A DNA stretch of 64,000 nucleotides from Streptomyces sp. HUAS ZL42 (lineage in GTDB: Bacteria > Actinomycetota > Actinomycetes > Streptomycetales > Streptomycetaceae): assembly GCF_040782645.1 (NCBI RefSeq), contig NZ_CP160403.1, forward strand, positions 7,413,001-7,477,000. The letters are read 5' to 3'. Each line of letters begins with the position of its first letter. Within the stretch, counting starts at the first letter, position 1. Below the pieces are notes generated by a model that searched no databases, was not told the DNA's origin, and saw only the letters and a program-made list of their open reading frames with translations. The position numbers and the translations under genes were made by a program. Below are positions 1 to 64,000 of the stretch, piece by piece.

Positions 1-735
<735 letters not shown>

Positions 736-888
736 CCGGCCTGCGGTGCCCCGGCCGCGTACGCGCTGTGTTGCAAGACCGACACAAAGTGCGGACCTGG
801 GTGCGGCAGTGTCAGTGCGCCTGCGTAATGTTCTGGTCAACCGCGGGCTCCGCGGTAACAGGGGACTGCTCGAGAGGGGAATCAGCGC

Positions 889-1467
889 GTGACCGTCAAC
901 ATGACCAAGGGTCAGGCCATCAGTCTGCAGAAGAACGACGGGGGCAGCCTGACCGCGGTGCGCATGGGTCTCGGCTGGCAGGCGGCCCCACGGCGCGGCC
1001 TGTTCGGCTCGCGTACACGGGAGATCGACCTGGACGCCTCCGCCGTCCTGTTCGCCGACAAGCAGCCGGTCGACGTCGTCTTCTTCCGTCACCTGGTGAG
1101 TGACGACGGCTCCGTGCGCCACACCGGCGACAACCTCGTCGGCGGTGTCGGCCAGGGTGGCGACGACGAGGCGATCCTCGTCGACCTGGCCCGCATCCCG
1201 GTCCACATCGACCAGATCGTCTTCACCGTGAACTCCTTCACGGGCCAGACGTTCCAGGAGGTGCAGAACGCGTTCTGCCGCCTGGTCGACGAGACCAACG
1301 GCCAGGAGCTCGCCCGCTACACGCTCGCGGGCGGCGGCGCCTACACGGCCCAGATCATGGCGAAGGTGCACCGGACGGGCACGGGCTGGACGATGACAGC
1401 CCTCGGCACCCCGGCCAACGGCCGTACCTTCCAGGACCTGATGCCGTCGATCCTGCCGCACCTGTAG
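889..1467 (+). CDS. TerD-family stress protein
   Basis: This 192-residue protein has the TerD fold (Ca2+-binding, tellurite and general stress family). The family pattern is plain: an N-terminal KGQAISL segment, GLGWQ, DLDASAVLF, and a GDNLVGGVGQGGDDEAILVDL stretch whose acidic residues match the calcium site. The GTG start follows a purine-rich GAGAGGGGAA segment about 7 bases upstream. The next gene also begins with a TerD-like domain, and terC follows. The family is established; the exact stress it answers to is unknown. Confidence 0.9.
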   Translation: MTVNMTKGQAISLQKNDGGSLTAVRMGLGWQAAPRRGLFGSRTREIDLDASAVLFADKQPVDVVFFRHLVSDDGSVRHTGDNLVGGVGQGGDDEAILVDLARIPVHIDQIVFTVNSFTGQTFQEVQNAFCRLVDETNGQELARYTLAGGGAYTAQIMAKVHRTGTGWTMTALGTPANGRTFQDLMPSILPHL

Positions 1468-1520
1468 GAAGCGCCGCGAGCGGCACACGACACCACAACG
1501 ACACAGGGGGACGAAAGGCG

Positions 1521-3500
1521 ATGACGGCCGAGCTGGTGCGGGGGCAGAACCACCCGCTCTCCCAGGCCCGCCTCGAGATCCGGGTCTCGGCCGGCAAGCC
1601 GATCGTGGCCGGAGCCACGATCGGGGACGAGCACGGCAAGGTCCACGGCGTCGAATGGGTCGCCCATCCCGGTGCTCCCACCCTGCCGGGGCTCGAGGTC
1701 TCCCGGCAGGCGGCCGCCGACCACCGCCTCGCGGTGGACCTGGACGCCATGCCGGAGTCCGTGCACCGTGTCAGTGTGCTGCTCGCCCTGCCCTCCGGTG
1801 TCGGAGGTCCGGCGAGTTTCGGCGCCGTCGCGGCCCCCTTCGTCGCCGTCACCGGCCTCGACGGCACCGAGGTCGCCAGCTACACCATCACCGGTCTGGC
1901 GGCGGAGTCCGCGGTCGTCGCCCTGGAGCTCTACCGCCGGCAGGGCGCGTGGAAGGTGCGCGCCGTCGGCCAGGGCTACGCGGGCGGACTCGGCGAACTC
2001 CTCGCCGACCAGGGCCTGTCCGAGGCCCACCAGCTCGCAGGCACCATCAACGCGGCGGTGGCCCAGGGGCTGGCCCGCTCGGTACCGGCACCCCCGCCGC
2101 GCACGGCGGACGGCGACCGCTCCCGGCAGACGGCCGCCCCGGCACTCGGCCCCGACCAGGGCGGTTCCCCCTACGGCGCGCAGACCCACGGAGTGCCGGG
2201 TACCGCTGCGGGCTGTCCGGCGGACCCGACGCCGACGGCCGCTTCCTCCGCCGCCCAGCCGTCCGCGCCCACCGCCGGCGGCCCCGTCAACTACAGCCAC
2301 CCGCGCCGTCAGAACGCGGCACCTCCGCCGCCCCCGCCGACCGCGCCCCCGGCCCCGCCCGGGCAGCCCGCGCGGCCCGTCGCGGGTGACGCGACCGGCT
2401 GGTCCATGGAGGAGCGGCTCTACAACCAGGTGTGGGGCATGTTCGAGGACCTGGCCCGTACCACTGCCGCGTACCGCAGTGCCGTCGACTTCGCCGACTC
2501 GCGCATGGAGAAGGAACTCGATCAGGTCCTGTCGGACCCGCGCAGCCGGATCGGCGGACAGGGCGACGCCGCCCGCGAGGCGGCCCGCGCCAAGCATTCC
2601 CAGCTCGTCGACCAGGCGCGGCAGGCTCTCGACCGGGACCTCGCCCAGCTCGGGGCCGAGGCCGAAGTCGTCGAGCCCGCCCTTCCGCCGGCGTACGCCC
2701 GCTGGGACAACCCCGTCTGGCACGGCTATCGCGTGCCCATGGAGATGCCCATGGCCCTGCGCCTCGGCGACCTCCATCTCTCCGAGGCCGCGCAGCTGCG
2801 CATACCGATGCTGGTCCGGCTGCCGCTGGAGCGCGGCCTGTGGATCGACAGCGGGCGCGCCGGATCGCTGGACGGCTCGTTCGCCGACTCCCACGACCTG
2901 CGCCGCCTGGCGATGGAGACGGCCGTGGCGCACGCGGCCCGGCTGCTGGCCGTCCACCCGGCGGGCGAGTTCACCGTGCACGTCATCGACCCGGCCGGCT
3001 CGGGAGCGCAGTCGCTCGTCCCGCTGGTGCAGACCGGCGTGCTCGCGGCGCCACCGGCGGTCGGCGCCGCCGGAGTGGCGGACGTACTGACCCGGCTCAC
3101 CCAGCGGGTCGACCTGGTGCAGATGGCGGTGCGCGGCGGTGCGGCCGATTCCCTCCCGCCGGACCTGGACACGGCCCAGCAGCTGCTCGTCGTCAACGAC
3201 TTCCCGCACGGCTTCGACGACCGTGCCGTGACCCAGCTTCGCTATCTCGCGGACGAGGGCCCGGCCGTGGGCGTCCACCTCATGATGGTCGCCGACCGCG
3301 AGGACGCCGCCGGTTACGGTCCGTTGCTGGACCCGCTGTGGCGTTCGCTGCTGAGGCTGACCCCGGTGCCCGACGACCACCTCGCGGATCCGTGGGTCGG
3401 GCACGCCTGGACGTACGAACCTTCGCTCGTGCCGCCCGGCAGCCAGGTGCTCCAGCACGTGCTGGAGCAGGTCGCCGCCGCTCGTACCAAGTACACGTAA
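1521..3500 (+). CDS. TerD-like domain fused to a degenerate FtsK/HerA-like domain
   Basis: A 659-residue multidomain protein. Residues 1-175 resemble TerD (ending WKVRAVGQGYAGGLGELL). Residues about 190-300 are a Pro/Ala-rich linker. A charged helical segment follows (about 300-385). The rest looks like the core of an FtsK/SpoIIIE-type ATPase: residues near 440 take the place of the P-loop strand (GLWIDSGRAGSLDG) without any GxxxxGK[ST], while LLVVNDFP near 555 resembles a Walker B strand and GVHLMMVADRED resembles the strand after it. It follows the terD gene by 53 bp with an AAAGGCG ribosome site. It is probably a non-ATPase scaffold of Ter-type stress systems; the function is inference. 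Confidence 0.7.
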   Translation: MTAELVRGQNHPLSQARLEIRVSAGKPIVAGATIGDEHGKVHGVEWVAHPGAPTLPGLEVSRQAAADHRLAVDLDAMPESVHRVSVLLALPSGVGGPASFGAVAAPFVAVTGLDGTEVASYTITGLAAESAVVALELYRRQGAWKVRAVGQGYAGGLGELLADQGLSEAHQLAGTINAAVAQGLARSVPAPPPRTADGDRSRQTAAPALGPDQGGSPYGAQTHGVPGTAAGCPADPTPTAASSAAQPSAPTAGGPVNYSHPRRQNAAPPPPPPTAPPAPPGQPARPVAGDATGWSMEERLYNQVWGMFEDLARTTAAYRSAVDFADSRMEKELDQVLSDPRSRIGGQGDAAREAARAKHSQLVDQARQALDRDLAQLGAEAEVVEPALPPAYARWDNPVWHGYRVPMEMPMALRLGDLHLSEAAQLRIPMLVRLPLERGLWIDSGRAGSLDGSFADSHDLRRLAMETAVAHAARLLAVHPAGEFTVHVIDPAGSGAQSLVPLVQTGVLAAPPAVGAAGVADVLTRLTQRVDLVQMAVRGGAADSLPPDLDTAQQLLVVNDFPHGFDDRAVTQLRYLADEGPAVGVHLMMVADREDAAGYGPLLDPLWRSLLRLTPVPDDHLADPWVGHAWTYEPSLVPPGSQVLQHVLEQVAAARTKYT

Positions 3501-3542
3501 AGGCGCCTGACCAGGGGATTTGGTCTTTCTTTTGCCAATCGC

Positions 3543-3572
3543 TTTACCTTTCCTTGGTGATTGGGGTACTGT
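3543..3572 (+). promoter_or_regulatory. Possible promoter of the terC riboswitch transcript
   Basis: TTTACC (3543-3548) and TACTGT (3567-3572) are separated by 18 bp. They would start RNA around 3579, right at the first base of the riboswitch P1 helix. Both hexamers match the sigma-70-like consensus only loosely, so the support is mainly position. Confidence 0.3.
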
Positions 3573-3580
3573 TTTCCGCA

Positions 3581-3676
3581 CGGAGGGGAGTACTCCCTGT
3601 GCTGCGGCGTACCCGTCAATACGGATCCGGCAGGATCCCGGGGCGTCGGCCCATCCCCGGGTGGAAGAGACCTCCG
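3581..3676 (+). ncRNA. yybP-ykoY family (Mn2+) riboswitch aptamer
   Basis: The two conserved loop sequences of this family are visible. GGGGAGTA at 3585-3592 follows the P1 5' strand CGGAGG (3581-3586). GAGACC at 3667-3672 leads into the P1 3' strand CCTCCG (3671-3676), which pairs with it over 6 bp. The other conserved loop is CGTCAATACG at 3614-3623, followed by GC-rich arms. The class binds Mn2+ and commonly controls TerC/Alx-type or MntP-type manganese exporters. Here it sits directly before terC. Confidence 0.85.
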
Positions 3677-3721
3677 GCAGCGCGACGACGCTGATTACCT
3701 GCCGTTACGTATTGCCGGAGG
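3671..3721 (+). promoter_or_regulatory. Riboswitch expression platform that hides the terC ribosome binding site
   Basis: CCTCCGGCA (3671-3679) is exactly complementary to TGCCGGAGG (3713-3721), giving a 9-bp helix. The right arm holds the Shine-Dalgarno GGAGG (3717-3721), four bases before the terC ATG at 3726. The left arm is the same CCTCCG that forms aptamer helix P1. The two pairings exclude each other: ligand-stabilised P1 would free the ribosome site (ON), while ligand-free RNA would hide it (OFF). This is translational control read from the sequence. Confidence 0.75.
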
Positions 3722-3725
3722 CGCA

Positions 3726-4724
3726 ATGGATGTTTCCGTGACCCTGTGGGTCCTGACCATCGTGGGCCTTGCAGCCCTGATCGCGGTCGACTTCTTCATC
3801 GGCCGCAAGCCGCACGACGTGTCGATCAAGGAAGCGGGGATCTGGACGGTCGTCTGGATCGCCCTGGCCGGGCTCTTCGGCCTCGGCCTGCTCGTCTTCG
3901 GCGGGGGGCAACCCGCCGGCGAGTTCTTCGCGGGCTTCATCACCGAGAAGTCGCTGAGCGTCGACAACCTCTTCGTCTTCGTCCTGATCATGGCGAAGTT
4001 CGCCGTGCCCTCGCAGTACCAGCAGCGCGTGCTGCTCGTCGGCGTGCTCATAGCCCTCGTCCTGCGAGCCGTCTTCATCGCCGCGGGCGCCGCGATCATC
4101 GCCAGCTTCTCCTGGGTGTTCTACCTCTTCGGAGCCTTCCTGATCTGGACCGCCTGGAAGCTCATCCAGGAGGCCCGGGCCGATGAGGAGGACGAGGAGT
4201 ACGAGGAGAACAAGCTGCTCAAGGCCGCCGAGCGCCGCTTCGGTGTGGCCGACCGCTACCACGGCACCAAGCTGTGGATCCAGCAGAACGGCAAGCGGGT
4301 CATGACGCCGATGCTGGTCGTGATGCTCGCGATCGGTACGACCGACGTGCTGTTCGCGCTCGACTCGATCCCAGCGATCTTCGGTCTGACCCAGGACCCG
4401 TACATCGTCTTCACGGCCAACGCCTTCGCGCTGATGGGCCTGAGGCAGCTGTACTTCCTCATCGGCGGCCTGCTGAGGAAGCTCGTCCACCTGAGCTACG
4501 GCCTGTCGATCATTCTGGGCTTCATCGGCGTCAAGCTGGTGCTGCACGCCCTGCACGAGTCCGGGGTGCACGTTCCCGAGATCAGCATCCCGGTGTCTCT
4601 CGGCGTCATCTGCTCGGTCCTGATCGTCACCACGATCACCAGCCTGCGGGCGTCCCGGAAGCAGTCGGTCGAGGCGGCGCGGGGCGAGAGCGAAGGCGCT
4701 CCGAAGGACAGCGTCGAAGCCTGA
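3726..4724 (+). CDS. TerC/Alx-family membrane protein, probable Mn2+ exporter
   Basis: A 332-residue integral membrane protein of the TerC family (tellurite resistance TerC, E. coli Alx), with about eight or nine hydrophobic segments. Family signatures include AVDFFIGRKPH, ITEKSLSVDNLFVFVLIM (with the conserved Asp) and GTTDVLFALDSIPAIFGLT. A charged cytoplasmic loop, rich in Glu/Asp around residue 160, lies mid-protein. The ATG at 3726 was chosen because GGAGG precedes it by four bases and it is the output of the riboswitch. Alx-type proteins export manganese; that role here is supported by the Mn2+ riboswitch. Confidence 0.9.
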   Translation: MDVSVTLWVLTIVGLAALIAVDFFIGRKPHDVSIKEAGIWTVVWIALAGLFGLGLLVFGGGQPAGEFFAGFITEKSLSVDNLFVFVLIMAKFAVPSQYQQRVLLVGVLIALVLRAVFIAAGAAIIASFSWVFYLFGAFLIWTAWKLIQEARADEEDEEYEENKLLKAAERRFGVADRYHGTKLWIQQNGKRVMTPMLVVMLAIGTTDVLFALDSIPAIFGLTQDPYIVFTANAFALMGLRQLYFLIGGLLRKLVHLSYGLSIILGFIGVKLVLHALHESGVHVPEISIPVSLGVICSVLIVTTITSLRASRKQSVEAARGESEGAPKDSVEA

Positions 4725-4855
4725 CCGCCCTGGACGTAGGAACAACCATCACCGGGAGCGGTGCGTGGCGCATTGCCGACCCTCGCCCCCGGTGCTTGCT
4801 TGTTTCCAGAGTGCGTTCCCCGGCCCGGGGAACGCCGTGGCCGGTGGAGGCGTCC

Positions 4856-5158
4856 ATGAAGTTCGTCCAGATCATCGACTTCGAAACCGAGCGACTGGAG
4901 GAGATGGAGCAGCTGCTCGAGGAGGCACGGCAGCGCAACGCCGGCAGGACGGGCGGCCCGACGCACCGCATGCTTCTGAAGGACCGCGACAACCCCCGCC
5001 GCTATCTGGCGCTGATCGAATTCGAGTCGTACGACGAGGCCATGCGCAACAGCGCCGACCCCGAGACGACCAAGCTGGCGGAGCAGTTGGGCGCCCTGAG
5101 CATCGGTGACGGCGGCTACACCAACTGCGACCTGTTGCGGTCGGAGGAGATCAAGTAG
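4856..5158 (+). CDS. Small conserved protein, ferredoxin-like (ABM-type) fold likely
   Basis: A 100-residue protein starting MKFVQIIDFETER, with a GGAGG six bases before the ATG. The pattern of strand, helix rich in Glu (EEMEQLLEEARQRN), strand (YLALIEFESYDEAM) and helix resembles the small dimeric alpha+beta barrel proteins of the antibiotic biosynthesis monooxygenase type. No catalytic residue is evident and I do not recognise a specific function. It stands alone between terC and aroQ, 131 bp after the former. Confidence 0.75.
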   Translation: MKFVQIIDFETERLEEMEQLLEEARQRNAGRTGGPTHRMLLKDRDNPRRYLALIEFESYDEAMRNSADPETTKLAEQLGALSIGDGGYTNCDLLRSEEIK

Positions 5159-5264
5159 CTCCGGGTGACGACCGGCGTGCGGGGCCCCTTGGCGCACCGT
5201 GATAAACCGAGTCTGAGCAGTGGTCCCCCGGGGACCGCCCCGCACCGACCGGACCGGAGGAACC

Positions 5265-5738
5265 GTGCCCCGCACCCTGGCCAACGCCCCGATCATGATT
5301 CTCAACGGCCCCAACCTGAACCTGCTCGGGCAGCGCCAGCCGGAGATCTACGGTTCCGACACGCTCGCCGACGTCGAGGCGATGTGCGCCAAGGCGGCGG
5401 CCGCGCACGGCGGCACGGTGGACTTCCGTCAGTCCAACCACGAGGGCGAGCTGGTCGACTGGATCCACGAGGCGCGGCTCAACCACTGCGGGATCGTCAT
5501 CAACCCGGGGGCCTACTCGCACACGTCCGTCGCGATTCTGGACGCGCTCAACACCTGTGACGGCATGCCGGTGTTGGAGGTCCATATCTCCAACATCCAC
5601 AAGCGCGAGTCGTTCCGGCACCACTCGTACGTCTCGCTGCGCGCGGACGGCGTCATCGCGGGCTGCGGGGTGCAGGGCTATGTGTTCGGTGTGGAGCGGG
5701 TCGCCGCACTCGTGGGCGCGGCCCAGGCCGACGCGTAG
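5265..5738 (+). CDS. aroQ: Type II 3-dehydroquinate dehydratase
   Basis: This catalyses the third step of the shikimate pathway, 3-dehydroquinate to 3-dehydroshikimate. The 157-residue length is typical of the dodecameric type II enzyme. Motifs: [19 protein letters not shown] with the catalytic Tyr, the flexible-loop region, [34 protein letters not shown], and [19 protein letters not shown] with the catalytic His. The GTG at 5265 has GGAGG four bases upstream, so the longer upstream frame is not needed. Confidence 0.95.
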
Positions 5739-5749
5739 CCCGGGCGGGC

Positions 5750-6502
5750 CTACAGGCGTCCAGCCTCCACGATCCGCCGCAGGAAGCGCTGTGTGCGCTC
5801 CTGCTGCGGATCCCCGAAGATCTGCTCGGCGGTGCCGTGCTCCAGCACCACGCCTCCGTCCAGAAAGCAGACCTGGTCGGCGACGTCCCGGGCGAAGCCC
5901 ATCTCGTGTGTGGCCAGCACCATGGTCATGCCTTCGTCCTTGAGGTCGCGGACGACGGTCAGCACTTCGCCCACGAGCTCCGGGTCGAGGGCGGCGGTGA
6001 TCTCGTCGAGCAGCAGCAGCCGGGGACGTACGGCCAGAGCGCGCACGATCGCGACCCGCTGCTGCTGGCCGCCGCTCAGCCGGTCCGGATACTCGCCGGC
6101 CTTGGCGGCAAGGCCGAGCCGCTCCAGCAGTTCCCCGGCGTGCTCCTCGGCCTCCGGTCGCGAGACGCCGTGCACGCGGCGCGGGGCGAGCGTGATGTTC
6201 TCCAGGACCGTCATGTGCGGGAAGAGGTTGTACGCCTGGAAGACCACGCCGATACGGCGCCGTACCGCGTCCGGGTCGACCCGTGGGTCGGTGATCTCCT
6301 CGCCGTCCAGCCAGATCGCGCCGTCGTCGATCTCCTCGAGCAGGTTGGCGCACCGCAGCAGTGTCGACTTCCCGGAGCCGGAGGCGCCGATCAGCGCGGT
6401 CACCGTGTGCGGGGCGACCTCCAGGTCGACGTCCCGCAGCACGACCGAGCCGCCGAATGTCTTGCGGACGGACTCCATGCGCAGCACGGGCGCGTCGCTC
6501 AT
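5750..6502 (-). CDS. Polar amino-acid ABC importer, ATP-binding subunit
   Basis: A 250-residue GlnQ-type ATPase that powers import of a polar amino acid. Walker A is GASGSGKST, the Q-loop is VFQAYNLFPHMTVLENI, the signature is LSGGQQQRVAI, Walker B is LLLLDEITAALDPE and the H-loop is ATHEM. DEITAALD in place of the usual DEPTSALD is a minor variation. Its ATG overlaps the stop of the permease gene (ATGA), so it is the third gene of a binding protein-permease-ATPase operon. Confidence 0.94.
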   Translation of the reverse strand: MSDAPVLRMESVRKTFGGSVVLRDVDLEVAPHTVTALIGASGSGKSTLLRCANLLEEIDDGAIWLDGEEITDPRVDPDAVRRRIGVVFQAYNLFPHMTVLENITLAPRRVHGVSRPEAEEHAGELLERLGLAAKAGEYPDRLSGGQQQRVAIVRALAVRPRLLLLDEITAALDPELVGEVLTVVRDLKDEGMTMVLATHEMGFARDVADQVCFLDGGVVLEHGTAEQIFGDPQQERTQRFLRRIVEAGRL

Positions 6503-7416
6503 AGGGAACCTCCCTGGGCGCGCTGACGGTCCATACGGGCCGTCACCCAGTCGGTGAAGCGGGTCATCGGAATGGTCAGCGCCACGAAGACCAGACCCGC
6601 GACGATGTACGGCGTGTAGTTGAGGCTGCGGCCCACGATGATGTCGGCGGCCCGTACGGCGTCGACCGCACCGCCGATCGACACGAGACCGGTGTCCTTC
6701 TGGAGCGACACCAGGTCGTTGAGCAGGGGCGGCACTTGGCGCCGTACGGCCTGGGGCAGCACGACGTACCGCAGCGCCTGCCGGTTGCTGAGGCCCAGAG
6801 AACGGGCCGCGGCGCGCTGCGAGGGATGCACGGACTCGATGCCGGCGCGGAACACCTCGGCGACGTAGGCCGAATACGTCAGCGTCAGCGCCGTACCGCC
6901 CAGCAGGACCGGATCGACCGTGACGCCCTGCAGCCGGAGCGCCGGAACGCCCAGGACCACGATCATCAGGTTGATGATCAGCGGCAGCCCGCGGAAGAAG
7001 TCGGTGTACGCGGCGGCCAGCGCCCGCAGCGGGAAGAACACCGGGCCGCGCAGTGTCCGGGCGATCGCGATCAGCATGCCGAGGACCAGCACCGCGACAC
7101 CGCAGATCAGCAGCAGCCGGACGTTCAGCCACAGCCCTTCGAGGACCTTGGGCAGCGCCTCGCGCGCGTACTGCCCGTTGAAGAAAGTCTCCTTGGTGCG
7201 CGGCCAGCCGGGCGCGTTGACGACGACCAGGAAGAGCACGACGCCGGTGACGAGGGTCGAGAGCGCGGCGATCGCCGTGGCGCGGCGGGCGCGGGCGCGC
7301 TTGTGGCGCTCGCGGTCCAGCCGGCGCCGCGACGGGACGTAGCCGTCGTCCCCGCCGGGCATGTCACCCTTGTCGTCCGCGCCGCCCTGGCCGGACTCCT
7401 GCTTCGTCACCGTCAC
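6499..7416 (-). CDS. Polar amino-acid ABC importer, permease subunit
   Basis: A 305-residue HisM/GlnP-type permease. An unusually long charged cytoplasmic N-terminus (about 50 residues, rich in Arg) precedes the first membrane segment. The family hallmarks follow: YTDFFRGLPLIINLMIV, VAEVFRAGIESVHPSQRAAARSLGL (EAA-like coupling loop) and QAVRRQVPPLLNDLVSLQKDTGLVS. Start and stop overlap the neighbouring genes by 4 bp on both sides (GTGA and ATGA), indicating translational coupling. The substrate cannot be told from sequence. Confidence 0.93.
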   Translation of the reverse strand: MTVTKQESGQGGADDKGDMPGGDDGYVPSRRRLDRERHKRARARRATAIAALSTLVTGVVLFLVVVNAPGWPRTKETFFNGQYAREALPKVLEGLWLNVRLLLICGVAVLVLGMLIAIARTLRGPVFFPLRALAAAYTDFFRGLPLIINLMIVVLGVPALRLQGVTVDPVLLGGTALTLTYSAYVAEVFRAGIESVHPSQRAAARSLGLSNRQALRYVVLPQAVRRQVPPLLNDLVSLQKDTGLVSIGGAVDAVRAADIIVGRSLNYTPYIVAGLVFVALTIPMTRFTDWVTARMDRQRAQGGSL

Positions 7417-8306
7417 TTCAGCACCGGGGCGTCGACGGCGTCCGAGAGCCACTGCTTCTCGAGCTTCGCCAGGGTGCCGTCCTTGCGCAGGGCGTCCACG
7501 GCGCCCGTCACGCAGGAGGTGAGCGCGCTGCCCTTGTCGAGCACGAGCCCGAACTGCTCGGGCGTACCGCCCTGGTTCTCGAACTGGCCGACGATCTCGG
7601 CGTCCGTCACTTCGGCGGCGGTGATGTAGAAGGCGGTCGGCAGGTCGACGACGATGGCGTCGACCTGGCCGTTCTTCAGCGCGGACTTGGCCTGGTCGTT
7701 CTTGGCGTAGGCGGCTACCGCCTGATTCGGCTTCACCACGTCGTTGATGTAGTTCAGGCTGGTGGTGCCGACCTGGGCGCCCAGCTTGACGTCCTTGAGG
7801 TCCGCGACGCTCGTCGCCTTCGCGGCCTTGGAGCCCTTCAGCGCGATGACGGCCTGGCGCACGTCGTAGTAGCCGGACGAGAAGTCCACGGCCTTCTTGC
7901 GCTCGGCGCTGATCGACACCTGGTTGATGTCGAAGTCGAAGGTCTTCTCGCCGGGCGCGAAAGCCTTGTTGAAGGGCACGCTCTGCCAGACGACGCCGCT
8001 CTTGTCGTAGCCCAGCTGCTGCGCCACGGCGTACGCGACAGCCGACTCGAAGCCCTCGCCGTTGGCCGGCTTGTCGTCCTTGAACCAAGGCTCGTACGCG
8101 GGCTCGTCGGTGGCGATCGTCAGCTTCCCGGAGGTCTTGGTCGCCAACTTGCCCTTGGCGCAGGTCGTCGCGGTCGACCCCGTCGCTCCGGAGGGCTTGG
8201 CGGCCGTGTCGCCCTCGGGCTGCGGAGCACAGCCGACGGCGGTGGCGAGGAGGGCAACGGTGGCGGTGGCGACGGCGCGACGCAGAACGTGAGGGGCAAG
8301 GTGCAT
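7413..8306 (-). CDS. Amino-acid ABC importer, solute-binding lipoprotein
   Basis: A 297-residue extracellular binding protein. It has a signal peptide with lipobox LATAVGC (Cys near residue 26), so it is lipid-anchored. The mature part is a family-3 solute-binding protein: LTIATDEPAYEPWF, GFESAVAYAVAQQLG, FDFDINQVSISAERKKAVDFSSGYYD and GAQVGTTSLNYI. It is the first gene of the three-gene importer, followed with a GTGA overlap by the permease. The leader on this strand contains stem-loops (8421-8499). Confidence 0.94.
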   Translation of the reverse strand: MHLAPHVLRRAVATATVALLATAVGCAPQPEGDTAAKPSGATGSTATTCAKGKLATKTSGKLTIATDEPAYEPWFKDDKPANGEGFESAVAYAVAQQLGYDKSGVVWQSVPFNKAFAPGEKTFDFDINQVSISAERKKAVDFSSGYYDVRQAVIALKGSKAAKATSVADLKDVKLGAQVGTTSLNYINDVVKPNQAVAAYAKNDQAKSALKNGQVDAIVVDLPTAFYITAAEVTDAEIVGQFENQGGTPEQFGLVLDKGSALTSCVTGAVDALRKDGTLAKLEKQWLSDAVDAPVLK

Positions 8307-8420
8307 GGCGGGAGAGTGACAGTGAAAGCCGTGTTTGTCGAGGTCACATCATCATTGGTCCGCATAGTGGGAACGGGTGTTGCAATCTCGTGAACAGGCC
8401 CGGCGGACTGCCTCTGGCCT

Positions 8421-8499
8421 GGGCCGCCGGCCGAGGGCGGGGATTCGAAGGACCGGCGGCCCATACCCCTCAGGAGCCGTCATCCTGTGCGGGGCTCCT
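8421..8499 (-). repeat. Two stem-loops in the importer leader
   Basis: GGGCCGCCGG (8421-8430) pairs with CCGGCGGCCC (8453-8462) over a 22-base loop. AGGAGCC (8472-8478) pairs with GGCTCCT (8493-8499) over a 14-base loop. Whether they are transcribed as part of the importer mRNA depends on the promoter position, which I cannot fix. They could equally be part of a transcription stop. Confidence 0.4.
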
Positions 8500-8569
8500 A
8501 CCAGTTGACTGCGCAACGACGTACGCGGGGAGCGCGCGCGGAGAGCCGGCGTGTGCACGCGATTCACAC

Positions 8570-8596
8570 GGGGCGCGCGTCGACGGCGCGCGCCCC
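8570..8596 (-). terminator. Stem-loop terminator after the metallo-hydrolase gene
   Basis: GGGGCGCGCG (8570-8579) pairs perfectly with CGCGCGCCCC (8587-8596) over a 7-base loop, 15 bp past the stop codon at 8611. No T-run follows, as is usual for high-GC actinobacterial terminators. Confidence 0.6.
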
Positions 8597-8610
8597 GCTC
8601 GGTCGGGGTT

Positions 8611-9267
8611 TCACCACCCCCGCGCGTGCCACTCCGGCAGTTGAGGCCGCTCCGCGCCCAGCGTGGTGTCGTTCCCGTGGCCCGGGTACACCCAGGTCTC
8701 GTCCGGGAGGACATCGAAGATCTTCGTCTCGACGTCATGGATCAGACTGGCGAACGCCTCCGGATCCTTGCGGGTGTTGCCCACGCCGCCCGGGAACAGG
8801 CAGTCCCCGGTGAACACATGGGGATGCCCGTGCGGGTCGTCGTAGACGAGGACGATCGAGCCCGGCGTGTGCCCGACCAGATGGCGCGCGGTGAGTTCCA
8901 CGCGCCCCACCCGGATGGTGTCGCCGTCGTCCACCAGGACGTCGGTCGGCACCGGGATGCCGTCGGCGTCCTCGCGGCCCGCGTACGTCCGCGCGCCCGT
9001 GGCCGCCACGACCTCCGCGAGTGCCTGCCAGTGGTCGCCGTGCTGGTGGGTGGTGACGACGGACGCGATGCCGTCGTCACCGATCATGCCGAGCAGTGTG
9101 CCCGCCTCGTTCGCCGCGTCGATCAGCAGCTGTTCGTCCGTGGCCCGGCAGCGCAGCAGATAGGCGTTGTTGTTCATCGGGCCGACCGCGATCTTGGTGA
9201 TCATCAGGTCCTTCAGCTCGTGCACGTCCGCCGGGCCGCCGACCGTCACCTCTCCGCTGTACGTCAT
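8611..9267 (-). CDS. Metallo-beta-lactamase-fold hydrolase (glyoxalase II-like)
   Basis: A 218-residue protein with the metal-binding motif THQHGDHWQAL, a downstream His in HLVGHTPGS, the bridging Asp in FTGDCLFPGG, and a final His in YPGHGNDTT. This set is typical of hydroxyacylglutathione hydrolase-like enzymes with a dinuclear zinc or iron site. Streptomyces lack glutathione, so the substrate may be a mycothiol thioester or something else (inference). The ATG at 9267 follows the tail of the gene upstream by 44 bp. Confidence 0.9.
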   Translation of the reverse strand: MTYSGEVTVGGPADVHELKDLMITKIAVGPMNNNAYLLRCRATDEQLLIDAANEAGTLLGMIGDDGIASVVTTHQHGDHWQALAEVVAATGARTYAGREDADGIPVPTDVLVDDGDTIRVGRVELTARHLVGHTPGSIVLVYDDPHGHPHVFTGDCLFPGGVGNTRKDPEAFASLIHDVETKIFDVLPDETWVYPGHGNDTTLGAERPQLPEWHARGW

Positions 9268-9311
9268 GGCGGCCAGCCTATAGCGGGGAGGCGTCCCAGG
9301 AGCGTCCGCGC

Positions 9312-9998
9312 CTACAGCGGGGGAAGCGCCGGCAGTCGCCCGCCCGTCACGCTGAGTCCGGAGCCGTCGCGGCGGCCGGCGAGCCATCCGAGCAGGTCGG
9401 CCCCGCTTCCGGTGATGCCGACCTCCGGCTCGGTCCCCTCCCGGCCCGTGCGCCACGCGCGCGTGCCGTCCGTGAGACGTGTGGGCGGCACGTCGGGGTG
9501 CCCGGTGAACCGGTCGGCGAGGAAGTCGATCTCCCGCTCCGTGAACTCCGCCGGCAGATCCTCCAGCTCGTACCCGATCCCGAGATCGACGTGGTGCAGC
9601 TCCACCTCCACCCACCGCCGGAACGGCACGCGCGACGCGGAGTCGGTGACCCCGTTGCGCAGCTCCACCGTGCGCGACCAGTCCGCGGGGGCGGCTCCCG
9701 CCTCCTGGAAGCGGGCCGCGCTCTCCCGCACGTCGGCGAGCTGGACGTCGAGGGGGCGTGGGGCGTCCCGCTCGATGTCGGAGTCCCGGGCGTCGGCGGA
9801 GGCGTACATGGGCCGCCCCTCGAGGACGTTCACGAGGGCGTCCGCGTTGCGGGCGAGATGGGCGAGGATGTGGCCGCGGGTCCAGCCCGGGAGCCGTGAC
9901 GGCTCGGCCACGGAGGCGTTGTCCAGTTTGGCGGCTGCGGTCAGCACCCGTTCCGTCGCGTCACGTACAGACGCCAGGTCATGAGCGTGATCAATCAT
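9312..9998 (-). CDS. DinB/maleylpyruvate isomerase-family (mycothiol-dependent) protein
   Basis: A 228-residue protein of the MDMPI N-terminal superfamily: a four-helix bundle with LPGWTRGHILAHLARNADALVNVLEG carrying the first metal His, and WVEVELHHVDLGIGYELEDLP carrying further His ligands. A short C-terminal domain ends GLSVTGGRLPALPPL. Relatives are thiol-dependent isomerases or transferases using mycothiol. The adjacent metallo-hydrolase is on the same strand, so a joint detoxification role is possible but not shown. The ATG at 9998 matches the usual family start just before the first helix. Confidence 0.85.
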   Translation of the reverse strand: MIDHAHDLASVRDATERVLTAAAKLDNASVAEPSRLPGWTRGHILAHLARNADALVNVLEGRPMYASADARDSDIERDAPRPLDVQLADVRESAARFQEAGAAPADWSRTVELRNGVTDSASRVPFRRWVEVELHHVDLGIGYELEDLPAEFTEREIDFLADRFTGHPDVPPTRLTDGTRAWRTGREGTEPEVGITGSGADLLGWLAGRRDGSGLSVTGGRLPALPPL

Positions 9999-10223
9999 GG
10001 TACTGACCCTAGCCCCACCACACCTTTGGGTGAAGGTGGTGAAGCGGCGCCCAAAATCGAATGTGCGTGCTATAGGGTCGGGTGTGGCGTCGGGCATGCT
10101 GGATGGCCCGGGATTGTTTACGCATCCGGGAATCCGACCGGCGTTGTCAGTGGCTCCCCCTAGTCTGAGAAAGCACGGGGGCCCCGCCCCTGTCACTTCT
10201 TCTCAAGAAAGGTGCGGACCGGC

Positions 10224-13223
<3,000 letters not shown>

Positions 13224-13260
13224 GCCGAGCGGGCGGTACGCCCCGACACATGCCGAACAC

Positions 13261-13294
13261 ACGGCGCCCCGCGGGAAGCCCTGCGGGGCGCCGT
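13261..13294. terminator. Bidirectional terminator between uvrA and the sugar kinase gene
   Basis: ACGGCGCCCCGC (13261-13272) pairs perfectly with GCGGGGCGCCGT (13283-13294) over a 10-base loop. It lies in the 116-bp gap between two convergent genes. Confidence 0.8.
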
Positions 13295-13339
13295 CCGCTG
13301 CCCGGTCCGGGCAGGTGGGTGCTTATAGGCGAAAGCGCC

Positions 13340-14251
13340 CTACATCTCGCCGAGTTCAGAGGCGTACGGCGGCTCCGCTCCCGCCCGTGAGCAGGTGATC
13401 GCCGCCGCGCGTGCCGCGAAGCCCAGCAGCCTGCCCCATCCATCGGCGCCCAGGCCGGCGAGTGCCTCCGGGGACAGGGCGTTGCGTACGGACAGGCCGT
13501 GCAGCAGAGCCGCGTTGACGGTGTCCCCGGCACCGATGGTGTCCACCACGTCGACCTTCTCGCCCGGCACGGAATACTCCGCGCCGTCCCGGGTGAACGC
13601 GGTCAGCCCGTCGCCGCCGTGGGTGACGACGACGGCCGAGGGACCGGCGGCCAGCCACTCACGCGGGGTGCCGCCCAGCCACTGTGCGTCCTCCTCGGAG
13701 AGCTTGAGCAGCGACACGGACGGCAGCCAGCGCTCGAACCGGGCCCGGTAGGCGTCAGCGTCGGGGATCAGACCGGCCCGGATGTTCGGGTCGAGCGCGG
13801 TGAACAGGCCCTGCGCGGCCGCGGTCCGCATCAGCTCCTCGTACGCGCTCGCGCCCGGCTCCAGCACGAGCGAACAGGTCCCGAAGGACACCGCGCGGGC
13901 CCCGGCGGGGAGTCGGTCGGGGACCGTGAACAGCCGGTCGGCGGTGCCCTCGACGTAGAAGGAGTAGGCGGCGGAGCCGTTTCCGTCGATCGTGGCCACC
14001 GCCAGAGTGGTCGGCTCGACTCCCCGCTGCACGGCCGACACCTCCACGCCCGTCTGCCGCAGCCCGTCGAGCAGGGCCTCGCCGAACGCGTCGTACGACG
14101 TGCGGGAGCAGAAGGCCGTTGGAGAGCCGAGGCGGCCGAGAGCCACGGCCGTGTTGTAAGGGCCGCCGCCGAGCGCCGGCTTGAGGCCCGCGAGGGCGCC
14201 CGGGCCCTGCGGTACCAGATCTATGAGGGCCTCACCGGCGACGACGATCAC
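13340..14251 (-). CDS. PfkB-family carbohydrate kinase (fructokinase/ribokinase type)
   Basis: A 303-residue ATP-dependent sugar kinase. Landmarks: the N-terminal VIVVAGEALIDLVPQ, substrate motif GGGPYNTAVALGRLG, ALDPNIRAGLI, and the C-terminal PfkB signature DTIGAGDTVNAALL with catalytic Asp in the GAGD anion hole. The GTG start overlaps the stop of the LacI gene (GTGA), so the two are co-transcribed. The length and GEALIDLVP start favour fructokinase, but the sugar is uncertain. Its control is probably through the LacI operator upstream. Confidence 0.92.
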   Translation of the reverse strand: MIVVAGEALIDLVPQGPGALAGLKPALGGGPYNTAVALGRLGSPTAFCSRTSYDAFGEALLDGLRQTGVEVSAVQRGVEPTTLAVATIDGNGSAAYSFYVEGTADRLFTVPDRLPAGARAVSFGTCSLVLEPGASAYEELMRTAAAQGLFTALDPNIRAGLIPDADAYRARFERWLPSVSLLKLSEEDAQWLGGTPREWLAAGPSAVVVTHGGDGLTAFTRDGAEYSVPGEKVDVVDTIGAGDTVNAALLHGLSVRNALSPEALAGLGADGWGRLLGFAARAAAITCSRAGAEPPYASELGEM

Positions 14252-15321
14252 GAGGCGGTTCCTTTCTCGGACTGCTTGAACTGCTCGGGCCGCTCCGGCC
14301 GCTCCGGCTCGGGACAGCCGCACGAACTCCGGTGCACGAAGGCACACGCGAGCCGCACCGTGCGGGCGGGGCGGCCCGGGGAGGCGAGTCGCTCCAGGAG
14401 CACGCGGACCGCCTGGGCGCCGATGTCCTTGCTGGGCTGGGCGATCGCTGTGAGCCGGGGCGAGAACAGGTCCGCCCAGGGGAAGTCGTCGAAGCAGCAC
14501 AGCGCGATGTCGGCGGGCACGGACAGGCCACGGCCGTTCAGGGCGCGCAGCGCACCGATGGTCATGGTGTTGTTGCCGGTGATCAGCGCGGTGGGCGGTG
14601 CGGCCAGGGACAGCAGCGTGGCGGTGGCCCGTTCCGCGCCCGCCGTCGTGGAGTCGCCGTGCACCAGGAGGCGTTCGTCGTAGGGGAGTCCGGCGGCCGC
14701 GAGGCCGTGGCGGTAGCCGGCGATGCGCTCGGTGGTGGTACTGAGTCCGGGCAGACCTGCGACCAGGGCGATCCTGCGATGGCCGAGCCCGGCGAGATGG
14801 GTGACCAGCTCGGCCACCGGTTCGGTGTTCTCGGCGCAGACCTGGTCGAAGCGGGATGTGCCGGCCGCCGTGTCGTCGATCAGGCGGTCGAGGAACACGG
14901 TCGGCACATCGTGACGGGTCAGGTAGGCGACGAGCTCGCGCGGAGCCGCGGACGGCGCGACGATCATGCCGTCGACGCGGCGTTCGTGGAGCAGCTGGAC
15001 GATCTTGCGTTCGTGCTCCGGGTCGTCGTGCGGATCGGCGATGAGCAGGCTGTAGCCGTGCTCCAGGGCTCCGGCCTCGACTCCCTGGAGGATCTCGGTG
15101 AAGTACGGGTTGCTGATCGCCGACACGGCGAGCCCGATGGAGCGGGTCCGCGAGGTCACCAGGGAGCGGGCGAGCGTGTTGGGCGTGTAGCCGAGCTCGT
15201 CGATGGCGTCCAGGACGGCCTGGCGGGTGTGGGGGAGTACCGGGCGGGTGTCGTTCAGCACATGCGAGACGGTGGCCACGGACACACCGGCGCACCGTGC
15301 CACATCGGCCATGGTCGGCAT
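14248..15321 (-). CDS. LacI-family transcriptional regulator
   Basis: A 357-residue repressor. The N-terminal HTH is MADVARCAGVSVATVSHVLN followed by the hinge region, and the rest is a periplasmic-binding-protein-like effector domain (SIGLAVSAISNPYFTEILQGVE, DEHRR-type sugar-binding core, ALCCFDDFPWADLFSPRLTAIAQPSKDIG). The ATG at 15321 has GGGAG five bases upstream; the longer frame to 15378 lacks such a site. The gene is translationally coupled to the kinase. Two LacI-type palindromes lie 68-119 bp upstream, indicating autoregulation. Confidence 0.94.
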   Translation of the reverse strand: MPTMADVARCAGVSVATVSHVLNDTRPVLPHTRQAVLDAIDELGYTPNTLARSLVTSRTRSIGLAVSAISNPYFTEILQGVEAGALEHGYSLLIADPHDDPEHERKIVQLLHERRVDGMIVAPSAAPRELVAYLTRHDVPTVFLDRLIDDTAAGTSRFDQVCAENTEPVAELVTHLAGLGHRRIALVAGLPGLSTTTERIAGYRHGLAAAGLPYDERLLVHGDSTTAGAERATATLLSLAAPPTALITGNNTMTIGALRALNGRGLSVPADIALCCFDDFPWADLFSPRLTAIAQPSKDIGAQAVRVLLERLASPGRPARTVRLACAFVHRSSCGCPEPERPERPEQFKQSEKGTAS

Positions 15322-15388
15322 CGCGACTCCCTTCCGCGGACCGCGGCGGGCGGCCCTCCGAGCGGGAAGGTATCGCATCCGGCGGCCC

Positions 15389-15416
15389 GCGTAAACGCTT
15401 GCGCAAGCGTTTACGC
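15389..15416. promoter_or_regulatory. LacI-type operator, 28-bp perfect palindrome
   Basis: The perfect palindrome has half-site GCGTAAACGCTTGC and its core is AAACGCTT/AAGCGTTT with a central CG-type axis (TTGCGCAA), the classic LacI/GalR-family form. It sits 68 bp before the regulator start and is probably its own binding site. Confidence 0.8.
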
Positions 15417-15426
15417 GCTTACCGTG

Positions 15427-15440
15427 CGTAAACGCTTACG
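15427..15440. promoter_or_regulatory. Second LacI-type operator
   Basis: CGTAAACGCTTACG repeats the left half of the main palindrome (GTAAACGCTT) and ends in TTAC, so it is itself an imperfect palindrome. The two sites are centred about 31 bp apart, near three helical turns, as expected for cooperative binding on one DNA face. Confidence 0.6.
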
Positions 15441-15473
15441 TGCCGACCGCCTGATCTCGGGCCGGGAGCGCCG

Positions 15474-16421
15474 TCACTCCCAGTCCCACCCGATCCCCAC
15501 CATCCCGGACCGCACCCGCGGCTCGACGAGGTGAACGGCGTGGTGCCGGGGACTGAGGGCGAGTTCCTGGCGGCCGCTGCGCGGGGCCGCCGCCGAGTGC
15601 TGGGTGAAGCGGTGGCAGCGCGCGGGCAGCGCGTTCTCGTCGAACCGCACCTGCAGGGCGTACTGGCCGCCCGCGAGGCCGAAGCCACGGACGTACTCGC
15701 GGGACACACCGGCCGTGCCGTCCTCGACGCCATAACCGAACAGAAAGGTGTCCCCGGCGCGCAGCCGGGTGTCGAAGAGCAGCTCGGCGACGAGCACTCC
15801 GGTGTCGTGGTGCCGGCGGACGCGGCCCGTGCGGCAGTTCTCCAGGGCGTGGACCGTCATGCGCTCCGGCGCGCACCCCGGGTCGCCGTGGTGGACGGCC
15901 ACGAAGCGGTCGACGCCGTCCCGGTGGGCGCGCACGATGTGGTGCGAGTCGCGGCACAGCAGCTCGCGGTGCGCCCCGATGCGTATCCGCTCGTGGTGCC
16001 CAAGGGTGTGCAGTCCGCCGTCGAGCGGTGCCTCCAGCTCGGCGAGCAGCCCCTCAAGTACGCCCGAGGCCGCCACGAAGGAGCGATAGGAACGTGCCGC
16101 GGGCCGCCCGCCGGCCGTACGCTCGTCGCTCTCGGCGAGCAGGCGGATCAGTGACTCGTCGGGCAGCTGGAGGATCTCCTCCAGCGCTCGCACCGCGCGC
16201 AGCGACTCGGGGCGCTGCGGTCGACGGGCGCCCTGCTGCCAGTAACTCAGGCTCGTGACGCCCACCTTCACGCCGTAGCGCGACAGATGGTGCTGAACAC
16301 GCTGCAACGGAAGTCCGCGGGCGGCGATCGCGGCGCGCAGCGCGACGTGGAAGGGGCCGCCTCGCAGGGCCGTGTCCAGTTCCGCGGCGGTGACGTCCGC
16401 GTGCTGTGTGGCGTGCGGCAT
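15474..16421 (-). CDS. Helix-turn-helix (XRE-like) regulator with large C-terminal domain, function unknown
   Basis: A 315-residue protein. Residues about 20-75 look like an XRE-type HTH (ALRAAIAARGLPLQRVQHHLSRYGVKVGVTSLSYWQQGARRPQRPESLRAVRALEEIL is the whole region; SLSYWQQGARRPQ is the recognition part). The C-terminal domain (RSYRSFVAASGVLEGLLAEL onward, with many His and Arg residues) matches nothing I can name. The ATG at 16421 has AAAGG seven bases upstream. A GTG at 16469 is the alternative start. It may be an actinobacterial transcription factor; its targets are unknown. Confidence 0.75.
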   Translation of the reverse strand: MPHATQHADVTAAELDTALRGGPFHVALRAAIAARGLPLQRVQHHLSRYGVKVGVTSLSYWQQGARRPQRPESLRAVRALEEILQLPDESLIRLLAESDERTAGGRPAARSYRSFVAASGVLEGLLAELEAPLDGGLHTLGHHERIRIGAHRELLCRDSHHIVRAHRDGVDRFVAVHHGDPGCAPERMTVHALENCRTGRVRRHHDTGVLVAELLFDTRLRAGDTFLFGYGVEDGTAGVSREYVRGFGLAGGQYALQVRFDENALPARCHRFTQHSAAAPRSGRQELALSPRHHAVHLVEPRVRSGMVGIGWDWE

Positions 16422-16650
16422 GCAGGGGCCTTTCTGTGATGACTCGCAACGGCTGGTCAGACCGTTCACGTGGTGGTCGGGGCCTGCCCGTCGGCGCAGG
16501 GGATTTCTTCACATCCATATGCTGTGATTCACGGCCCCGAGTTCCCCCGCATTGAAGCGTGTTGACCAGGTCCCGACAACACCTGATGTCCAACCGGGGC
16601 GTCCTCCTGGCCGAGTCGGGTGCCATGTGCGCCTCGTCGTCCCTCACAGG

Positions 16651-16755
16651 GTCCGGGCTGGTCGGCACGTCGACCGCGGCGAGGCGATCGGCGGCAGGCT
16701 GGAGATCGGCAGCCCGCCGGGGATGGGCACGATCCTGACCGTACGGTTGCCCGTG
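16651..16755 (+). pseudogene. Histidine kinase ATPase-domain remnant
   Basis: One frame reads SGLVGT (the last part of the kinase G2 box), then after a frameshift another reads VDRGEAIGGRLEIGSPPGMG, then TILTVRLPV. This is the conserved C-terminal end of NarL-partner histidine kinase ATPase domains (SGLVGMxDRVEALGGxLxIxSPPGxGTxLxxxLP). No upstream dimerisation or sensor part is visible. The call rests on motif order and is fairly firm. Confidence 0.65.
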
Positions 16756-17240
16756 AGCCGGCCGCCGGCGGACCTGGTCGGTGTCGGACGCAGAGGCAAC
16801 CGTCCGGTTCCTGGGGCGGCGGCAACCGCGTCGCGCCTAGGGCCGATGATCACCGTGCTGCGCCGGTCGCAGGGCCTTGGCCCGCACGATGTCGGGGTCG
16901 CGAGGGTCCAGGACGTCGCTCAACGCGCGCGTGTCGTCCTCGTCGGGCCGCACGCGGACCGGCCGTCGGCGTTTCTCGATCCGCGTCCGTCGCATCCCGC
17001 AGCCCTTCGATCCGCGACCTGCCGCTCTCCGGAGTGCTGCCGGAGCGGCCGGTCGGTCTGCATCTGGTTCTGCACTGCTGACAGCATCGCCCGCGAATGT
17101 CCCCGTGTCGTCACGGGCAGCCCCCGATCCCGCTTCCGGGCGGCCGCGCCGCCGCGGTCGGGCAGGCAGTCGGACGCACCGCACCGCATCGCGCCGGCCG
17201 GGCAACGGGAGCCGGGACCGTGGAGGCACCGCGGCAGCCC

Positions 17241-17657
17241 GTGCGGGGGCGGCGACGTCCTGCTCAGGGAGGGGCCGGCGAGCCTGGGCGAGCGAGTCGG
17301 ACACGAGGCGGTGGGGCAAGCGGGTGACGCGGCGCGGCCTGTGAAGCCGGTGGCCGCGACCTCGCGATCGTCGGCATACGGATGCCGCCGGACCACTCCA
17401 CGAGGGCCTGAAGACGGCCCGCACGATCCGTGAGCGCCGCCCCGGCACCGGCATGCCCGGCGCCGCGCCGACCCCCTCTGCCACCTCGGCACCCGCCAAC
17501 GCGAGGTCCTCGCCCTCATGGCCGAAGGCCGCTCCGAAGCCGGTACCGGCCGCCGTCTGTGGGTCACCGGGGGCACCGTCGAAAAGCCCGTCCGCAGCAG
17601 CCGGGGCGAACTCACCGCCGGGTGCCGGCGGTGCTGACGTTTCTGGAGACGCGGTAG
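17241..17657 (+). pseudogene. LuxR/NarL-family response regulator, decayed
   Basis: Fragments appear in the right order but in different frames: GGDVLLREGPASLGERVGHEAV (receiver start), DLAIVGIRMPP, EGLKTARTIRERRPGTG, then RQREVLALMAEGRSEAG and RRLWVTGGTVEKPVRS (LuxR HTH), and finally HRRVPAVLTFLETR before a stop. The phospho-accepting Asp expected in DIRMPP is Gly here. About 80 residues between receiver and HTH are gone. At least three frame changes make this a pseudogene, paired with the kinase relic just upstream. Confidence 0.75.
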
Positions 17658-17763
17658 GGCTTGAAACGGCGTGACCACCCGCGCGGACACCAACACCGAA
17701 GGGCCCTGCGTCGTTGTCCACAGCCCCGCCGCGCTGTCACCACCCGCCAGTAGGGTGTGAGAC

Positions 17764-19821
17764 ATGGCAGACCCCTCCAGCTACCGCCCCAAGCCGGGAG
17801 AGATTCCGGACTCTCCTGGGGTGTACAGGTTCCGTGACGAGCACCGTCGGGTGATCTACGTCGGGAAGGCCAAGAGCCTGCGCCAGCGCCTGGCGAACTA
17901 CTTCCAGGATCTGGCGGGCCTGCACCCGCGCACCCGGACGATGGTGACCACCGCCGCGTCCGTCGAGTGGACCGTGGTGTCCACGGAGGTCGAGGCGCTG
18001 CAGCTGGAGTACTCCTGGATCAAGGAGTTCGACCCCCGGTTCAACGTCAAGTACCGCGACGACAAGAGCTACCCGTACCTCGCGGTGACGATGAACGAGG
18101 AGTTCCCGCGCGTGCAGGTGATGCGCGGTCACAAGAAGAAGGGCGTCAGGTATTTCGGGCCGTACGCGCACGCGTGGGCGATCCGGGACACCGTCGACCT
18201 CCTGCTGCGCGTGTTCCCCGTGCGCACCTGTTCGGCCGGCGTCTTCAAGAACGCCGCCCGCACCGGCCGCCCCTGCCTGCTCGGCTACATCGGCAAGTGC
18301 TCCGCGCCCTGCGTCGGCCGCGTCCCGGCCGAGGAGCACCGTGAACTCGCCGAGGAGTTCTGCGACTTCATGACCGGTCGCACGCTCACGTATCTCCGCC
18401 GCCTCGAGAAGCAGATGATGGAGGCGGCCGACGAGATGGAGTACGAGCGGGCCGCCCGCCTGCGCGACGACATCGAGGCCCTGAAGAAGGCCATGGAGAA
18501 GAACGCGGTCGTGCTCACCGACGCGACCGACGCCGACCTCGTCGCCGTCGCCGAGGACGAACTCGAGGCGGCCGTGCAGATCTTCCACGTACGGGGCGGA
18601 CGCGTGCGCGGCCAGCGCGGCTGGGTGACCGACAAGGTCGAGGAGATCACCACCGGCGCCCTCGTCGAGCACGCCCTGCAGCAGCTCTACGGTGAGGAGA
18701 CCGGCGACGCCGTCCCCAAGGAGGTCCTTGTTCCTGCCCTGCCCGAGCCGGTCGAGCCCGTCCAGGAGTGGCTCACCGGGCGGCGCGGCTCCGGCGTCTC
18801 GCTGCGCATACCTCAGCGCGGCGACAAGCGCGCCCTCATGGAGACCGTGGAGCGCAACGCCCAGCAGGCGCTCGTCTTGCACAAGACCAAGCGCGCCTCG
18901 GACCTGACCACGCGCTCGCGCGCGCTGGAGGAGATCGCCGACGCCCTCGACCTGGACAGCGCCCCGCTCAGGATCGAGTGCTACGACATCTCGCACCTCC
19001 AGGGTGACGACGTCGTGGCCTCCATGGTCGTCTTCGAGGACGGGCTGCAGCGCAAGAGCGAGTACCGCCGCTTCCAGATCAGAGGCTTCGAAGGCCAGGA
19101 CGACGTCCGCTCCATGCACGAGGTGATCAGCCGCCGCTTCCGGCGCTACCTCGTCGAGAAGGAGAAGACCGGCGAGTGGTCCGACGGCGAGCCCGGCCTC
19201 ACGGACGGACTCAAGGACGAGGAAGGCCGCCCCAAGAAGTTCGCCTACCCGCCCCAGCTCGTCGTCGTCGACGGAGGCCGGCCGCAGGTCGCCGCCGCGC
19301 AGAAGGCCCTCGACGAGCTCGGCATCGACGACATCGCCGTCTGCGGCCTCGCCAAGCGCCTGGAGGAGGTGTGGCTGCCGGGCGAGGACGACCCCGTGGT
19401 CCTGCCCCGCACCAGCGAGGGGCTCTACCTGCTCCAGCGCGTCCGCGACGAGGCCCACCGCTTCGCCATCACCTACCAGCGCACCAAGCGCGCCAAGCGC
19501 TTCCGCGCCGGCCCCCTGGACGAGGTACCGGGGCTGGGCGAGACCCGCAAACAGGCGCTGATCAAGCACTTCGGCTCGGTGAAGAAACTGCGGGCCGCGA
19601 CGATCGACCAGATCTGCGAGGTTCCGGGCATCGGCCGCAAGACGGCCGAGACCATCGCCGCGGCCTTCGCCCGGGCGGCTCCGGCCGCCCCCGCCGTGAA
19701 CACGGCGACTGGAGAGATCATTGAAGACGGGGAGGACGGGGCGCCCGGGACGACGGCGGGTTCCCCGGCGGAGCCCGTGCCCGCGGGCGCCCCGGAAGAA
19801 CGACGGGGGCAGGAGACATGA
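17764..19821 (+). CDS. uvrC: Excinuclease ABC subunit C
   Basis: The dual-incision nuclease of nucleotide excision repair, 685 residues. Domains in order: GIY-YIG nuclease ([26 protein letters not shown] region, residues 15-95), a Cys-bearing segment, UVR domain ([18 protein letters not shown] near 228), an RNase H-like nuclease ([20 protein letters not shown] near 412; [13 protein letters not shown] near 500), and tandem helix-hairpin-helix motifs ([34 protein letters not shown] near 585-635). An acidic/Pro tail follows. It is the first gene of uvrC-rapZ-yvcK-whiA, with 4-bp overlap to rapZ. Confidence 0.97.
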
Positions 19822-20846
19822 ACGAGCACGACGCACAGCCCACAGCCGAGCCGGATCGGACGCCCACCGAGGCGGCCGAGCAGGCGCACGGCGAAACCGG
19901 CGAGGATCGCGCCCAGAACGACGCACGCCATGACAACGGAGCACAGGTGAGTACGGACAACACACCGCCCGGGATCCCCGAGGCGGCCATCCCCGAGCTG
20001 GTGATCATCTCCGGCATGTCCGGGGCCGGCCGTTCGACGGCCGCCAAGTGTCTGGAGGACCTCGGCTGGTTCGTCGTCGACAACCTCCCGCCCGCCCTGA
20101 TCCCCACCATGGTGGAGCTCGGCGCCCGCTCCCAGGGCAACGTGGCGCGGATCGCGGTCGTCGTCGACGTACGCGGCCGCCGCTTCTTCGACAACCTCCG
20201 GGAGTCCCTCGCCGACCTGGAGTCGAAACACGTCACCCGGCGGATCGTCTTCCTGGAGTCCTCCGACGAGGCCCTGGTGCGCCGCTTCGAGTCCGTGCGC
20301 CGCCCGCACCCCCTGCAGGGCGACGGCCGCATCGTCGACGGCATCGCCGCCGAGCGCGAACTGCTGCGCGAACTGCGCGGCGACGCCGACCTGGTGATCG
20401 ACACCTCCAGCCTCAACGTGCACGAGCTGCGCGCCAAGATGGACGCCCAGTTCGCCGGCGACGAGGAGCCCGAACTGCGGGCCACCGTCATGTCCTTCGG
20501 CTTCAAGTACGGCCTCCCGGTCGACGCCGACCTGGTCGTGGACATGCGCTTCCTGCCCAACCCGCACTGGGTCCCGGAGCTGCGCCCGTTCACCGGCCTC
20601 AACGACGAGGTGGCGGCGTACGTCTTCAACCAGCCCGGCGCCAAGGAGTTCCTCGACCGCTACGCCGAGCTCCTCAGGCTGGTTTCCGCGGGCTACCGTC
20701 GTGAGGGCAAGCGCTATGTGACCATCGCGGTCGGCTGTACGGGCGGAAAGCACCGTTCGGTCGCGATGTCGGAGAAGCTCGCCGCGCGACTCGCGGCCGA
20801 GGGCGTGGAGACGGTGGTCGTACACCGGGACATGGGACGGGAATGA
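19818..20846 (+). CDS. rapZ: RapZ/YvcJ-family nucleotide-binding protein
   Basis: A 342-residue P-loop protein of the RapZ family (E. coli RNase adaptor for glmS sRNA control; YvcJ in Bacillus). The N-terminal 55 residues are an acidic extension. The Walker A is [13 protein letters not shown], with Arg in place of the usual Lys. Other signatures: [44 protein letters not shown] and the C-terminal [10 protein letters not shown]. It overlaps uvrC and yvcK by 4 bp each, so it belongs to the conserved whiA operon. A role in RNA-based amino-sugar control in Streptomyces is not established. Confidence 0.92.
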
Positions 20847-21910
20847 CGGAACGCACTCCGCGGCTGAGCCGACTGCGCAGGGTGGTGCCCGAGGGACGCG
20901 CGAGCCGGCCCACCGAGGCCCGGGGCGGCCGACCGCGCCGCCGCGGCACCCAGCCCAAGGTCGTCGCCCTCGGCGGCGGCATGGGCCTGTCCGCCTCGCT
21001 TGCCGCACTGCGCCGGATCACCGGCGACCTCACCGCCGTCGTCACCGTGGCCGACGACGGCGGCTCCAGCGGGCGTCTGCGCGACGAACTGGGCGTGCTG
21101 CCTCCCGGTGACCTGCGCAAGGCGCTGGCCGCGCTGTGCGGCGACGACGACTGGGGCCAGACCTGGGCCCGGGTCATCCAGCACCGCTTCCAGTCCAAGG
21201 GCGACCTGCACGAGCACGCGGTCGGCAACCTGCTGATCGTCGCCCTGTGGGAGCAGCTCGGAGACCACGTCCAGGCCCTCGACCTGGTCGGCAGACTCCT
21301 CGGCGCGCAGGGGCGTGTGCTGCCCATGTCCGCGGTCCCGCTGGAGCTCCAGGCTCTGGTCAAGGGTCACGACCCGGACCGTCCCGAGGAGGTCGGGACC
21401 GTTCGTGGCCAGGCGAACGTCGCGCTCACGCCCGGCGAGGTGCAGTCCGTGCACCTCGTTCCGCACGACCCGCCCGCCGTCCCCGAGGCCGTCGCCGCGG
21501 TCCTCGACGCGGACTGGGTGGTGCTGGGCCCCGGCTCCTGGTTCTCCTCGGTCATCCCGCATCTGCTGGTGCCTCAGCTCCTGGACGCGCTCACGGAGAC
21601 GAAGGCCCGCCGGGTGCTCTCCCTGAACCTCGCCCCGCAACCCGGCGAAACCGAAGGCTTCTCCCCGCAGCGTCATTTGGAGGTTTTGGGGCGACACGCC
21701 CCTAAACTCGCCCTGGACGTGGTGCTGGCCGACGTGGCCGCCGTGCCCGACCGCGACCTGCTGACCGCCGCCGCCAAGCGGTTCGGGGCCGCGGTCGAGC
21801 TGGCGCCGGTGGCCCGGCCCGACGGAACTCCGAGGCACGACCCGGAGCAGCTGGCCGCCGCGTACGACCGTATTTTTCGGATGCATGGAAGGATCGGCCC
21901 ATGGCGATGA
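20843..21910 (+). CDS. yvcK: YvcK/CofD-like gluconeogenesis factor
   Basis: A 355-residue protein of the YvcK (GlmR/CuvA) family, needed in other Gram-positives for growth on gluconeogenic carbon and for cell-wall precursor supply. After a basic 38-residue extension come [37 protein letters not shown] and [12 protein letters not shown], which form the UDP-sugar-binding site, then [13 protein letters not shown] and [16 protein letters not shown]. It overlaps rapZ by 4 bp and whiA by 10 bp, a typical arrangement. Confidence 0.93.
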
Positions 21911-22890
21911 CGGCAGCGGTGAAGGACGAGATCTCCCGGCTCCCCGTCACCCGGACCTGCTGCAGGAAGGCGGAGGTCTCCGCCATTCTGCGGTTCGCCG
22001 GCGGCCTCCATCTGGTCAGCGGGCGCATCGTGATCGAGGCGGAGCTGGACACGGCGATGGCGGCCCGCCGGCTCAAGCGGGACATTCTGGAGATCTTCGG
22101 CCACAGCTCCGAGCTGATCGTGATGGCGCCCGGCGGACTGCGCCGGGGTTCGCGCTACGTCGTGCGCGTGGTCGCCGGCGGCGACCAGCTGGCACGGCAG
22201 ACCGGCCTCGTGGACGGCCGGGGCCGCCCGATCCGCGGCCTGCCCCCGCAGGTGGTCTCGGGGGCCACCTGCGACGCGGAGGCTGCCTGGCGCGGGGCCT
22301 TCCTGGCGCACGGTTCGCTGACCGAGCCCGGCCGTTCCTCCTCCCTGGAGGTGACCTGCCCGGGCCCGGAGGCCGCGCTGGCGCTCGTCGGTGCCGCCCG
22401 CCGTCTGTCGATCGCGGCGAAGGCGCGGGAGGTGCGCGGGGTCGACCGGGTCGTCGTCCGCGACGGCGACGCGATCGGCGCGCTGCTCACCCGCCTCGGC
22501 GCCCATGAGTCGGTGCTGGCCTGGGAGGAGCGCCGGATGCGCCGCGAGGTGCGCGCCACGGCGAACCGCCTCGCCAACTTCGACGACGCCAACCTGCGCC
22601 GATCCGCGCGCGCGGCCGTCGCCGCGGGCGCCCGTGTCCAGCGCGCGCTGGAGATCCTCGGTGACGAGGTCCCCGAGCACCTCGCGGCCGCAGGCAGGCT
22701 GCGTATGGACCACAAGCAGGCATCCCTGGAGGAGTTGGGCGCGCTCGCCGACCCGCCGCTGACCAAGGACGCCGTCGCCGGCCGTATCCGCCGGCTGCTG
22801 GCGATGGCCGACAAGCGCGCCTCCGACCTGGGCATCCCGGGCACGGAGGCCAACCTCAGCGAGGAGCTGGCCGACAACCTCGCGGGGTGA
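21901..22890 (+). CDS. whiA: Sporulation transcription regulator WhiA
   Basis: WhiA works with WhiB to switch aerial hyphae from growth to septation in Streptomyces (e.g. at ftsZ). This 329-residue protein has an N-terminal LAGLIDADG-like fold without nuclease residues ([42 protein letters not shown]) and a C-terminal HTH ([64 protein letters not shown]). The ATG at 21901 lies inside yvcK; a second ATG two codons later makes an ATGA overlap. The 3' end has a duplicated copy downstream. Confidence 0.97.
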
Positions 22891-22985
22891 TCCGAGAGCA
22901 CCGGGGCCTGTTCCGACGCGCCGGTGCCGACGTCCGATCGGGTGTCGGCACCGGCGTGTTGCTTGTCCTGAGACGTCTTGACTCG
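22868..22985 (+). repeat. Imperfect direct repeat, copy 1 (whiA 3' end plus terminator)
   Basis: Covers the last codons of whiA, the stop and the following hairpin, down to CTTGACTCG. It matches copy 2 (23011-23130) over nearly its whole length with scattered substitutions. Confidence 0.8.
22919..22956 (+). terminator. whiA terminator hairpin
   Basis: CGCCGGTGCCGAC (22919-22931) pairs perfectly with GTCGGCACCGGCG (22944-22956), a 13-bp stem with a 12-base loop, 29 bp after the whiA stop. It is followed by TGTTGCTTGT. Confidence 0.8.
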
Positions 22986-23010
22986 CTTGGCACAGGCGCC
23001 GTCGCTTGCC

Positions 23011-23130
23011 CTGTCCGCCACTTCACGGGGTGATCCGGGAGCACCAGCGCCTCTCCTGACACGCCGGTGCCGACGTCCAAATGGGCGTCGGCACCGGCGT
23101 GTTACCTGTCCCTGAGGCGCCCTTGACTCG
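23011..23130 (+). repeat. Imperfect direct repeat, copy 2
   Basis: Starts CTGTCCGCCACTTCACGGGGTGA, matching the whiA end CTGGCCGACAACCTCGCGGGGTGA, and ends CCTTGACTCG like copy 1. The period is about 143 bp. The match includes a vestige of the whiA stop codon, so the duplication took in the gene end. Confidence 0.8.
23059..23102 (+). terminator. Second hairpin, 16-bp perfect stem
   Basis: ACACGCCGGTGCCGAC (23059-23074) pairs perfectly with GTCGGCACCGGCGTGT (23087-23102). The loop differs from copy 1 while the stem is kept and longer, which suggests that the structure matters. Confidence 0.75.
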
Positions 23131-23194
23131 ATCATGGACTGTCATGAGCCTGGCATCTGTTCGCTGCTGTGGCGAACCCACGCAAGGGGGGTTC

Positions 23195-26152
23195 ATGAGA
23201 CGTAGAGCGAGATCGATCCTCGCTGTCGGCGCGCTCCTGATCGGCGGAGCGAGCATCGCACCCATCGCCCAGGCACGACCGGTAAGTCCGGGCGGCTCCG
23301 ACGACGGCGCGGAAGTCAAGGTCTACCGCGCCGAAGTCACCAAGAAGCAGGTGCCCCTGTTGCTGGCCGCCGGGCAGGACGGCCACGAACTCGGCGAGCA
23401 GGCGCCCGAGAAGGGCACGGCCACCGTCGAGGTCTACCTCACCGAGAAGCAGGCCGAGAAGCTCGAGAAGCAGGGCGTCGACCTCACCGAGCACACCCTT
23501 TCGGCCAAGGCCGAGAACCGCGTGGGTGCCGCCGCCGAGGGCGTGTACCGACCGTACAGCGGAAGCGGTGGCCTCAAGGAAGAGATCGTCAGGACCGGCC
23601 AGGAGAACCCCGATCTCACCAAGGTCGTCTCCATCGGAAAGACCGTCAACGGCCAGGACATCCTCGCGCTCAAACTGACCAAAGGCGCGAAGAAGTCCAA
23701 GGACGGCTCCAAGCCCGCCGTGCTGTACATGTCCAACCAGCACGCGCGCGAGTGGATCACGCCGGAGATGACCCGGCGTCTGATGCACTACTACCTGGAC
23801 AACTACAAGACGGACAAACGCATCAAGAAGATCGTCGACTCGACCGAGGTGTGGTTCCTCATCTCAGCCAACCCCGACGGCTACGACTACACGTTCAAGG
23901 ACTCCGACGCCCGCCTGTGGCGCAAGAACCTGCGGGACGTCAACGGCGACGGTGTCATCTCCACCGGCGACGGCGTCGACCTCAACCGCAACTTCGCCTA
24001 CAAGTGGGGCTACGACGACGAGGGTTCGTCCCCCAACCCCACCAGCCAGACCTATCGCGGCGCGGCCCCGAACTCCGAGCCCGAGACCCAGGCGCTGGAC
24101 GCCTTCGAGAAGCGCATCGGCTTCACCTACGGCATCAACTACCACTCCGCCGCCGAACTCCTCCTCTACGGCGTCGGCTGGCAGGTCGCCACCCCGACCC
24201 CGGACGACGTCCTCTACAGGGCCCTGGCCGGTACGCCGGACAACTCCGCGGTCCCGGGCTACCACCCGCAGGTCTCCTCGGAGCTGTACACCACCAACGG
24301 CGAGGCGGACGGCCACGCGGGGAACGTCAACGGCATGGCGATGTTCACCCCGGAGATGTCGACCTGCCAGACCGCGTCGAACATCGACCCGAACGACGCC
24401 TGGAACGCGGCCGACTGCCAGTCGATCTTCAACTTCCCGGACGACGAGAAGCTGATCCAGGACGAGTTCGCCAAGAACATCCCGTTCGCCCTCTCCGTGG
24501 CCGAGACCGCCGCGCACCCCGACACTCCGTCGTCCTCGGTCGGCCTGAAGGCCGCCGACTTCACCCCGGCGCCGTTCACCACGTCGTACTCGCGCGGCGC
24601 CGACCAGAAGGTCTCCGTCGTCGTCCGCAAGTCCGTGCGGGACAAGGAGCTCAAGTACCGCGTCAACGGCGGCCGTACTAAGGACACGGCGCTCAGGGCC
24701 TGGAGGGGCGGCGAGACGTACGGCGGTGACGACAACCTCTACTTCGACGAGTACCGGGCCAAGGTCCGGGACGGCGAACCGGGCGACAAGGTCGAGGTGT
24801 GGTTCACCGGCAGGACCAGGGGCGGAAAGGCCGTCTCCAGCGCGCACTTCACCTACACGGTGGCGCAGCGGCCGCGCGCCGACGTCCTCGTGGTCGCCGA
24901 GGAGGGTGCCGCCGCCACGCAGGCGCAGGCCTACGTGGACGCGCTGAAGGCCAACGGCCGCAAGGCGATGGTCTGGGACGTCGCCACCCAGGGCGCGCCC
25001 GACGCGCTCGGCGTGCTGAGCCACTTCGACACCGTCGTCCACTACACGGGCGCGAGCGTCCCCGGCAACGCCACCCAGCTCGAACTGCGCGCCTTCCTCA
25101 ACGAGGGCGGCAAACTGATCGAGGCGGGCGAACTGGCCGGCGGCAACGTCGACCTCGGCGACGGCACCCTGTCGAACGATTTCAGCCAGTACTACCTGGG
25201 CGCCTACTCCCGCACGTCGACCCCCGGCGCCACCGGCTTCACCGGCACCGGTGGGCTCGGCGGCCTCAGCGCGGTGCTCGGCGGCGCGCCCGGCAACCCG
25301 CTGGACAGGGCGGGCACCTACGGGGTCACCTCCGACGAGCTGCCGGCGGACAAGTACCCGCAGTTCGCGAGTGCGGGCGCGGGCCGCTTCGCCGGGACGG
25401 TCAACCCGTACGGGCCCTACGCGGGCTCCTACATGGCGGCCGCCGTCCACACCGACGACGCCTACAAGCGCCTCACCCGCACCATCGACCTCACCGGCGT
25501 CGCCGCGGCCGCCGAACCCACGCTGCGCACCCAGCTGCTGTGGGACACCGAGCCGGGCTACGACAACGCGCTGGTCGAGATCCACACCGTGGGCGCCGAC
25601 GACTGGACGACGCTTCCGGAGGCGGGCGGTGCCACCAGCACCGCGGTCCCGGCGGAGTGCGGAGCCGGCTTCTACATCGGTGAGCACCCGTGGCTGCGGC
25701 ACTACCTCACTCTCGCTTCCAACGACTGCACCGCGACCGGCACCAGCGGCTCCTGGAACGCGCTCACCGGCGCCTCCAGCGGCTGGCAGCAGGTGAACTT
25801 CGACCTGAGCGCGTATGCCGGCCAGTCCGTCGAGGTCTCGATCAGCTACGTCACCGACCCCGGCACCGGCGGCCACGGCGTCCTCGCCGACGACGCCTCG
25901 CTGGTCGTGGGCGGCACGGCCACCGAGACCGAGGGCTTCGAGACGTCCCTGGGCGCCTGGACGGTCGCGGGTCCGCCCGCGGGCAGCCCGGCCGTCCTGA
26001 AGGACTGGACGCGCACCGGAGCGCTGTTCCAGACGTACGGAGCGGTCACCACGGAGGACACCGTCCTGCTGGGCTTCGGCCTGGAGCACGTCACTTCGGC
26101 GGCCGACCGCAAGGCACTGATCGGAAAGGCACTCGCGGCGCTGGAAGAGTGA
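23195..26152 (+). CDS. Secreted zinc carboxypeptidase (M14) with C-terminal accessory domains
   Basis: A 985-residue exported metallopeptidase. The signal peptide is MRRRARSILAVGALLIGGA... with likely cleavage after AQA (residue 27). The M14 domain carries zinc ligands His183 and Glu186 (NQHAREW) and His317 (NYHSAAEL), substrate-binding NRN within VDLNRNFAYKWG, and the catalytic Glu387 (TPEMS). Beyond residue 440 come beta-rich domains; the last 160 residues (ALVEIHTVGADDWTTLPEAGG, WQQVNFDLSAYAGQ, VEVSISYVTDP) resemble the immune-inhibitor-A/MAM-like modules of secreted proteases. The ATG has AAGGGGGG nearby. It feeds on extracellular peptides. Confidence 0.93.
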   Translation: MRRRARSILAVGALLIGGASIAPIAQARPVSPGGSDDGAEVKVYRAEVTKKQVPLLLAAGQDGHELGEQAPEKGTATVEVYLTEKQAEKLEKQGVDLTEHTLSAKAENRVGAAAEGVYRPYSGSGGLKEEIVRTGQENPDLTKVVSIGKTVNGQDILALKLTKGAKKSKDGSKPAVLYMSNQHAREWITPEMTRRLMHYYLDNYKTDKRIKKIVDSTEVWFLISANPDGYDYTFKDSDARLWRKNLRDVNGDGVISTGDGVDLNRNFAYKWGYDDEGSSPNPTSQTYRGAAPNSEPETQALDAFEKRIGFTYGINYHSAAELLLYGVGWQVATPTPDDVLYRALAGTPDNSAVPGYHPQVSSELYTTNGEADGHAGNVNGMAMFTPEMSTCQTASNIDPNDAWNAADCQSIFNFPDDEKLIQDEFAKNIPFALSVAETAAHPDTPSSSVGLKAADFTPAPFTTSYSRGADQKVSVVVRKSVRDKELKYRVNGGRTKDTALRAWRGGETYGGDDNLYFDEYRAKVRDGEPGDKVEVWFTGRTRGGKAVSSAHFTYTVAQRPRADVLVVAEEGAAATQAQAYVDALKANGRKAMVWDVATQGAPDALGVLSHFDTVVHYTGASVPGNATQLELRAFLNEGGKLIEAGELAGGNVDLGDGTLSNDFSQYYLGAYSRTSTPGATGFTGTGGLGGLSAVLGGAPGNPLDRAGTYGVTSDELPADKYPQFASAGAGRFAGTVNPYGPYAGSYMAAAVHTDDAYKRLTRTIDLTGVAAAAEPTLRTQLLWDTEPGYDNALVEIHTVGADDWTTLPEAGGATSTAVPAECGAGFYIGEHPWLRHYLTLASNDCTATGTSGSWNALTGASSGWQQVNFDLSAYAGQSVEVSISYVTDPGTGGHGVLADDASLVVGGTATETEGFETSLGAWTVAGPPAGSPAVLKDWTRTGALFQTYGAVTTEDTVLLGFGLEHVTSAADRKALIGKALAALEE

Positions 26153-26216
26153 CCATGAGTGGTCAAACGGGAAACGTGACCATGAGTGGTCAAAGATGAC
26201 TGACTCTTCATAGTCA
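26150..26216. repeat. Three spaced 16-bp palindromes, two identical
   Basis: TGACCATGAGTGGTCA occurs at 26150-26165 and again at 26177-26192. TGACTCTTCATAGTCA is at 26201-26216. The first includes the stop codon of the carboxypeptidase gene. Each has inverted TGAC/GTCA ends. They could be operator sites for gap, which starts at 26409, or RNA hairpins at the carboxypeptidase mRNA end. Confidence 0.7.
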
Positions 26217-26243
26217 ATTCGAGTGATTCGGCCATTCGGCCCG

Positions 26244-26279
26244 GGCGGTCCGTACCCCTACTGGCGGGTACGGACCGCC
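26244..26279 (+). terminator. Terminator after the carboxypeptidase gene
   Basis: GGCGGTCCGTACCC (26244-26257) pairs perfectly with GGGTACGGACCGCC (26266-26279), a 14-bp stem with an 8-base loop. Confidence 0.8.
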
Positions 26280-26330
26280 GTGCCGTGTATGGGGCATCTG
26301 GATGTCACCACGGCGGCCTCAGGGAGGTAG

Positions 26331-27416
<1,086 letters not shown>

Positions 27417-27446
27417 TCGTCAGAACAGGCACGTTCATGTGAGAGC

Positions 27447-27484
27447 AGGGCTCGGGCGGCGCAGGGACGCGCCGCCCGAGCCCT
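27447..27484 (+). terminator. Hairpin between gap and pgk
   Basis: AGGGCTCGGGCGGCGC (27447-27462) pairs perfectly with GCGCCGCCCGAGCCCT (27469-27484), a 16-bp stem with a 6-base loop. Being within a likely gap-pgk transcript, it may stop most RNA after gap and so raise gap over pgk, or separate two operons. Confidence 0.8.
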
Positions 27485-27553
27485 GACTCACGTACAGATC
27501 AGCCCTCTTACGATCACGAGCAGCATCACGAGTCCTCCTCAGGAGTCCCTTCA

Positions 27554-28765
27554 ATGAAGACGATCGACGAACTTCTCGCCGAAGGCGTGGCCGGCCGACG
27601 GGTCTTCGTCCGCGCCGACCTGAACGTGCCGCTCGACGGCACCACGATCACCGACGACGGCCGCATCCGCGCCGTCCTGCCCACCGTCAAGGCGCTGGCG
27701 GAGGCGGGCGCGCGCGTGGTCGTCGCCTCGCACCTGGGCCGCCCCAAGGGCGCCCCGGACCCGGCCTTCTCCCTGGCCCCCGCGGCCGCCCGCCTCGGTG
27801 AACTCCTCGGCGCCGAGGTCCGGTTCGCCACCGACACGGTCGGCGAGTCCGCCCGGTCCACGGTCGAGGGCCTCGCCGACGGCCAGGTGGCCGTCATCGA
27901 GAACCTGCGCTTCAACGCCGGCGAGACCTCCAAGGACGACGCCGAGCGCGGCGCCTTCGCCGACCAGCTCGCGGCGCTTGCCGACGTGTACGTGGGCGAC
28001 GGCTTCGGCGCGGTCCACCGCAAGCACGCCTCGGTCTTCGACCTCCCGGCCCGGCTGCCGCACGCCGCCGGCTACCTCATCGCGGGCGAGGTCGCCGTCC
28101 TGAAGAAGCTGACGGAGGACGTCCAGCGGCCGTACGTCGTCGCCCTGGGCGGCGCCAAGGTATCCGACAAGCTCGCCGTCATCGACGAGCTGCTCGGCAA
28201 GGCCGACCGCCTCCTCATCGGCGGGGGCATGGCGTACACCTTCCTCAAGGCCAAGGGCCACGAGATCGGCGTCTCCCTCCTCCAGGAGGATCAGATCCCG
28301 GCCGTCCAGGAGTACATCGAGCGCGCGGAGAAGAGCGGCGTAGAGCTGGTCCTCCCCGTCGACGTGCTGGTCGCGCCCGAGTTCCCGGACCTGAAGACGA
28401 AGGCACCGGCCAACCCCACCACCGTCGCCGCGGACGCCGTCCCGGCCGACAGGATGGGCCTGGACATCGGTCCGGAGTCCCGCAAGCTGTACGCCTCGAA
28501 GCTCGCCGACGCGGCCACCGTCTTCTGGAACGGCCCGATGGGCGTCTTCGAGCACCCCGATTTCGCCGAGGGCACCAAGGCGGTCGCCCAGGCCCTCCTC
28601 GACTCCCCGGCCTTCACGGTCGTCGGCGGCGGCGACTCCGCCGCGGCCGTCCGCCTCCTGGGCTTCGACGAGAACGCATTCGGCCACATCTCGACCGGCG
28701 GCGGCGCCTCCCTCGAATACCTCGAGGGCAAGACGCTCCCCGGCCTCGCCGCACTGGAGGACTGA
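27554..28765 (+). CDS. pgk: Phosphoglycerate kinase
   Basis: Transfers phosphate from 1,3-bisphosphoglycerate to ADP; 403 residues, as usual. Signatures: [14 protein letters not shown] (3-phosphoglycerate site), [25 protein letters not shown], the hinge region, and nucleotide-binding [25 protein letters not shown] and [12 protein letters not shown]. It is followed after 5 bp by tpiA. Confidence 0.97.
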
Positions 28766-28770
28766 CCCAC

Positions 28771-29547
28771 ATGACCGCGCGCACGCCGCTGATGGCGGGC
28801 AACTGGAAGATGAACCTCAACCACCTCGAGGCCATCGCCCACGTCCAGAAGCTCGCCTTCGCCCTGGCCGACAAGGACTACGAGGCCGTCGAGGTCGCCG
28901 TCCTGCCGCCCTTCACCGACCTGCGTTCCGTGCAGACCCTGGTCGACGGTGACAAGCTCAAGATCAAGTACGGCGCCCAGGACATCTCGGCGTTCGACGG
29001 CGGTGCCTACACCGGCGAGATCTCGGGCCCGATGCTCGCCAAGCTGAAGTGCACGTACGTGGCGATCGGCCACTCCGAGCGCCGTCAGTACCACGGCGAG
29101 GGCGACGAACTTGTGAACGCCAAGGTCAAGGCCGCCTTCAAGCACGGCATCACCCCCATCCTGTGCGTCGGCGAGGAACTGGAGATCCGCGAGGCGGGCA
29201 ATGCCGTCCCGCACACGCTCGCCCAGGTCGAGGGCGGTCTGAAGGACATTCCGGCCGAGCAGGCCGAGTCCATCGTGATCGCGTACGAGCCCGTCTGGGC
29301 CATCGGCACCGGCAAGGTCTGCGGTGCCGAGGACGCCCAGGAGGTCTGCGCCGCCATCCGCGGCAAGATCGCCGAGCTGTACACGCAGGAGCTGGCCGAC
29401 AAGGTCCGCATCCAGTACGGCGGCTCCGTCAAGGCCGGCAACGTCGCCGAGATCATGGCGCAGGCCGACATCGACGGCGCCCTGGTCGGCGGGGCCTCGC
29501 TGGACGCCGACGAGTTCGTCAAGATCGTGCGCTTCCGCGACCAGTGA
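28771..29547 (+). CDS. tpiA: Triosephosphate isomerase
   Basis: Interconverts dihydroxyacetone phosphate and glyceraldehyde 3-phosphate; 258 residues, (beta/alpha)8 barrel. The catalytic Lys is in [10 protein letters not shown], the His in [10 protein letters not shown], and the Glu in [14 protein letters not shown], which is followed by the flexible loop. The phosphate site is [11 protein letters not shown]...[10 protein letters not shown]. Five bases separate it from pgk, so the two are co-transcribed. Confidence 0.97.
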
Positions 29548-29642
29548 GTATGCGCTAGCGGCGATCCGTCGTACCCTTGCGGGGTCCAGCAGTGTGCTGG
29601 GCCCCGCGTCGTCCATCCGAATCCGAGGAAGTTGGTCCAGCC

Positions 29643-29879
29643 GTGGTTTTGGGGTTCTCGATCGCCCTGATCGTCTTCAGCCTGCTGCTGATGCTGCTGG
29701 TGCTGATGCACAAGGGGAAGGGCGGCGGCCTCTCCGACATGTTCGGTGGCGGCATGCAGTCCTCCGTAGGCGGCTCCTCGGTCGCCGAGCGCAACCTCGA
29801 CCGCATCACCGTGGTGATCGGTCTGCTGTGGTTCGCGTGCATCATTGTGCTCGGCATCCTGATGAAGACGAACAGCTGA
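29643..29879 (+). CDS. secG: Preprotein translocase subunit SecG
   Basis: A 78-residue accessory subunit of the SecYEG protein-export channel. It has two membrane segments (residues about 2-22 and 55-74) joined by the family loop HKGKGGGLSDMFGGGMQSSVGGSSVAERNLDRIT (the GLSDMFGG part is diagnostic). The GTG at 29643 was chosen because GAGGAAG lies about 12 bases upstream and it gives the normal short N-terminus. Following tpiA is the usual place of secG in Gram-positives. Confidence 0.93.
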   Translation: MVLGFSIALIVFSLLLMLLVLMHKGKGGGLSDMFGGGMQSSVGGSSVAERNLDRITVVIGLLWFACIIVLGILMKTNS

Positions 29880-30089
29880 TCAGCGGCTCGCACAAAGGCA
29901 CATTCCGTACGTAAGGCCCCATGTTCGGTACGCGCACCTGAGCGCGGCCTATCATGGGGCTTGCGTCTAGGTGTGAGGGTTGTAACTCCAATCACTGGAC
30001 GCGCGTTGGGCCTTACGTAGACTGAGGCGCTCGCAGCGAAGCGAAACGCCGACTCGCTTTGCGGCACCATCACGCAGGGAGTTACGACC

Positions 30090-30425
30090 GTGGCAAGTGG
30101 CAACGCGATCCGTGGAAGCCGGGTCGGGGCGGGGCCGATGGGCGAGGCCGAGCGGGGCGAGTCCGCGCCGCGCCTGCGCGTCTCCTTCTGGTGCTCCAAC
30201 GGGCACGAGACGCAGCCCAGCTTCGCGAGCGACGCGCAGGTGCCCGATACCTGGGACTGCCCGCGCTGCGGCTTCCCGGCCGGACAGGACCAGGACAACC
30301 CGCCGGACCCGCCGCGCACCGAGCCGTACAAGACGCACCTCGCGTACGTACGGGAGCGGCGCAGCGACGCGGACGGCGAGGCGATCCTCGCCGAGGCGCT
30401 CGCCAAACTGCGCGGCGAAATCTAG
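30090..30425 (+). CDS. RbpA-like RNA polymerase-binding protein (second paralogue type)
   Basis: A 111-residue protein with the RbpA layout: an N-terminal tail with AIRGSRVGAG, a core with FWCSNGHETQPSFASDAQVPDTWDCPRCG (paired Cys motifs, zinc-ribbon-like), and a C-terminal sigma-interacting helix region THLAYVRERRSDADGEAILAEALAKLR. RbpA binds RNA polymerase and group 1/2 sigma factors in actinobacteria. Canonical RbpA is somewhat longer, with a less complete Cys set, so this is more likely the paralogue. The GTG has AGGGAG eight bases upstream. Confidence 0.85.
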   Translation: MASGNAIRGSRVGAGPMGEAERGESAPRLRVSFWCSNGHETQPSFASDAQVPDTWDCPRCGFPAGQDQDNPPDPPRTEPYKTHLAYVRERRSDADGEAILAEALAKLRGEI

Positions 30426-30645
30426 AAGTTGAGGTCCGGCCGGGTGCCTGCGGGCGCCTGGCTGGAGCTGTTTGCGCCGATGGACGATCGCCTTCTTCGT
30501 CCTGCCCTCGCCGCGCTGATACCCGCGCTCCTGGTGAACGTATCTGTTGTTGCACCGACCGACGGCGCCACGACAGCTCACGTCACCCACTGATCAACTA
30601 GGTTGGGATCGGCAGCGGGGCAAGGAAAGAAGGCTGAAGTCCGAC

Positions 30646-32301
30646 ATGAACGCAGACGGCCGTACCAGGCTCAACCGGACGCCCGAGTGGACCGCTCTGG
30701 CAAAGCATCGCGAGGAACTCGGCGAGGTGCAGCTGCGAGAGCTGTTCGCCGCCGATCCCGGACGGGGCGACGGGTACACGCTGCAGGTCGGTGACCTGCA
30801 CATCGACTACTCCAAGCACCTCGTCACGGACGAGACGCTGCGGCTGCTGCGCGAGCTGGCCGCCGCGACGGACGTGTTCGGTCTCAGGGACGCCATGTTC
30901 CGCGGCGAGAAGATCAACACGACCGAGGACCGCGCCGTGCTGCACACCGCGCTGCGTGCCCCGCGCGAAGCGGTGATCGAGGTCGACGGGGAGAACGTCG
31001 TGCCCGCCGTGCACGCCGTCCTCGACAAGATGGCCGCCTTCACCGAGCGCGTCCGCGCCGGAGAGTGGACCGGCCACACCGGCAAGCGCATCAAGAACGT
31101 GGTCAACATCGGCATCGGCGGCTCCGACCTCGGTCCTGCGATGGCCTACGAGGTGCTGCGCAGCTACACCGACCGCGACCTCACGGTCCGCTTCGTCTCC
31201 AACGTCGACGGTGCCGACCTGCACGAGGCCACCCGCGACCTGGACCCGGCCGAGACGCTGTTCGTCATCGCGTCCAAGACCTTCACCACGATCGAGACGA
31301 TCACCAACGCCACGTCGGCCCGCAACTGGCTGCTGAGCGAGCTGAAGGCCGGCCCCGAGGCCGTCGCCAAGCACTTCGTGGCGCTGTCGACGAACGCCGA
31401 GAAGGTCTCCGCCTTCGGCATCGACACGGCCAACATGTTCGAGTTCTGGGACTGGGTCGGCGGGCGGTACTCCTACGACTCGGCGATCGGCCTGTCGTTG
31501 ATGATCGCCATCGGGCCGGACCGCTTCCGGGAGATGCTCGACGGGTTCCGCCTCGTCGACGAGCACTTCAGGACCGCGCCGGCCGAGTCCAACGTTCCGC
31601 TCCTGCTGGGCCTGTTGGGCATCTGGTACGGCAACTTCCACGACGCCCAGTCCCACGCCGTACTGCCCTACAGCCACTACCTGTCGAAGTTCGCCGCCTA
31701 TCTGCAGCAGCTCGACATGGAGTCCAACGGCAAGTACGTCGGCCGGGACGGCAAGGAGGTCGACTGGCAGACCGGCCCGGTCGTCTGGGGCACGCCGGGC
31801 ACCAACGGGCAGCACGCCTACTATCAGTTGATCCACCAGGGCACGAAGCTGATCCCGTCCGACTTCATCGGTTTCGCCGAGCCGGTCGCCGAGCTGAGTG
31901 ACGAACTCGGCGCGCAGCACGACCTGTTGATGGCCAACTTCTTCGCCCAGACGCAGGCACTGGCCTTCGGCAAGACGCCGGAGGAGGTGCGTGCGGAGGG
32001 TGTGCCGGAGGAACTGGTGACGCACAAGACGTTCAAGGGCAACCACCCGACGACCACGATCCTCGCGCGCGAGCTGACGCCGTCCGTGCTGGGCCAGCTG
32101 ATCGCGCTCTACGAGCACAAGGTGTTCGTCCAGGGCGCCGTCTGGAACATCGACTCATTCGACCAGTGGGGCGTGGAGCTCGGCAAGGTCCTCGCCAAGC
32201 GCGTCGAGCCCGCACTGACGGAGGGCGCCGACGTACCGGGACTGGACGCGTCCACCAGGTCCCTGGTCGCCAAGTACCGGGAGCTGCGCGGCCGGCGGTG
32301 A
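30646..32301 (+). CDS. pgi: Glucose-6-phosphate isomerase
   Basis: Interconverts glucose 6-phosphate and fructose 6-phosphate, at the junction of glycolysis and the pentose phosphate pathway; 551 residues. Signatures: [61 protein letters not shown], and the catalytic His region [20 protein letters not shown] (split over two turns). The ATG at 30646 has AGGAAAGAAGG upstream. It is monocistronic between the RbpA-like gene and a convergent transporter. Confidence 0.96.
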
Positions 32302-32335
32302 CCGGCTGCCGACGCCGACGTTGCGGGCGCGTTGG

Positions 32336-34618
32336 TCAGGCCACCGCGCTCAACGTGTCCGCGAGTCGGCGGCGTGCCGCGCGTGCCGCGGGAAGGGCGG
32401 CGAGGGCGGTGGCGCCGAGTACCGCGGCCGTGCCGAACAGCAGCAGGAGGAGCGGGGACGGTCCGTGCGCTATCCCGGCGCCGATGCCGCTGGACCTGCC
32501 CTGGGCGTCGATCAGCCAGCGTGCGAGCGGGAGGCCCGCCGCGATGCCGACGACGACCGCGGCCAGGGCGGTGCAGCCGGTGGCGGTGACGGTGATCGCG
32601 GTGATCTGCCGGGGCGACAGGCCGATCGCCTTGAGCGCCAGCAGGTCGCGCTCGCCCTCCCGCACGGCGCCGCCGATCGCCGTCAGGACCTCGACGATCC
32701 CGATGAGCGCGAGGACGGCGATCAGCCCGGCCACGACACCCCGCAGCGGCGAGAGCCCGTCGGCCGGGTTGGGTGCGGCGTGCACGTCGAAGTGGCCGTG
32801 GGCGGCGGTGGCCAGCTCCCCGGCGACCTCGTGCGGGTCGGCGCCCGGCTGCAGCCGTACCTGGTAGAGGGTCGGGCGCAGCCGCGGGTCGTTCTCGCGG
32901 AGGGTGTCGAGCGAGGTGGAGATCACGCGGCCCGCGTTCTCCGGTTCGATGCTGCGGCCGACGATGTGCAGGATCTGCGGCTGGTCGCCGACCGTCATCC
33001 GCACCCAGTCACCGACGTGTACGTTCAGCAGGTCGAGGAGGCCCTGCCCGGCGACCGCCTCGTCGGCGCCGTGCGCCGCACGGCCCTCGGCGAGGGTGTA
33101 GGGGTAGGGGTCCTGGTGGGTGCCGAGGCCGCGCAGCGCGATCGTGGCGGTCTGGCCGGGAACCAGGGCCGCCACCTCGACGCCCGGGTAGGCGGCGGTG
33201 ACGTGCGGGTTGTCCTCCAGCAGGGAGCGGGCGGCCGCGTCGCCGAGCCCGCCGTCGGCGCGGACCGTGAGCGCGGCGGCGAGACCCATCTGATCGGGCC
33301 TGCTGTGGAAGCGGTCGATGGTGGTCCAGGCACTCATCGCCACCACCATCAGCAGCAGCGGAAGGGCGAGCCGGGCGAGCGTGGCCAGTGACCGGGGGCG
33401 GCGCGTGAACGCCTGGTGCCAGCCCAGCACCAGGGCGGGCGGCAGGCGCAGCCCCAGTGCCCCGCGCGACGCACGGGACAGCCGTCCGCCGGGCGCCCCC
33501 GCGGTCCGCGGCACCGGAACCGGCGGCACCCGCCCGGCCCGCCAGGCCGCGAGCCCGGTGACCGCGCCGATGAACAGCACCGCGCCCGCCGGTACGGCGA
33601 ACAGCGCCACGGTGTGCCCGGGCAGCCCCTGCCACACGCCGACCGCGTCTCCGAGCCGCCCCGGGAGGCCGCTTCCCACCCCCTGGGTGAGCGCGGCACC
33701 GGCCACGGCGCCCAGCAGCGCGTAGGCGGTGTGCTGGAGCAGGAAGACGCGTACGACCTGGCCGGGCGTGAAGCCGATCGCCTTCAGGACCGAGATGTCC
33801 CGCAGGTGGCCGCGGATACGGGTGCCGATCGCCCCGTGCACGGCGAGTCCCGCGGCGACCAGCGCGCCCAGGCCGAACAGGCCCAGCACCTGGCCCAGCA
33901 GCCGGTTGCCGCCCTGCGCCTCGGCCTGTGCCTGCCGCCAGGTGGAGACCTCGCTGACCGCGCCGGCGCCCAGCACGGTGACGGCGCGCTGGACCGCGTA
34001 ACCCGTGTCCTCCGGGTCCTTCAGGCGCAGCCCGGTCACCTGGCCGCCCGGGTCGCGCACGGCGGACGGCAGCGCCCAGACGAGCCCCGGCTCCTCGCCC
34101 GGGCTGTAGCTCGGCTCGGCGCTGTCGGCGACGCCGACGACGGTCAGCGTGCGGGCGGTGCCGGGCAGCGCGAGGGTGTCGCCGGGCTGGGCCAGGAGTG
34201 CCCGGGCGAGGCTGCTCTCCAGCACCACGCCGTCGGGGTCGGCCGCCTCGAGCCAGTGCCCGGAGGTGAGCAGCGGGCGACCCACGGCCGGTTGCCCGGG
34301 AGTGCCGCGCAGTTCGACGGAGGCCCGCACACCGCGGGAGGTGAGGGTGGCGGACTCGGTGGGGTAGGGGCCCGCGACCGACTCCACGCCGTCCAGGCCG
34401 GCGAGCCTGCCGGCGTCCGCCGAGGGACCGGTGTGGAGCCACACGTGCGCGCCCTGGGACTGCGTGAACACGCGCTGCCAGGGGTTGGTCGCGTAACCGA
34501 AGAGCGCCGTCGCCAGCAGCAGCGACACGACGATCCCGGCGGTGGCGAGCACGATGAACAGCGCCTCGCCGCGATGCGTGCGCAGATCGGAGTGCGCCCA
34601 GCGCAACGTGGCCCGCAT
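32336..34618 (-). CDS. FtsX-like ABC transporter permease (MacB/LolC type)
   Basis: A 760-residue protein with two FtsX-like halves: an N-terminal membrane segment (ALFIVLATAGIVVSLLLATALFGY), a large extracytoplasmic domain (about residues 45-240), a bundle of membrane helices (about 255-375), a second extracytoplasmic domain, and three C-terminal helices. AIGFTPGQVVRVFLLQ and AIGLSPRQITAITV are the coupling regions in each half. Such transporters move lipids, peptides or signals out of the membrane rather than importing. Together with the ATPase and PadR regulator it forms one operon. Confidence 0.9.
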   Translation of the reverse strand: MRATLRWAHSDLRTHRGEALFIVLATAGIVVSLLLATALFGYATNPWQRVFTQSQGAHVWLHTGPSADAGRLAGLDGVESVAGPYPTESATLTSRGVRASVELRGTPGQPAVGRPLLTSGHWLEAADPDGVVLESSLARALLAQPGDTLALPGTARTLTVVGVADSAEPSYSPGEEPGLVWALPSAVRDPGGQVTGLRLKDPEDTGYAVQRAVTVLGAGAVSEVSTWRQAQAEAQGGNRLLGQVLGLFGLGALVAAGLAVHGAIGTRIRGHLRDISVLKAIGFTPGQVVRVFLLQHTAYALLGAVAGAALTQGVGSGLPGRLGDAVGVWQGLPGHTVALFAVPAGAVLFIGAVTGLAAWRAGRVPPVPVPRTAGAPGGRLSRASRGALGLRLPPALVLGWHQAFTRRPRSLATLARLALPLLLMVVAMSAWTTIDRFHSRPDQMGLAAALTVRADGGLGDAAARSLLEDNPHVTAAYPGVEVAALVPGQTATIALRGLGTHQDPYPYTLAEGRAAHGADEAVAGQGLLDLLNVHVGDWVRMTVGDQPQILHIVGRSIEPENAGRVISTSLDTLRENDPRLRPTLYQVRLQPGADPHEVAGELATAAHGHFDVHAAPNPADGLSPLRGVVAGLIAVLALIGIVEVLTAIGGAVREGERDLLALKAIGLSPRQITAITVTATGCTALAAVVVGIAAGLPLARWLIDAQGRSSGIGAGIAHGPSPLLLLLFGTAAVLGATALAALPAARAARRRLADTLSAVA

Positions 34619-34623
34619 GTGGT

Positions 34624-35376
34624 TCAGTCCCTCAGCTCCAGGACGCCGGATATCCCGGTCCCGCGCCGCGCCGGCGTCCCGTCCAGCTCCGCGTCGTCCA
34701 CGATCCGGCCGTCGAAGAAGCTGATCACGCGGTCCGCGGTGCTCGCCAGCCGGGCGTCATGGGTGACAAGTACGATGCTCTGCCCGCGCTGGTGGAAGCG
34801 GGAGAGCAGCCGCATCACCTCGCGGGTGCCCTTGCTGTCCAGGCTGCCCGCGGGTTCGTCGGCCAGCAGCAGCGGCGGATGGTTGACCAGGGCCCGGGCC
34901 AGCGCGACCCGCTGCTGCTCACCGCCGGACAGCTCGCCCGGCATGCTCCGCTCCTTGCCCGCGAGACCCAATTCGGCCAGCAGCTCCTCCCGCTCGGCGC
35001 GCGCCTGCTTCGGCGAAACCCCGGCGAGCAGGGCGGGCAGCTCCACGTTGTCGGCGACCGACAGATTGGACACCAGGTTGAAGAACTGGAAGACGATCCC
35101 GATCCGCTTTCTGCGTTCCACCGCCCAGCGGGCCTCGCTCCAGGTGTCCGTACGCTCACCGTCCAGCCGGAGGCTGCCGCCGTCCGGCCGCTGCAGTCCG
35201 CCGAGCAGGTGCAGCAGCGTGGACTTGCCGGCGCCGGACGGACCGGTGACGGCCACGAACTCGCCCTGCCGTACGCGCAGATCGACGCCGCGCACGGCGT
35301 GCGCCGGGGCGCCCTCGCCGTAGTGGGTCTTGACCAGGCCCTCGGCGCGCAGCACCGGAGCGGGACTGTCGCTCAC
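34624..35376 (-). CDS. ABC transporter ATPase of the MacB/LolD type
   Basis: A 250-residue ATPase: Walker A GPSGAGKST, Q-loop VFQFFNLVSNLSVADN, signature LSGGEQQRVALARAL, Walker B LLLADEPAGSLDSK, H-loop VTHD. The FFNL-type Q-loop is that of MacB/LolD ATPases paired with FtsX permeases, and the partner gene follows 5 bp downstream. The GTG at 35376 overlaps the padR stop (GTGA), so regulator, ATPase and permease are translationally linked. Confidence 0.93.
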   Translation of the reverse strand: MSDSPAPVLRAEGLVKTHYGEGAPAHAVRGVDLRVRQGEFVAVTGPSGAGKSTLLHLLGGLQRPDGGSLRLDGERTDTWSEARWAVERRKRIGIVFQFFNLVSNLSVADNVELPALLAGVSPKQARAEREELLAELGLAGKERSMPGELSGGEQQRVALARALVNHPPLLLADEPAGSLDSKGTREVMRLLSRFHQRGQSIVLVTHDARLASTADRVISFFDGRIVDDAELDGTPARRGTGISGVLELRD

Positions 35377-35888
35377 TCCAGCTCCTCCAGCTCTTCCTGG
35401 CACCGCTCCAGCCAGTCGAGGTCGGCCTGCAGGTGCAGCATCGCGCCCTCTATCAGCAGATGTGCGACGCGGTTGTCACGGTCTTCGGCGGCGGCCAGCT
35501 TCGACAGATCGCGCATGGTGGTGAGGTACTGGCGCCGCTGCTTGTTGATGAGGGCGATCTGGTCGGCGAGACCGGTCTGTGGGGCGAGCGCCAGCTTCAT
35601 GAAGAACTCGTCCCGCACCCGCGGCTCGCCCTCGGGCTGTTCGAACCAGGCGCGCAGCGCCTGCAGCCCGGTGTCGGTGAGGTGGTAGACCTTCTTGTTG
35701 GGCCGGCTGGACTGTTCGACGTCCTCGCCCTCGATCAGTCCCTGCTTCTCGAGGCGGCCGAGGGTGACGTAGATCTGGCCGACATTCGGCTGAGGGTACG
35801 CGGAGCCCAGCAGTTGCTCAAGGCCCTGCTTGAGCTCGTAGCCGTGGGCCGGGCCGCGCGCGAGGAGGGCCAGGAGGGGCAGGCGCAC
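35373..35888 (-). CDS. PadR-family transcriptional regulator
   Basis: A 171-residue repressor. The winged helix is LALLARGPAHGYELKQGLEQLLG...QIYVTLGRLEKQGLIEG, with the wing KKVYHLTDTGLQAL, followed by the C-terminal dimer helices of the PadR type (Vir domain). PadR repressors with MacB-type exporters often respond to antibiotics. It is the first gene of the exporter operon, with a palindrome (35939-35953) 51 bp upstream that is probably its operator. Confidence 0.92.
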   Translation of the reverse strand: MRLPLLALLARGPAHGYELKQGLEQLLGSAYPQPNVGQIYVTLGRLEKQGLIEGEDVEQSSRPNKKVYHLTDTGLQALRAWFEQPEGEPRVRDEFFMKLALAPQTGLADQIALINKQRRQYLTTMRDLSKLAAAEDRDNRVAHLLIEGAMLHLQADLDWLERCQEELEELE

Positions 35889-35938
35889 GTGTGCAGTCCT
35901 CCTGTCCTCGTAATGTGCTCCAGGCCCTAGTATCGCGC

Positions 35939-35953
35939 ATACCTAACAGGTAT
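35939..35953. promoter_or_regulatory. Candidate PadR operator (site 1), in the divergent promoter region
   Basis: ATACCT-AAC-AGGTAT is a 15-bp palindrome between padR (leftward) and the solute-binding gene (rightward). Read on the minus strand it contains TACCTGTTAGGTA, which is found again with one change at 37283. A TATACA hexamer overlaps its right end and could be a -10 box. Confidence 0.6.
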
Positions 35954-36009
35954 ACATGGCCTCTGGACTCGGGCGAAGACGCCCGGCGCCGGTGTACAGG
36001 GAGGAACCT

Positions 36010-37281
36010 ATGCGGTGGATCCATGCCGCGGGTAGGGGCCTCCTCGTTCTCGTCGTGGTCATGGCGGGTTACGTCACCTCGGGCGCCCGTGCCGACCAGG
36101 GAACCGGAGGCGGCCGGGGCCCGCTGACCCTGGCCACCGCCGGCGACCTCACCGGCTATCTGGGTTCCGTCCTGGAGGGCTGGAACCGTACCCATCCCGG
36201 CGAGAAGGTCACCCTCGTCGAGCTCCCGGACTCCGCCGACGAGACGCACGCGCAGATGACCACCGATCTGCGCGGCGGCGACCGCAGCCGCTTCGACGTC
36301 CTCAACATCGACGTCAACTGGACCTCCGAGTTCGCCGCCGCCGGGTGGATACGCCCTCTGCCCCGCGACCGCTTCCCGCTCGGGACCTTCCTGAAGCCGG
36401 TCGTGAAGACGGCGACCTACGAGGGACATCTGTACGCCGTCCCGTACGTCACCAACGCCGGCCTCCTTCTCTACCGCAAGGACGTCCTCGCCAAGGAGGG
36501 CGTCCCGCCGCCGCGCACCTGGACCGAACTGGAGCACGACGCGAAGACCGTCGCGCCGAAGTACGGTCTCGACGGCTACGCCGGCCAGTTCCTGCCGTAC
36601 GAGGGCCTCACCGTCAACGCGGCCGAGGCCGTCTACTCGGCGGGCGGCACGATCCTCGGCGACGAGGGTGCGCGCGTCACGGTGAACTCGGCGGCGGCAC
36701 GGGAGGGGATCGGGTTCCTGGCGCGCGGGGTGCGCGAGGGCTGGATACCCGAGCAGGCGCTGACGTACAAGGAGGAGGAGTCCAAGCAGGCCTTCCAGGA
36801 CGGCAGGCTGCTCTTCCTCCGCAACTGGCCGTACGCGTACGTCGTCGCGTCGGCCGAGGGCTCGCCGGTGGCCGGGAAGATCGGCGCCGTACCGCTGCCG
36901 GGTCCGGACGGTCCGGGCAGGAGCGTCCTCGGGGGCTCGAACCTGGCCGTCAACACGCACGCGCGGCATCCCGACTCGGCCGCGCGCCTGATCGCGTACC
37001 TGACCAGCGAGCCCGTCCAGCGCCAGGTCCTCACGCGCGGTGCGCTGCCGCCCGTACGTGCCGCGCTGTACGAAGATCCCGAGCTGGTGCGGCAGTTCCC
37101 GTACCTGCCGACTCTGCGCACGAGTGTGCTCCACGCCGCCCCGCGCCCCAAGAGCCCGCGCTACGACCAGGTCAGCCTGGTGGTGCAGGCGGTCGTGCAC
37201 GACGCGATGACCGGGCACATGACGCCCGAGGCCGCGGTGCGACGGCTGGCGCAGGAGCTGGCATCCATTCCCGGTCGATAG
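36010..37281 (+). CDS. Extracellular solute-binding protein, sugar type, apparently without a lipobox
   Basis: A 423-residue family-1 solute-binding protein. The N-terminal signal (RWIHAAGRGLLVLVVVMAGYVTSGARA) has no Cys, so the protein is predicted to be secreted or membrane-tethered, not a lipoprotein. Family features: GWNRTHPGEKVTLVELP, FDVLNIDVNWTSEFAAAGWI, LYAVPYVTNAGLLLYRKDVL, QDGRLLFLRNWPYAY and GGSNLAVNTHARHPDSAARLIAYL. GGAGG lies six bases before the ATG. No permease is next to it; the nearest importer starts 1.9 kb downstream. It is divergent from padR, so it may be controlled by it. Confidence 0.88.
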   Translation: MRWIHAAGRGLLVLVVVMAGYVTSGARADQGTGGGRGPLTLATAGDLTGYLGSVLEGWNRTHPGEKVTLVELPDSADETHAQMTTDLRGGDRSRFDVLNIDVNWTSEFAAAGWIRPLPRDRFPLGTFLKPVVKTATYEGHLYAVPYVTNAGLLLYRKDVLAKEGVPPPRTWTELEHDAKTVAPKYGLDGYAGQFLPYEGLTVNAAEAVYSAGGTILGDEGARVTVNSAAAREGIGFLARGVREGWIPEQALTYKEEESKQAFQDGRLLFLRNWPYAYVVASAEGSPVAGKIGAVPLPGPDGPGRSVLGGSNLAVNTHARHPDSAARLIAYLTSEPVQRQVLTRGALPPVRAALYEDPELVRQFPYLPTLRTSVLHAAPRPKSPRYDQVSLVVQAVVHDAMTGHMTPEAAVRRLAQELASIPGR

Positions 37282-37282
37282 T

Positions 37283-37297
37283 TACTTGTTAGGTAAC
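37283..37297. promoter_or_regulatory. Second copy of the PadR-site motif (site 2)
   Basis: TACTTGTTAGGTA (37283-37295) matches the reverse strand of site 1 (TACCTGTTAGGTA) in 12 of 13 positions and sits in its own palindrome GTTAC-TTGTTAG-GTAAC (37281-37297). It lies just after the solute-binding gene and about 150 bp before the alpha-glucosidase gene. Confidence 0.55.
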
Positions 37298-37378
37298 GCG
37301 ACGGTCTCTCTTCCGCTCTCTCTGCCCCGATAAGTACGGATATAAAGGGCCAACTCTCCGGTAGTTTCTGCTTGCTCG

Positions 37379-37409
37379 TTGACACCTTCGCGACACCCCT
37401 ACTTAACAT
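37379..37409 (+). promoter_or_regulatory. Possible promoter of the alpha-glucoside operon
   Basis: TTGACA (37379-37384) and TAACAT (37404-37409) with a 19-bp spacer would give a start near 37416. This makes the GTG at 37448 the more likely translation start than the ATG at 37412. The spacing is slightly long. Confidence 0.35.
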
Positions 37410-37447
37410 GCATGCATAACCGTCAGCTCGCACAGACAGGCCACGGG

Positions 37448-39094
<1,647 letters not shown>

Positions 39095-39134
39095 CCCCCC
39101 CGTCACCTCCCAACCCTCCGAAGGGACATCAACG

Positions 39135-40463
39135 ATGATGCGACGACGTACCACCCTGCTCACGAGCTGCACCTCCCTCGCCCTCGCGCTCGGCGCGACC
39201 GCCTGCGGCGGCGGAAGCCCGGTCTCCGCCGGCGGCGGAGACAAGGCACTCGGCGGCCAGACCGTCACCGTGGCCGGCGTCTGGTCCGGCAGCGAGCAGA
39301 AGAACTTCCAGAAGGTGCTGGACGCCTTCAGTGAGAAGACCGGCGCCAAGACGCAGTTCGTGTCCACCGGGGACAACGTCTCCACCGTCGTCGGCAGCAA
39401 GATCGAGGGCGGCAACGCCCCCGACGTCGTGATGGTCCCGCAGGTCGGCGTGCTCCAGCAGTTCGCGCAGAAGGGCTGGCTCCAGCCGCTGTCCGAGACC
39501 ACCCAGCAGGCCGTCGACGCCAACTACGCGAGCGTGTGGAAGAAGTACGGCAGCGTCGACGGCACCCTGTACGGCCTGTACTTCAAGGCCGCCCACAAGT
39601 CCACGGTCTGGTACAGCCCCGACGCCCTCACCCAGGCCGGCGTGAAGCCGCCGACGACGTACGACGACATGCTCAAGGCGGGACACACCGTCTCCGACTC
39701 CGGTCTTGCCGCCTTCTCGATCGCGGGCCAGGACGGCTGGACCCTCACCGACTGGTTCGAGAACATCTACCTCTCCCAGGCCGGCCCCGAGAAGTACGAC
39801 GCCCTCGCCGCCCACCAGCTGAAGTGGACCGACCCGTCCGTCGTCGAGGCGCTCACCACGCTCGGCAAGCTCTTCAAGGACAAGCAGCTGATAGCGGGCG
39901 GCCAGAAGGAGGCCCTCAACACCGACTTCCCGGGTTCGGTGGAGAAGGTGTTCGGGCCCAAGCCCGAGGCCGGGATGGTCTACGAGGGCGACTTCGTCGC
40001 CGGAGTCGCCAAGGACCAGTTCGGCAGGACGATCGGCAAGGACGCGAACTTCTTCCCGTTCCCGGCCGTCGGCGGCGGCACCGCCCCCGTGGTCAGCGGC
40101 GGCGACGCGGCCGTCGTCCTCAAGGACGCCAAGAACGCCAAGGCGGGCATGAAGCTCCTGGAGTACCTGGCGACCCCCGAGGCCGCGGCCGTCTGGGCGA
40201 AGGCGGGCGGCTTCCTGTCCCCGAACAAGAAGCTCGACCTGGCCGAGTACGGCGACGACGTCGGCCGCGCGACCGCCAAGTCCCTCGTGTCGGCGGGCGA
40301 TTCGGTCCGCTTCGACATGTCCGACCAGGCCCCGGCGGCCTTCGGCGGCACCAAGGGCGCCGGCGAGTGGAAGCTGCTGCAGGACTTCCTGCGCGACCCG
40401 TCCGACCCGAAGGGGACGGCGGCCAAGCTGGAGGACGCCGCGGCCAAGGCGTACGGGAACTGA
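39135..40463 (+). CDS. Sugar ABC importer, solute-binding lipoprotein
   Basis: A 442-residue family-1 binding protein with a signal peptide and lipobox LGATAC (Cys near residue 24). The mature part shows VAGVWSGSEQKNFQKVLDAFSEKTG, GGNAPDVVMVPQVG, KSTVWYSPDALTQAGVKPPTTYDDM and GGDAAVVLKDAKNAKAGMKLLEYL. It lies 40 bp after the alpha-glucosidase and 6 bp before the first permease. The neighbouring enzyme makes an alpha-glucoside such as maltose, trehalose or a related sugar the likely ligand (inference). Confidence 0.94.
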   Translation: MMRRRTTLLTSCTSLALALGATACGGGSPVSAGGGDKALGGQTVTVAGVWSGSEQKNFQKVLDAFSEKTGAKTQFVSTGDNVSTVVGSKIEGGNAPDVVMVPQVGVLQQFAQKGWLQPLSETTQQAVDANYASVWKKYGSVDGTLYGLYFKAAHKSTVWYSPDALTQAGVKPPTTYDDMLKAGHTVSDSGLAAFSIAGQDGWTLTDWFENIYLSQAGPEKYDALAAHQLKWTDPSVVEALTTLGKLFKDKQLIAGGQKEALNTDFPGSVEKVFGPKPEAGMVYEGDFVAGVAKDQFGRTIGKDANFFPFPAVGGGTAPVVSGGDAAVVLKDAKNAKAGMKLLEYLATPEAAAVWAKAGGFLSPNKKLDLAEYGDDVGRATAKSLVSAGDSVRFDMSDQAPAAFGGTKGAGEWKLLQDFLRDPSDPKGTAAKLEDAAAKAYGN

Positions 40464-40469
40464 CCGCTC

Positions 40470-41843
40470 ATGACCGCCACCACGCTCGTGACGAAGCAAG
40501 ACGCGAGCCCCCCGCCGCCGCCCTCCGCGCTCGCCACCCGTGCGCGGCGCCTGCGGCGGCGGGGACGGATCGTCGCCCTGCTGTTCGTCCTCCCCGCACT
40601 GCTGCTGCTCGGCGCCCTGGTCGTCTACCCGGTGCTGTTCTCCGTCGGCCGCAGCTTCTTCGACGCCACCGGCACCCGCTTCGTCGGCGGTGACAACTAC
40701 ACCGAGATGTTCCGCGACCCGGCGACACTCAAGGCCATCCGCAACACCACGATCTGGGTGGTCGTGGCCCCGGCGCTGCTCACCGGTCTCGGCCTGATCC
40801 TGGCCGTCCTCGTGGAGAAGGTCCGCTGGGCCACCGCGTTCAAACTGCTGCTGTTCATGCCGATGGCGGTGTCCTTCCTCGCCGCCGGGATCATCTTCCG
40901 GCTCGCGTACGACGAGGACCCGGACAAGGGCGTCCTGAACGCCGCCGTGGTCTCGGTGCACGACGCCTTCGCGGGCTCCTCGTCGTATCCGACGGCGCGG
41001 GCCAGGGACGGGCAGGGGCTGACCGAGGGCGCGGACGGTTCGTACCGGACGGACGCGTCCGTGTCGCCGGGTGATTCCGTGACGCTGGGCATGGTCGGCG
41101 TGCAGCCCGAGGACCTGCCCGCGGGCGCCCGGCCCGCGTACGAGGCGGCCGGGCAGAGGCCGGCGCCCGACGAACTGCGCGGGGTCGTCTACCTGGACTT
41201 CACCCCCGGTGGGGGAGGGCAACAGGGCAAGGTCGACCGACGGGAGAGCGGGCTGCCGGAGATGACGGTGGAGGCGGTGCGTGACGGGCGGACCGTCGCG
41301 AGCACGACGACCGTGTCCGACGGCTCCTTCCGCTTCTCCGGGCTGGACTCCGGTACGTACGCGGTGCAGCTGCCGGCGTCCAACTTCGCACCGCCGTACG
41401 ACGGAATCTCCTGGCTCGGTCCGGCACTCGTCACGCCGGCGATCATCGGGGCGTACCTGTGGATCTGGACGGGCTTCGCGATGGTGCTGATCGGCGCGGG
41501 TCTGTCGACGCTGCCGCGCGACGCGCTGGAGGCGGCGCGGATGGACGGGGCGAACGAGTGGCAGATCTTCCGGCGGATCACGGTGCCGCTGCTCGCACCG
41601 GTGCTGACCGTCGTCTTCGTGACCCTCGTGATCAACGTGATGAAGGTCTTCGACCTCGTCTACATCATCGCGCCCGGGCCGGTGCAGGAGGACGCCACCG
41701 TGCTCGCGACGCAGATGTGGCTGGTGTCCTTCGGCGGCGGCAACAACCAGGGGCTCGGCAGTGCGCTGGGCGTGCTGCTCCTGCTCCTCGTGGTCCCCGC
41801 GATGGTCTTCAACGTTCGCCGTTTCCGAAGGAGTCAGCGATGA
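40470..41843 (+). CDS. Sugar ABC importer permease (MalF-like) with an unusual extracytoplasmic insertion
   Basis: A 457-residue permease, about 150 longer than normal for the family. Three membrane segments (about residues 34-56, 94-114, 123-145) are followed by a soluble stretch, residues about 150-312, then further segments and the EAA loop EAARMDGANEWQIFRRITVPLL. Within the insertion, residues 261-307 (GLPEMTVEAVRDGRTVASTT, VSDGSFRFSGLDSGTYAVQLP) look like a CNA-B/carboxypeptidase-regulatory-like beta-sandwich. The loop falls on the outer face. No ATPase gene is nearby, so a shared one such as MsiK is probably used. Confidence 0.9.
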   Translation: MTATTLVTKQDASPPPPPSALATRARRLRRRGRIVALLFVLPALLLLGALVVYPVLFSVGRSFFDATGTRFVGGDNYTEMFRDPATLKAIRNTTIWVVVAPALLTGLGLILAVLVEKVRWATAFKLLLFMPMAVSFLAAGIIFRLAYDEDPDKGVLNAAVVSVHDAFAGSSSYPTARARDGQGLTEGADGSYRTDASVSPGDSVTLGMVGVQPEDLPAGARPAYEAAGQRPAPDELRGVVYLDFTPGGGGQQGKVDRRESGLPEMTVEAVRDGRTVASTTTVSDGSFRFSGLDSGTYAVQLPASNFAPPYDGISWLGPALVTPAIIGAYLWIWTGFAMVLIGAGLSTLPRDALEAARMDGANEWQIFRRITVPLLAPVLTVVFVTLVINVMKVFDLVYIIAPGPVQEDATVLATQMWLVSFGGGNNQGLGSALGVLLLLLVVPAMVFNVRRFRRSQR

Positions 41844-42679
41844 ACGCGGTCAGGCGCGGCCTGGGCAACGGGCTGGTGCAGGCCTTCCTGGTGGTGGTCG
41901 GCCTGATCTGGCTGACCCCGCTGGCGGGGCTGTTCCTGTCCTCGATGCGGTCGGCCGAGGAGGCCGTGACGGGCGGCTGGTGGACGGTGTTCACCAGTCC
42001 CGGCCAGTTGTCCTTCGACAACTACTCGGCGCTGCTGAAGAACGCCGGTATCACGCAGTCCTTCTGGAACACCGTGCTGATCTCCGTCCCGGCGACCACG
42101 CTGGTCGTGGTGATCGCGGCGCTCGCCGGATACGCCTTCGCCTGGCTGGAGTTCCCGCTGCGGGAGCCGTTGTTCCTGCTGGTGGTGGCGCTGCTGGTGG
42201 TGCCCGTGCAGATCGGGCTGCTGCCGGTGGCCAAACTTTTTGGCCAACTGGGGCTGTTCGGCACGATTCCGGGGGTCGTGCTCTTCCACGTCGCCTACGG
42301 GCTGCCGTTCGCGGTGTTCCTGCTGCGCAACTACTTCGCCGAGATGCCGAAGGAGATGCTGGAGGCGGCGCGGATGGACGGAGGCAGCGAGTGGCGCATC
42401 TTCACGCGGCTCGTGCTGCCCGTGGGGCGGCCCGCGATCGCCAGCCTCGCCATCTTCCAGTTCCTGTGGGTGTGGAACGACATGCTGGTCGCGTTGCTGT
42501 TCGCCGACAGCTCGTCGCAGCCGCTGACGGTCCAACTGCAGTCGCAGATACGTCAGTTCGGCAGCAACATCGATGTGCTCGCGCCGGGGGCGTTCCTGTC
42601 GCTGATCGTGCCGGTGGTCGTGTTCTTCGCGTTCCAGCGGCACTTTGTGCAGGGGGTGATGGCGGGGTCGGTCAAGTGA
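41840..42679 (+). CDS. Sugar ABC importer permease (MalG-like)
   Basis: A 279-residue permease of the usual length, with six hydrophobic segments and the EAA loop EAARMDGGSEWRIFTRLVLPVGRP near residue 174. It overlaps the first permease by 4 bp (ATGA) and closes the importer operon. The C-terminus FAFQRHFVQGVMAGSVK is typical of the family. Confidence 0.94.
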   Translation: MNAVRRGLGNGLVQAFLVVVGLIWLTPLAGLFLSSMRSAEEAVTGGWWTVFTSPGQLSFDNYSALLKNAGITQSFWNTVLISVPATTLVVVIAALAGYAFAWLEFPLREPLFLLVVALLVVPVQIGLLPVAKLFGQLGLFGTIPGVVLFHVAYGLPFAVFLLRNYFAEMPKEMLEAARMDGGSEWRIFTRLVLPVGRPAIASLAIFQFLWVWNDMLVALLFADSSSQPLTVQLQSQIRQFGSNIDVLAPGAFLSLIVPVVVFFAFQRHFVQGVMAGSVK

Positions 42680-42837
42680 GCTCGGCTCCTTCGCCCCACG
42701 CCGCCAGGGGGCTCCGCCGTTGGGTGGTGGGTGGGCGAGGCGGGGTCGAAGGGACGGGGCCCCTGGGGATGGGGCGGGGCCCTGGGGAAGGGACTGGTAG
42801 GGGCGGCGGGGGCGAAAAGCCCACCGCCGCCCCCAAC

Positions 42838-43620
42838 TCACGGCGAAGCCGGCGGATACAGGGACCGCGGCAGCTGCGATGCCGCCGCCGCGTCCAGTAG
42901 CCACAGCGTGCGGGCCCGGCCACGCGCCCCCGCCGCAGGCGCCTGGACCTCACCCGCCCCCGACAGCGCGATCGCCACCGCCTGCGCCTTGTCCTCGCCT
43001 GCCGCCAGCAGCCACACCTCACGCGCCGCCCGGATCGCCGGCAGCGTGAGACTCACCCGGGTCGGCGGCGGCTTCGGCGCGCCGTGCACACCGACCACCG
43101 TGCGCTCGGTCTCGTACAGCGCCGGCAGCTCCGGGAAGAGCGAGGCCACGTGCGTGTCCGGCCCGACGCCCAGCATCAGCACGTCGAACGTGGGCACCGC
43201 GCCATGGTTCTCCGGCCCCGCCGCCCGCGCCAGCTCCTCCGCGTAGGCGGCAGCCGCCGCTTCCACGTCGGCGCCGTACGGCCCGTCCGACGCGGGCATC
43301 GCGTGCACCCGCTTCGGGTCCAGCGGCACCGCGTCGAGCAGCGCCTCGCGCGCCTGGCTGACATTGCGGTCGGGATCGCCCTCGGGCAGGAACCGCTCGT
43401 CGCCCCACCACAGGTCCAGCCGGCCCCAGTCGACGGCGTCCCGGGCGGGAGCGGCCGCCAGCGCGGCCAGCAGGCCGTTGCCGTTGCGGCCGCCCGTGAG
43501 GACCACGGACGCATGGCCCCGGGAGGCCTGCGCGTCCACGATCTTCGTGATCAGCCGGGCCGCCGCGGCCTGGGCCATCAGCTCCTTGTCGCGGTGCACG
43601 ACCAGCTGGGGAGCGCTCAC
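42838..43620 (-). CDS. pgl: 6-phosphogluconolactonase
   Basis: Second step of the oxidative pentose phosphate pathway, hydrolysing 6-phosphogluconolactone; 260 residues. DevB/Pgl-type signatures: VVLTGGRNGNGLLAALA, DLWWGDERFLPEGDPDRNVSQAREALL, DVLMLGVGPDTHVASLFP and RVSLTLPAIRAAREVWLLAAGEDKA. The GTG start overlaps the opcA stop (GTGA). It is the last gene of tkt-tal-zwf-opcA-pgl. Confidence 0.95.
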   Translation of the reverse strand: MSAPQLVVHRDKELMAQAAAARLITKIVDAQASRGHASVVLTGGRNGNGLLAALAAAPARDAVDWGRLDLWWGDERFLPEGDPDRNVSQAREALLDAVPLDPKRVHAMPASDGPYGADVEAAAAAYAEELARAAGPENHGAVPTFDVLMLGVGPDTHVASLFPELPALYETERTVVGVHGAPKPPPTRVSLTLPAIRAAREVWLLAAGEDKAQAVAIALSGAGEVQAPAAGARGRARTLWLLDAAAASQLPRSLYPPASP

Positions 43621-44702
43621 TTGGCGGCCGCCTTCTTCACCGGGGCCTGCGCCGTCGCTTCCTTCGCGGGTGCTTCAGCAGCTGCCTCGCCGGGAGTGGG
43701 GACCGCTTCTCCTTTGGCCGGCGCATCCTCCTGCGCCGGAGGCTCGGAGACCGTCACCGCGTCGGGCACCGGCAGCGACGCGCTCAGCCGCTCCACCCCG
43801 AACCGCAGCGCCGAGGCGTACGTGTCGTCCGGGTCCAGCCGCCGCAGCTCCTCCGCGATCAGCTCGGCCGTCTCACGGCGCTTGAGCGCCACCGCACGGT
43901 CGGGCTGGCCCTTGATGGACAGCGTGGCCAGCGAACCGTCGGCGCGGTCCAGGACGATCGGCCCGCAGCTGGTGTCCATACGGACCGCCGTCAGGCCCGG
44001 ACCCGACGACAGCGAGCGCCGCACCGGCACGTCCAGCCGGTCCGCGAGCCACATCGCGAGCAGCTCACAGCTCGGGTTGAACTCCTCGCCCTCCACCTCG
44101 ACGGCCTTCACCTCGCAGGTGACCTGGTCCAGGGCCGCGGCCAGCATCGAACGCCAGGGCGTGATGCGGGTCCACGACAGGTCCGTGTCCCCCGGCGTGT
44201 AGGTGTCGGCGCGGGCGCCGAGCTCCCGTACCGGCTGCTCGGAGGCGTAGGTGTCGGTGACGCGGCGCTGGGCCAGCGCGCCCAGCGGGTCGGCCGCCGG
44301 GTCGAGCGGCGCGTTCACCGGCCACCAGACGACGACCGGCGCGTCCGGCAGCAGCAGCGGCAGCACGACCGACTGTGCGTGGTCGACCACCTCGCCGTAC
44401 AGCCGCAGCACCACCGTCTCGCCGGTGCCCGCGTCCGCGCCCACCCGCACCTCGGCGTCCAGGCGGGACCGGGTGCGGTCACGGGGGGTGCGCGAGACGC
44501 GCCTGATGACGACGAGGGTGCGCGAGGGGTGCTCGTGCGAGGCGTCGTTCGCGGCCTTCAGGGCGTCGTACGCGTTCTCCTCGTCCGTGACGATGACCAG
44601 CGTGAGCACCATGCCCACGGCCGGCGTGCCGATCGCCCTCCGGCCCTGCACCAGGGCTTTGTTGATCTTGCTGGCCGTGGTGTCCGTGAGGTCTATCTTC
44701 AT
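43617..44702 (-). CDS. opcA: Glucose-6-phosphate dehydrogenase assembly protein OpcA
   Basis: OpcA is required for glucose-6-phosphate dehydrogenase activity in cyanobacteria and actinobacteria. This 361-residue protein starts MKIDLTDTTASKINKALVQGR and has the family segments VMLTLVIVTD-like, ASHEHPSRTLVVI, VVWWPVNAPLDPAADPLGALAQRRVTDTY, DLSWTRITPWRSMLAAALDQ and an Ala/Lys/Pro-rich C-terminal tail of about 50 residues. It overlaps zwf and pgl by 4 bp each, which fits a stoichiometric partner of Zwf. Confidence 0.95.
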   Translation of the reverse strand: MKIDLTDTTASKINKALVQGRRAIGTPAVGMVLTLVIVTDEENAYDALKAANDASHEHPSRTLVVIRRVSRTPRDRTRSRLDAEVRVGADAGTGETVVLRLYGEVVDHAQSVVLPLLLPDAPVVVWWPVNAPLDPAADPLGALAQRRVTDTYASEQPVRELGARADTYTPGDTDLSWTRITPWRSMLAAALDQVTCEVKAVEVEGEEFNPSCELLAMWLADRLDVPVRRSLSSGPGLTAVRMDTSCGPIVLDRADGSLATLSIKGQPDRAVALKRRETAELIAEELRRLDPDDTYASALRFGVERLSASLPVPDAVTVSEPPAQEDAPAKGEAVPTPGEAAAEAPAKEATAQAPVKKAAAK

Positions 44703-46237
44703 GGCCGGCGCCAGCTCCGTCCGTCTCGCTCGAGCATTTCGTCCGCCTCGACGGGACCCCAGGTGCCGGCCGGGTACTGAGCCGGCTTGCCGTGCTTGTC
44801 CCAGTACTGCTCGATCGGGTCGAGGATCTTCCAGGACAGCTCGACCTCCTCCGTGCGGGGGAAGAGGTTCGAGTCGCCGAGCAGCACGTCGAGGATCAGG
44901 CGCTCGTACGCCTCCGGGCTCGACTCCGTGAACGACTCGCCGTAGGCGAAGTCCATCGACACGTCCCGGATCTCCATCGAGGTGCCCGGCACCTTGGAAC
45001 CGAAGCGGACGGTGACGCCCTCGTCGGGCTGGACACGGATGACGATCGCGTTCTTGCCCAGCTCCTCCGTCGCCGTGTGGTCGAAGGGAGAGTGCGGGGC
45101 CCGCTGGAAGACCACCGCGATCTCGGTGACGCGGCGGCCGAGCCGCTTGCCGGTGCGCAGGTAGAACGGCACCCCGGCCCACCGCCGGTTGTCGATCGCC
45201 AGCTTGATCGCGGCGTACGTGTCGGTCTTCGAGTTGGCGTCGATGCCCTCCTCCTGGAGGTAACCGACCGCCTTCTCACCGCCCTGCCAGCCCTCCGCGT
45301 ACTGCCCCCGCACGGTGTCCCGGCCCAGGTCCTTCGGCAGCCTCACGCCGCCGAGCACCTTGGTCTTCTCGGCGGCCAGCGCGTCCGCGTCGAAGGAGGC
45401 CGGCTCCTCCATGGCCGTCAGGGCCATCAGCTGGAGCAGGTGGTTCTGGATGACGTCACGGGCGGCGCCGATGCCGTCGTAGTAGCCGGCGCGGCCGCCG
45501 ATGCCGATGTCCTCGGCCATGGTGATCTGCACATGGTCCACGAAGGACCGGTTCCAGATCGGCTCGAACATCGTGTTGGCGAAGCGCAGCGCCAGAATGT
45601 TCTGGACGGTCTCCTTGCCCAGGTAGTGGTCGATGCGGAAGACCTGGTCCGGGGCGAACACCTCGTGGACGATCGAGTTGAGCTCCTTCGCCGACTCCAG
45701 GTCGTGACCGAAGGGCTTCTCGATGACCGCGCGGCGCCAGGACTCCTTCGTCTGGTCCGCCAGACCGTGCTTCTTCAGCTGCTGGATGACCACCGGGAAG
45801 GAGCGTGGCGGCACCGACAGGTAGAAGGCGAAGTTGCCGCCCGTGCCCTGCGCCTTGTCCAGCTCCTCGATGGTGCCGCGCAGCCGCTCGAAGGCCTCGT
45901 CGTCGTCGAAGGTGCCCTGGACGAAGCGCATCCCCTGGATGAGCTGCTGCCAGACCTCCTCACGGAACGGCGTACGGGCGTGCTCCTTGACGGCGTCGTG
46001 GACCTCCTGCGCGAAGTCCTCGTGCTGCCACTCGCGGCGGGCGAAGCCGACCAGCGAGAAGCCCGGCGGCAGCAGACCCCGGTTCGCGAGGTCGTACACC
46101 GCGGGCATGAGCTTCTTTCGTGACAAATCGCCCGTGACGCCGAAGATGACCAGGCCCGACGGCCCCGCGATACGCGGGAGCCGTCGGTCGGCGGGGTCAC
46201 GGAGCGGGTTCGCCCCGGAACCGGCAAAAGGCGCCAA
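44699..46237 (-). CDS. zwf: Glucose-6-phosphate 1-dehydrogenase (TTG start)
   Basis: First and controlling step of the oxidative pentose phosphate pathway, NADP-dependent; 512 residues. Signatures: the nucleotide-binding FGVTGDLSRKKLMPAVYDLANRG, VIEKPFGHDLESAKELN, and the active-site RIDHYLGKETVQN. The start is TTG: it is the only initiation codon before MPAVYDL, and GGAGG lies about nine bases upstream within the tal stop region. The tal stop is only 4 bp away. Its activity probably needs OpcA, encoded next. Confidence 0.95.
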   Translation of the reverse strand: MAPFAGSGANPLRDPADRRLPRIAGPSGLVIFGVTGDLSRKKLMPAVYDLANRGLLPPGFSLVGFARREWQHEDFAQEVHDAVKEHARTPFREEVWQQLIQGMRFVQGTFDDDEAFERLRGTIEELDKAQGTGGNFAFYLSVPPRSFPVVIQQLKKHGLADQTKESWRRAVIEKPFGHDLESAKELNSIVHEVFAPDQVFRIDHYLGKETVQNILALRFANTMFEPIWNRSFVDHVQITMAEDIGIGGRAGYYDGIGAARDVIQNHLLQLMALTAMEEPASFDADALAAEKTKVLGGVRLPKDLGRDTVRGQYAEGWQGGEKAVGYLQEEGIDANSKTDTYAAIKLAIDNRRWAGVPFYLRTGKRLGRRVTEIAVVFQRAPHSPFDHTATEELGKNAIVIRVQPDEGVTVRFGSKVPGTSMEIRDVSMDFAYGESFTESSPEAYERLILDVLLGDSNLFPRTEEVELSWKILDPIEQYWDKHGKPAQYPAGTWGPVEADEMLERDGRSWRRP

Positions 46238-46241
46238 GATG

Positions 46242-47360
46242 TCAGCCCTCCGAGGGGGTGAGGCGCTTGAGTTCGGCCTCGGTCGACTTCAGGAGGTCGT
46301 TCCAGGACGCCTCGAACTTCTCGACGCCCTCGTCTTCCAGGAGCTGGACCACCTCGTCGTACGAGATCCCGCGCTCCTCGATCGCGTCGAGGTCGGCGCG
46401 GGCCTGCTCGTAGGTGGCGCGCACGGTGTCACCGGTGATCGAGCCGTGCTCCTCGGTGGCCAGCAGGGTGGCCTCCGGCATGGTGTTCACCGTGTTCGGC
46501 GCCACCAGCTCGTCGACGTACAGGGTGTCCTTGTACGCCGGGTCCTTCACTCCGGTGGAGGCCCACAGCGGACGCTGCTTGTGGGCGCCCGCGTTCTCCA
46601 GCGCGCTCCAGCGGTCCGAGGAGAAGAACTCCTCGTACGCCTGGTAGGCCAGGCGCGCGTTGGCGACGGCCGCCTTGCCCCGCAGGGCGGTGGCCGCGGG
46701 GGTGTCCTGGGCGTCGAGCCTCTTGTCGATCTCGGTGTCCACACGGGAGACGAAGAAGGACGCCACCGAACGGATCAGCGACAGGTCGAGACCGCGCTCC
46801 TTCGCCTTCTCGAGGCCGGACAGGTAGGCGTCCATGACCTCGCGGTAGCGCTCGAGCGAGAAGATCAGCGTGACGTTGACGCTGATGCCGAGGCCGATGA
46901 CCTCGGTGATCGCCGGGAGACCGGCCTTGGTCGCCGGAATCTTGATCAGCGTGTTCGGGCGGTCGACCAGCCAGGCCAGCTGCTTGGCCTCGGCGATCGT
47001 CGCCCGCGTGTTGTGCGCCAGACGCGGGTCGACCTCGATCGAGACCCGGCCGTCCTGGCCCTCGGTGGCGTCGAAGACCGGGCGCAGGATGTCGGCGGCG
47101 TCCCGGACGTCCGCCGTGGTGATCATGCGGACCGCCTCTTCCACGGTGACCTTGCGGGCGGCGAGGTCCGCGAGCTGCTGCTCGTAGCCGTCTCCGCTGC
47201 TGATGGCCTTCTGGAAGATCGTCGGGTTGGTGGTGACGCCCACGACGTGCTGCTGGTCGATCAGTTCGGCGAGGTTGCCGGACGTGATCCGCTTGCGCGA
47301 CAGGTCGTCCAGCCAGATCGCGACGCCTTCGTCGGAGAGGCGCTTGAGTGCGTCTGTCAT
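46242..47360 (-). CDS. tal: Transaldolase
   Basis: Transfers a dihydroxyacetone unit in the non-oxidative pentose phosphate pathway; 372 residues, the actinobacterial length. The Schiff-base Lys is in [12 protein letters not shown], with [14 protein letters not shown] near the N-terminus and [23 protein letters not shown] in the middle. It lies 32 bp after tkt in the same operon. Confidence 0.96.
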
Positions 47361-47392
47361 GGAATTAATCTCCTACGTGTTGTATATGAGCG

Positions 47393-49495
47393 TCAGCGCT
47401 GGGCAGCGGCGATGGATTCCCGGGCCTTGGCGGCCACGTTCTCGGCAGTGAAGCCGAATTCGCGGAAGAGGACCTTGCCGTCGGCCGAAGCACCGAAGTG
47501 CTCCAGGGAAACGATGCGACCGGCGTCTCCCACGTACTTGTGCCAGGTGAGACCGATACCGGCCTCCACCGCGACGCGAGCCTTCACCGCGGGCGGCAGG
47601 ACGCTCTCCCGGTACCCCTGGTCCTGCTGCTCGAACCACTCCACGGACGGCATGGACACGACCCGCGTCGGCACCCCGTCGGCCTGGAGCTGCTCACGCG
47701 CCTCGACGGCGACGTGCACCTCGGAACCGGTGGCGATCAGGATGACCTGGGCGTCCGTGTTCTGCCCTTCGGGCCCTTCCGCCTCGAACAGGACGTAACC
47801 GCCCTTTGCCGCGTCCTCGTTGGGCTCGTACGTCGGCACACCCTGACGGGTGAGGGCGAGACCGTGCGGCTGCCCCTTGCCGAACTCCTTGGTGTAGCGC
47901 CCCAGGATCTCGCGCCATGCGATCGCCGTCTCGTTGGCGTCCGCCGGGCGGACCACGTTCAGGCCCGGGATCGCACGCAGCGAGGCCAGGTGCTCGATGG
48001 GCTGGTGGGTGGGGCCGTCCTCGCCCAGGCCGATGGAGTCGTGCGTCCACACGTACGTCACCGGCAGGTGCATCAGGGCCGACAGGCGCACCGCGTTGCG
48101 CATGTAGTCGGAGAAGACGAGGAACGTGCCGCCGTAGATACGGGTGTTGCCGTGCAGCGCGATGCCGTTCATCTCCGCGGCCATCGCGTGCTCGCGGATG
48201 CCGAAGTGGATCGTGCGGCCGTAGGGGTCCGCCTCCGCGAGCGGGTTGTCCGCCGGGAGGAACGACGACGTGTTGTCGATCGTGGTGTTGTTCGAGCCGG
48301 CGAGGTCGGCGGAGCCGCCCCACAGTTCGGGGATGACGGCGCCGAGCGCCTGCAGCACCTTGCCGGACGCGGCACGCGTGGCGACGCCCTTGCCGGGCTC
48401 GAAGACCGGGAGCTTCTCCTCCCAGCCGGCCGGCAGCTCACCCGCGGCGATGCGGTCGAACTCGGCGGCGCGCTCGGGGTTGTTGTCCCGCCACAGCTGG
48501 AAGGACTTCTCCCACTGCGCCTTCGCCTCGGCACCGCGCTCCAGCGCCTTGCGGGTGTGGCCGATGACCTCGTCCGTGACCTCGAAGGTCTGCTCGGGAT
48601 CGAAGCCCAGGACACGCTTGGTGGCCGCGACCTCGTCCTCGCCCAGCGCCGAGCCGTGCGCGGCCTCGGTGTTCTGCGCGTTCGGAGCCGGCCAGGCGAT
48701 GATCGAACGCATCGCGATGAAGGACGGCTTGTCCGTCACCTGCTTCGCGGCCTCGATCGCGTGGTAGATCGCGTGCGGGTCGAGGTCGCCGTCCGGCTTC
48801 GGAGCGACTCGCTGCACATGCCAGCCGTAGGCCTCGTAGCGCAGAGCGGTGTCCTCGGAGACGGCCGTCTCGGTGTCGCCCTCGATCGAGATGTGGTTGT
48901 CGTCCCACAGCAGGACCAGATTGCCGAGCTTCTGGTGACCGGCCAGCGAGGACGCCTCGGCGGAGATGCCCTCCTGCAGACAGCCGTCACCGGCGACGAC
49001 GTACACGAAGTGGTCGAAGGGGGACTCGCCCTGCGCCGCGTCCGGGTCGAACAGACCGCGCTCGTAGCGGGCGGCCATCGCCATGCCCACGGCGTTGGCG
49101 ACCCCCTGGCCGAGCGGACCGGTCGTGGTCTCCACACCCTTGGTGTGCCCGTACTCCGGGTGACCCGGGGTCTTCGAACCCCACGTCCGAAACGCCTTCA
49201 GATCGTCCAGCTCCAGACCGAACCCGGCCAGGTAGAGCTGCGTGTACAGGGTCAGGGACGAGTGGCCGGCGGACAGCACGAAGCGGTCACGCCCGACCCA
49301 GTCCGGGTCCGCCGGGTCGTGCCGCATCACCTTCTGGAAGAGGGTGTACGCGGCAGGCGCCAGGCTCATCGCCGTACCGGGATGGCCGTTACCGACCCTC
49401 TGTACGGCATCGGCGGCCAGGACACGGGCAGTGTCCACGGCCCGCTGATCCAACTCGGTCCACTCGAGGTCTGTGGTGGTCGGCTTGGTGCTCAC
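47393..49495 (-). CDS. tkt: Transketolase
   Basis: Thiamine diphosphate-dependent transfer of two-carbon units; 700 residues. Signatures: ANALMS-type [32 protein letters not shown], thiamine motif [18 protein letters not shown]...[12 protein letters not shown], and the pyrimidine-domain [28 protein letters not shown] and [16 protein letters not shown]. It is the first gene of the pentose phosphate operon. The GTG start was chosen from alignment with the family N-terminus ([17 protein letters not shown]). Confidence 0.97.
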
Positions 49496-49836
49496 CCTGG
49501 GTCAGGGCTCCTCTCCACATGTCACACATGTCGAAATGCCGGTGCACGCGGCGCCCACCGGCCGTGGTCGAGCCTACCCCCGTAAGAACGTGCATTTTTT
49601 CGAGTCATTCCAGACTGCCGGGACTCGCGGGGATCCGCCTCCCGACTGGTCAAGGTCGCATTCGGCAAGTGAATACGGAGCCGCTCGTACGAGTGCTCAA
49701 CAGAGTGCCCGAGAGCTCTTCCGCGGGGGTGACTCAACACGACCCCACCCCCGCGAATATCCGGGTCTGGGCAACGTCTACAGTGGCGTGGTACGCGCGA
49801 GCCTTTGCCGGGACATCACAGGGGAGGCTTGCTGGG
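49496..49836. other. 341-bp divergent intergenic region between tkt and ctaB
   Basis: It must hold the promoters of the tkt operon (leftward) and ctaB (rightward). Visible structure is slight: CGCGGGGG (49722-49729) pairs with CCCCCGCG (49748-49755), and CTCGTACGAG is a short palindrome near 49684. TAGGCT read leftward near 49571 could be a -10 box, but no good -35 accompanies it. No gene is seen. Confidence 0.5.
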
Positions 49837-50805
49837 ATGTCTCTGTCAGGGGTGTGCGTGACGGCCGTCGAATCCCGTCCAGCGGGGGTGCTCGGTGCGA
49901 GCCAGAGCCCGAGCCACCGGCCGTTCGGGGCCCGTGTCAAGGCTTTCGTGGCTCTGACCAAGCCGCGGATCATCGAGCTGCTGCTGATCACCACAGTTCC
50001 GGTGATGTTCCTCGCGCAGCAGGGCGTACCCGACCTCGGCCTTGTGCTCCTGACCTGCATCGGCGGCTACCTCTCGGCGGGCGGCGCCAACGCGCTGAAC
50101 ATGTACATCGACCGTGACATCGACGCGCTGATGGACCGCACCTCGCAGCGCCCGCTGGTCACCGGCATGGTCAGCCCGCGTGAGTGCCTGGCCTTCGGCA
50201 TCACCCTCGCCGTCGTCTCGACGCTTCTGTTCGGTCTCGCCGTCAACTGGCTGTCCGCCTGGCTGTCGCTCGGAGCGCTCCTCTTCTACGTCGTCGTCTA
50301 CACGATGATCCTCAAGCGCCGTACGTCGCAGAACATCGTGTGGGGCGGCATCGCGGGCTGTATGCCGGTGCTCATCGGCTGGTCGGCGGTGACGAACTCG
50401 ATCTCCTGGGCCCCGGTCGTCCTCTTCATGGTCATCTTCTTCTGGACGCCGCCGCACTACTGGCCGCTGTCCATGAAGGTGCGGGAGGACTACGCGCGCG
50501 TGGGCGTGCCGATGCTGCCGGTCATCGCCTCCAACAAGGTCGTCGCCAAGCAGATCGTGCTCTACAGCTGGGTGATGGTCGCGGTCTCCCTGCTGCTGAC
50601 CCCGCTCGGCTACACCGGCTGGTTCTACACCGTGGTCGCCCTGGCGGCCGGCGGCTGGTGGCTGTGGGAGGCGCACGCACTCCAGAACCGCGCGAAGGCC
50701 GAGGTGACGGGCGCGAAGCTGAAGGAGATGCGGCTGTTCCACTGGTCCATCACCTACGTGTCGCTGCTGTTCGTCGCCGTCGCGGTGGACCCCTTCCTGC
50801 GCTGA
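49837..50805 (+). CDS. ctaB: Protohaem IX farnesyltransferase (haem O synthase)
   Basis: Adds a farnesyl group to haem b, giving haem O for the aa3 oxidase. A polytopic UbiA-superfamily prenyltransferase of 322 residues. The Asp-rich motif [23 protein letters not shown] binds the prenyl diphosphate, and [29 protein letters not shown] and [28 protein letters not shown] are family signatures. The ATG at 49837 has GGGAGG nine bases upstream; GTG at 49858, giving [10 protein letters not shown], is an alternative. ctaA lies 1.6 kb away, convergent. Confidence 0.94.
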
Positions 50806-50815
50806 TCTCCTCAGG

Positions 50816-50857
50816 GACGGGCGGGGTGCGTGGTCAAGGCCACGCACCCCGCCCGTC
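50816..50857 (+). terminator. ctaB terminator
   Basis: GACGGGCGGGGTGCGTGG (50816-50833) pairs perfectly with CCACGCACCCCGCCCGTC (50840-50857), an 18-bp stem with a 6-base loop, 11 bp after the ctaB stop. Confidence 0.85.
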
Positions 50858-50891
50858 GCCGTTTGATCTACCCGTCGGTAGCATCCTGACC

Positions 50892-51224
50892 ATGGCAGAC
50901 ACGCAGCAGGTTGACGCGAAGGCCGAGCGCAAGGTGGCCCGCCTCGCCAAGCAGATCGACGCCTTCTCCAAGGCACACGGCGGTGCCGAGGGCCAGGTCG
51001 CGTACATAGGGGAGCGGGGCGCCCGCATCGTCCTCGTGGGCGAGGACGGCGGCTGGGGCGACCTGGTGGCCCCCTCGTACGCGATCGCCGAGAAGGCGGT
51101 GGAGAAGTCGGGGATCACCGTCCACGAGTCGTTCGACGGCGAGTTCGCGGCGAAGGTGAGGACGGGCCCGTACGAGTGGACGAGGATGGCCGGAATTCAG
51201 GTCGGCGGACCGAGCAACGGCTGA
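50892..51224 (+). CDS. Small conserved protein, function unknown
   Basis: A 110-residue hydrophilic protein: a charged helical N-terminus (DAKAERKVARLAKQIDAFSKAHGG), then short strands (GQVAYIGERGARIVLVGEDGGWGDLVAP) and a helix-strand end (AIAEKAVEKSGITVHESFDGEFAAKVRTGPYEWTRMAG in pieces). The codon pattern is normal for the window. I do not recognise a family. It sits between ctaB and an amidohydrolase with its own spacing on both sides. Confidence 0.75.
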   Translation: MADTQQVDAKAERKVARLAKQIDAFSKAHGGAEGQVAYIGERGARIVLVGEDGGWGDLVAPSYAIAEKAVEKSGITVHESFDGEFAAKVRTGPYEWTRMAGIQVGGPSNG

Positions 51225-51333
51225 ACAACGTGGCTGAGGGGCGGGGGCTGTATCGATATGCGGCTCCGCCGCGACCTGAAACCCCGTTCACCCGTTAGCC
51301 CCCGTGAGGACGAAGTCAACACGGGGAGCCCGG

Positions 51334-52440
51334 ATGATCGAAACGCCGTCCCTCGTGGACCAGTACTGCCACGGAGTGCTCCGTACAGAGCTGGGCCTCG
51401 GCACCTTCGAGGCCCAGCTGGCCCGCACCGAGGGCCCGCCCGCCCCCGGTACGACGCTCTTCGACACGCAGACGGGGTTCGCCGTACGTCGCTGGTGCCC
51501 CCCGCTCCTCGGCCTGGAACCGCACTGCGCACCCGCCCGCTATCTCGCCCGGCGTCGTGAACTCGGCGTACTCGAAGCGGGCCGCAGACTGCTGCGCGGC
51601 AGCGGCATCACGACGTACCTGGTCGACACGGGCCTGCCCGGCGATCTCACCGGACCGACCGAGCTGGCCTCCGCGGGCGACGCCGCCGCCCACGAGATCG
51701 TGCGCCTGGAACTCCTCGCCGAGCAGGTCGCCGACACCTCGGGCACCGTCGAGTCCTTCCTCGCCAACCTCGCCGAGTCGGTGCACGGCGCCGCCGCGAA
51801 CGCCGTGGCCTTCACCTCCGTCGCGGGCGTGCGGCACGGCCTCGCGATCGCGCCCGAGCCGCCCGGACCGGGGGAGGTGCGGGGTGCGGCCGGCCGCTGG
51901 CTGGCGGGGCGCAGGGTGGGCGGAGAGCTGAGCGACCCGGTGCTCCTGCGGCACCTGCTGTGGATCGCGGTGGCCTCGGGGCTGCCCCTGCAACTGCACG
52001 CCGGTCTGGGGGAGCCCGGCCAGCGCATCGACCGTACGGACCCTGTCCTGCTCACGGACTTCGTCCGGGCGACCGCCGGTCTCGGCACGGACCTGGTCCT
52101 GCTGCACGGCTACCCGTACCACCGCCACGCCGCCCACCTGGCCGGCGTCTTCCCGCACGTCTACGCCGACTCGGGCGCCGCGCTCGTACGGACCGGCGCC
52201 CGGGCCGCGACCGTACTCGCCGAAATCCTGGAGCTGGCCCCCTTCGGCAAGATCCTCTTCTCCAGCGGGGCACAGGGGCTGCCCGAGCTGCACGTGGTGG
52301 GCGCACGCCTGTTCCGCGAGGCGCTCGGCAGAGTGCTGGGCGGGTGGGTCGCCGACGGGGCGTGGTCGCTGGAGGACGCGCAGCGGGTGGCGGAGATGGT
52401 CGCGGCCGGGAACGCGCGCCGCGTCTACGGACTGGTGTGA
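51334..52440 (+). CDS. Amidohydrolase-family protein
   Basis: A 368-residue protein with a TIM-barrel amidohydrolase pattern: an early VDQYCHGVL where a His would be a metal ligand, then LPLQLHAGLGEPGQRI (His), DLVLLHGYPYHRHAAHLAGVFPHVYADSG and KILFSSGAQGLPELHVVGARLFREALG (final part with Ser in place of the usual Asp). It resembles the amidohydrolase_2 proteins related to glutamine synthetase accessory enzymes. The ATG has GGGGAG eight bases upstream. Substrate unknown. Confidence 0.8.
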   Translation: MIETPSLVDQYCHGVLRTELGLGTFEAQLARTEGPPAPGTTLFDTQTGFAVRRWCPPLLGLEPHCAPARYLARRRELGVLEAGRRLLRGSGITTYLVDTGLPGDLTGPTELASAGDAAAHEIVRLELLAEQVADTSGTVESFLANLAESVHGAAANAVAFTSVAGVRHGLAIAPEPPGPGEVRGAAGRWLAGRRVGGELSDPVLLRHLLWIAVASGLPLQLHAGLGEPGQRIDRTDPVLLTDFVRATAGLGTDLVLLHGYPYHRHAAHLAGVFPHVYADSGAALVRTGARAATVLAEILELAPFGKILFSSGAQGLPELHVVGARLFREALGRVLGGWVADGAWSLEDAQRVAEMVAAGNARRVYGLV

Positions 52441-52447
52441 GGCGGGT

Positions 52448-53455
52448 TCACGCGCTCGTCAGCGTCGCCTCGGCCGAGGGCCCCGGCAGATCGGCGGCCA
52501 CGTCGGGCCGCTCGCGCAGCGCCAGCAGCACCCGCAGCACCGCGATCCACACCAGACCCGAGCCGAGCATGTGCAGGCCGACCAGGACCTCGGGCAGGTT
52601 CGTGAAGTACTGGACGTATCCGATGACACCCTGCGCCAGCAGCACGACGAACAGATCCCGCGTCCGGTCCAGCGGAGCCCTGGGCGCGTCGACCGCCTTG
52701 AGGACGAACCACAGGGCGAAGGTCAGCGTCACCACGATCCAGGCCAGTACGGCGTGCAGCTTGCTGACCGTCTCCCAGTTCAGCGGCATGCGCTCGACCT
52801 CGCTGGAGTCGCCCGCGTGCGGTCCCGAGCCGGTGACCACCGTGCCGACGGCGATCAGCAGCACCGAGGCGGCGACCAGGAACCACACGAGCTGCTGAAC
52901 GGCCTTCCCGACGAGTGGCTTGGCCGCCCCGTCGCCCTCCCGGGTGCGCTGCCACATGACCGTGGCGACGGCGATCAGGGCCGAGGAGAGCAGGAAGTGG
53001 GCGGCGACCGTGTACGGGTTCAGGCCGACGAGCACCACGATGCCACCGAGGACCGCGTTGCCCATCACGACCCAGAACTGCGCCCAGCCCAGCCGGGTCA
53101 GGCTGCGCCGGTACGGCTTTTCCGAGCGCGCGGCGATGATCGCCCAGCCGACGGCGGCGCACAGCACGTACGTCAGCATGCGGTTGCCGAACTCGATGGC
53201 GCCGTGGACGCCCATCGCGCCGGTGGCGGTGAGCGAGTCGTCGGTGCACTTGGGCCAGGTCGGGCAGCCCAGTCCGGAGCCCGTGAGCCGTACGGCACCG
53301 CCGGTGACCACGATGACCACCGACATGACGAGCGCGGCGAGAGCCGCCCGCTGCACCGTCCGGGGATCCGGGGTCCAGCGTGCGGCGATGAAGGCGAGCG
53401 GGTTGCGCACGGCGGCTACGGCATCGGCGCGGGTCACGTTTGGCACGCGCCCCAT
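52448..53455 (-). CDS. ctaA: Haem A synthase
   Basis: Oxidises haem O to haem A, using haem cofactors and His ligands in the membrane. A 335-residue CtaA/COX15 protein with about eight membrane segments. Signatures: VVTGGAVRLTGSGLGCPTWPKC (the conserved Cys pair loop), VHGAIEFGNRMLTYVLC, AHFLLSSALIAVATV, WETVSKLHAVLAWIVV and LVGLHMLGSGLVW, the His residues being the likely haem ligands. The ATG at 53455 was chosen; a GTG at 53476 is possible and neither has a strong ribosome site. Convergent with the amidohydrolase gene. Confidence 0.92.
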   Translation of the reverse strand: MGRVPNVTRADAVAAVRNPLAFIAARWTPDPRTVQRAALAALVMSVVIVVTGGAVRLTGSGLGCPTWPKCTDDSLTATGAMGVHGAIEFGNRMLTYVLCAAVGWAIIAARSEKPYRRSLTRLGWAQFWVVMGNAVLGGIVVLVGLNPYTVAAHFLLSSALIAVATVMWQRTREGDGAAKPLVGKAVQQLVWFLVAASVLLIAVGTVVTGSGPHAGDSSEVERMPLNWETVSKLHAVLAWIVVTLTFALWFVLKAVDAPRAPLDRTRDLFVVLLAQGVIGYVQYFTNLPEVLVGLHMLGSGLVWIAVLRVLLALRERPDVAADLPGPSAEATLTSA

Positions 53456-53503
53456 CGTAGAGCGCCGCTTGTGCACGGTTTCACGAGGGGATCGCCAACG
53501 TGA

Positions 53504-54280
53504 CTACTCCCACTTGAAGAACCGGCCCGCGGCGCCCAGCCCCACGACTGCCCACACCGCGAGAATCCCCAGGTCGCCCCACGGCATCCCCGCCCCGTGC
53601 TGCAGCACGTCCCGCAGTCCGTCCGACAGCGCCGAGACGGGGAGCAGCCCGAGCACGTCCTGGGCACCGGAGGGGAACTTGTCCAGCGGCACGATGACAC
53701 CGCCGCCGACGAGGAGCAGCAGGAAGACCAGGTTGGCGGCGGCGAGGGTCGCCTCCGCCTTCAGCGTGCCCGCCATCAGCAGGCCGAGCCCCGAGAAGGC
53801 GGCGGTGCCCAGGACCAGCAGGAGCAGGACGGCGAAGGGGTTGCCGTGGGGGGACCAGCCCAGGGCGAAGGCGATCACCGTCAGCAGGATCACCTGCAGG
53901 ATCTCCGTCACCAGGACCGACACCGTCTTGGCCGTCATCAGCCCCCAGCGCGGGAGCGGCGACGAGGCCAGGCGCTTCAGCACGGCGTAGCGGCGCTCGA
54001 AGCCGGTCGCGATCGCCTGGCCCGTGAACGCCGTCGACATGACGGCGAGGGCGAGGATGCCGGGGGTGAGGAAGTCGACGGCCTCGCCCGCGCCCGTGTC
54101 GACGATGTCCACCGAGCTGAACAGGACAAGCAGGAGCGTCGGGATCACGACCGTGAGCAGCAGCTGTTCGCCGTTGCGCAGCAGCATCTTCGTCTCGAGC
54201 GCGGCCTGGGTCGCGATCATGCGGGGGAGGGGGGCGGCGCCGGGCCTGGGGGCGTACGTGCCGGGGGTGGTCGTGGTCAC
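53504..54280 (-). CDS. ABC-2 type exporter permease
   Basis: A 258-residue membrane protein with six hydrophobic segments. The typical ABC-2 features are seen: ETKMLLRNGEQLLLTVVIPTLLLVLF, GILALAVMSTAFTGQAIATGFERRYAVLKRLASSPLPRW (the coupling helix), and VGGGVIVPLDKFPSGAQDVLGLLPVSALSDGLRDVL. It is coupled by a 4-bp overlap to the ATPase gene. Substrate unknown; drug, lipid or haem-related export are all possible given its position between ctaA and suf. Confidence 0.9.
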   Translation of the reverse strand: MTTTTPGTYAPRPGAAPLPRMIATQAALETKMLLRNGEQLLLTVVIPTLLLVLFSSVDIVDTGAGEAVDFLTPGILALAVMSTAFTGQAIATGFERRYAVLKRLASSPLPRWGLMTAKTVSVLVTEILQVILLTVIAFALGWSPHGNPFAVLLLLVLGTAAFSGLGLLMAGTLKAEATLAAANLVFLLLLVGGGVIVPLDKFPSGAQDVLGLLPVSALSDGLRDVLQHGAGMPWGDLGILAVWAVVGLGAAGRFFKWE

Positions 54281-55200
54281 GAGCGCAGCTCCTTGCCGGT
54301 CAGCTCCAAGAAGACGTCCTCAAGCGTGTGCCGTTCGACCGAGATCTTCTCCGGCATCACGCCGTGCTGTGCGCACCACGAGGTGACCGTGGCGAGCAGT
54401 TGCGGGTCGACCTTGCCGGCCACCCGGTAGGAACCGGGCGTCAGCTCCGCGGCCGAGCAGTCGGCGGGCAGGGCCTTCAGCAGGGACCCCACGTCGAGGC
54501 CCGGCCGTCCGACGAACCGCAGGGTGTTCTCGGCGCCGCCGCGGCACAGCTCCTCGGGGGTGCCCTGGGCGATGACCCGGCCCGCGTCGATGATCGCGAC
54601 GTCGTCGGCGAGCTGCTCGGCCTCGTCCATGTAGTGGGTGGTCAGGATGACGGAGACGCCGTCGGCGCGCAGATCCCGTATGAGGTCCCAGGTCGCCCGG
54701 CGGGCCTGCGGGTCGAGGCCGGCGGTCGGCTCGTCCAGGAACACGAGCTCCGGTCGGCCCACGACCGCCATCGCGAGCGCGAGCCGCTGCTGCTGGCCGC
54801 CGGAGAGGCGGCGGTACGTCGTGCGGCCGCAGGCGCCGAGGCCGAGCCGCTCGATGAGGGCGTCCACGTCCAGGGGGTGGGCGTGCAGCTTGGCGACGTG
54901 GCGGAGCATCTCGTCGGCCCGGGCGCTGGAGTAGACGCCGCCGGACTGCAGCATCACGCCGATGCGGGGGTGCAGCTCGCGAGCCTGTCTCACCGGGTCC
55001 AGGCCCAGGACGCGCACCGTGCCGGAGTCCGGCTTGCGGTAGCCCTCGCAGGTCTCGACCGTGGTCGTCTTGCCGGCGCCGTTGGGGCCGAGTACGGCGG
55101 TGACGCCCGCGCGGGCCAGCAGGTCGAGGCCGTCCACCGCGGTTTTTGTCCCGTACCGCTTCACCAGGGCCCGGACCTGGACGACAGGCTCACTTCGCAT
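54277..55200 (-). CDS. ABC exporter ATPase (DrrA-like)
   Basis: A 307-residue ATPase of the drug-exporter type: Walker A GPNGAGKTT, Q-loop MLQSGGVYSSARADE, signature LSGGQQQRLALAMAV, Walker B LVFLDEPTAGLDPQARR, H-loop TTHYMDEAEQLAD. The DrrA-like C-terminal extension (residues about 225-307, ending HTLEDVFLELTGKELRS) is complete. The ATG at 55200 fits the family start (VVQVRALVKRYG). The permease gene follows with a GTGA overlap. It diverges from sufR. Confidence 0.93.
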   Translation of the reverse strand: MRSEPVVQVRALVKRYGTKTAVDGLDLLARAGVTAVLGPNGAGKTTTVETCEGYRKPDSGTVRVLGLDPVRQARELHPRIGVMLQSGGVYSSARADEMLRHVAKLHAHPLDVDALIERLGLGACGRTTYRRLSGGQQQRLALAMAVVGRPELVFLDEPTAGLDPQARRATWDLIRDLRADGVSVILTTHYMDEAEQLADDVAIIDAGRVIAQGTPEELCRGGAENTLRFVGRPGLDVGSLLKALPADCSAAELTPGSYRVAGKVDPQLLATVTSWCAQHGVMPEKISVERHTLEDVFLELTGKELRS

Positions 55201-55298
55201 GGGTCCAGAGTCTAGGTAGGGAGTTGGGGGCTCAGGGGAGCGGGGGCGGTGTCCGTGGGTGTGCGCGCCCGCGCCCGCGACGCCCGACGACCAGGTGG

Positions 55299-55346
55299 TT
55301 TGATCGATCAAAGATCATTTTCGCAGGTCAGATTAGGTATGCCTAA
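55299..55346. promoter_or_regulatory. Two palindromes in the exporter-sufR divergent region
   Basis: TTTGATCGATCAAA (55299-55312) is a perfect 14-bp palindrome. TTAGGTATGCCTAA (55333-55346) is an inverted repeat with TTAGG/CCTAA arms, resembling the ends of the actinobacterial iron box (TTAGGTTAG-type) but shorter. Either could be a regulator site for the exporter or for suf. I cannot assign a protein. Confidence 0.5.
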
Positions 55347-55405
55347 GTGACGCAGGGCACCGCCGGCCGGCCCATGCGCGGGTTGCCTGCGTTTGAGGAA
55401 TTACG

Positions 55406-55419
55406 CAACAATGGCGTTG
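55406..55419. promoter_or_regulatory. SufR operator CAAC-N6-GTTG
   Basis: CAAC (55406-55409) and GTTG (55416-55419) are separated by six bases. This is the known SufR recognition pattern, described in cyanobacteria and, as I recall, in a Streptomyces. It overlaps the first base of the sufR start codon, so bound SufR would block expression of its own operon. Confidence 0.8.
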
Positions 55420-56153
55420 TGAAAAACGTCGGAGCGGCTCGGGAGACCCCCTCGGGGGCCCCGCAGGAGGAGCTCGCGACCGGGGAGCGTTCCACGCGCA
55501 ACCGGGTCGCGCGGTCCATCCTGGACCACGGGCCGTCGACCGTCGCCGAGCTCGCCGGACGGCTGGGCCTCACGCAGGCCGCCGTACGCCGGCATCTCGA
55601 CGCACTGGCCGCCGACGACGTCGTGGAGGCGCGAGAGCAGCGGGTGTACGGCGCGCGTACGCGCGGCCGTCCCGCCAGGATCTTCGCCCTGACGGACTGC
55701 GGCCGGGACGCCTTCGACCAGTCGTACGACAAGCTGGCCGCGGACGCGCTGAGCTGGATCGCCGAGCAGGAGGGCGGCAAGGAGGCGGTCGCCGCCTTCG
55801 CCCGCGCCCGGATCGCCGCGCAGGCGAGCGCGTACCGCGAGGCGATCGAGGCCGTGACGCCGGACAAGCGCGCCGAAGCCCTGGCCAAGGCCTTGAGTGT
55901 CGACGGGTACGCTGCTACGGCGCGCAGCGCACCGGTCGGCGAGCAGCTCTGCCAGCACCACTGCCCGGTGGCCCACGTCGCGGAGCAGTTCCCCCAGCTG
56001 TGCGAGGCGGAGACGGAGATCTTCGCCGAGCTGCTCGGAACGCACGTACAGCGGCTGGCCACCATCGCCCACGGCGACGGCGTCTGCACGACGTTCATCC
56101 CCAAGATTTCCACTGACGCATCTGCAAGCACGGCCGGGAGGAACCCCGCATGA
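55419..56153 (+). CDS. sufR: Fe-S-sensing repressor of the suf operon
   Basis: A 244-residue DeoR/ArsR-type winged-helix regulator. The HTH is [30 protein letters not shown]. The C-terminal Cys cluster ([24 protein letters not shown] and GDGVCTTF) matches the [4Fe-4S] ligand set of SufR. Holo-SufR represses; loss of the cluster lifts repression when Fe-S demand rises. The GTG at 55419 lies within the operator. It overlaps sufB by 4 bp, so it is the first gene of the operon. Confidence 0.92.
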
Positions 56154-57571
56154 CTCTCCCCACGGAGACTGCCCACCCTGAGCTCGAGGGTCTGGGCACG
56201 TACGAATACGGCTGGGCCGACTCCGACGAGGCCGGTGCCTCTGCCAAGCGCGGTCTGAGCGAGGACGTCGTCCGCGACATCTCCGCGAAGAAGAACGAGC
56301 CGGAGTGGATGACCAAGCTCCGTCTCAAGGGCCTGCGCCTGTTCGAGAAGAAGCCCATGCCGAACTGGGGCTCGGACCTGTCGGGCATCGACTTCGACAA
56401 CATCAAGTACTTCGTACGCTCCACGGAGAAGCAGGCGGAGTCCTGGGAGGACCTGCCCGAGGACATCAAGAACACGTACGACAAGCTCGGCATCCCGGAG
56501 GCGGAGAAGCAGCGCCTCGTCGCGGGTGTCGCCGCACAGTACGAGTCGGAGGTCGTCTACCACCAGATCCGCGAGGACCTGGAGGAGCAGGGCGTCATCT
56601 TCCTGGACACCGACACCGCGCTGAAGGAGCACCCGGAGCTCTTCAAGGAGTACTTCGGGACCGTCATCCCGGTCGGTGACAACAAGTTCGCGTCGCTGAA
56701 CACCGCCGTGTGGTCGGGCGGCTCCTTCATCTACGTGCCGAAGGGCGTGCACGTGGAGATCCCGCTCCAGGCCTACTTCCGTATCAACACGGAGAACATG
56801 GGCCAGTTCGAGCGGACGCTGATCATCGTCGACGAGGGTGCCTACGTGCACTATGTCGAGGGTTGTACGGCCCCGATCTACAAGTCGGACTCGCTGCACT
56901 CCGCGGTCGTCGAGATCATCGTCAAGAAGAACGCCCGCTGCCGCTACACCACGATCCAGAACTGGTCGAACAACGTCTACAACCTGGTCACCAAGCGTGC
57001 CGTGGCCTACGAGGGCGCGACCATGGAGTGGATCGACGGCAACATCGGCTCCAAGGTCACCATGAAGTACCCGGCCGTCTACCTGATGGGCGAGCACGCC
57101 AAGGGCGAGACCCTCTCCATCGCCTTCGCGGGCGAGGGGCAGCACCAGGACGCCGGCTCCAAGATGGTCCACATGGCGCCGAACACGTCCTCCAACATCG
57201 TGTCGAAGTCCGTGGCGCGTGGCGGCGGTCGTACGTCCTACCGCGGTCTCGTCGAGATCGGCGAGGGCGCTGCCGGATCCAAGTCGAACGTGCTGTGCGA
57301 CGCGCTGCTCGTCGACACCATCTCCCGCTCCGACACGTACCCCTACGTGGACGTCCGTGAGGACGACGTGTCCATGGGCCACGAGGCCACCGTCTCCAAG
57401 GTCTCCGAGGACCAGCTCTTCTACCTGATGAGCCGCGGTCTGAGCGAGTTCGAGGCGATGGCGATGATCGTGCGCGGCTTCGTCGAGCCCATCGCCAAGG
57501 AGCTGCCGATGGAGTACGCCCTCGAGCTCAACCGGCTGATCGAGCTGCAGATGGAAGGCGCGGTCGGCTGA
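56150..57571 (+). CDS. sufB: Fe-S cluster assembly scaffold SufB
   Basis: The scaffold subunit of SufBCD, on which [4Fe-4S] clusters are built; 473 residues. Family signatures: [28 protein letters not shown] in the N-terminal part, [72 protein letters not shown] in pieces with the functional Cys, and [23 protein letters not shown]. Within the conserved suf operon. Identification is secure. Confidence 0.97.
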
Positions 57572-57630
57572 GGCCCGCCCCCGACAGCAGCCAGCAATTT
57601 CTGACGTAGGAAGAGAGCAGACCGACAGCC

Positions 57631-58815
57631 ATGGCTGAGGCTCAGAACATCCCCGTGGGGTCCACCACCGCGGGCCAGATCGCGGTGGCCGCCGAATCGA
57701 CCGTCGCCACGCGCATGAGCGCGCCCCCGTCCTTCGACGTGGCGGACTTCCCGGTCCCGCACGGCCGCGAGGAGGAGTGGCGGTTCACCCCGCTGGAGCG
57801 GCTGCGCGGTCTGCACGACGGCACCGCCGTCGCGACCGGCGAGGGCGTGAAGGTCGCCGTCGATGCCCCCGAGGGTGTCATCGTCGAGACCGTCGGCCGC
57901 GACGACGCGCGCCTGGGCAGGGCGGGCACCCCGGTGGACCGCGTCGCCGCCCAGGCGTACTCGGCGTTCGAGAAGGCCGGCGTGGTCACCGTCCCCAAGG
58001 AGACGGTCCTCACCGAGCCGATCCGCATCGCCGTGCACGGCGAGGGCGGGACCGCCTACGGCCACCAGGTCATCGAGCTGGGCGCGTTCGCCGAGGCCGT
58101 CGTCGTCATCGACCACACCGGTGACGCCGTGCTCGCCGCCAACGTCGACTGCATCCTGGGCGACGGCGCCAAGCTGACCGTCGTCTCGGTCCAGGACTGG
58201 GACGACAAGGCCGTGCACGTGGGCCAGCACAACGCGCTGATCGGCCGGGACGCCACCTTCAAGTCGTTCGTGGTCACCTTCGGCGGCGACGTCGTACGTC
58301 TCCACCCCCGCGTCGCCTACGCCGGCACCGGCGGCGAGGCCGAGCTCTTCGGCCTGTACTTCACGGACGCCGGGCAGCACCAGGAGCACCGCCTCCTGGT
58401 CACCCACAACACCCCGCACTGCAAGTCGAACGTCGTCTACAAGGGCGCGCTCCAGGGCGACGACGCGCACGCCGTGTGGATCGGCGACGTTCTGATCGAG
58501 GCCAAGGCCGAGGGCACGGACACGTACGAGATGAACCGCAACCTGGTTCTCACCGACGGCGCCCGCGTCGACTCGGTGCCGAACCTGGAGATCGAGACCG
58601 GCGAGATCGTCGGCGCCGGTCACGCGAGCGCGACCGGCCGCTTCGACGACGAGCAGCTCTTCTATCTGATGGCCCGCGGCATCCCGGAGCACGAGGCCCG
58701 TCGCCTGGTGGTCCGCGGCTTCTTCGCCGAGCTGGTCCAGCAGATCGGCGTCGAGGACATCGAGGAGCGCCTCATCGCCAAGATCGAGGAGGAGCTGGAG
58801 GCGTCGGTCGCATGA
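57631..58815 (+). CDS. sufD: Fe-S cluster assembly protein SufD
   Basis: The paralogous partner of SufB in the SufBC2D complex; 394 residues. It has the right-handed beta-helix core (VVVIDHTGDAVLAANVDCILGDGAKLTVVSVQDWDD) and the shared C-terminal motif HASATGRFDDEQLFYLMARGIPEHEARRLVVRGFFAELV. GREEEWRFTPLERLRGL is the usual N-terminal segment. It lies 59 bp after sufB and overlaps the Rieske gene by 4 bp. Confidence 0.95.
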   Translation: MAEAQNIPVGSTTAGQIAVAAESTVATRMSAPPSFDVADFPVPHGREEEWRFTPLERLRGLHDGTAVATGEGVKVAVDAPEGVIVETVGRDDARLGRAGTPVDRVAAQAYSAFEKAGVVTVPKETVLTEPIRIAVHGEGGTAYGHQVIELGAFAEAVVVIDHTGDAVLAANVDCILGDGAKLTVVSVQDWDDKAVHVGQHNALIGRDATFKSFVVTFGGDVVRLHPRVAYAGTGGEAELFGLYFTDAGQHQEHRLLVTHNTPHCKSNVVYKGALQGDDAHAVWIGDVLIEAKAEGTDTYEMNRNLVLTDGARVDSVPNLEIETGEIVGAGHASATGRFDDEQLFYLMARGIPEHEARRLVVRGFFAELVQQIGVEDIEERLIAKIEEELEASVA

Positions 58816-59141
58816 CTGCCTCGTCAACGTTCGTACGCGCCTGTGGGCTGAGCGAGCTGGAGGAGGACACCCCCAAGCGGGTGGAACTCGACGGCACGCC
58901 GGTCTCGGTCGTGAAGACCGAGGGGGAGGTGTTCGCGATCAACGACATCTGCTCGCACGCGAACGTCTCGCTCTCCGAGGGCGAGGTGGAGGACTGCCAG
59001 ATCGAGTGCTGGCTGCACGGCTCCAGCTTCGACCTGCGCACCGGCAAGCCGTCCGGCCTTCCCGCGACGCGCCCCGTCCCCGTATACCCCGTAAAGATCG
59101 AAGGGGACGACGTGCTCGTCTCCCTCACCCAGGAGTCCTGA
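58812..59141 (+). CDS. Rieske-type [2Fe-2S] ferredoxin encoded in the suf operon
   Basis: A 109-residue small Rieske protein of the NirD/biphenyl-dioxygenase ferredoxin type. The cluster ligands are Cys-x-His in DICSHANVSLSEG and Cys-x2-His in IECWLHGSSFDLRTGKP, spaced about 18 residues apart. It overlaps sufD by 4 bp and precedes sufC by 8 bp, so it is made with the Suf machinery. A role as electron donor in assembly, or as a substrate, is inference. Confidence 0.92.
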   Translation: MTASSTFVRACGLSELEEDTPKRVELDGTPVSVVKTEGEVFAINDICSHANVSLSEGEVEDCQIECWLHGSSFDLRTGKPSGLPATRPVPVYPVKIEGDDVLVSLTQES

Positions 59142-59149
59142 GGCAATCC

Positions 59150-59914
59150 ATGGCAACGCTTGAAATCCGAGACCTGCACGTCACCGTCGAGGCCGACAAC
59201 GCCACGAAGGAGATCCTCAAGGGCGTCGACCTCACCGTGAAGCAGGGCGAGACGCACGCCATCATGGGCCCCAACGGCTCCGGCAAGTCGACCCTCGCCT
59301 ACTCGCTCGCGGGCCACCCGAAGTACACGATCACCTCCGGCACCGTCACTCTCGACGGCGAGGACGTCCTGGAGATGTCCGTCGACGAGCGCGCCCGCGC
59401 GGGCCTGTTCCTGGCGATGCAGTACCCGGTCGAGGTCCCCGGCGTCTCGGTCTCCAACTTCCTGCGCACCTCCGCCACCGCGATCCGCGGCGAGGCCCCC
59501 AAGCTGCGCACCTGGGTGAAGGAGGTCAAGGAGGCCATGGAGCGCCTCAACATGGACCCGTCCTTCGCCGAGCGCAACGTCAACGAGGGCTTCTCCGGCG
59601 GTGAGAAGAAGCGCCACGAGATCCTGCAGCTCGAGCTGCTCAAGCCGAAGGTCGCGATCCTCGACGAGACCGACTCCGGCCTCGACGTCGACGCTCTTCG
59701 CATCGTCTCCGAGGGCGTCAACCGCGTCCGCGAGACCGGCGAGGTCGGCACCCTGCTGATCACGCACTACACGCGCATCCTGCGCTACATCAAGCCCGAC
59801 CACGTCCACGTCTTCTCGGGCGGCCGGATCGTGGAGTCCGGCGGCGCCGAGCTCGCCGACAAGCTGGAGGACGAGGGCTACGAGGCATACACGAAGGGTG
59901 GCGCATCCGCGTGA
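59150..59914 (+). CDS. sufC: Fe-S cluster assembly ATPase SufC
   Basis: ATPase of SufBC2D; 254 residues. Walker A GPNGSGKST, Q-loop LFLAMQYPVEVPGVS (SufC-specific), signature FSGGEKKRHEILQLELL, Walker B VAILDETDSGLDVDAL, and H-loop ITHYTRIL. ETDSGLD is the diagnostic SufC variant of the D-loop. Its end overlaps sufS by 4 bp (GTGA). Confidence 0.97.
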   Translation: MATLEIRDLHVTVEADNATKEILKGVDLTVKQGETHAIMGPNGSGKSTLAYSLAGHPKYTITSGTVTLDGEDVLEMSVDERARAGLFLAMQYPVEVPGVSVSNFLRTSATAIRGEAPKLRTWVKEVKEAMERLNMDPSFAERNVNEGFSGGEKKRHEILQLELLKPKVAILDETDSGLDVDALRIVSEGVNRVRETGEVGTLLITHYTRILRYIKPDHVHVFSGGRIVESGGAELADKLEDEGYEAYTKGGASA

Positions 59915-61167
59915 CACAGCTGCCGGGCCTCCTCGACACCGAGGCGATCCGCAAGGACTTCCCCGTCCTGGACCGACTGGTCCACGACGGCAAGAAGCTT
60001 GTGTACCTGGACAACGCGGCGACCTCGCAGAAGCCGCGCCAGGTGCTGGACGCCCTGAGCGAGTACTACGAGCGCTACAACGCCAACGTCCACCGCGGTG
60101 TGCATGTGCTCGCCGAGGAGGCCACGGCGCTGTACGAGGGCGCGCGCGACAAGGTCGCCGCGTTCATCAACGCGCCGAGCCGCGACGAGGTGATCTTCAC
60201 CAAGAACGCCTCCGAGTCGCTGAACCTGGTGGCGAACATGCTGGGCTGGGCCGACGAGCCCTACCGCGTGGACTCCGACACCGAGATCGTCATCACGGAG
60301 ATGGAGCACCATTCCAACATCGTGCCGTGGCAGCTGCTGTCGCAGCGCACGGGCGCGAAGCTGAAGTGGTTCGGCCTGACCGACGACGGCCGCCTGGACC
60401 TGTCCAACATCGACGAGATCATCACGGAGAAGACGAAGATCGTCTCCTTCGTCCTGGTGTCGAACATCCTGGGCACGGTGAACCCCGTCGAGGCGATAGT
60501 GCGCCGCGCACAGGAGGTCGGTGCGCTGGTCTGCATCGACGCCTCGCAGGCCGCGCCGCACATGCCCCTGGACGTCCAGTCTCTGCAGGCCGACTTCGTG
60601 GCCTTCACCGGCCACAAGATGTGCGGCCCGACCGGCATCGGCGTCCTGTGGGGCCGCCAGGAGCTGCTCGAGGATCTCCCCCCGTTCCTGGGTGGCGGCG
60701 AGATGATCGAGACGGTGTCCATGCACTCGTCGACGTACGCCCCCGCCCCGCACAAGTTCGAGGCGGGCACCCCGCCGATCGCGCAGGCGGTCGGTCTGGG
60801 CGCGGCGATCGACTACCTCAACTCGATCGGCATGGACAAGATCCTCGCCCATGAGCACGCGCTGACCGAGTACGCGGTGCGGCGGCTGCGCGAGGTGCAG
60901 GACCTGAGGATCATCGGCCCGACGACGGCCGAGGAGCGAGGGGCCGCCATCTCCTTCACGCTGGGCGACATCCACCCGCACGACGTGGGCCAGGTCCTCG
61001 ACGAGCAGGGCATCGCGGTCCGCGTCGGCCACCACTGCGCACGCCCGGTCTGCCTCCGGTACGGAATTCCTGCGACCACGCGGGCGTCGTTCTATCTGTA
61101 CTCCACGCCGGCCGAGATCGACGCTCTGGTCGACGGACTGGAGCACGTACGGAACTTCTTCGGCTGA
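59911..61167 (+). CDS. sufS: Cysteine desulfurase SufS
   Basis: A PLP enzyme that takes sulfur from cysteine as a persulfide for cluster assembly; 418 residues, class V aminotransferase fold. Start LDTEAIRKDFPVLDR; VYLDNAATSQKPRQVLDAL; SxHHSN-type MEHHSNIVPWQLL; PLP Lys in DFVAFTGHKMCGPTGIGVLWG; and persulfide Cys in RVGHHCARPVC near the C-terminus. The GTG start overlaps sufC. The adjacent sufU is its sulfur acceptor. Confidence 0.97.
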   Translation: MTQLPGLLDTEAIRKDFPVLDRLVHDGKKLVYLDNAATSQKPRQVLDALSEYYERYNANVHRGVHVLAEEATALYEGARDKVAAFINAPSRDEVIFTKNASESLNLVANMLGWADEPYRVDSDTEIVITEMEHHSNIVPWQLLSQRTGAKLKWFGLTDDGRLDLSNIDEIITEKTKIVSFVLVSNILGTVNPVEAIVRRAQEVGALVCIDASQAAPHMPLDVQSLQADFVAFTGHKMCGPTGIGVLWGRQELLEDLPPFLGGGEMIETVSMHSSTYAPAPHKFEAGTPPIAQAVGLGAAIDYLNSIGMDKILAHEHALTEYAVRRLREVQDLRIIGPTTAEERGAAISFTLGDIHPHDVGQVLDEQGIAVRVGHHCARPVCLRYGIPATTRASFYLYSTPAEIDALVDGLEHVRNFFG

Positions 61168-61186
61168 GGGGTTGGCGAGCGATCGC

Positions 61187-61654
61187 ATGAAGCTGGACTC
61201 CATGTACCAGGAAGTCATCCTGGACCACTACAAGAACCCGCACGGGCGTGGTCTGAGGGATGGCGACGCCGAGGTTCACCACGTGAACCCGACCTGCGGC
61301 GACGAGATCACCCTCCGCGTGAAGTACGACGGCACGAAGATCGAGGACGTGTCGTACGAGGGCCAGGGCTGCTCCATCAGCCAGGCCTCCGCCTCCGTAC
61401 TGAACGAACTCCTCGTCGGCAAGGAACTGGCCGAGGCGCAGAAGATCCAGGAGACCTTCCTGGAGCTGATGCAGTCCAAGGGCCGGATCGAGCCCGACGA
61501 CGCGATGGAGGAGGTGCTGGAGGACGCGGTCGCGTTCGCCGGCGTCTCCAAGTACCCCGCCCGGGTCAAGTGCGCCCTCCTGAGCTGGATGGCGTGGAAG
61601 GACGCGACGGCCCAGGCGCTGGGCGGAGCCGACGCCGAAAGGAAGACGGCATGA
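61187..61654 (+). CDS. sufU: SufU, zinc-dependent sulfurtransferase for SufS
   Basis: A 155-residue IscU-like protein of the SufU type, which accepts persulfide sulfur from SufS. Start MKLDSMYQEVILDHYKNP. Three conserved Cys: NPTCGDEI, GQGCSISQASAS and ARVKCALLSW, with Asp in CGDE, which bind Zn2+. The ATG at 61187 gives the family N-terminus; a TTG at 61172 is less likely. It ends in a 4-bp overlap with the next gene. Confidence 0.95.
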   Translation: MKLDSMYQEVILDHYKNPHGRGLRDGDAEVHHVNPTCGDEITLRVKYDGTKIEDVSYEGQGCSISQASASVLNELLVGKELAEAQKIQETFLELMQSKGRIEPDDAMEEVLEDAVAFAGVSKYPARVKCALLSWMAWKDATAQALGGADAERKTA

Positions 61655-61983
61655 GTGACACCGTGGAGATGAAGCCGGCCTCGGAGGAGGAGCTCCGCGA
61701 GGCCCTGATGGACGTCGTCGACCCCGAGCTGGGCATCGACGTCGTCAACCTGGGCCTGATCTACGGCATCCACATCGACGACGCGAACATCGCGACCGTC
61801 GACATGACGCTGACCTCCGCGGCCTGCCCGCTGACGGACGTCATCGAGGACCAGGCCAAGTCCGCCACGGACGGCCTCGTGAGCGAGCTGCGCATCAACT
61901 GGGTGTGGATGCCGCCGTGGGGCCCCGACAAGATCACGGACGACGGGCGCGAGCAGCTTCGGGCGCTCGGGTTCAACGTCTGA
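61651..61983 (+). CDS. sufT: SufT-like DUF59 (MIP18) Fe-S assembly protein
   Basis: A 110-residue protein of the MIP18/DUF59 family: EEELREALMDVVDPELGIDVVNLGLIYGI is the diagnostic part, with TLTSAACPLTDVI carrying the conserved Cys. SufT-type proteins help in maturing Fe-S proteins when demand is high. It closes the suf operon and is followed by a strong terminator. Confidence 0.93.
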   Translation: MSDTVEMKPASEEELREALMDVVDPELGIDVVNLGLIYGIHIDDANIATVDMTLTSAACPLTDVIEDQAKSATDGLVSELRINWVWMPPWGPDKITDDGREQLRALGFNV

Positions 61984-61995
61984 GGACCTGACACG

Positions 61996-62025
61996 TGTGG
62001 CCCCCGGCATCCGCCGGGGGCCACA
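61996..62025. terminator. Terminator of the suf operon (convergent gene on the other side)
   Basis: TGTGGCCCCCGGC (61996-62008) pairs perfectly with GCCGGGGGCCACA (62013-62025), a 13-bp stem with a 4-base loop, 12 bp after the sufT stop. The next gene, on the minus strand, ends at 62048, so the hairpin can serve both. Confidence 0.85.
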
Positions 62026-62047
62026 TGCGTGTGGGTTGCGGTTCTGC

Positions 62048-62878
62048 TCAGGCGAGGCCGTCCACGAGGCGGAACGAGAAGTCCTCGCGGTTGGTGGTGT
62101 TGTAGCCGTACGGGTCCAGGCGCAGCACGAAGTTCTTGTGGCGCAGGGCGTAGTTGGGGTAGTTCACCGACCGGAGCATCACGGCGCCCGAGTACGGTGA
62201 CCACTCGGGGCAGAAGGTGGCGTCCTGGGAGAACAGGGTGGATCCGTCGTTGCGTTCGGCGCGCAGGACGAAATCGCGGTGGCGCAGGTACTTGCCGTCG
62301 GCCGTGCCGAAGGAGTAACAGGAGGCGTTGGCCAGGCCCTTGACCAGTTTGAAGGTGGAGTCCTCGCGGGATTCGGAGCCACCGACCGGGTCGAGCCTCA
62401 CGTAACCGCCGCTCGCATGCCAGTAACGGTCGGGGTAGTTGACCGAGCGCACGGAGGTCCACTTCGTCGGGGGCTTGGACGAACCGGGCTTGGTCGAGGA
62501 CGACTTGGAGGGAGTCGCGGCACCAGACGCCGTGGGCGTGGGACTCTGCTTGCGGGTGGTCGGCGAAGAGGCCCCCGCCGACGACGGGCTCTTCTTGGCA
62601 GCGGGGGCGGTGGCGCCCGGCGTGGACGGCGTGGCGAAGTAGATCAGCCCGGGCCCCGTCGCCTCGGCCGGGGATGTCGTGGCGCCCTTCCCGGACGTCG
62701 ACGCGTCGTCGGAATGGTTGTCGATCATCACGACGGCGGTGATGCACGACGCGACGGTGGCCACGGCGAGCGCACCGGCCAGCCAGAGGCGACGTGTTCC
62801 CGGTGCCCGGGACGTGTCCGGGGCCCAGCCGTTCTCCCAGGGCTGACCCTGAGGGGGCTGGGACTTCTTGAATGGCAT
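62048..62878 (-). CDS. Membrane-anchored protein with an AbfB-type (arabinose-binding) domain
   Basis: A 276-residue protein with one membrane segment (LWLAGALAVATVASCITAVVMI, residues about 31-52), then a Ser/Thr/Pro/Lys-rich spacer to about residue 135, then a beta-trefoil AbfB-like domain: SVNYPDRYWHASGGYVRLDPVGG, ADGKYLRHRDFVLRAERNDG, SVNYPNYALRHKNFVLRLDPYG, an internal repeat. AbfB domains bind arabinofuranose side chains. No catalytic domain is present, so it may hold the cell to plant polymer or to the wall. GGAGG lies eight bases before the ATG. Confidence 0.82.
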   Translation of the reverse strand: MPFKKSQPPQGQPWENGWAPDTSRAPGTRRLWLAGALAVATVASCITAVVMIDNHSDDASTSGKGATTSPAEATGPGLIYFATPSTPGATAPAAKKSPSSAGASSPTTRKQSPTPTASGAATPSKSSSTKPGSSKPPTKWTSVRSVNYPDRYWHASGGYVRLDPVGGSESREDSTFKLVKGLANASCYSFGTADGKYLRHRDFVLRAERNDGSTLFSQDATFCPEWSPYSGAVMLRSVNYPNYALRHKNFVLRLDPYGYNTTNREDFSFRLVDGLA

Positions 62879-63126
62879 GCGCTGTTCCTCCAGCGGGCCC
62901 ATGGCGACGGCCGCGGCTGCGGTGACCCGGTGTGTGAATGGTGAAGCAGATGCACAGTAGTGGACCGAGGCCGCTTCGAGCAGCCGTTTGAAGCGAGCGG
63001 TTTCCAGATCGTGTCCGGAGCTCCCCGGACCGGCTGACGTCCGATGAAATGCGCCTGGGTGAGGCGCCGTTGGCCGGTCGGCCGACCCGGGGGCGGAGAA
63101 CGGGCACCATGCCGCGCGCGCTGATA

Positions 63127-63165
63127 TGTACACTCGTACGCATCGTTGTGTACGCTGGTACGCAT
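63127..63165. promoter_or_regulatory. Two 17-bp direct repeats with GTAC-N4-GTAC cores, likely TetR operators
   Basis: TGTACACTCGTACGCAT (63127-63143) and TGTACGCTGGTACGCAT (63149-63165) differ in two positions and are 22 bp apart, i.e. two helical turns. Each contains an inverted GTAC pair. The second ends with the AT of the SMR start codon. The TetR encoded after the pump is the likely binder. Confidence 0.65.
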
Positions 63166-63484
63166 GGGGTTTCTCTTCCTGATGTCGGCCATCGCCGCCG
63201 AGGTGGCCGGCACGACCGCGCTGAAGTACAGCGACGGCTTCAGCAGGCTGTGGCCGTCCGTGCTGACGGTCCTCGGATACGGCGTCTCCTTCGCGCTGCT
63301 CGCGCAGACCCTGAAGACCGTGTCGGTCGGCACGGCGTACGCGATCTGGTCCGGAGTGGGCACCGCGGCCATCGCCACGATCGGGATCGCGTTCCTGGGG
63401 GAGGGGATGACCGTCGCCAAGGCGGCCGGCATCGCCCTGATCATCGGAGGCGTGGTGGTGCTGAACCTGGGAGGCGCGCACTGA
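63164..63484 (+). CDS. SMR-family multidrug efflux pump (EmrE/QacE type)
   Basis: A 106-residue protein with four membrane segments. The essential Glu is in AAEVAGTTALKYSDG in the first helix, and the segment TAYAIWSGVGTAAIATIGIAFLGEG is that of EmrE-like cation pumps, not guanidinium Gdx proteins. The ATG at 63164 has no ribosome site upstream, and TACGCT at 63151 might be a -10 box, so a leaderless transcript is possible. An ATG at 63182 is the alternative. It overlaps the tetR start (TGATG). Confidence 0.88.
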   Translation: MGFLFLMSAIAAEVAGTTALKYSDGFSRLWPSVLTVLGYGVSFALLAQTLKTVSVGTAYAIWSGVGTAAIATIGIAFLGEGMTVAKAAGIALIIGGVVVLNLGGAH

Positions 63485-64000
63485 TGCCCCGGCGCTACGA
63501 CCCCGAGCGACGCCAGCGGATCATCGACGCGGCGATCCGGGTCGTCGGAAAGAAGGGCATCGCCGGGCTGACCCACCGGTCGGTCGCGGCCGAGGCGGAT
63601 GTGCCGCTCGGCTCGACGACATATCACTTCGTGACCCTCGACGAGCTGATGGTCGCCGCACTGCGACAGGCCAACGAGGGCTTCGCCAAGGTGATCGCCG
63701 CGCGCGGCGGCCTGGCGGACTCCCGCACCGACCTGGCCGCCGACCTGGCGGGACTGCTCGGCGAATGGCTCGCCGGTGACCGCACCGGTGTCGAGCTGGA
63801 GTGCGAGCTCTATCTAGCCGCCCTGCGTCGCCCCGCCCTGCGCCCGGTCGCCGCCGAGTGGGCGCAGGACCTCGCCGATCTCCTCGCCCCCCGCACGGAT
63901 CCGCTCACGGCGCGTGCGCTCGTCGCGCTGATGGACGGGATCTGTCTGCAGGTCCTGCTGACCGACACCCCGTACGACGAGGAGTACGCGCGCGAGGCGC
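63484..64000 (+). CDS. TetR-family regulator of the SMR pump (3' end outside window)
   Basis: At least 172 residues are present and the frame is still open at the window end. The HTH is RRQRIIDAAIRVVGKKGIAGLTHRSVAAEADVPLGSTTYHF, given here in pieces: AGLTHRSVAAEADV is the helix pair and STTYHF the recognition end. It is followed by a helical ligand domain (GVELECELYLAALRRPAL). The ATG overlaps the SMR stop codon by one base. It is the natural candidate for binding the twin repeats before the pump. Confidence 0.88.
   Translation, partial: MPRRYDPERRQRIIDAAIRVVGKKGIAGLTHRSVAAEADVPLGSTTYHFVTLDELMVAALRQANEGFAKVIAARGGLADSRTDLAADLAGLLGEWLAGDRTGVELECELYLAALRRPALRPVAAEWAQDLADLLAPRTDPLTARALVALMDGICLQVLLTDTPYDEEYAREA

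Follow-up and report, generated by a model that had tools for sequence, protein, structure and literature searches.

The terC leader of a Streptomyces as a probable alx-type Mn2+ riboswitch, with switch strands that change together across Actinomycetes

In the 64,000-nucleotide stretch of Streptomyces sp. HUAS ZL42 DNA analysed here (the window), the leader of terC is very probably a Mn2+ (yybP-ykoY) riboswitch of the alx type, which lacks helix P2 and probably works as a translational ON switch. The two-state switch read from this leader gains comparative support of an unusual kind, namely three strands that change together, in 11 to 12 families. The novelty lies neither in the ligand class nor in the mechanism but in an unusually clean comparative test of the switch, and Streptomyces, without an Rfam match in the genomes searched, gains a readable candidate Mn2+ sensor on terC.

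Already known are the riboswitch class, the ON direction in which it acts, and its association with terC/alx genes, including terC of C. glutamicum (PMC3890552). The C. glutamicum gene (cg2157) is, like ours, a terC of an actinobacterium; RF00080 is predicted in its leader and RNA-seq showed a 5′ UTR, and it differs in that the passage describing it in PMC3890552 contains no switch. Among the matches listed from the open-licence PMC literature, no paper dealt with the Streptomyces terC leader or with a P2-less branch. A sentence in PMC8164766 credits RNA-seq in Corynebacterium and Streptomyces with a part in the discovery of yybP-ykoY riboswitches, which makes an earlier sighting in Streptomyces possible; the main text of PMC3766115, in the part consulted, names neither Streptomyces nor TerC.

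The terC gene (3726..4724; all features of the window given here lie on the forward strand) encodes a TerC/Alx family metal homeostasis membrane protein of 332 aa (Pfam PF03741, 1.5e-53; TIGR03718, 386 bits against a cut-off of 246), and two genes with TerD domains, as assigned by Pfam, lie upstream of its leader. A hairpin with a T-rich tail at 3509..3525, which resembles an intrinsic terminator, probably ends the upstream TerD-domain gene and gives terC its own transcript; the pattern scan that found it counted 1 such site against 0.4 (sd 0.6) in shuffles, a difference that is weak when taken alone. Further downstream, a candidate promoter is formed by TTTACC (3543-3548), an 18-nt spacer and TACTGT (3567-3572). 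This block is largely conserved in 79 Streptomyces leaders and is visible also in two aptamer-less leaders (L259 and L260), and a strict sigma-70 consensus scan returned no promoter in 3450-3800. The sequence suggests that 3543-3572 is the terC promoter and that the RNA starts near 3579-3580, just before the aptamer.

The aptamer opens with the 5′ strand of the switch helix P1.1, CGGAGG at 3581-3586, which can form a 6-bp closing helix with CCTCCG at 3671-3676 and covaries with that 3′ strand across the class. It is followed by the 5′ side of L1 (GGAGUAC, 3587-3593), of which GGAGUA is invariant in an alignment of 53 leaders (A1, described below), and by the 5′ strand of P1.2 (UCC, 3594-3596), whose partner is 3663-3665 and which has two-sided changes in 3/3 pairs. 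At the place of P2 there is only a linker (3597-3604), not long enough to hold a stable hairpin of its own as judged by the spacing in the aptamer set. The P3 arm (3605-3648), supported by covariation, pairs 3605-3609 with 3644-3648, 3612-3615 with 3639-3642 and 3623-3627 with 3634-3638, and it carries the 7-nt bulge L3 (UCAAUAC, 3616-3622), with GUCA as in U39-C40-A41 of L. lactis. Next come the P4 hairpin GCCC/GGGU (3649-3662; two-sided changes in 5/5 modelled pairs, the fifth being A-C in the window), and then the 3′ strand of P1.2 (GGA) together with the 3′ side of L1 (AGAGA) at 3663-3670, which were placed by sequence, covariation and the aptamer-set survey.

Two helices compete for what follows. 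Positions 3671-3679 (CCTCCGGCA) and 3713-3721 (TGCCGGAGG) are exact reverse complements over 9 bp, and the latter stretch contains the Shine-Dalgarno GGAGG (3717-3721), which is followed by 4 nt and then by the terC ATG at 3726. Since 3671-3676 are common to both helices, the helices are mutually exclusive. In the shared switch strand CCUCCGGCA (3671-3679), the first 6 nt would enter P1.1 in the ON state and all 9 nt would pair with the Shine-Dalgarno region in the OFF state, which makes UGCCGGAGG (3713-3721) the strand to be sequestered; three-way covariation supports both. One strand is thus common to the ligand-stabilised helix and the anti-Shine-Dalgarno helix, as in a translational ON riboswitch. 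The original prediction had placed the P1 strands, the 9-bp alternative and the terC Shine-Dalgarno at these positions, and all of its coordinates and complementarities proved correct on a check of the sequence.

The original prediction had also proposed a search of the leader with the yybP-ykoY model of Rfam, and had named the lack of a significant covariance-model match as grounds against itself. With Rfam, such a lack is literally what was found. Rfam 15 gave 0 matches at gathering score in the window, and RF00080 (gathering score 45 bits) was absent from the leader at E<=10 and gave 0 matches in the whole 9.87-Mb genome. Some weak matches to other models (IMPDH, COG2908, ftsZ-DE and others) lay far under their own cut-offs and were taken as chance. 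In the phylum, RF00080 appeared in 17/198 genomes at E<=1, in 1/198 over its cut-off and in 0/8 of the genus; on 14 control genomes it was over the cut-off in 2/14 and gave matches at E<=10 in 9/14. Because the model is this insensitive in both sets, its silence says little about the leader. The structure line of RF00080 in Rfam 15 shows no P1 closing helix, and the model may need to be split or rebuilt.

We therefore turn to a model built from the leaders themselves. The starting material was 80 named terC loci, 79 titled Streptomyces and one titled ‘Actinobacteria bacterium’. The motif GGAGGGGAGTA is present in the leaders of 78 of them; one of the other two has one G fewer (L046) and the last is without the aptamer (L048), and both stayed outside the first motif set. 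Alignment A1 holds 52 of the remaining 78 loci plus the window, while alignment A2 and the covariance model R1 were made from 34 of the 78 plus the window. R1 comprises P1.1, P1.2, P3 with its 7-nt bulge (L3) and P4, and the Shine-Dalgarno part was left out. Run on A1, RNAalifold replaced P1.1 by the Shine-Dalgarno helix plus a GGAG/CUCC hairpin, a structure that we did not adopt; the strands hardly vary within Streptomyces, which accounts for this outcome, and the comparison was moved to the whole class.

Searched over 34 kb, R1 scored 35.3 bits (E 7e-6) on the leader of E. coli alx, on the correct strand, and 78 nt separate the end of the match from the alx start. In a background of 623 kb, made up almost wholly of Streptomyces DNA, the best match outside terC leaders reached 19.4 bits. 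As a model built on Streptomyces matches alx, the missing RF00080 match would be due to the Rfam model. Among the seven actinobacterial loci best matched by RF00080, R1 scored 26.1 bits on L083, 24.4 on L089, 19.1 on L087 and 16.7 on L084, the last two within background, and it gave no match to L085, L086 and L088. The alx leader shares with the window its position before an alx/TerC gene, L1 GGGGAGUA, a short L3 (CGUCAUUAC) and GAGACC; it differs in being AT-richer, in its long P4 arm and in the distance of its start codon, 78 nt past the matched part.

The residues typical of the family are present in the window: L1 GGGGAGUA at 3585-3592, GAGACC opposite it at 3667-3672, and GUCA of L3 at 3615-3618. 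In L. lactis the Mn2+ site consists of G9, U39, C40, A41, U44 and C45, and P1.1 is formed by A3-G7 with C96-C102 (PMC9190785); in the X. oryzae aptamer P3.1 is the docking site for A10 of L1, and P1.1 is stabilised by Mn2+ binding (PMC6754395). Matched by hand, position by position, A3618 of the window corresponds to the Mn2+-contacting A41 and A3589 to the docking A10. The L. lactis and X. oryzae aptamers (PDB 4Y1I, 6N2V) have the P1.1 switch helix, L1 and L3 in common with the window, as well as, in L. lactis, the A after UC in the metal site. They differ in their P1-P4 four-way junction and in acting by transcriptional antitermination, whereas the element in the window is P2-less and its switch strand covers the Shine-Dalgarno.

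These comparisons also bear on the ligand. The direction of the response, ON with Mn2+, is carried over from mntP and alx of E. coli (PMC9603457) and from the mechanism of the family (PMC6754395). The same aptamer and wiring could nevertheless serve a main cell signal other than Mn2+ alone, with alkaline pH or another divalent metal acting too, since reporters of both alx and mntP respond to Mn2+ and to alkaline pH (PMC9603457), and it is alx, not mntP, that R1 matches. This we consider unlikely, as the Mn2+-site residues are conserved and the genes downstream belong to metal-exporter families (TerC/Alx, and once GDT1).

The distribution and structure of the aptamer were followed through the class. 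At E<=1, R1 matched 230/394 genomes of the class (Actinomycetes) and 80/137 genera; it matched 36/40 genus genomes, as counted by hand, and 79/121 family genomes at E<=0.1. A first-round class set of 60 loci was fetched from R1 matches, so that 60 of the 61 R1 matches in it are there by construction. Among these 61 matches, two-sided changes were found in 23/28 pairs and in each of seven helices. In their alignment 96.8% of cells are paired, and the covariation score is 0.566 against <=0.117 with the partners slid, a comparison flattered by the fact that the alignment was fitted to the model. On the level of the sequences, two-sided changes such as U-A to C-G, found in 26 sequences in P1.2, cannot arise from such fitting. 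Downstream of model-derived aptamers, a TerC-like ORF was present in 147/156. Assignment to the Mn2+ riboswitch family, as first proposed, is thus upheld by the alx cross-match, the L1 and L3 residues, the covariation in seven helices and the TerC/Alx gene, and the RF00080 match failed to appear.

A larger aptamer set was collected by a script that required GGAGTA and one of five L3 words; 235/237 loci passed all its requirements and gave 237 aptamers, or 234 after removal of duplicates. The script left out L048, L081-L099, L198 and L199, and missed L166 and L211, which have no CCU after AGA. Two entries, L183 on the minus and L200 on the plus strand, look spurious or cut, and they were kept, where they count against us. 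The L3 pattern GUCA-NN-AC was present in 227/234 aptamers; 5 were unmatched by the pattern and 2 were of another form.

Within Streptomyces the switch strands hardly vary, and their pairing there alone proves little. Across the class we asked in how many of the 234 unique aptamers a start codon lies 3-14 nt beyond a 7-nt complement of the P1 3′ strand. R1 was built without the Shine-Dalgarno strand, so this test is independent of how the class-wide loci were found. The 3′ strand is CCTCCGG in 192/234 aptamers, and 173 of these 192 carry its complement before the start codon. The other 42 aptamers have different 3′ strands. In 23 of them the complement matches the strand that the aptamer itself carries, whereas 27 of 9,646 pairings of a strand with leaders of a different strand gave such a match; permutation among the 42, repeated 2,000 times, yielded 3.6 matches on average and never more than 12. 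When the start codon had to lie in the TerC frame, the consensus count stayed at 173/192, and 21/33 non-consensus TerC-linked aptamers kept the complement against 13/7,270 foreign pairings, a recount that dropped L194, whose GTG is not the start of the GDT1 gene, and the non-TerC L165. The consensus complement stands in only 1 of the 33. The 23 fitting non-consensus strands represent 9 different 7-mers in 12 families, and the 21 fall in 11 of those families, by family labels copied by hand; matched changes include CCTTCGG/CCGAAGG, CCTCGAA/TTCGAGG and CCTTGTG/CACAAGG.

The 5′ strand of P1.1 tends to change as well. At P1.1 position 4 the triple G-C-G becomes A-T-A in 11 aptamers, and at position 5 G-C-G becomes C-G-C in 8, in a table where the Shine-Dalgarno partner was conditioned on and the 5′ partner was not. 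Without any conditioning, of 62 changed 3′-strand positions in P1.1, 42 pair with the 5′ strand of the aptamer itself, while a consensus 5′ strand would pair with 22. Against the switch stand the 20 of 62 changed positions that are unpaired, and the lack of the complement before the TerC start in 12/33 non-consensus and 19/192 consensus TerC-linked aptamers. The two-state wiring put forward in the original prediction is supported by three-way covariation, and the compensatory changes that it had proposed to look for in related genomes exist class-wide for the 7-nt complement. As a point of interest about a Streptomyces terC leader, the wiring is present and yet not special, being found in much of the class.

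In the scheme that we propose, Mn2+ would be the ligand and would turn the switch on, control would be translational, and the choice between the two states would fall as transcription proceeds rather than at equilibrium. The RNA would start directly before the aptamer. With Mn2+ bound, L1 and L3 would dock and P1.1 would close (3581-3586 with 3671-3676), leaving the Shine-Dalgarno at 3717-3721 free, and TerC/Alx, a probable Mn2+ exporter, would be translated and would export Mn2+; in E. coli, Alx carries the annotation of a Mn2+ exporter. In the absence of Mn2+, the 3′ strand would leave P1.1, and 3671-3679 would pair with 3713-3721, blocking initiation. ViennaRNA energies, which include neither metal nor tertiary contacts, were -77.6 kcal/mol for the minimum, -75.6 for OFF and -58.9 for ON. 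The minimum-energy fold is without the aptamer, which single-sequence folding did not recover, and such folding was therefore not used as support. As the energies favour OFF, Mn2+ alone could hardly tip the equilibrium, and if they are roughly right, the choice would have to fall during transcription; P1.1 is complete 36 nt before the strand 3713-3721 begins to appear.

Control might instead be mainly transcriptional, through Rho or pausing, with the Shine-Dalgarno helix secondary, given that the X. oryzae (PMC6754395) and L. lactis (PMC11087558) members act by antitermination and that some aptamers here are without a Shine-Dalgarno complement. A pattern scan of 3450-3800, however, found no intrinsic-terminator-like site between the aptamer and terC, and the complement coevolves at 3-14 nt before the TerC start, which makes mainly transcriptional control quite improbable. 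That the CGGAGG/CCTCCG words reflect mere Shine-Dalgarno-like composition of a GC-rich leader with no switch at all would agree with strands so nearly invariant within Streptomyces as to be no proof alone and with energies that do not favour the aptamer, and can be dismissed in view of the three-way covariation with its swap controls, the class-wide helix covariation and the alx cross-match.

A translational Mn2+ switch being preferred, its junction remains to be described. Crystal structures of the family are four-way junctions (PMC6754395); of the helices P1-P4, covariation supports P1, P3 and P4, and there is little room for P2. The distance from GGAGUA to the L3 motif is <=23 nt in 223/234 aptamers, and about 13 nt of these are taken by P1.2 and P3 in the window. 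When isolated, this stretch folds below -1 kcal/mol in 133/234 aptamers; the weak hairpins were rejected as P2, the printed examples using mostly letters of P1.2 or P3, as judged by eye. By our own reading of the sequences, likewise by eye, alx has no P2 hairpin between P1.2 and P3. E. coli mntP belongs to the same family, and its translation initiation is turned on by Mn2+ (PMC9603457); it differs from the window in having, again by eye, a P2 hairpin and a longer L3 (UCAACAUAC), and R1 gave no match to it. For this reason the element in the window is called alx-type, and since P2 is apparently absent from a known member, P2 seems dispensable for membership. Three loci of the Streptomycetaceae (L247, L248 and L249) have real P2 hairpins, so that near relatives differ in having or lacking P2.

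Some terC leaders have lost the sensor. Those of L048 (2880-3015) and L259 keep the promoter-like block and the Shine-Dalgarno and have neither the aptamer nor the CCTCCGG strand. The leader of L260 (G630:C1, upstream of 969102) keeps P1.1 and the full anti-Shine-Dalgarno strand, whereas L1 and L3 are gone; P1 in this leader has 8 bp (CGGAGGAA/UUCCUCCG) and stands over a short insert. In folding, its first 60 nt form P1, whereas the 144-nt leader forms the anti-Shine-Dalgarno helix instead, and formation of P1 ahead of that helix might lock the leader ON, a suggestion weakened by the fold of the whole leader. These three leaders are an anecdote and not a statistic, and they offer ready controls. 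In the four Streptomyces genomes without an R1 match, a terC relative was found in 4/4, in one case at just 41% identity and in another with a match that spans a TGA, and R1 run on these terC loci gave no match.

Taking junction and losses together, we lean slightly towards a Mn2+ riboswitch branch in much of the Actinomycetes that is missed by the current Rfam model, with a P2-less three-way junction, one strand shared by P1.1 and the anti-Shine-Dalgarno helix, and three coevolving strands; its sensor-less leaders would either be without the anti-Shine-Dalgarno strand (L048, L259) or keep it under an 8-bp P1 (L260), perhaps locked ON. If this branch is real, L1-L3 docking and Mn2+ sensing would be independent of the four-way junction, and a simple three-helix version of the aptamer would be on offer for structural work.

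A few aptamers stand before other genes. L194 (G214:C1:1093466-1093578) shares its genome with another aptamer, L193; it has a longer L3 (GUCGACAUAC) and lies before a gene for a GDT1 divalent cation/proton antiporter (PF01169). At L165:201-301 there is a coherent three-strand switch (ACAAGG / CCUUGU / ACAAGG) before a gene for a PGPGW small membrane protein (PF09656). In L141, L200, L202, L204 and L212, all of family f85, R1 aptamers precede a gene that is not TerC-like and encodes about 200 aa or more, being cut by the end of the stretch. Its product had no Pfam match in the two tested and carries a RAAIARYDYL motif in the three printed in full. The f85 aptamers are without the usual anti-Shine-Dalgarno complement; these loci may use another expression platform, and their gene is a possible further member of the regulon.
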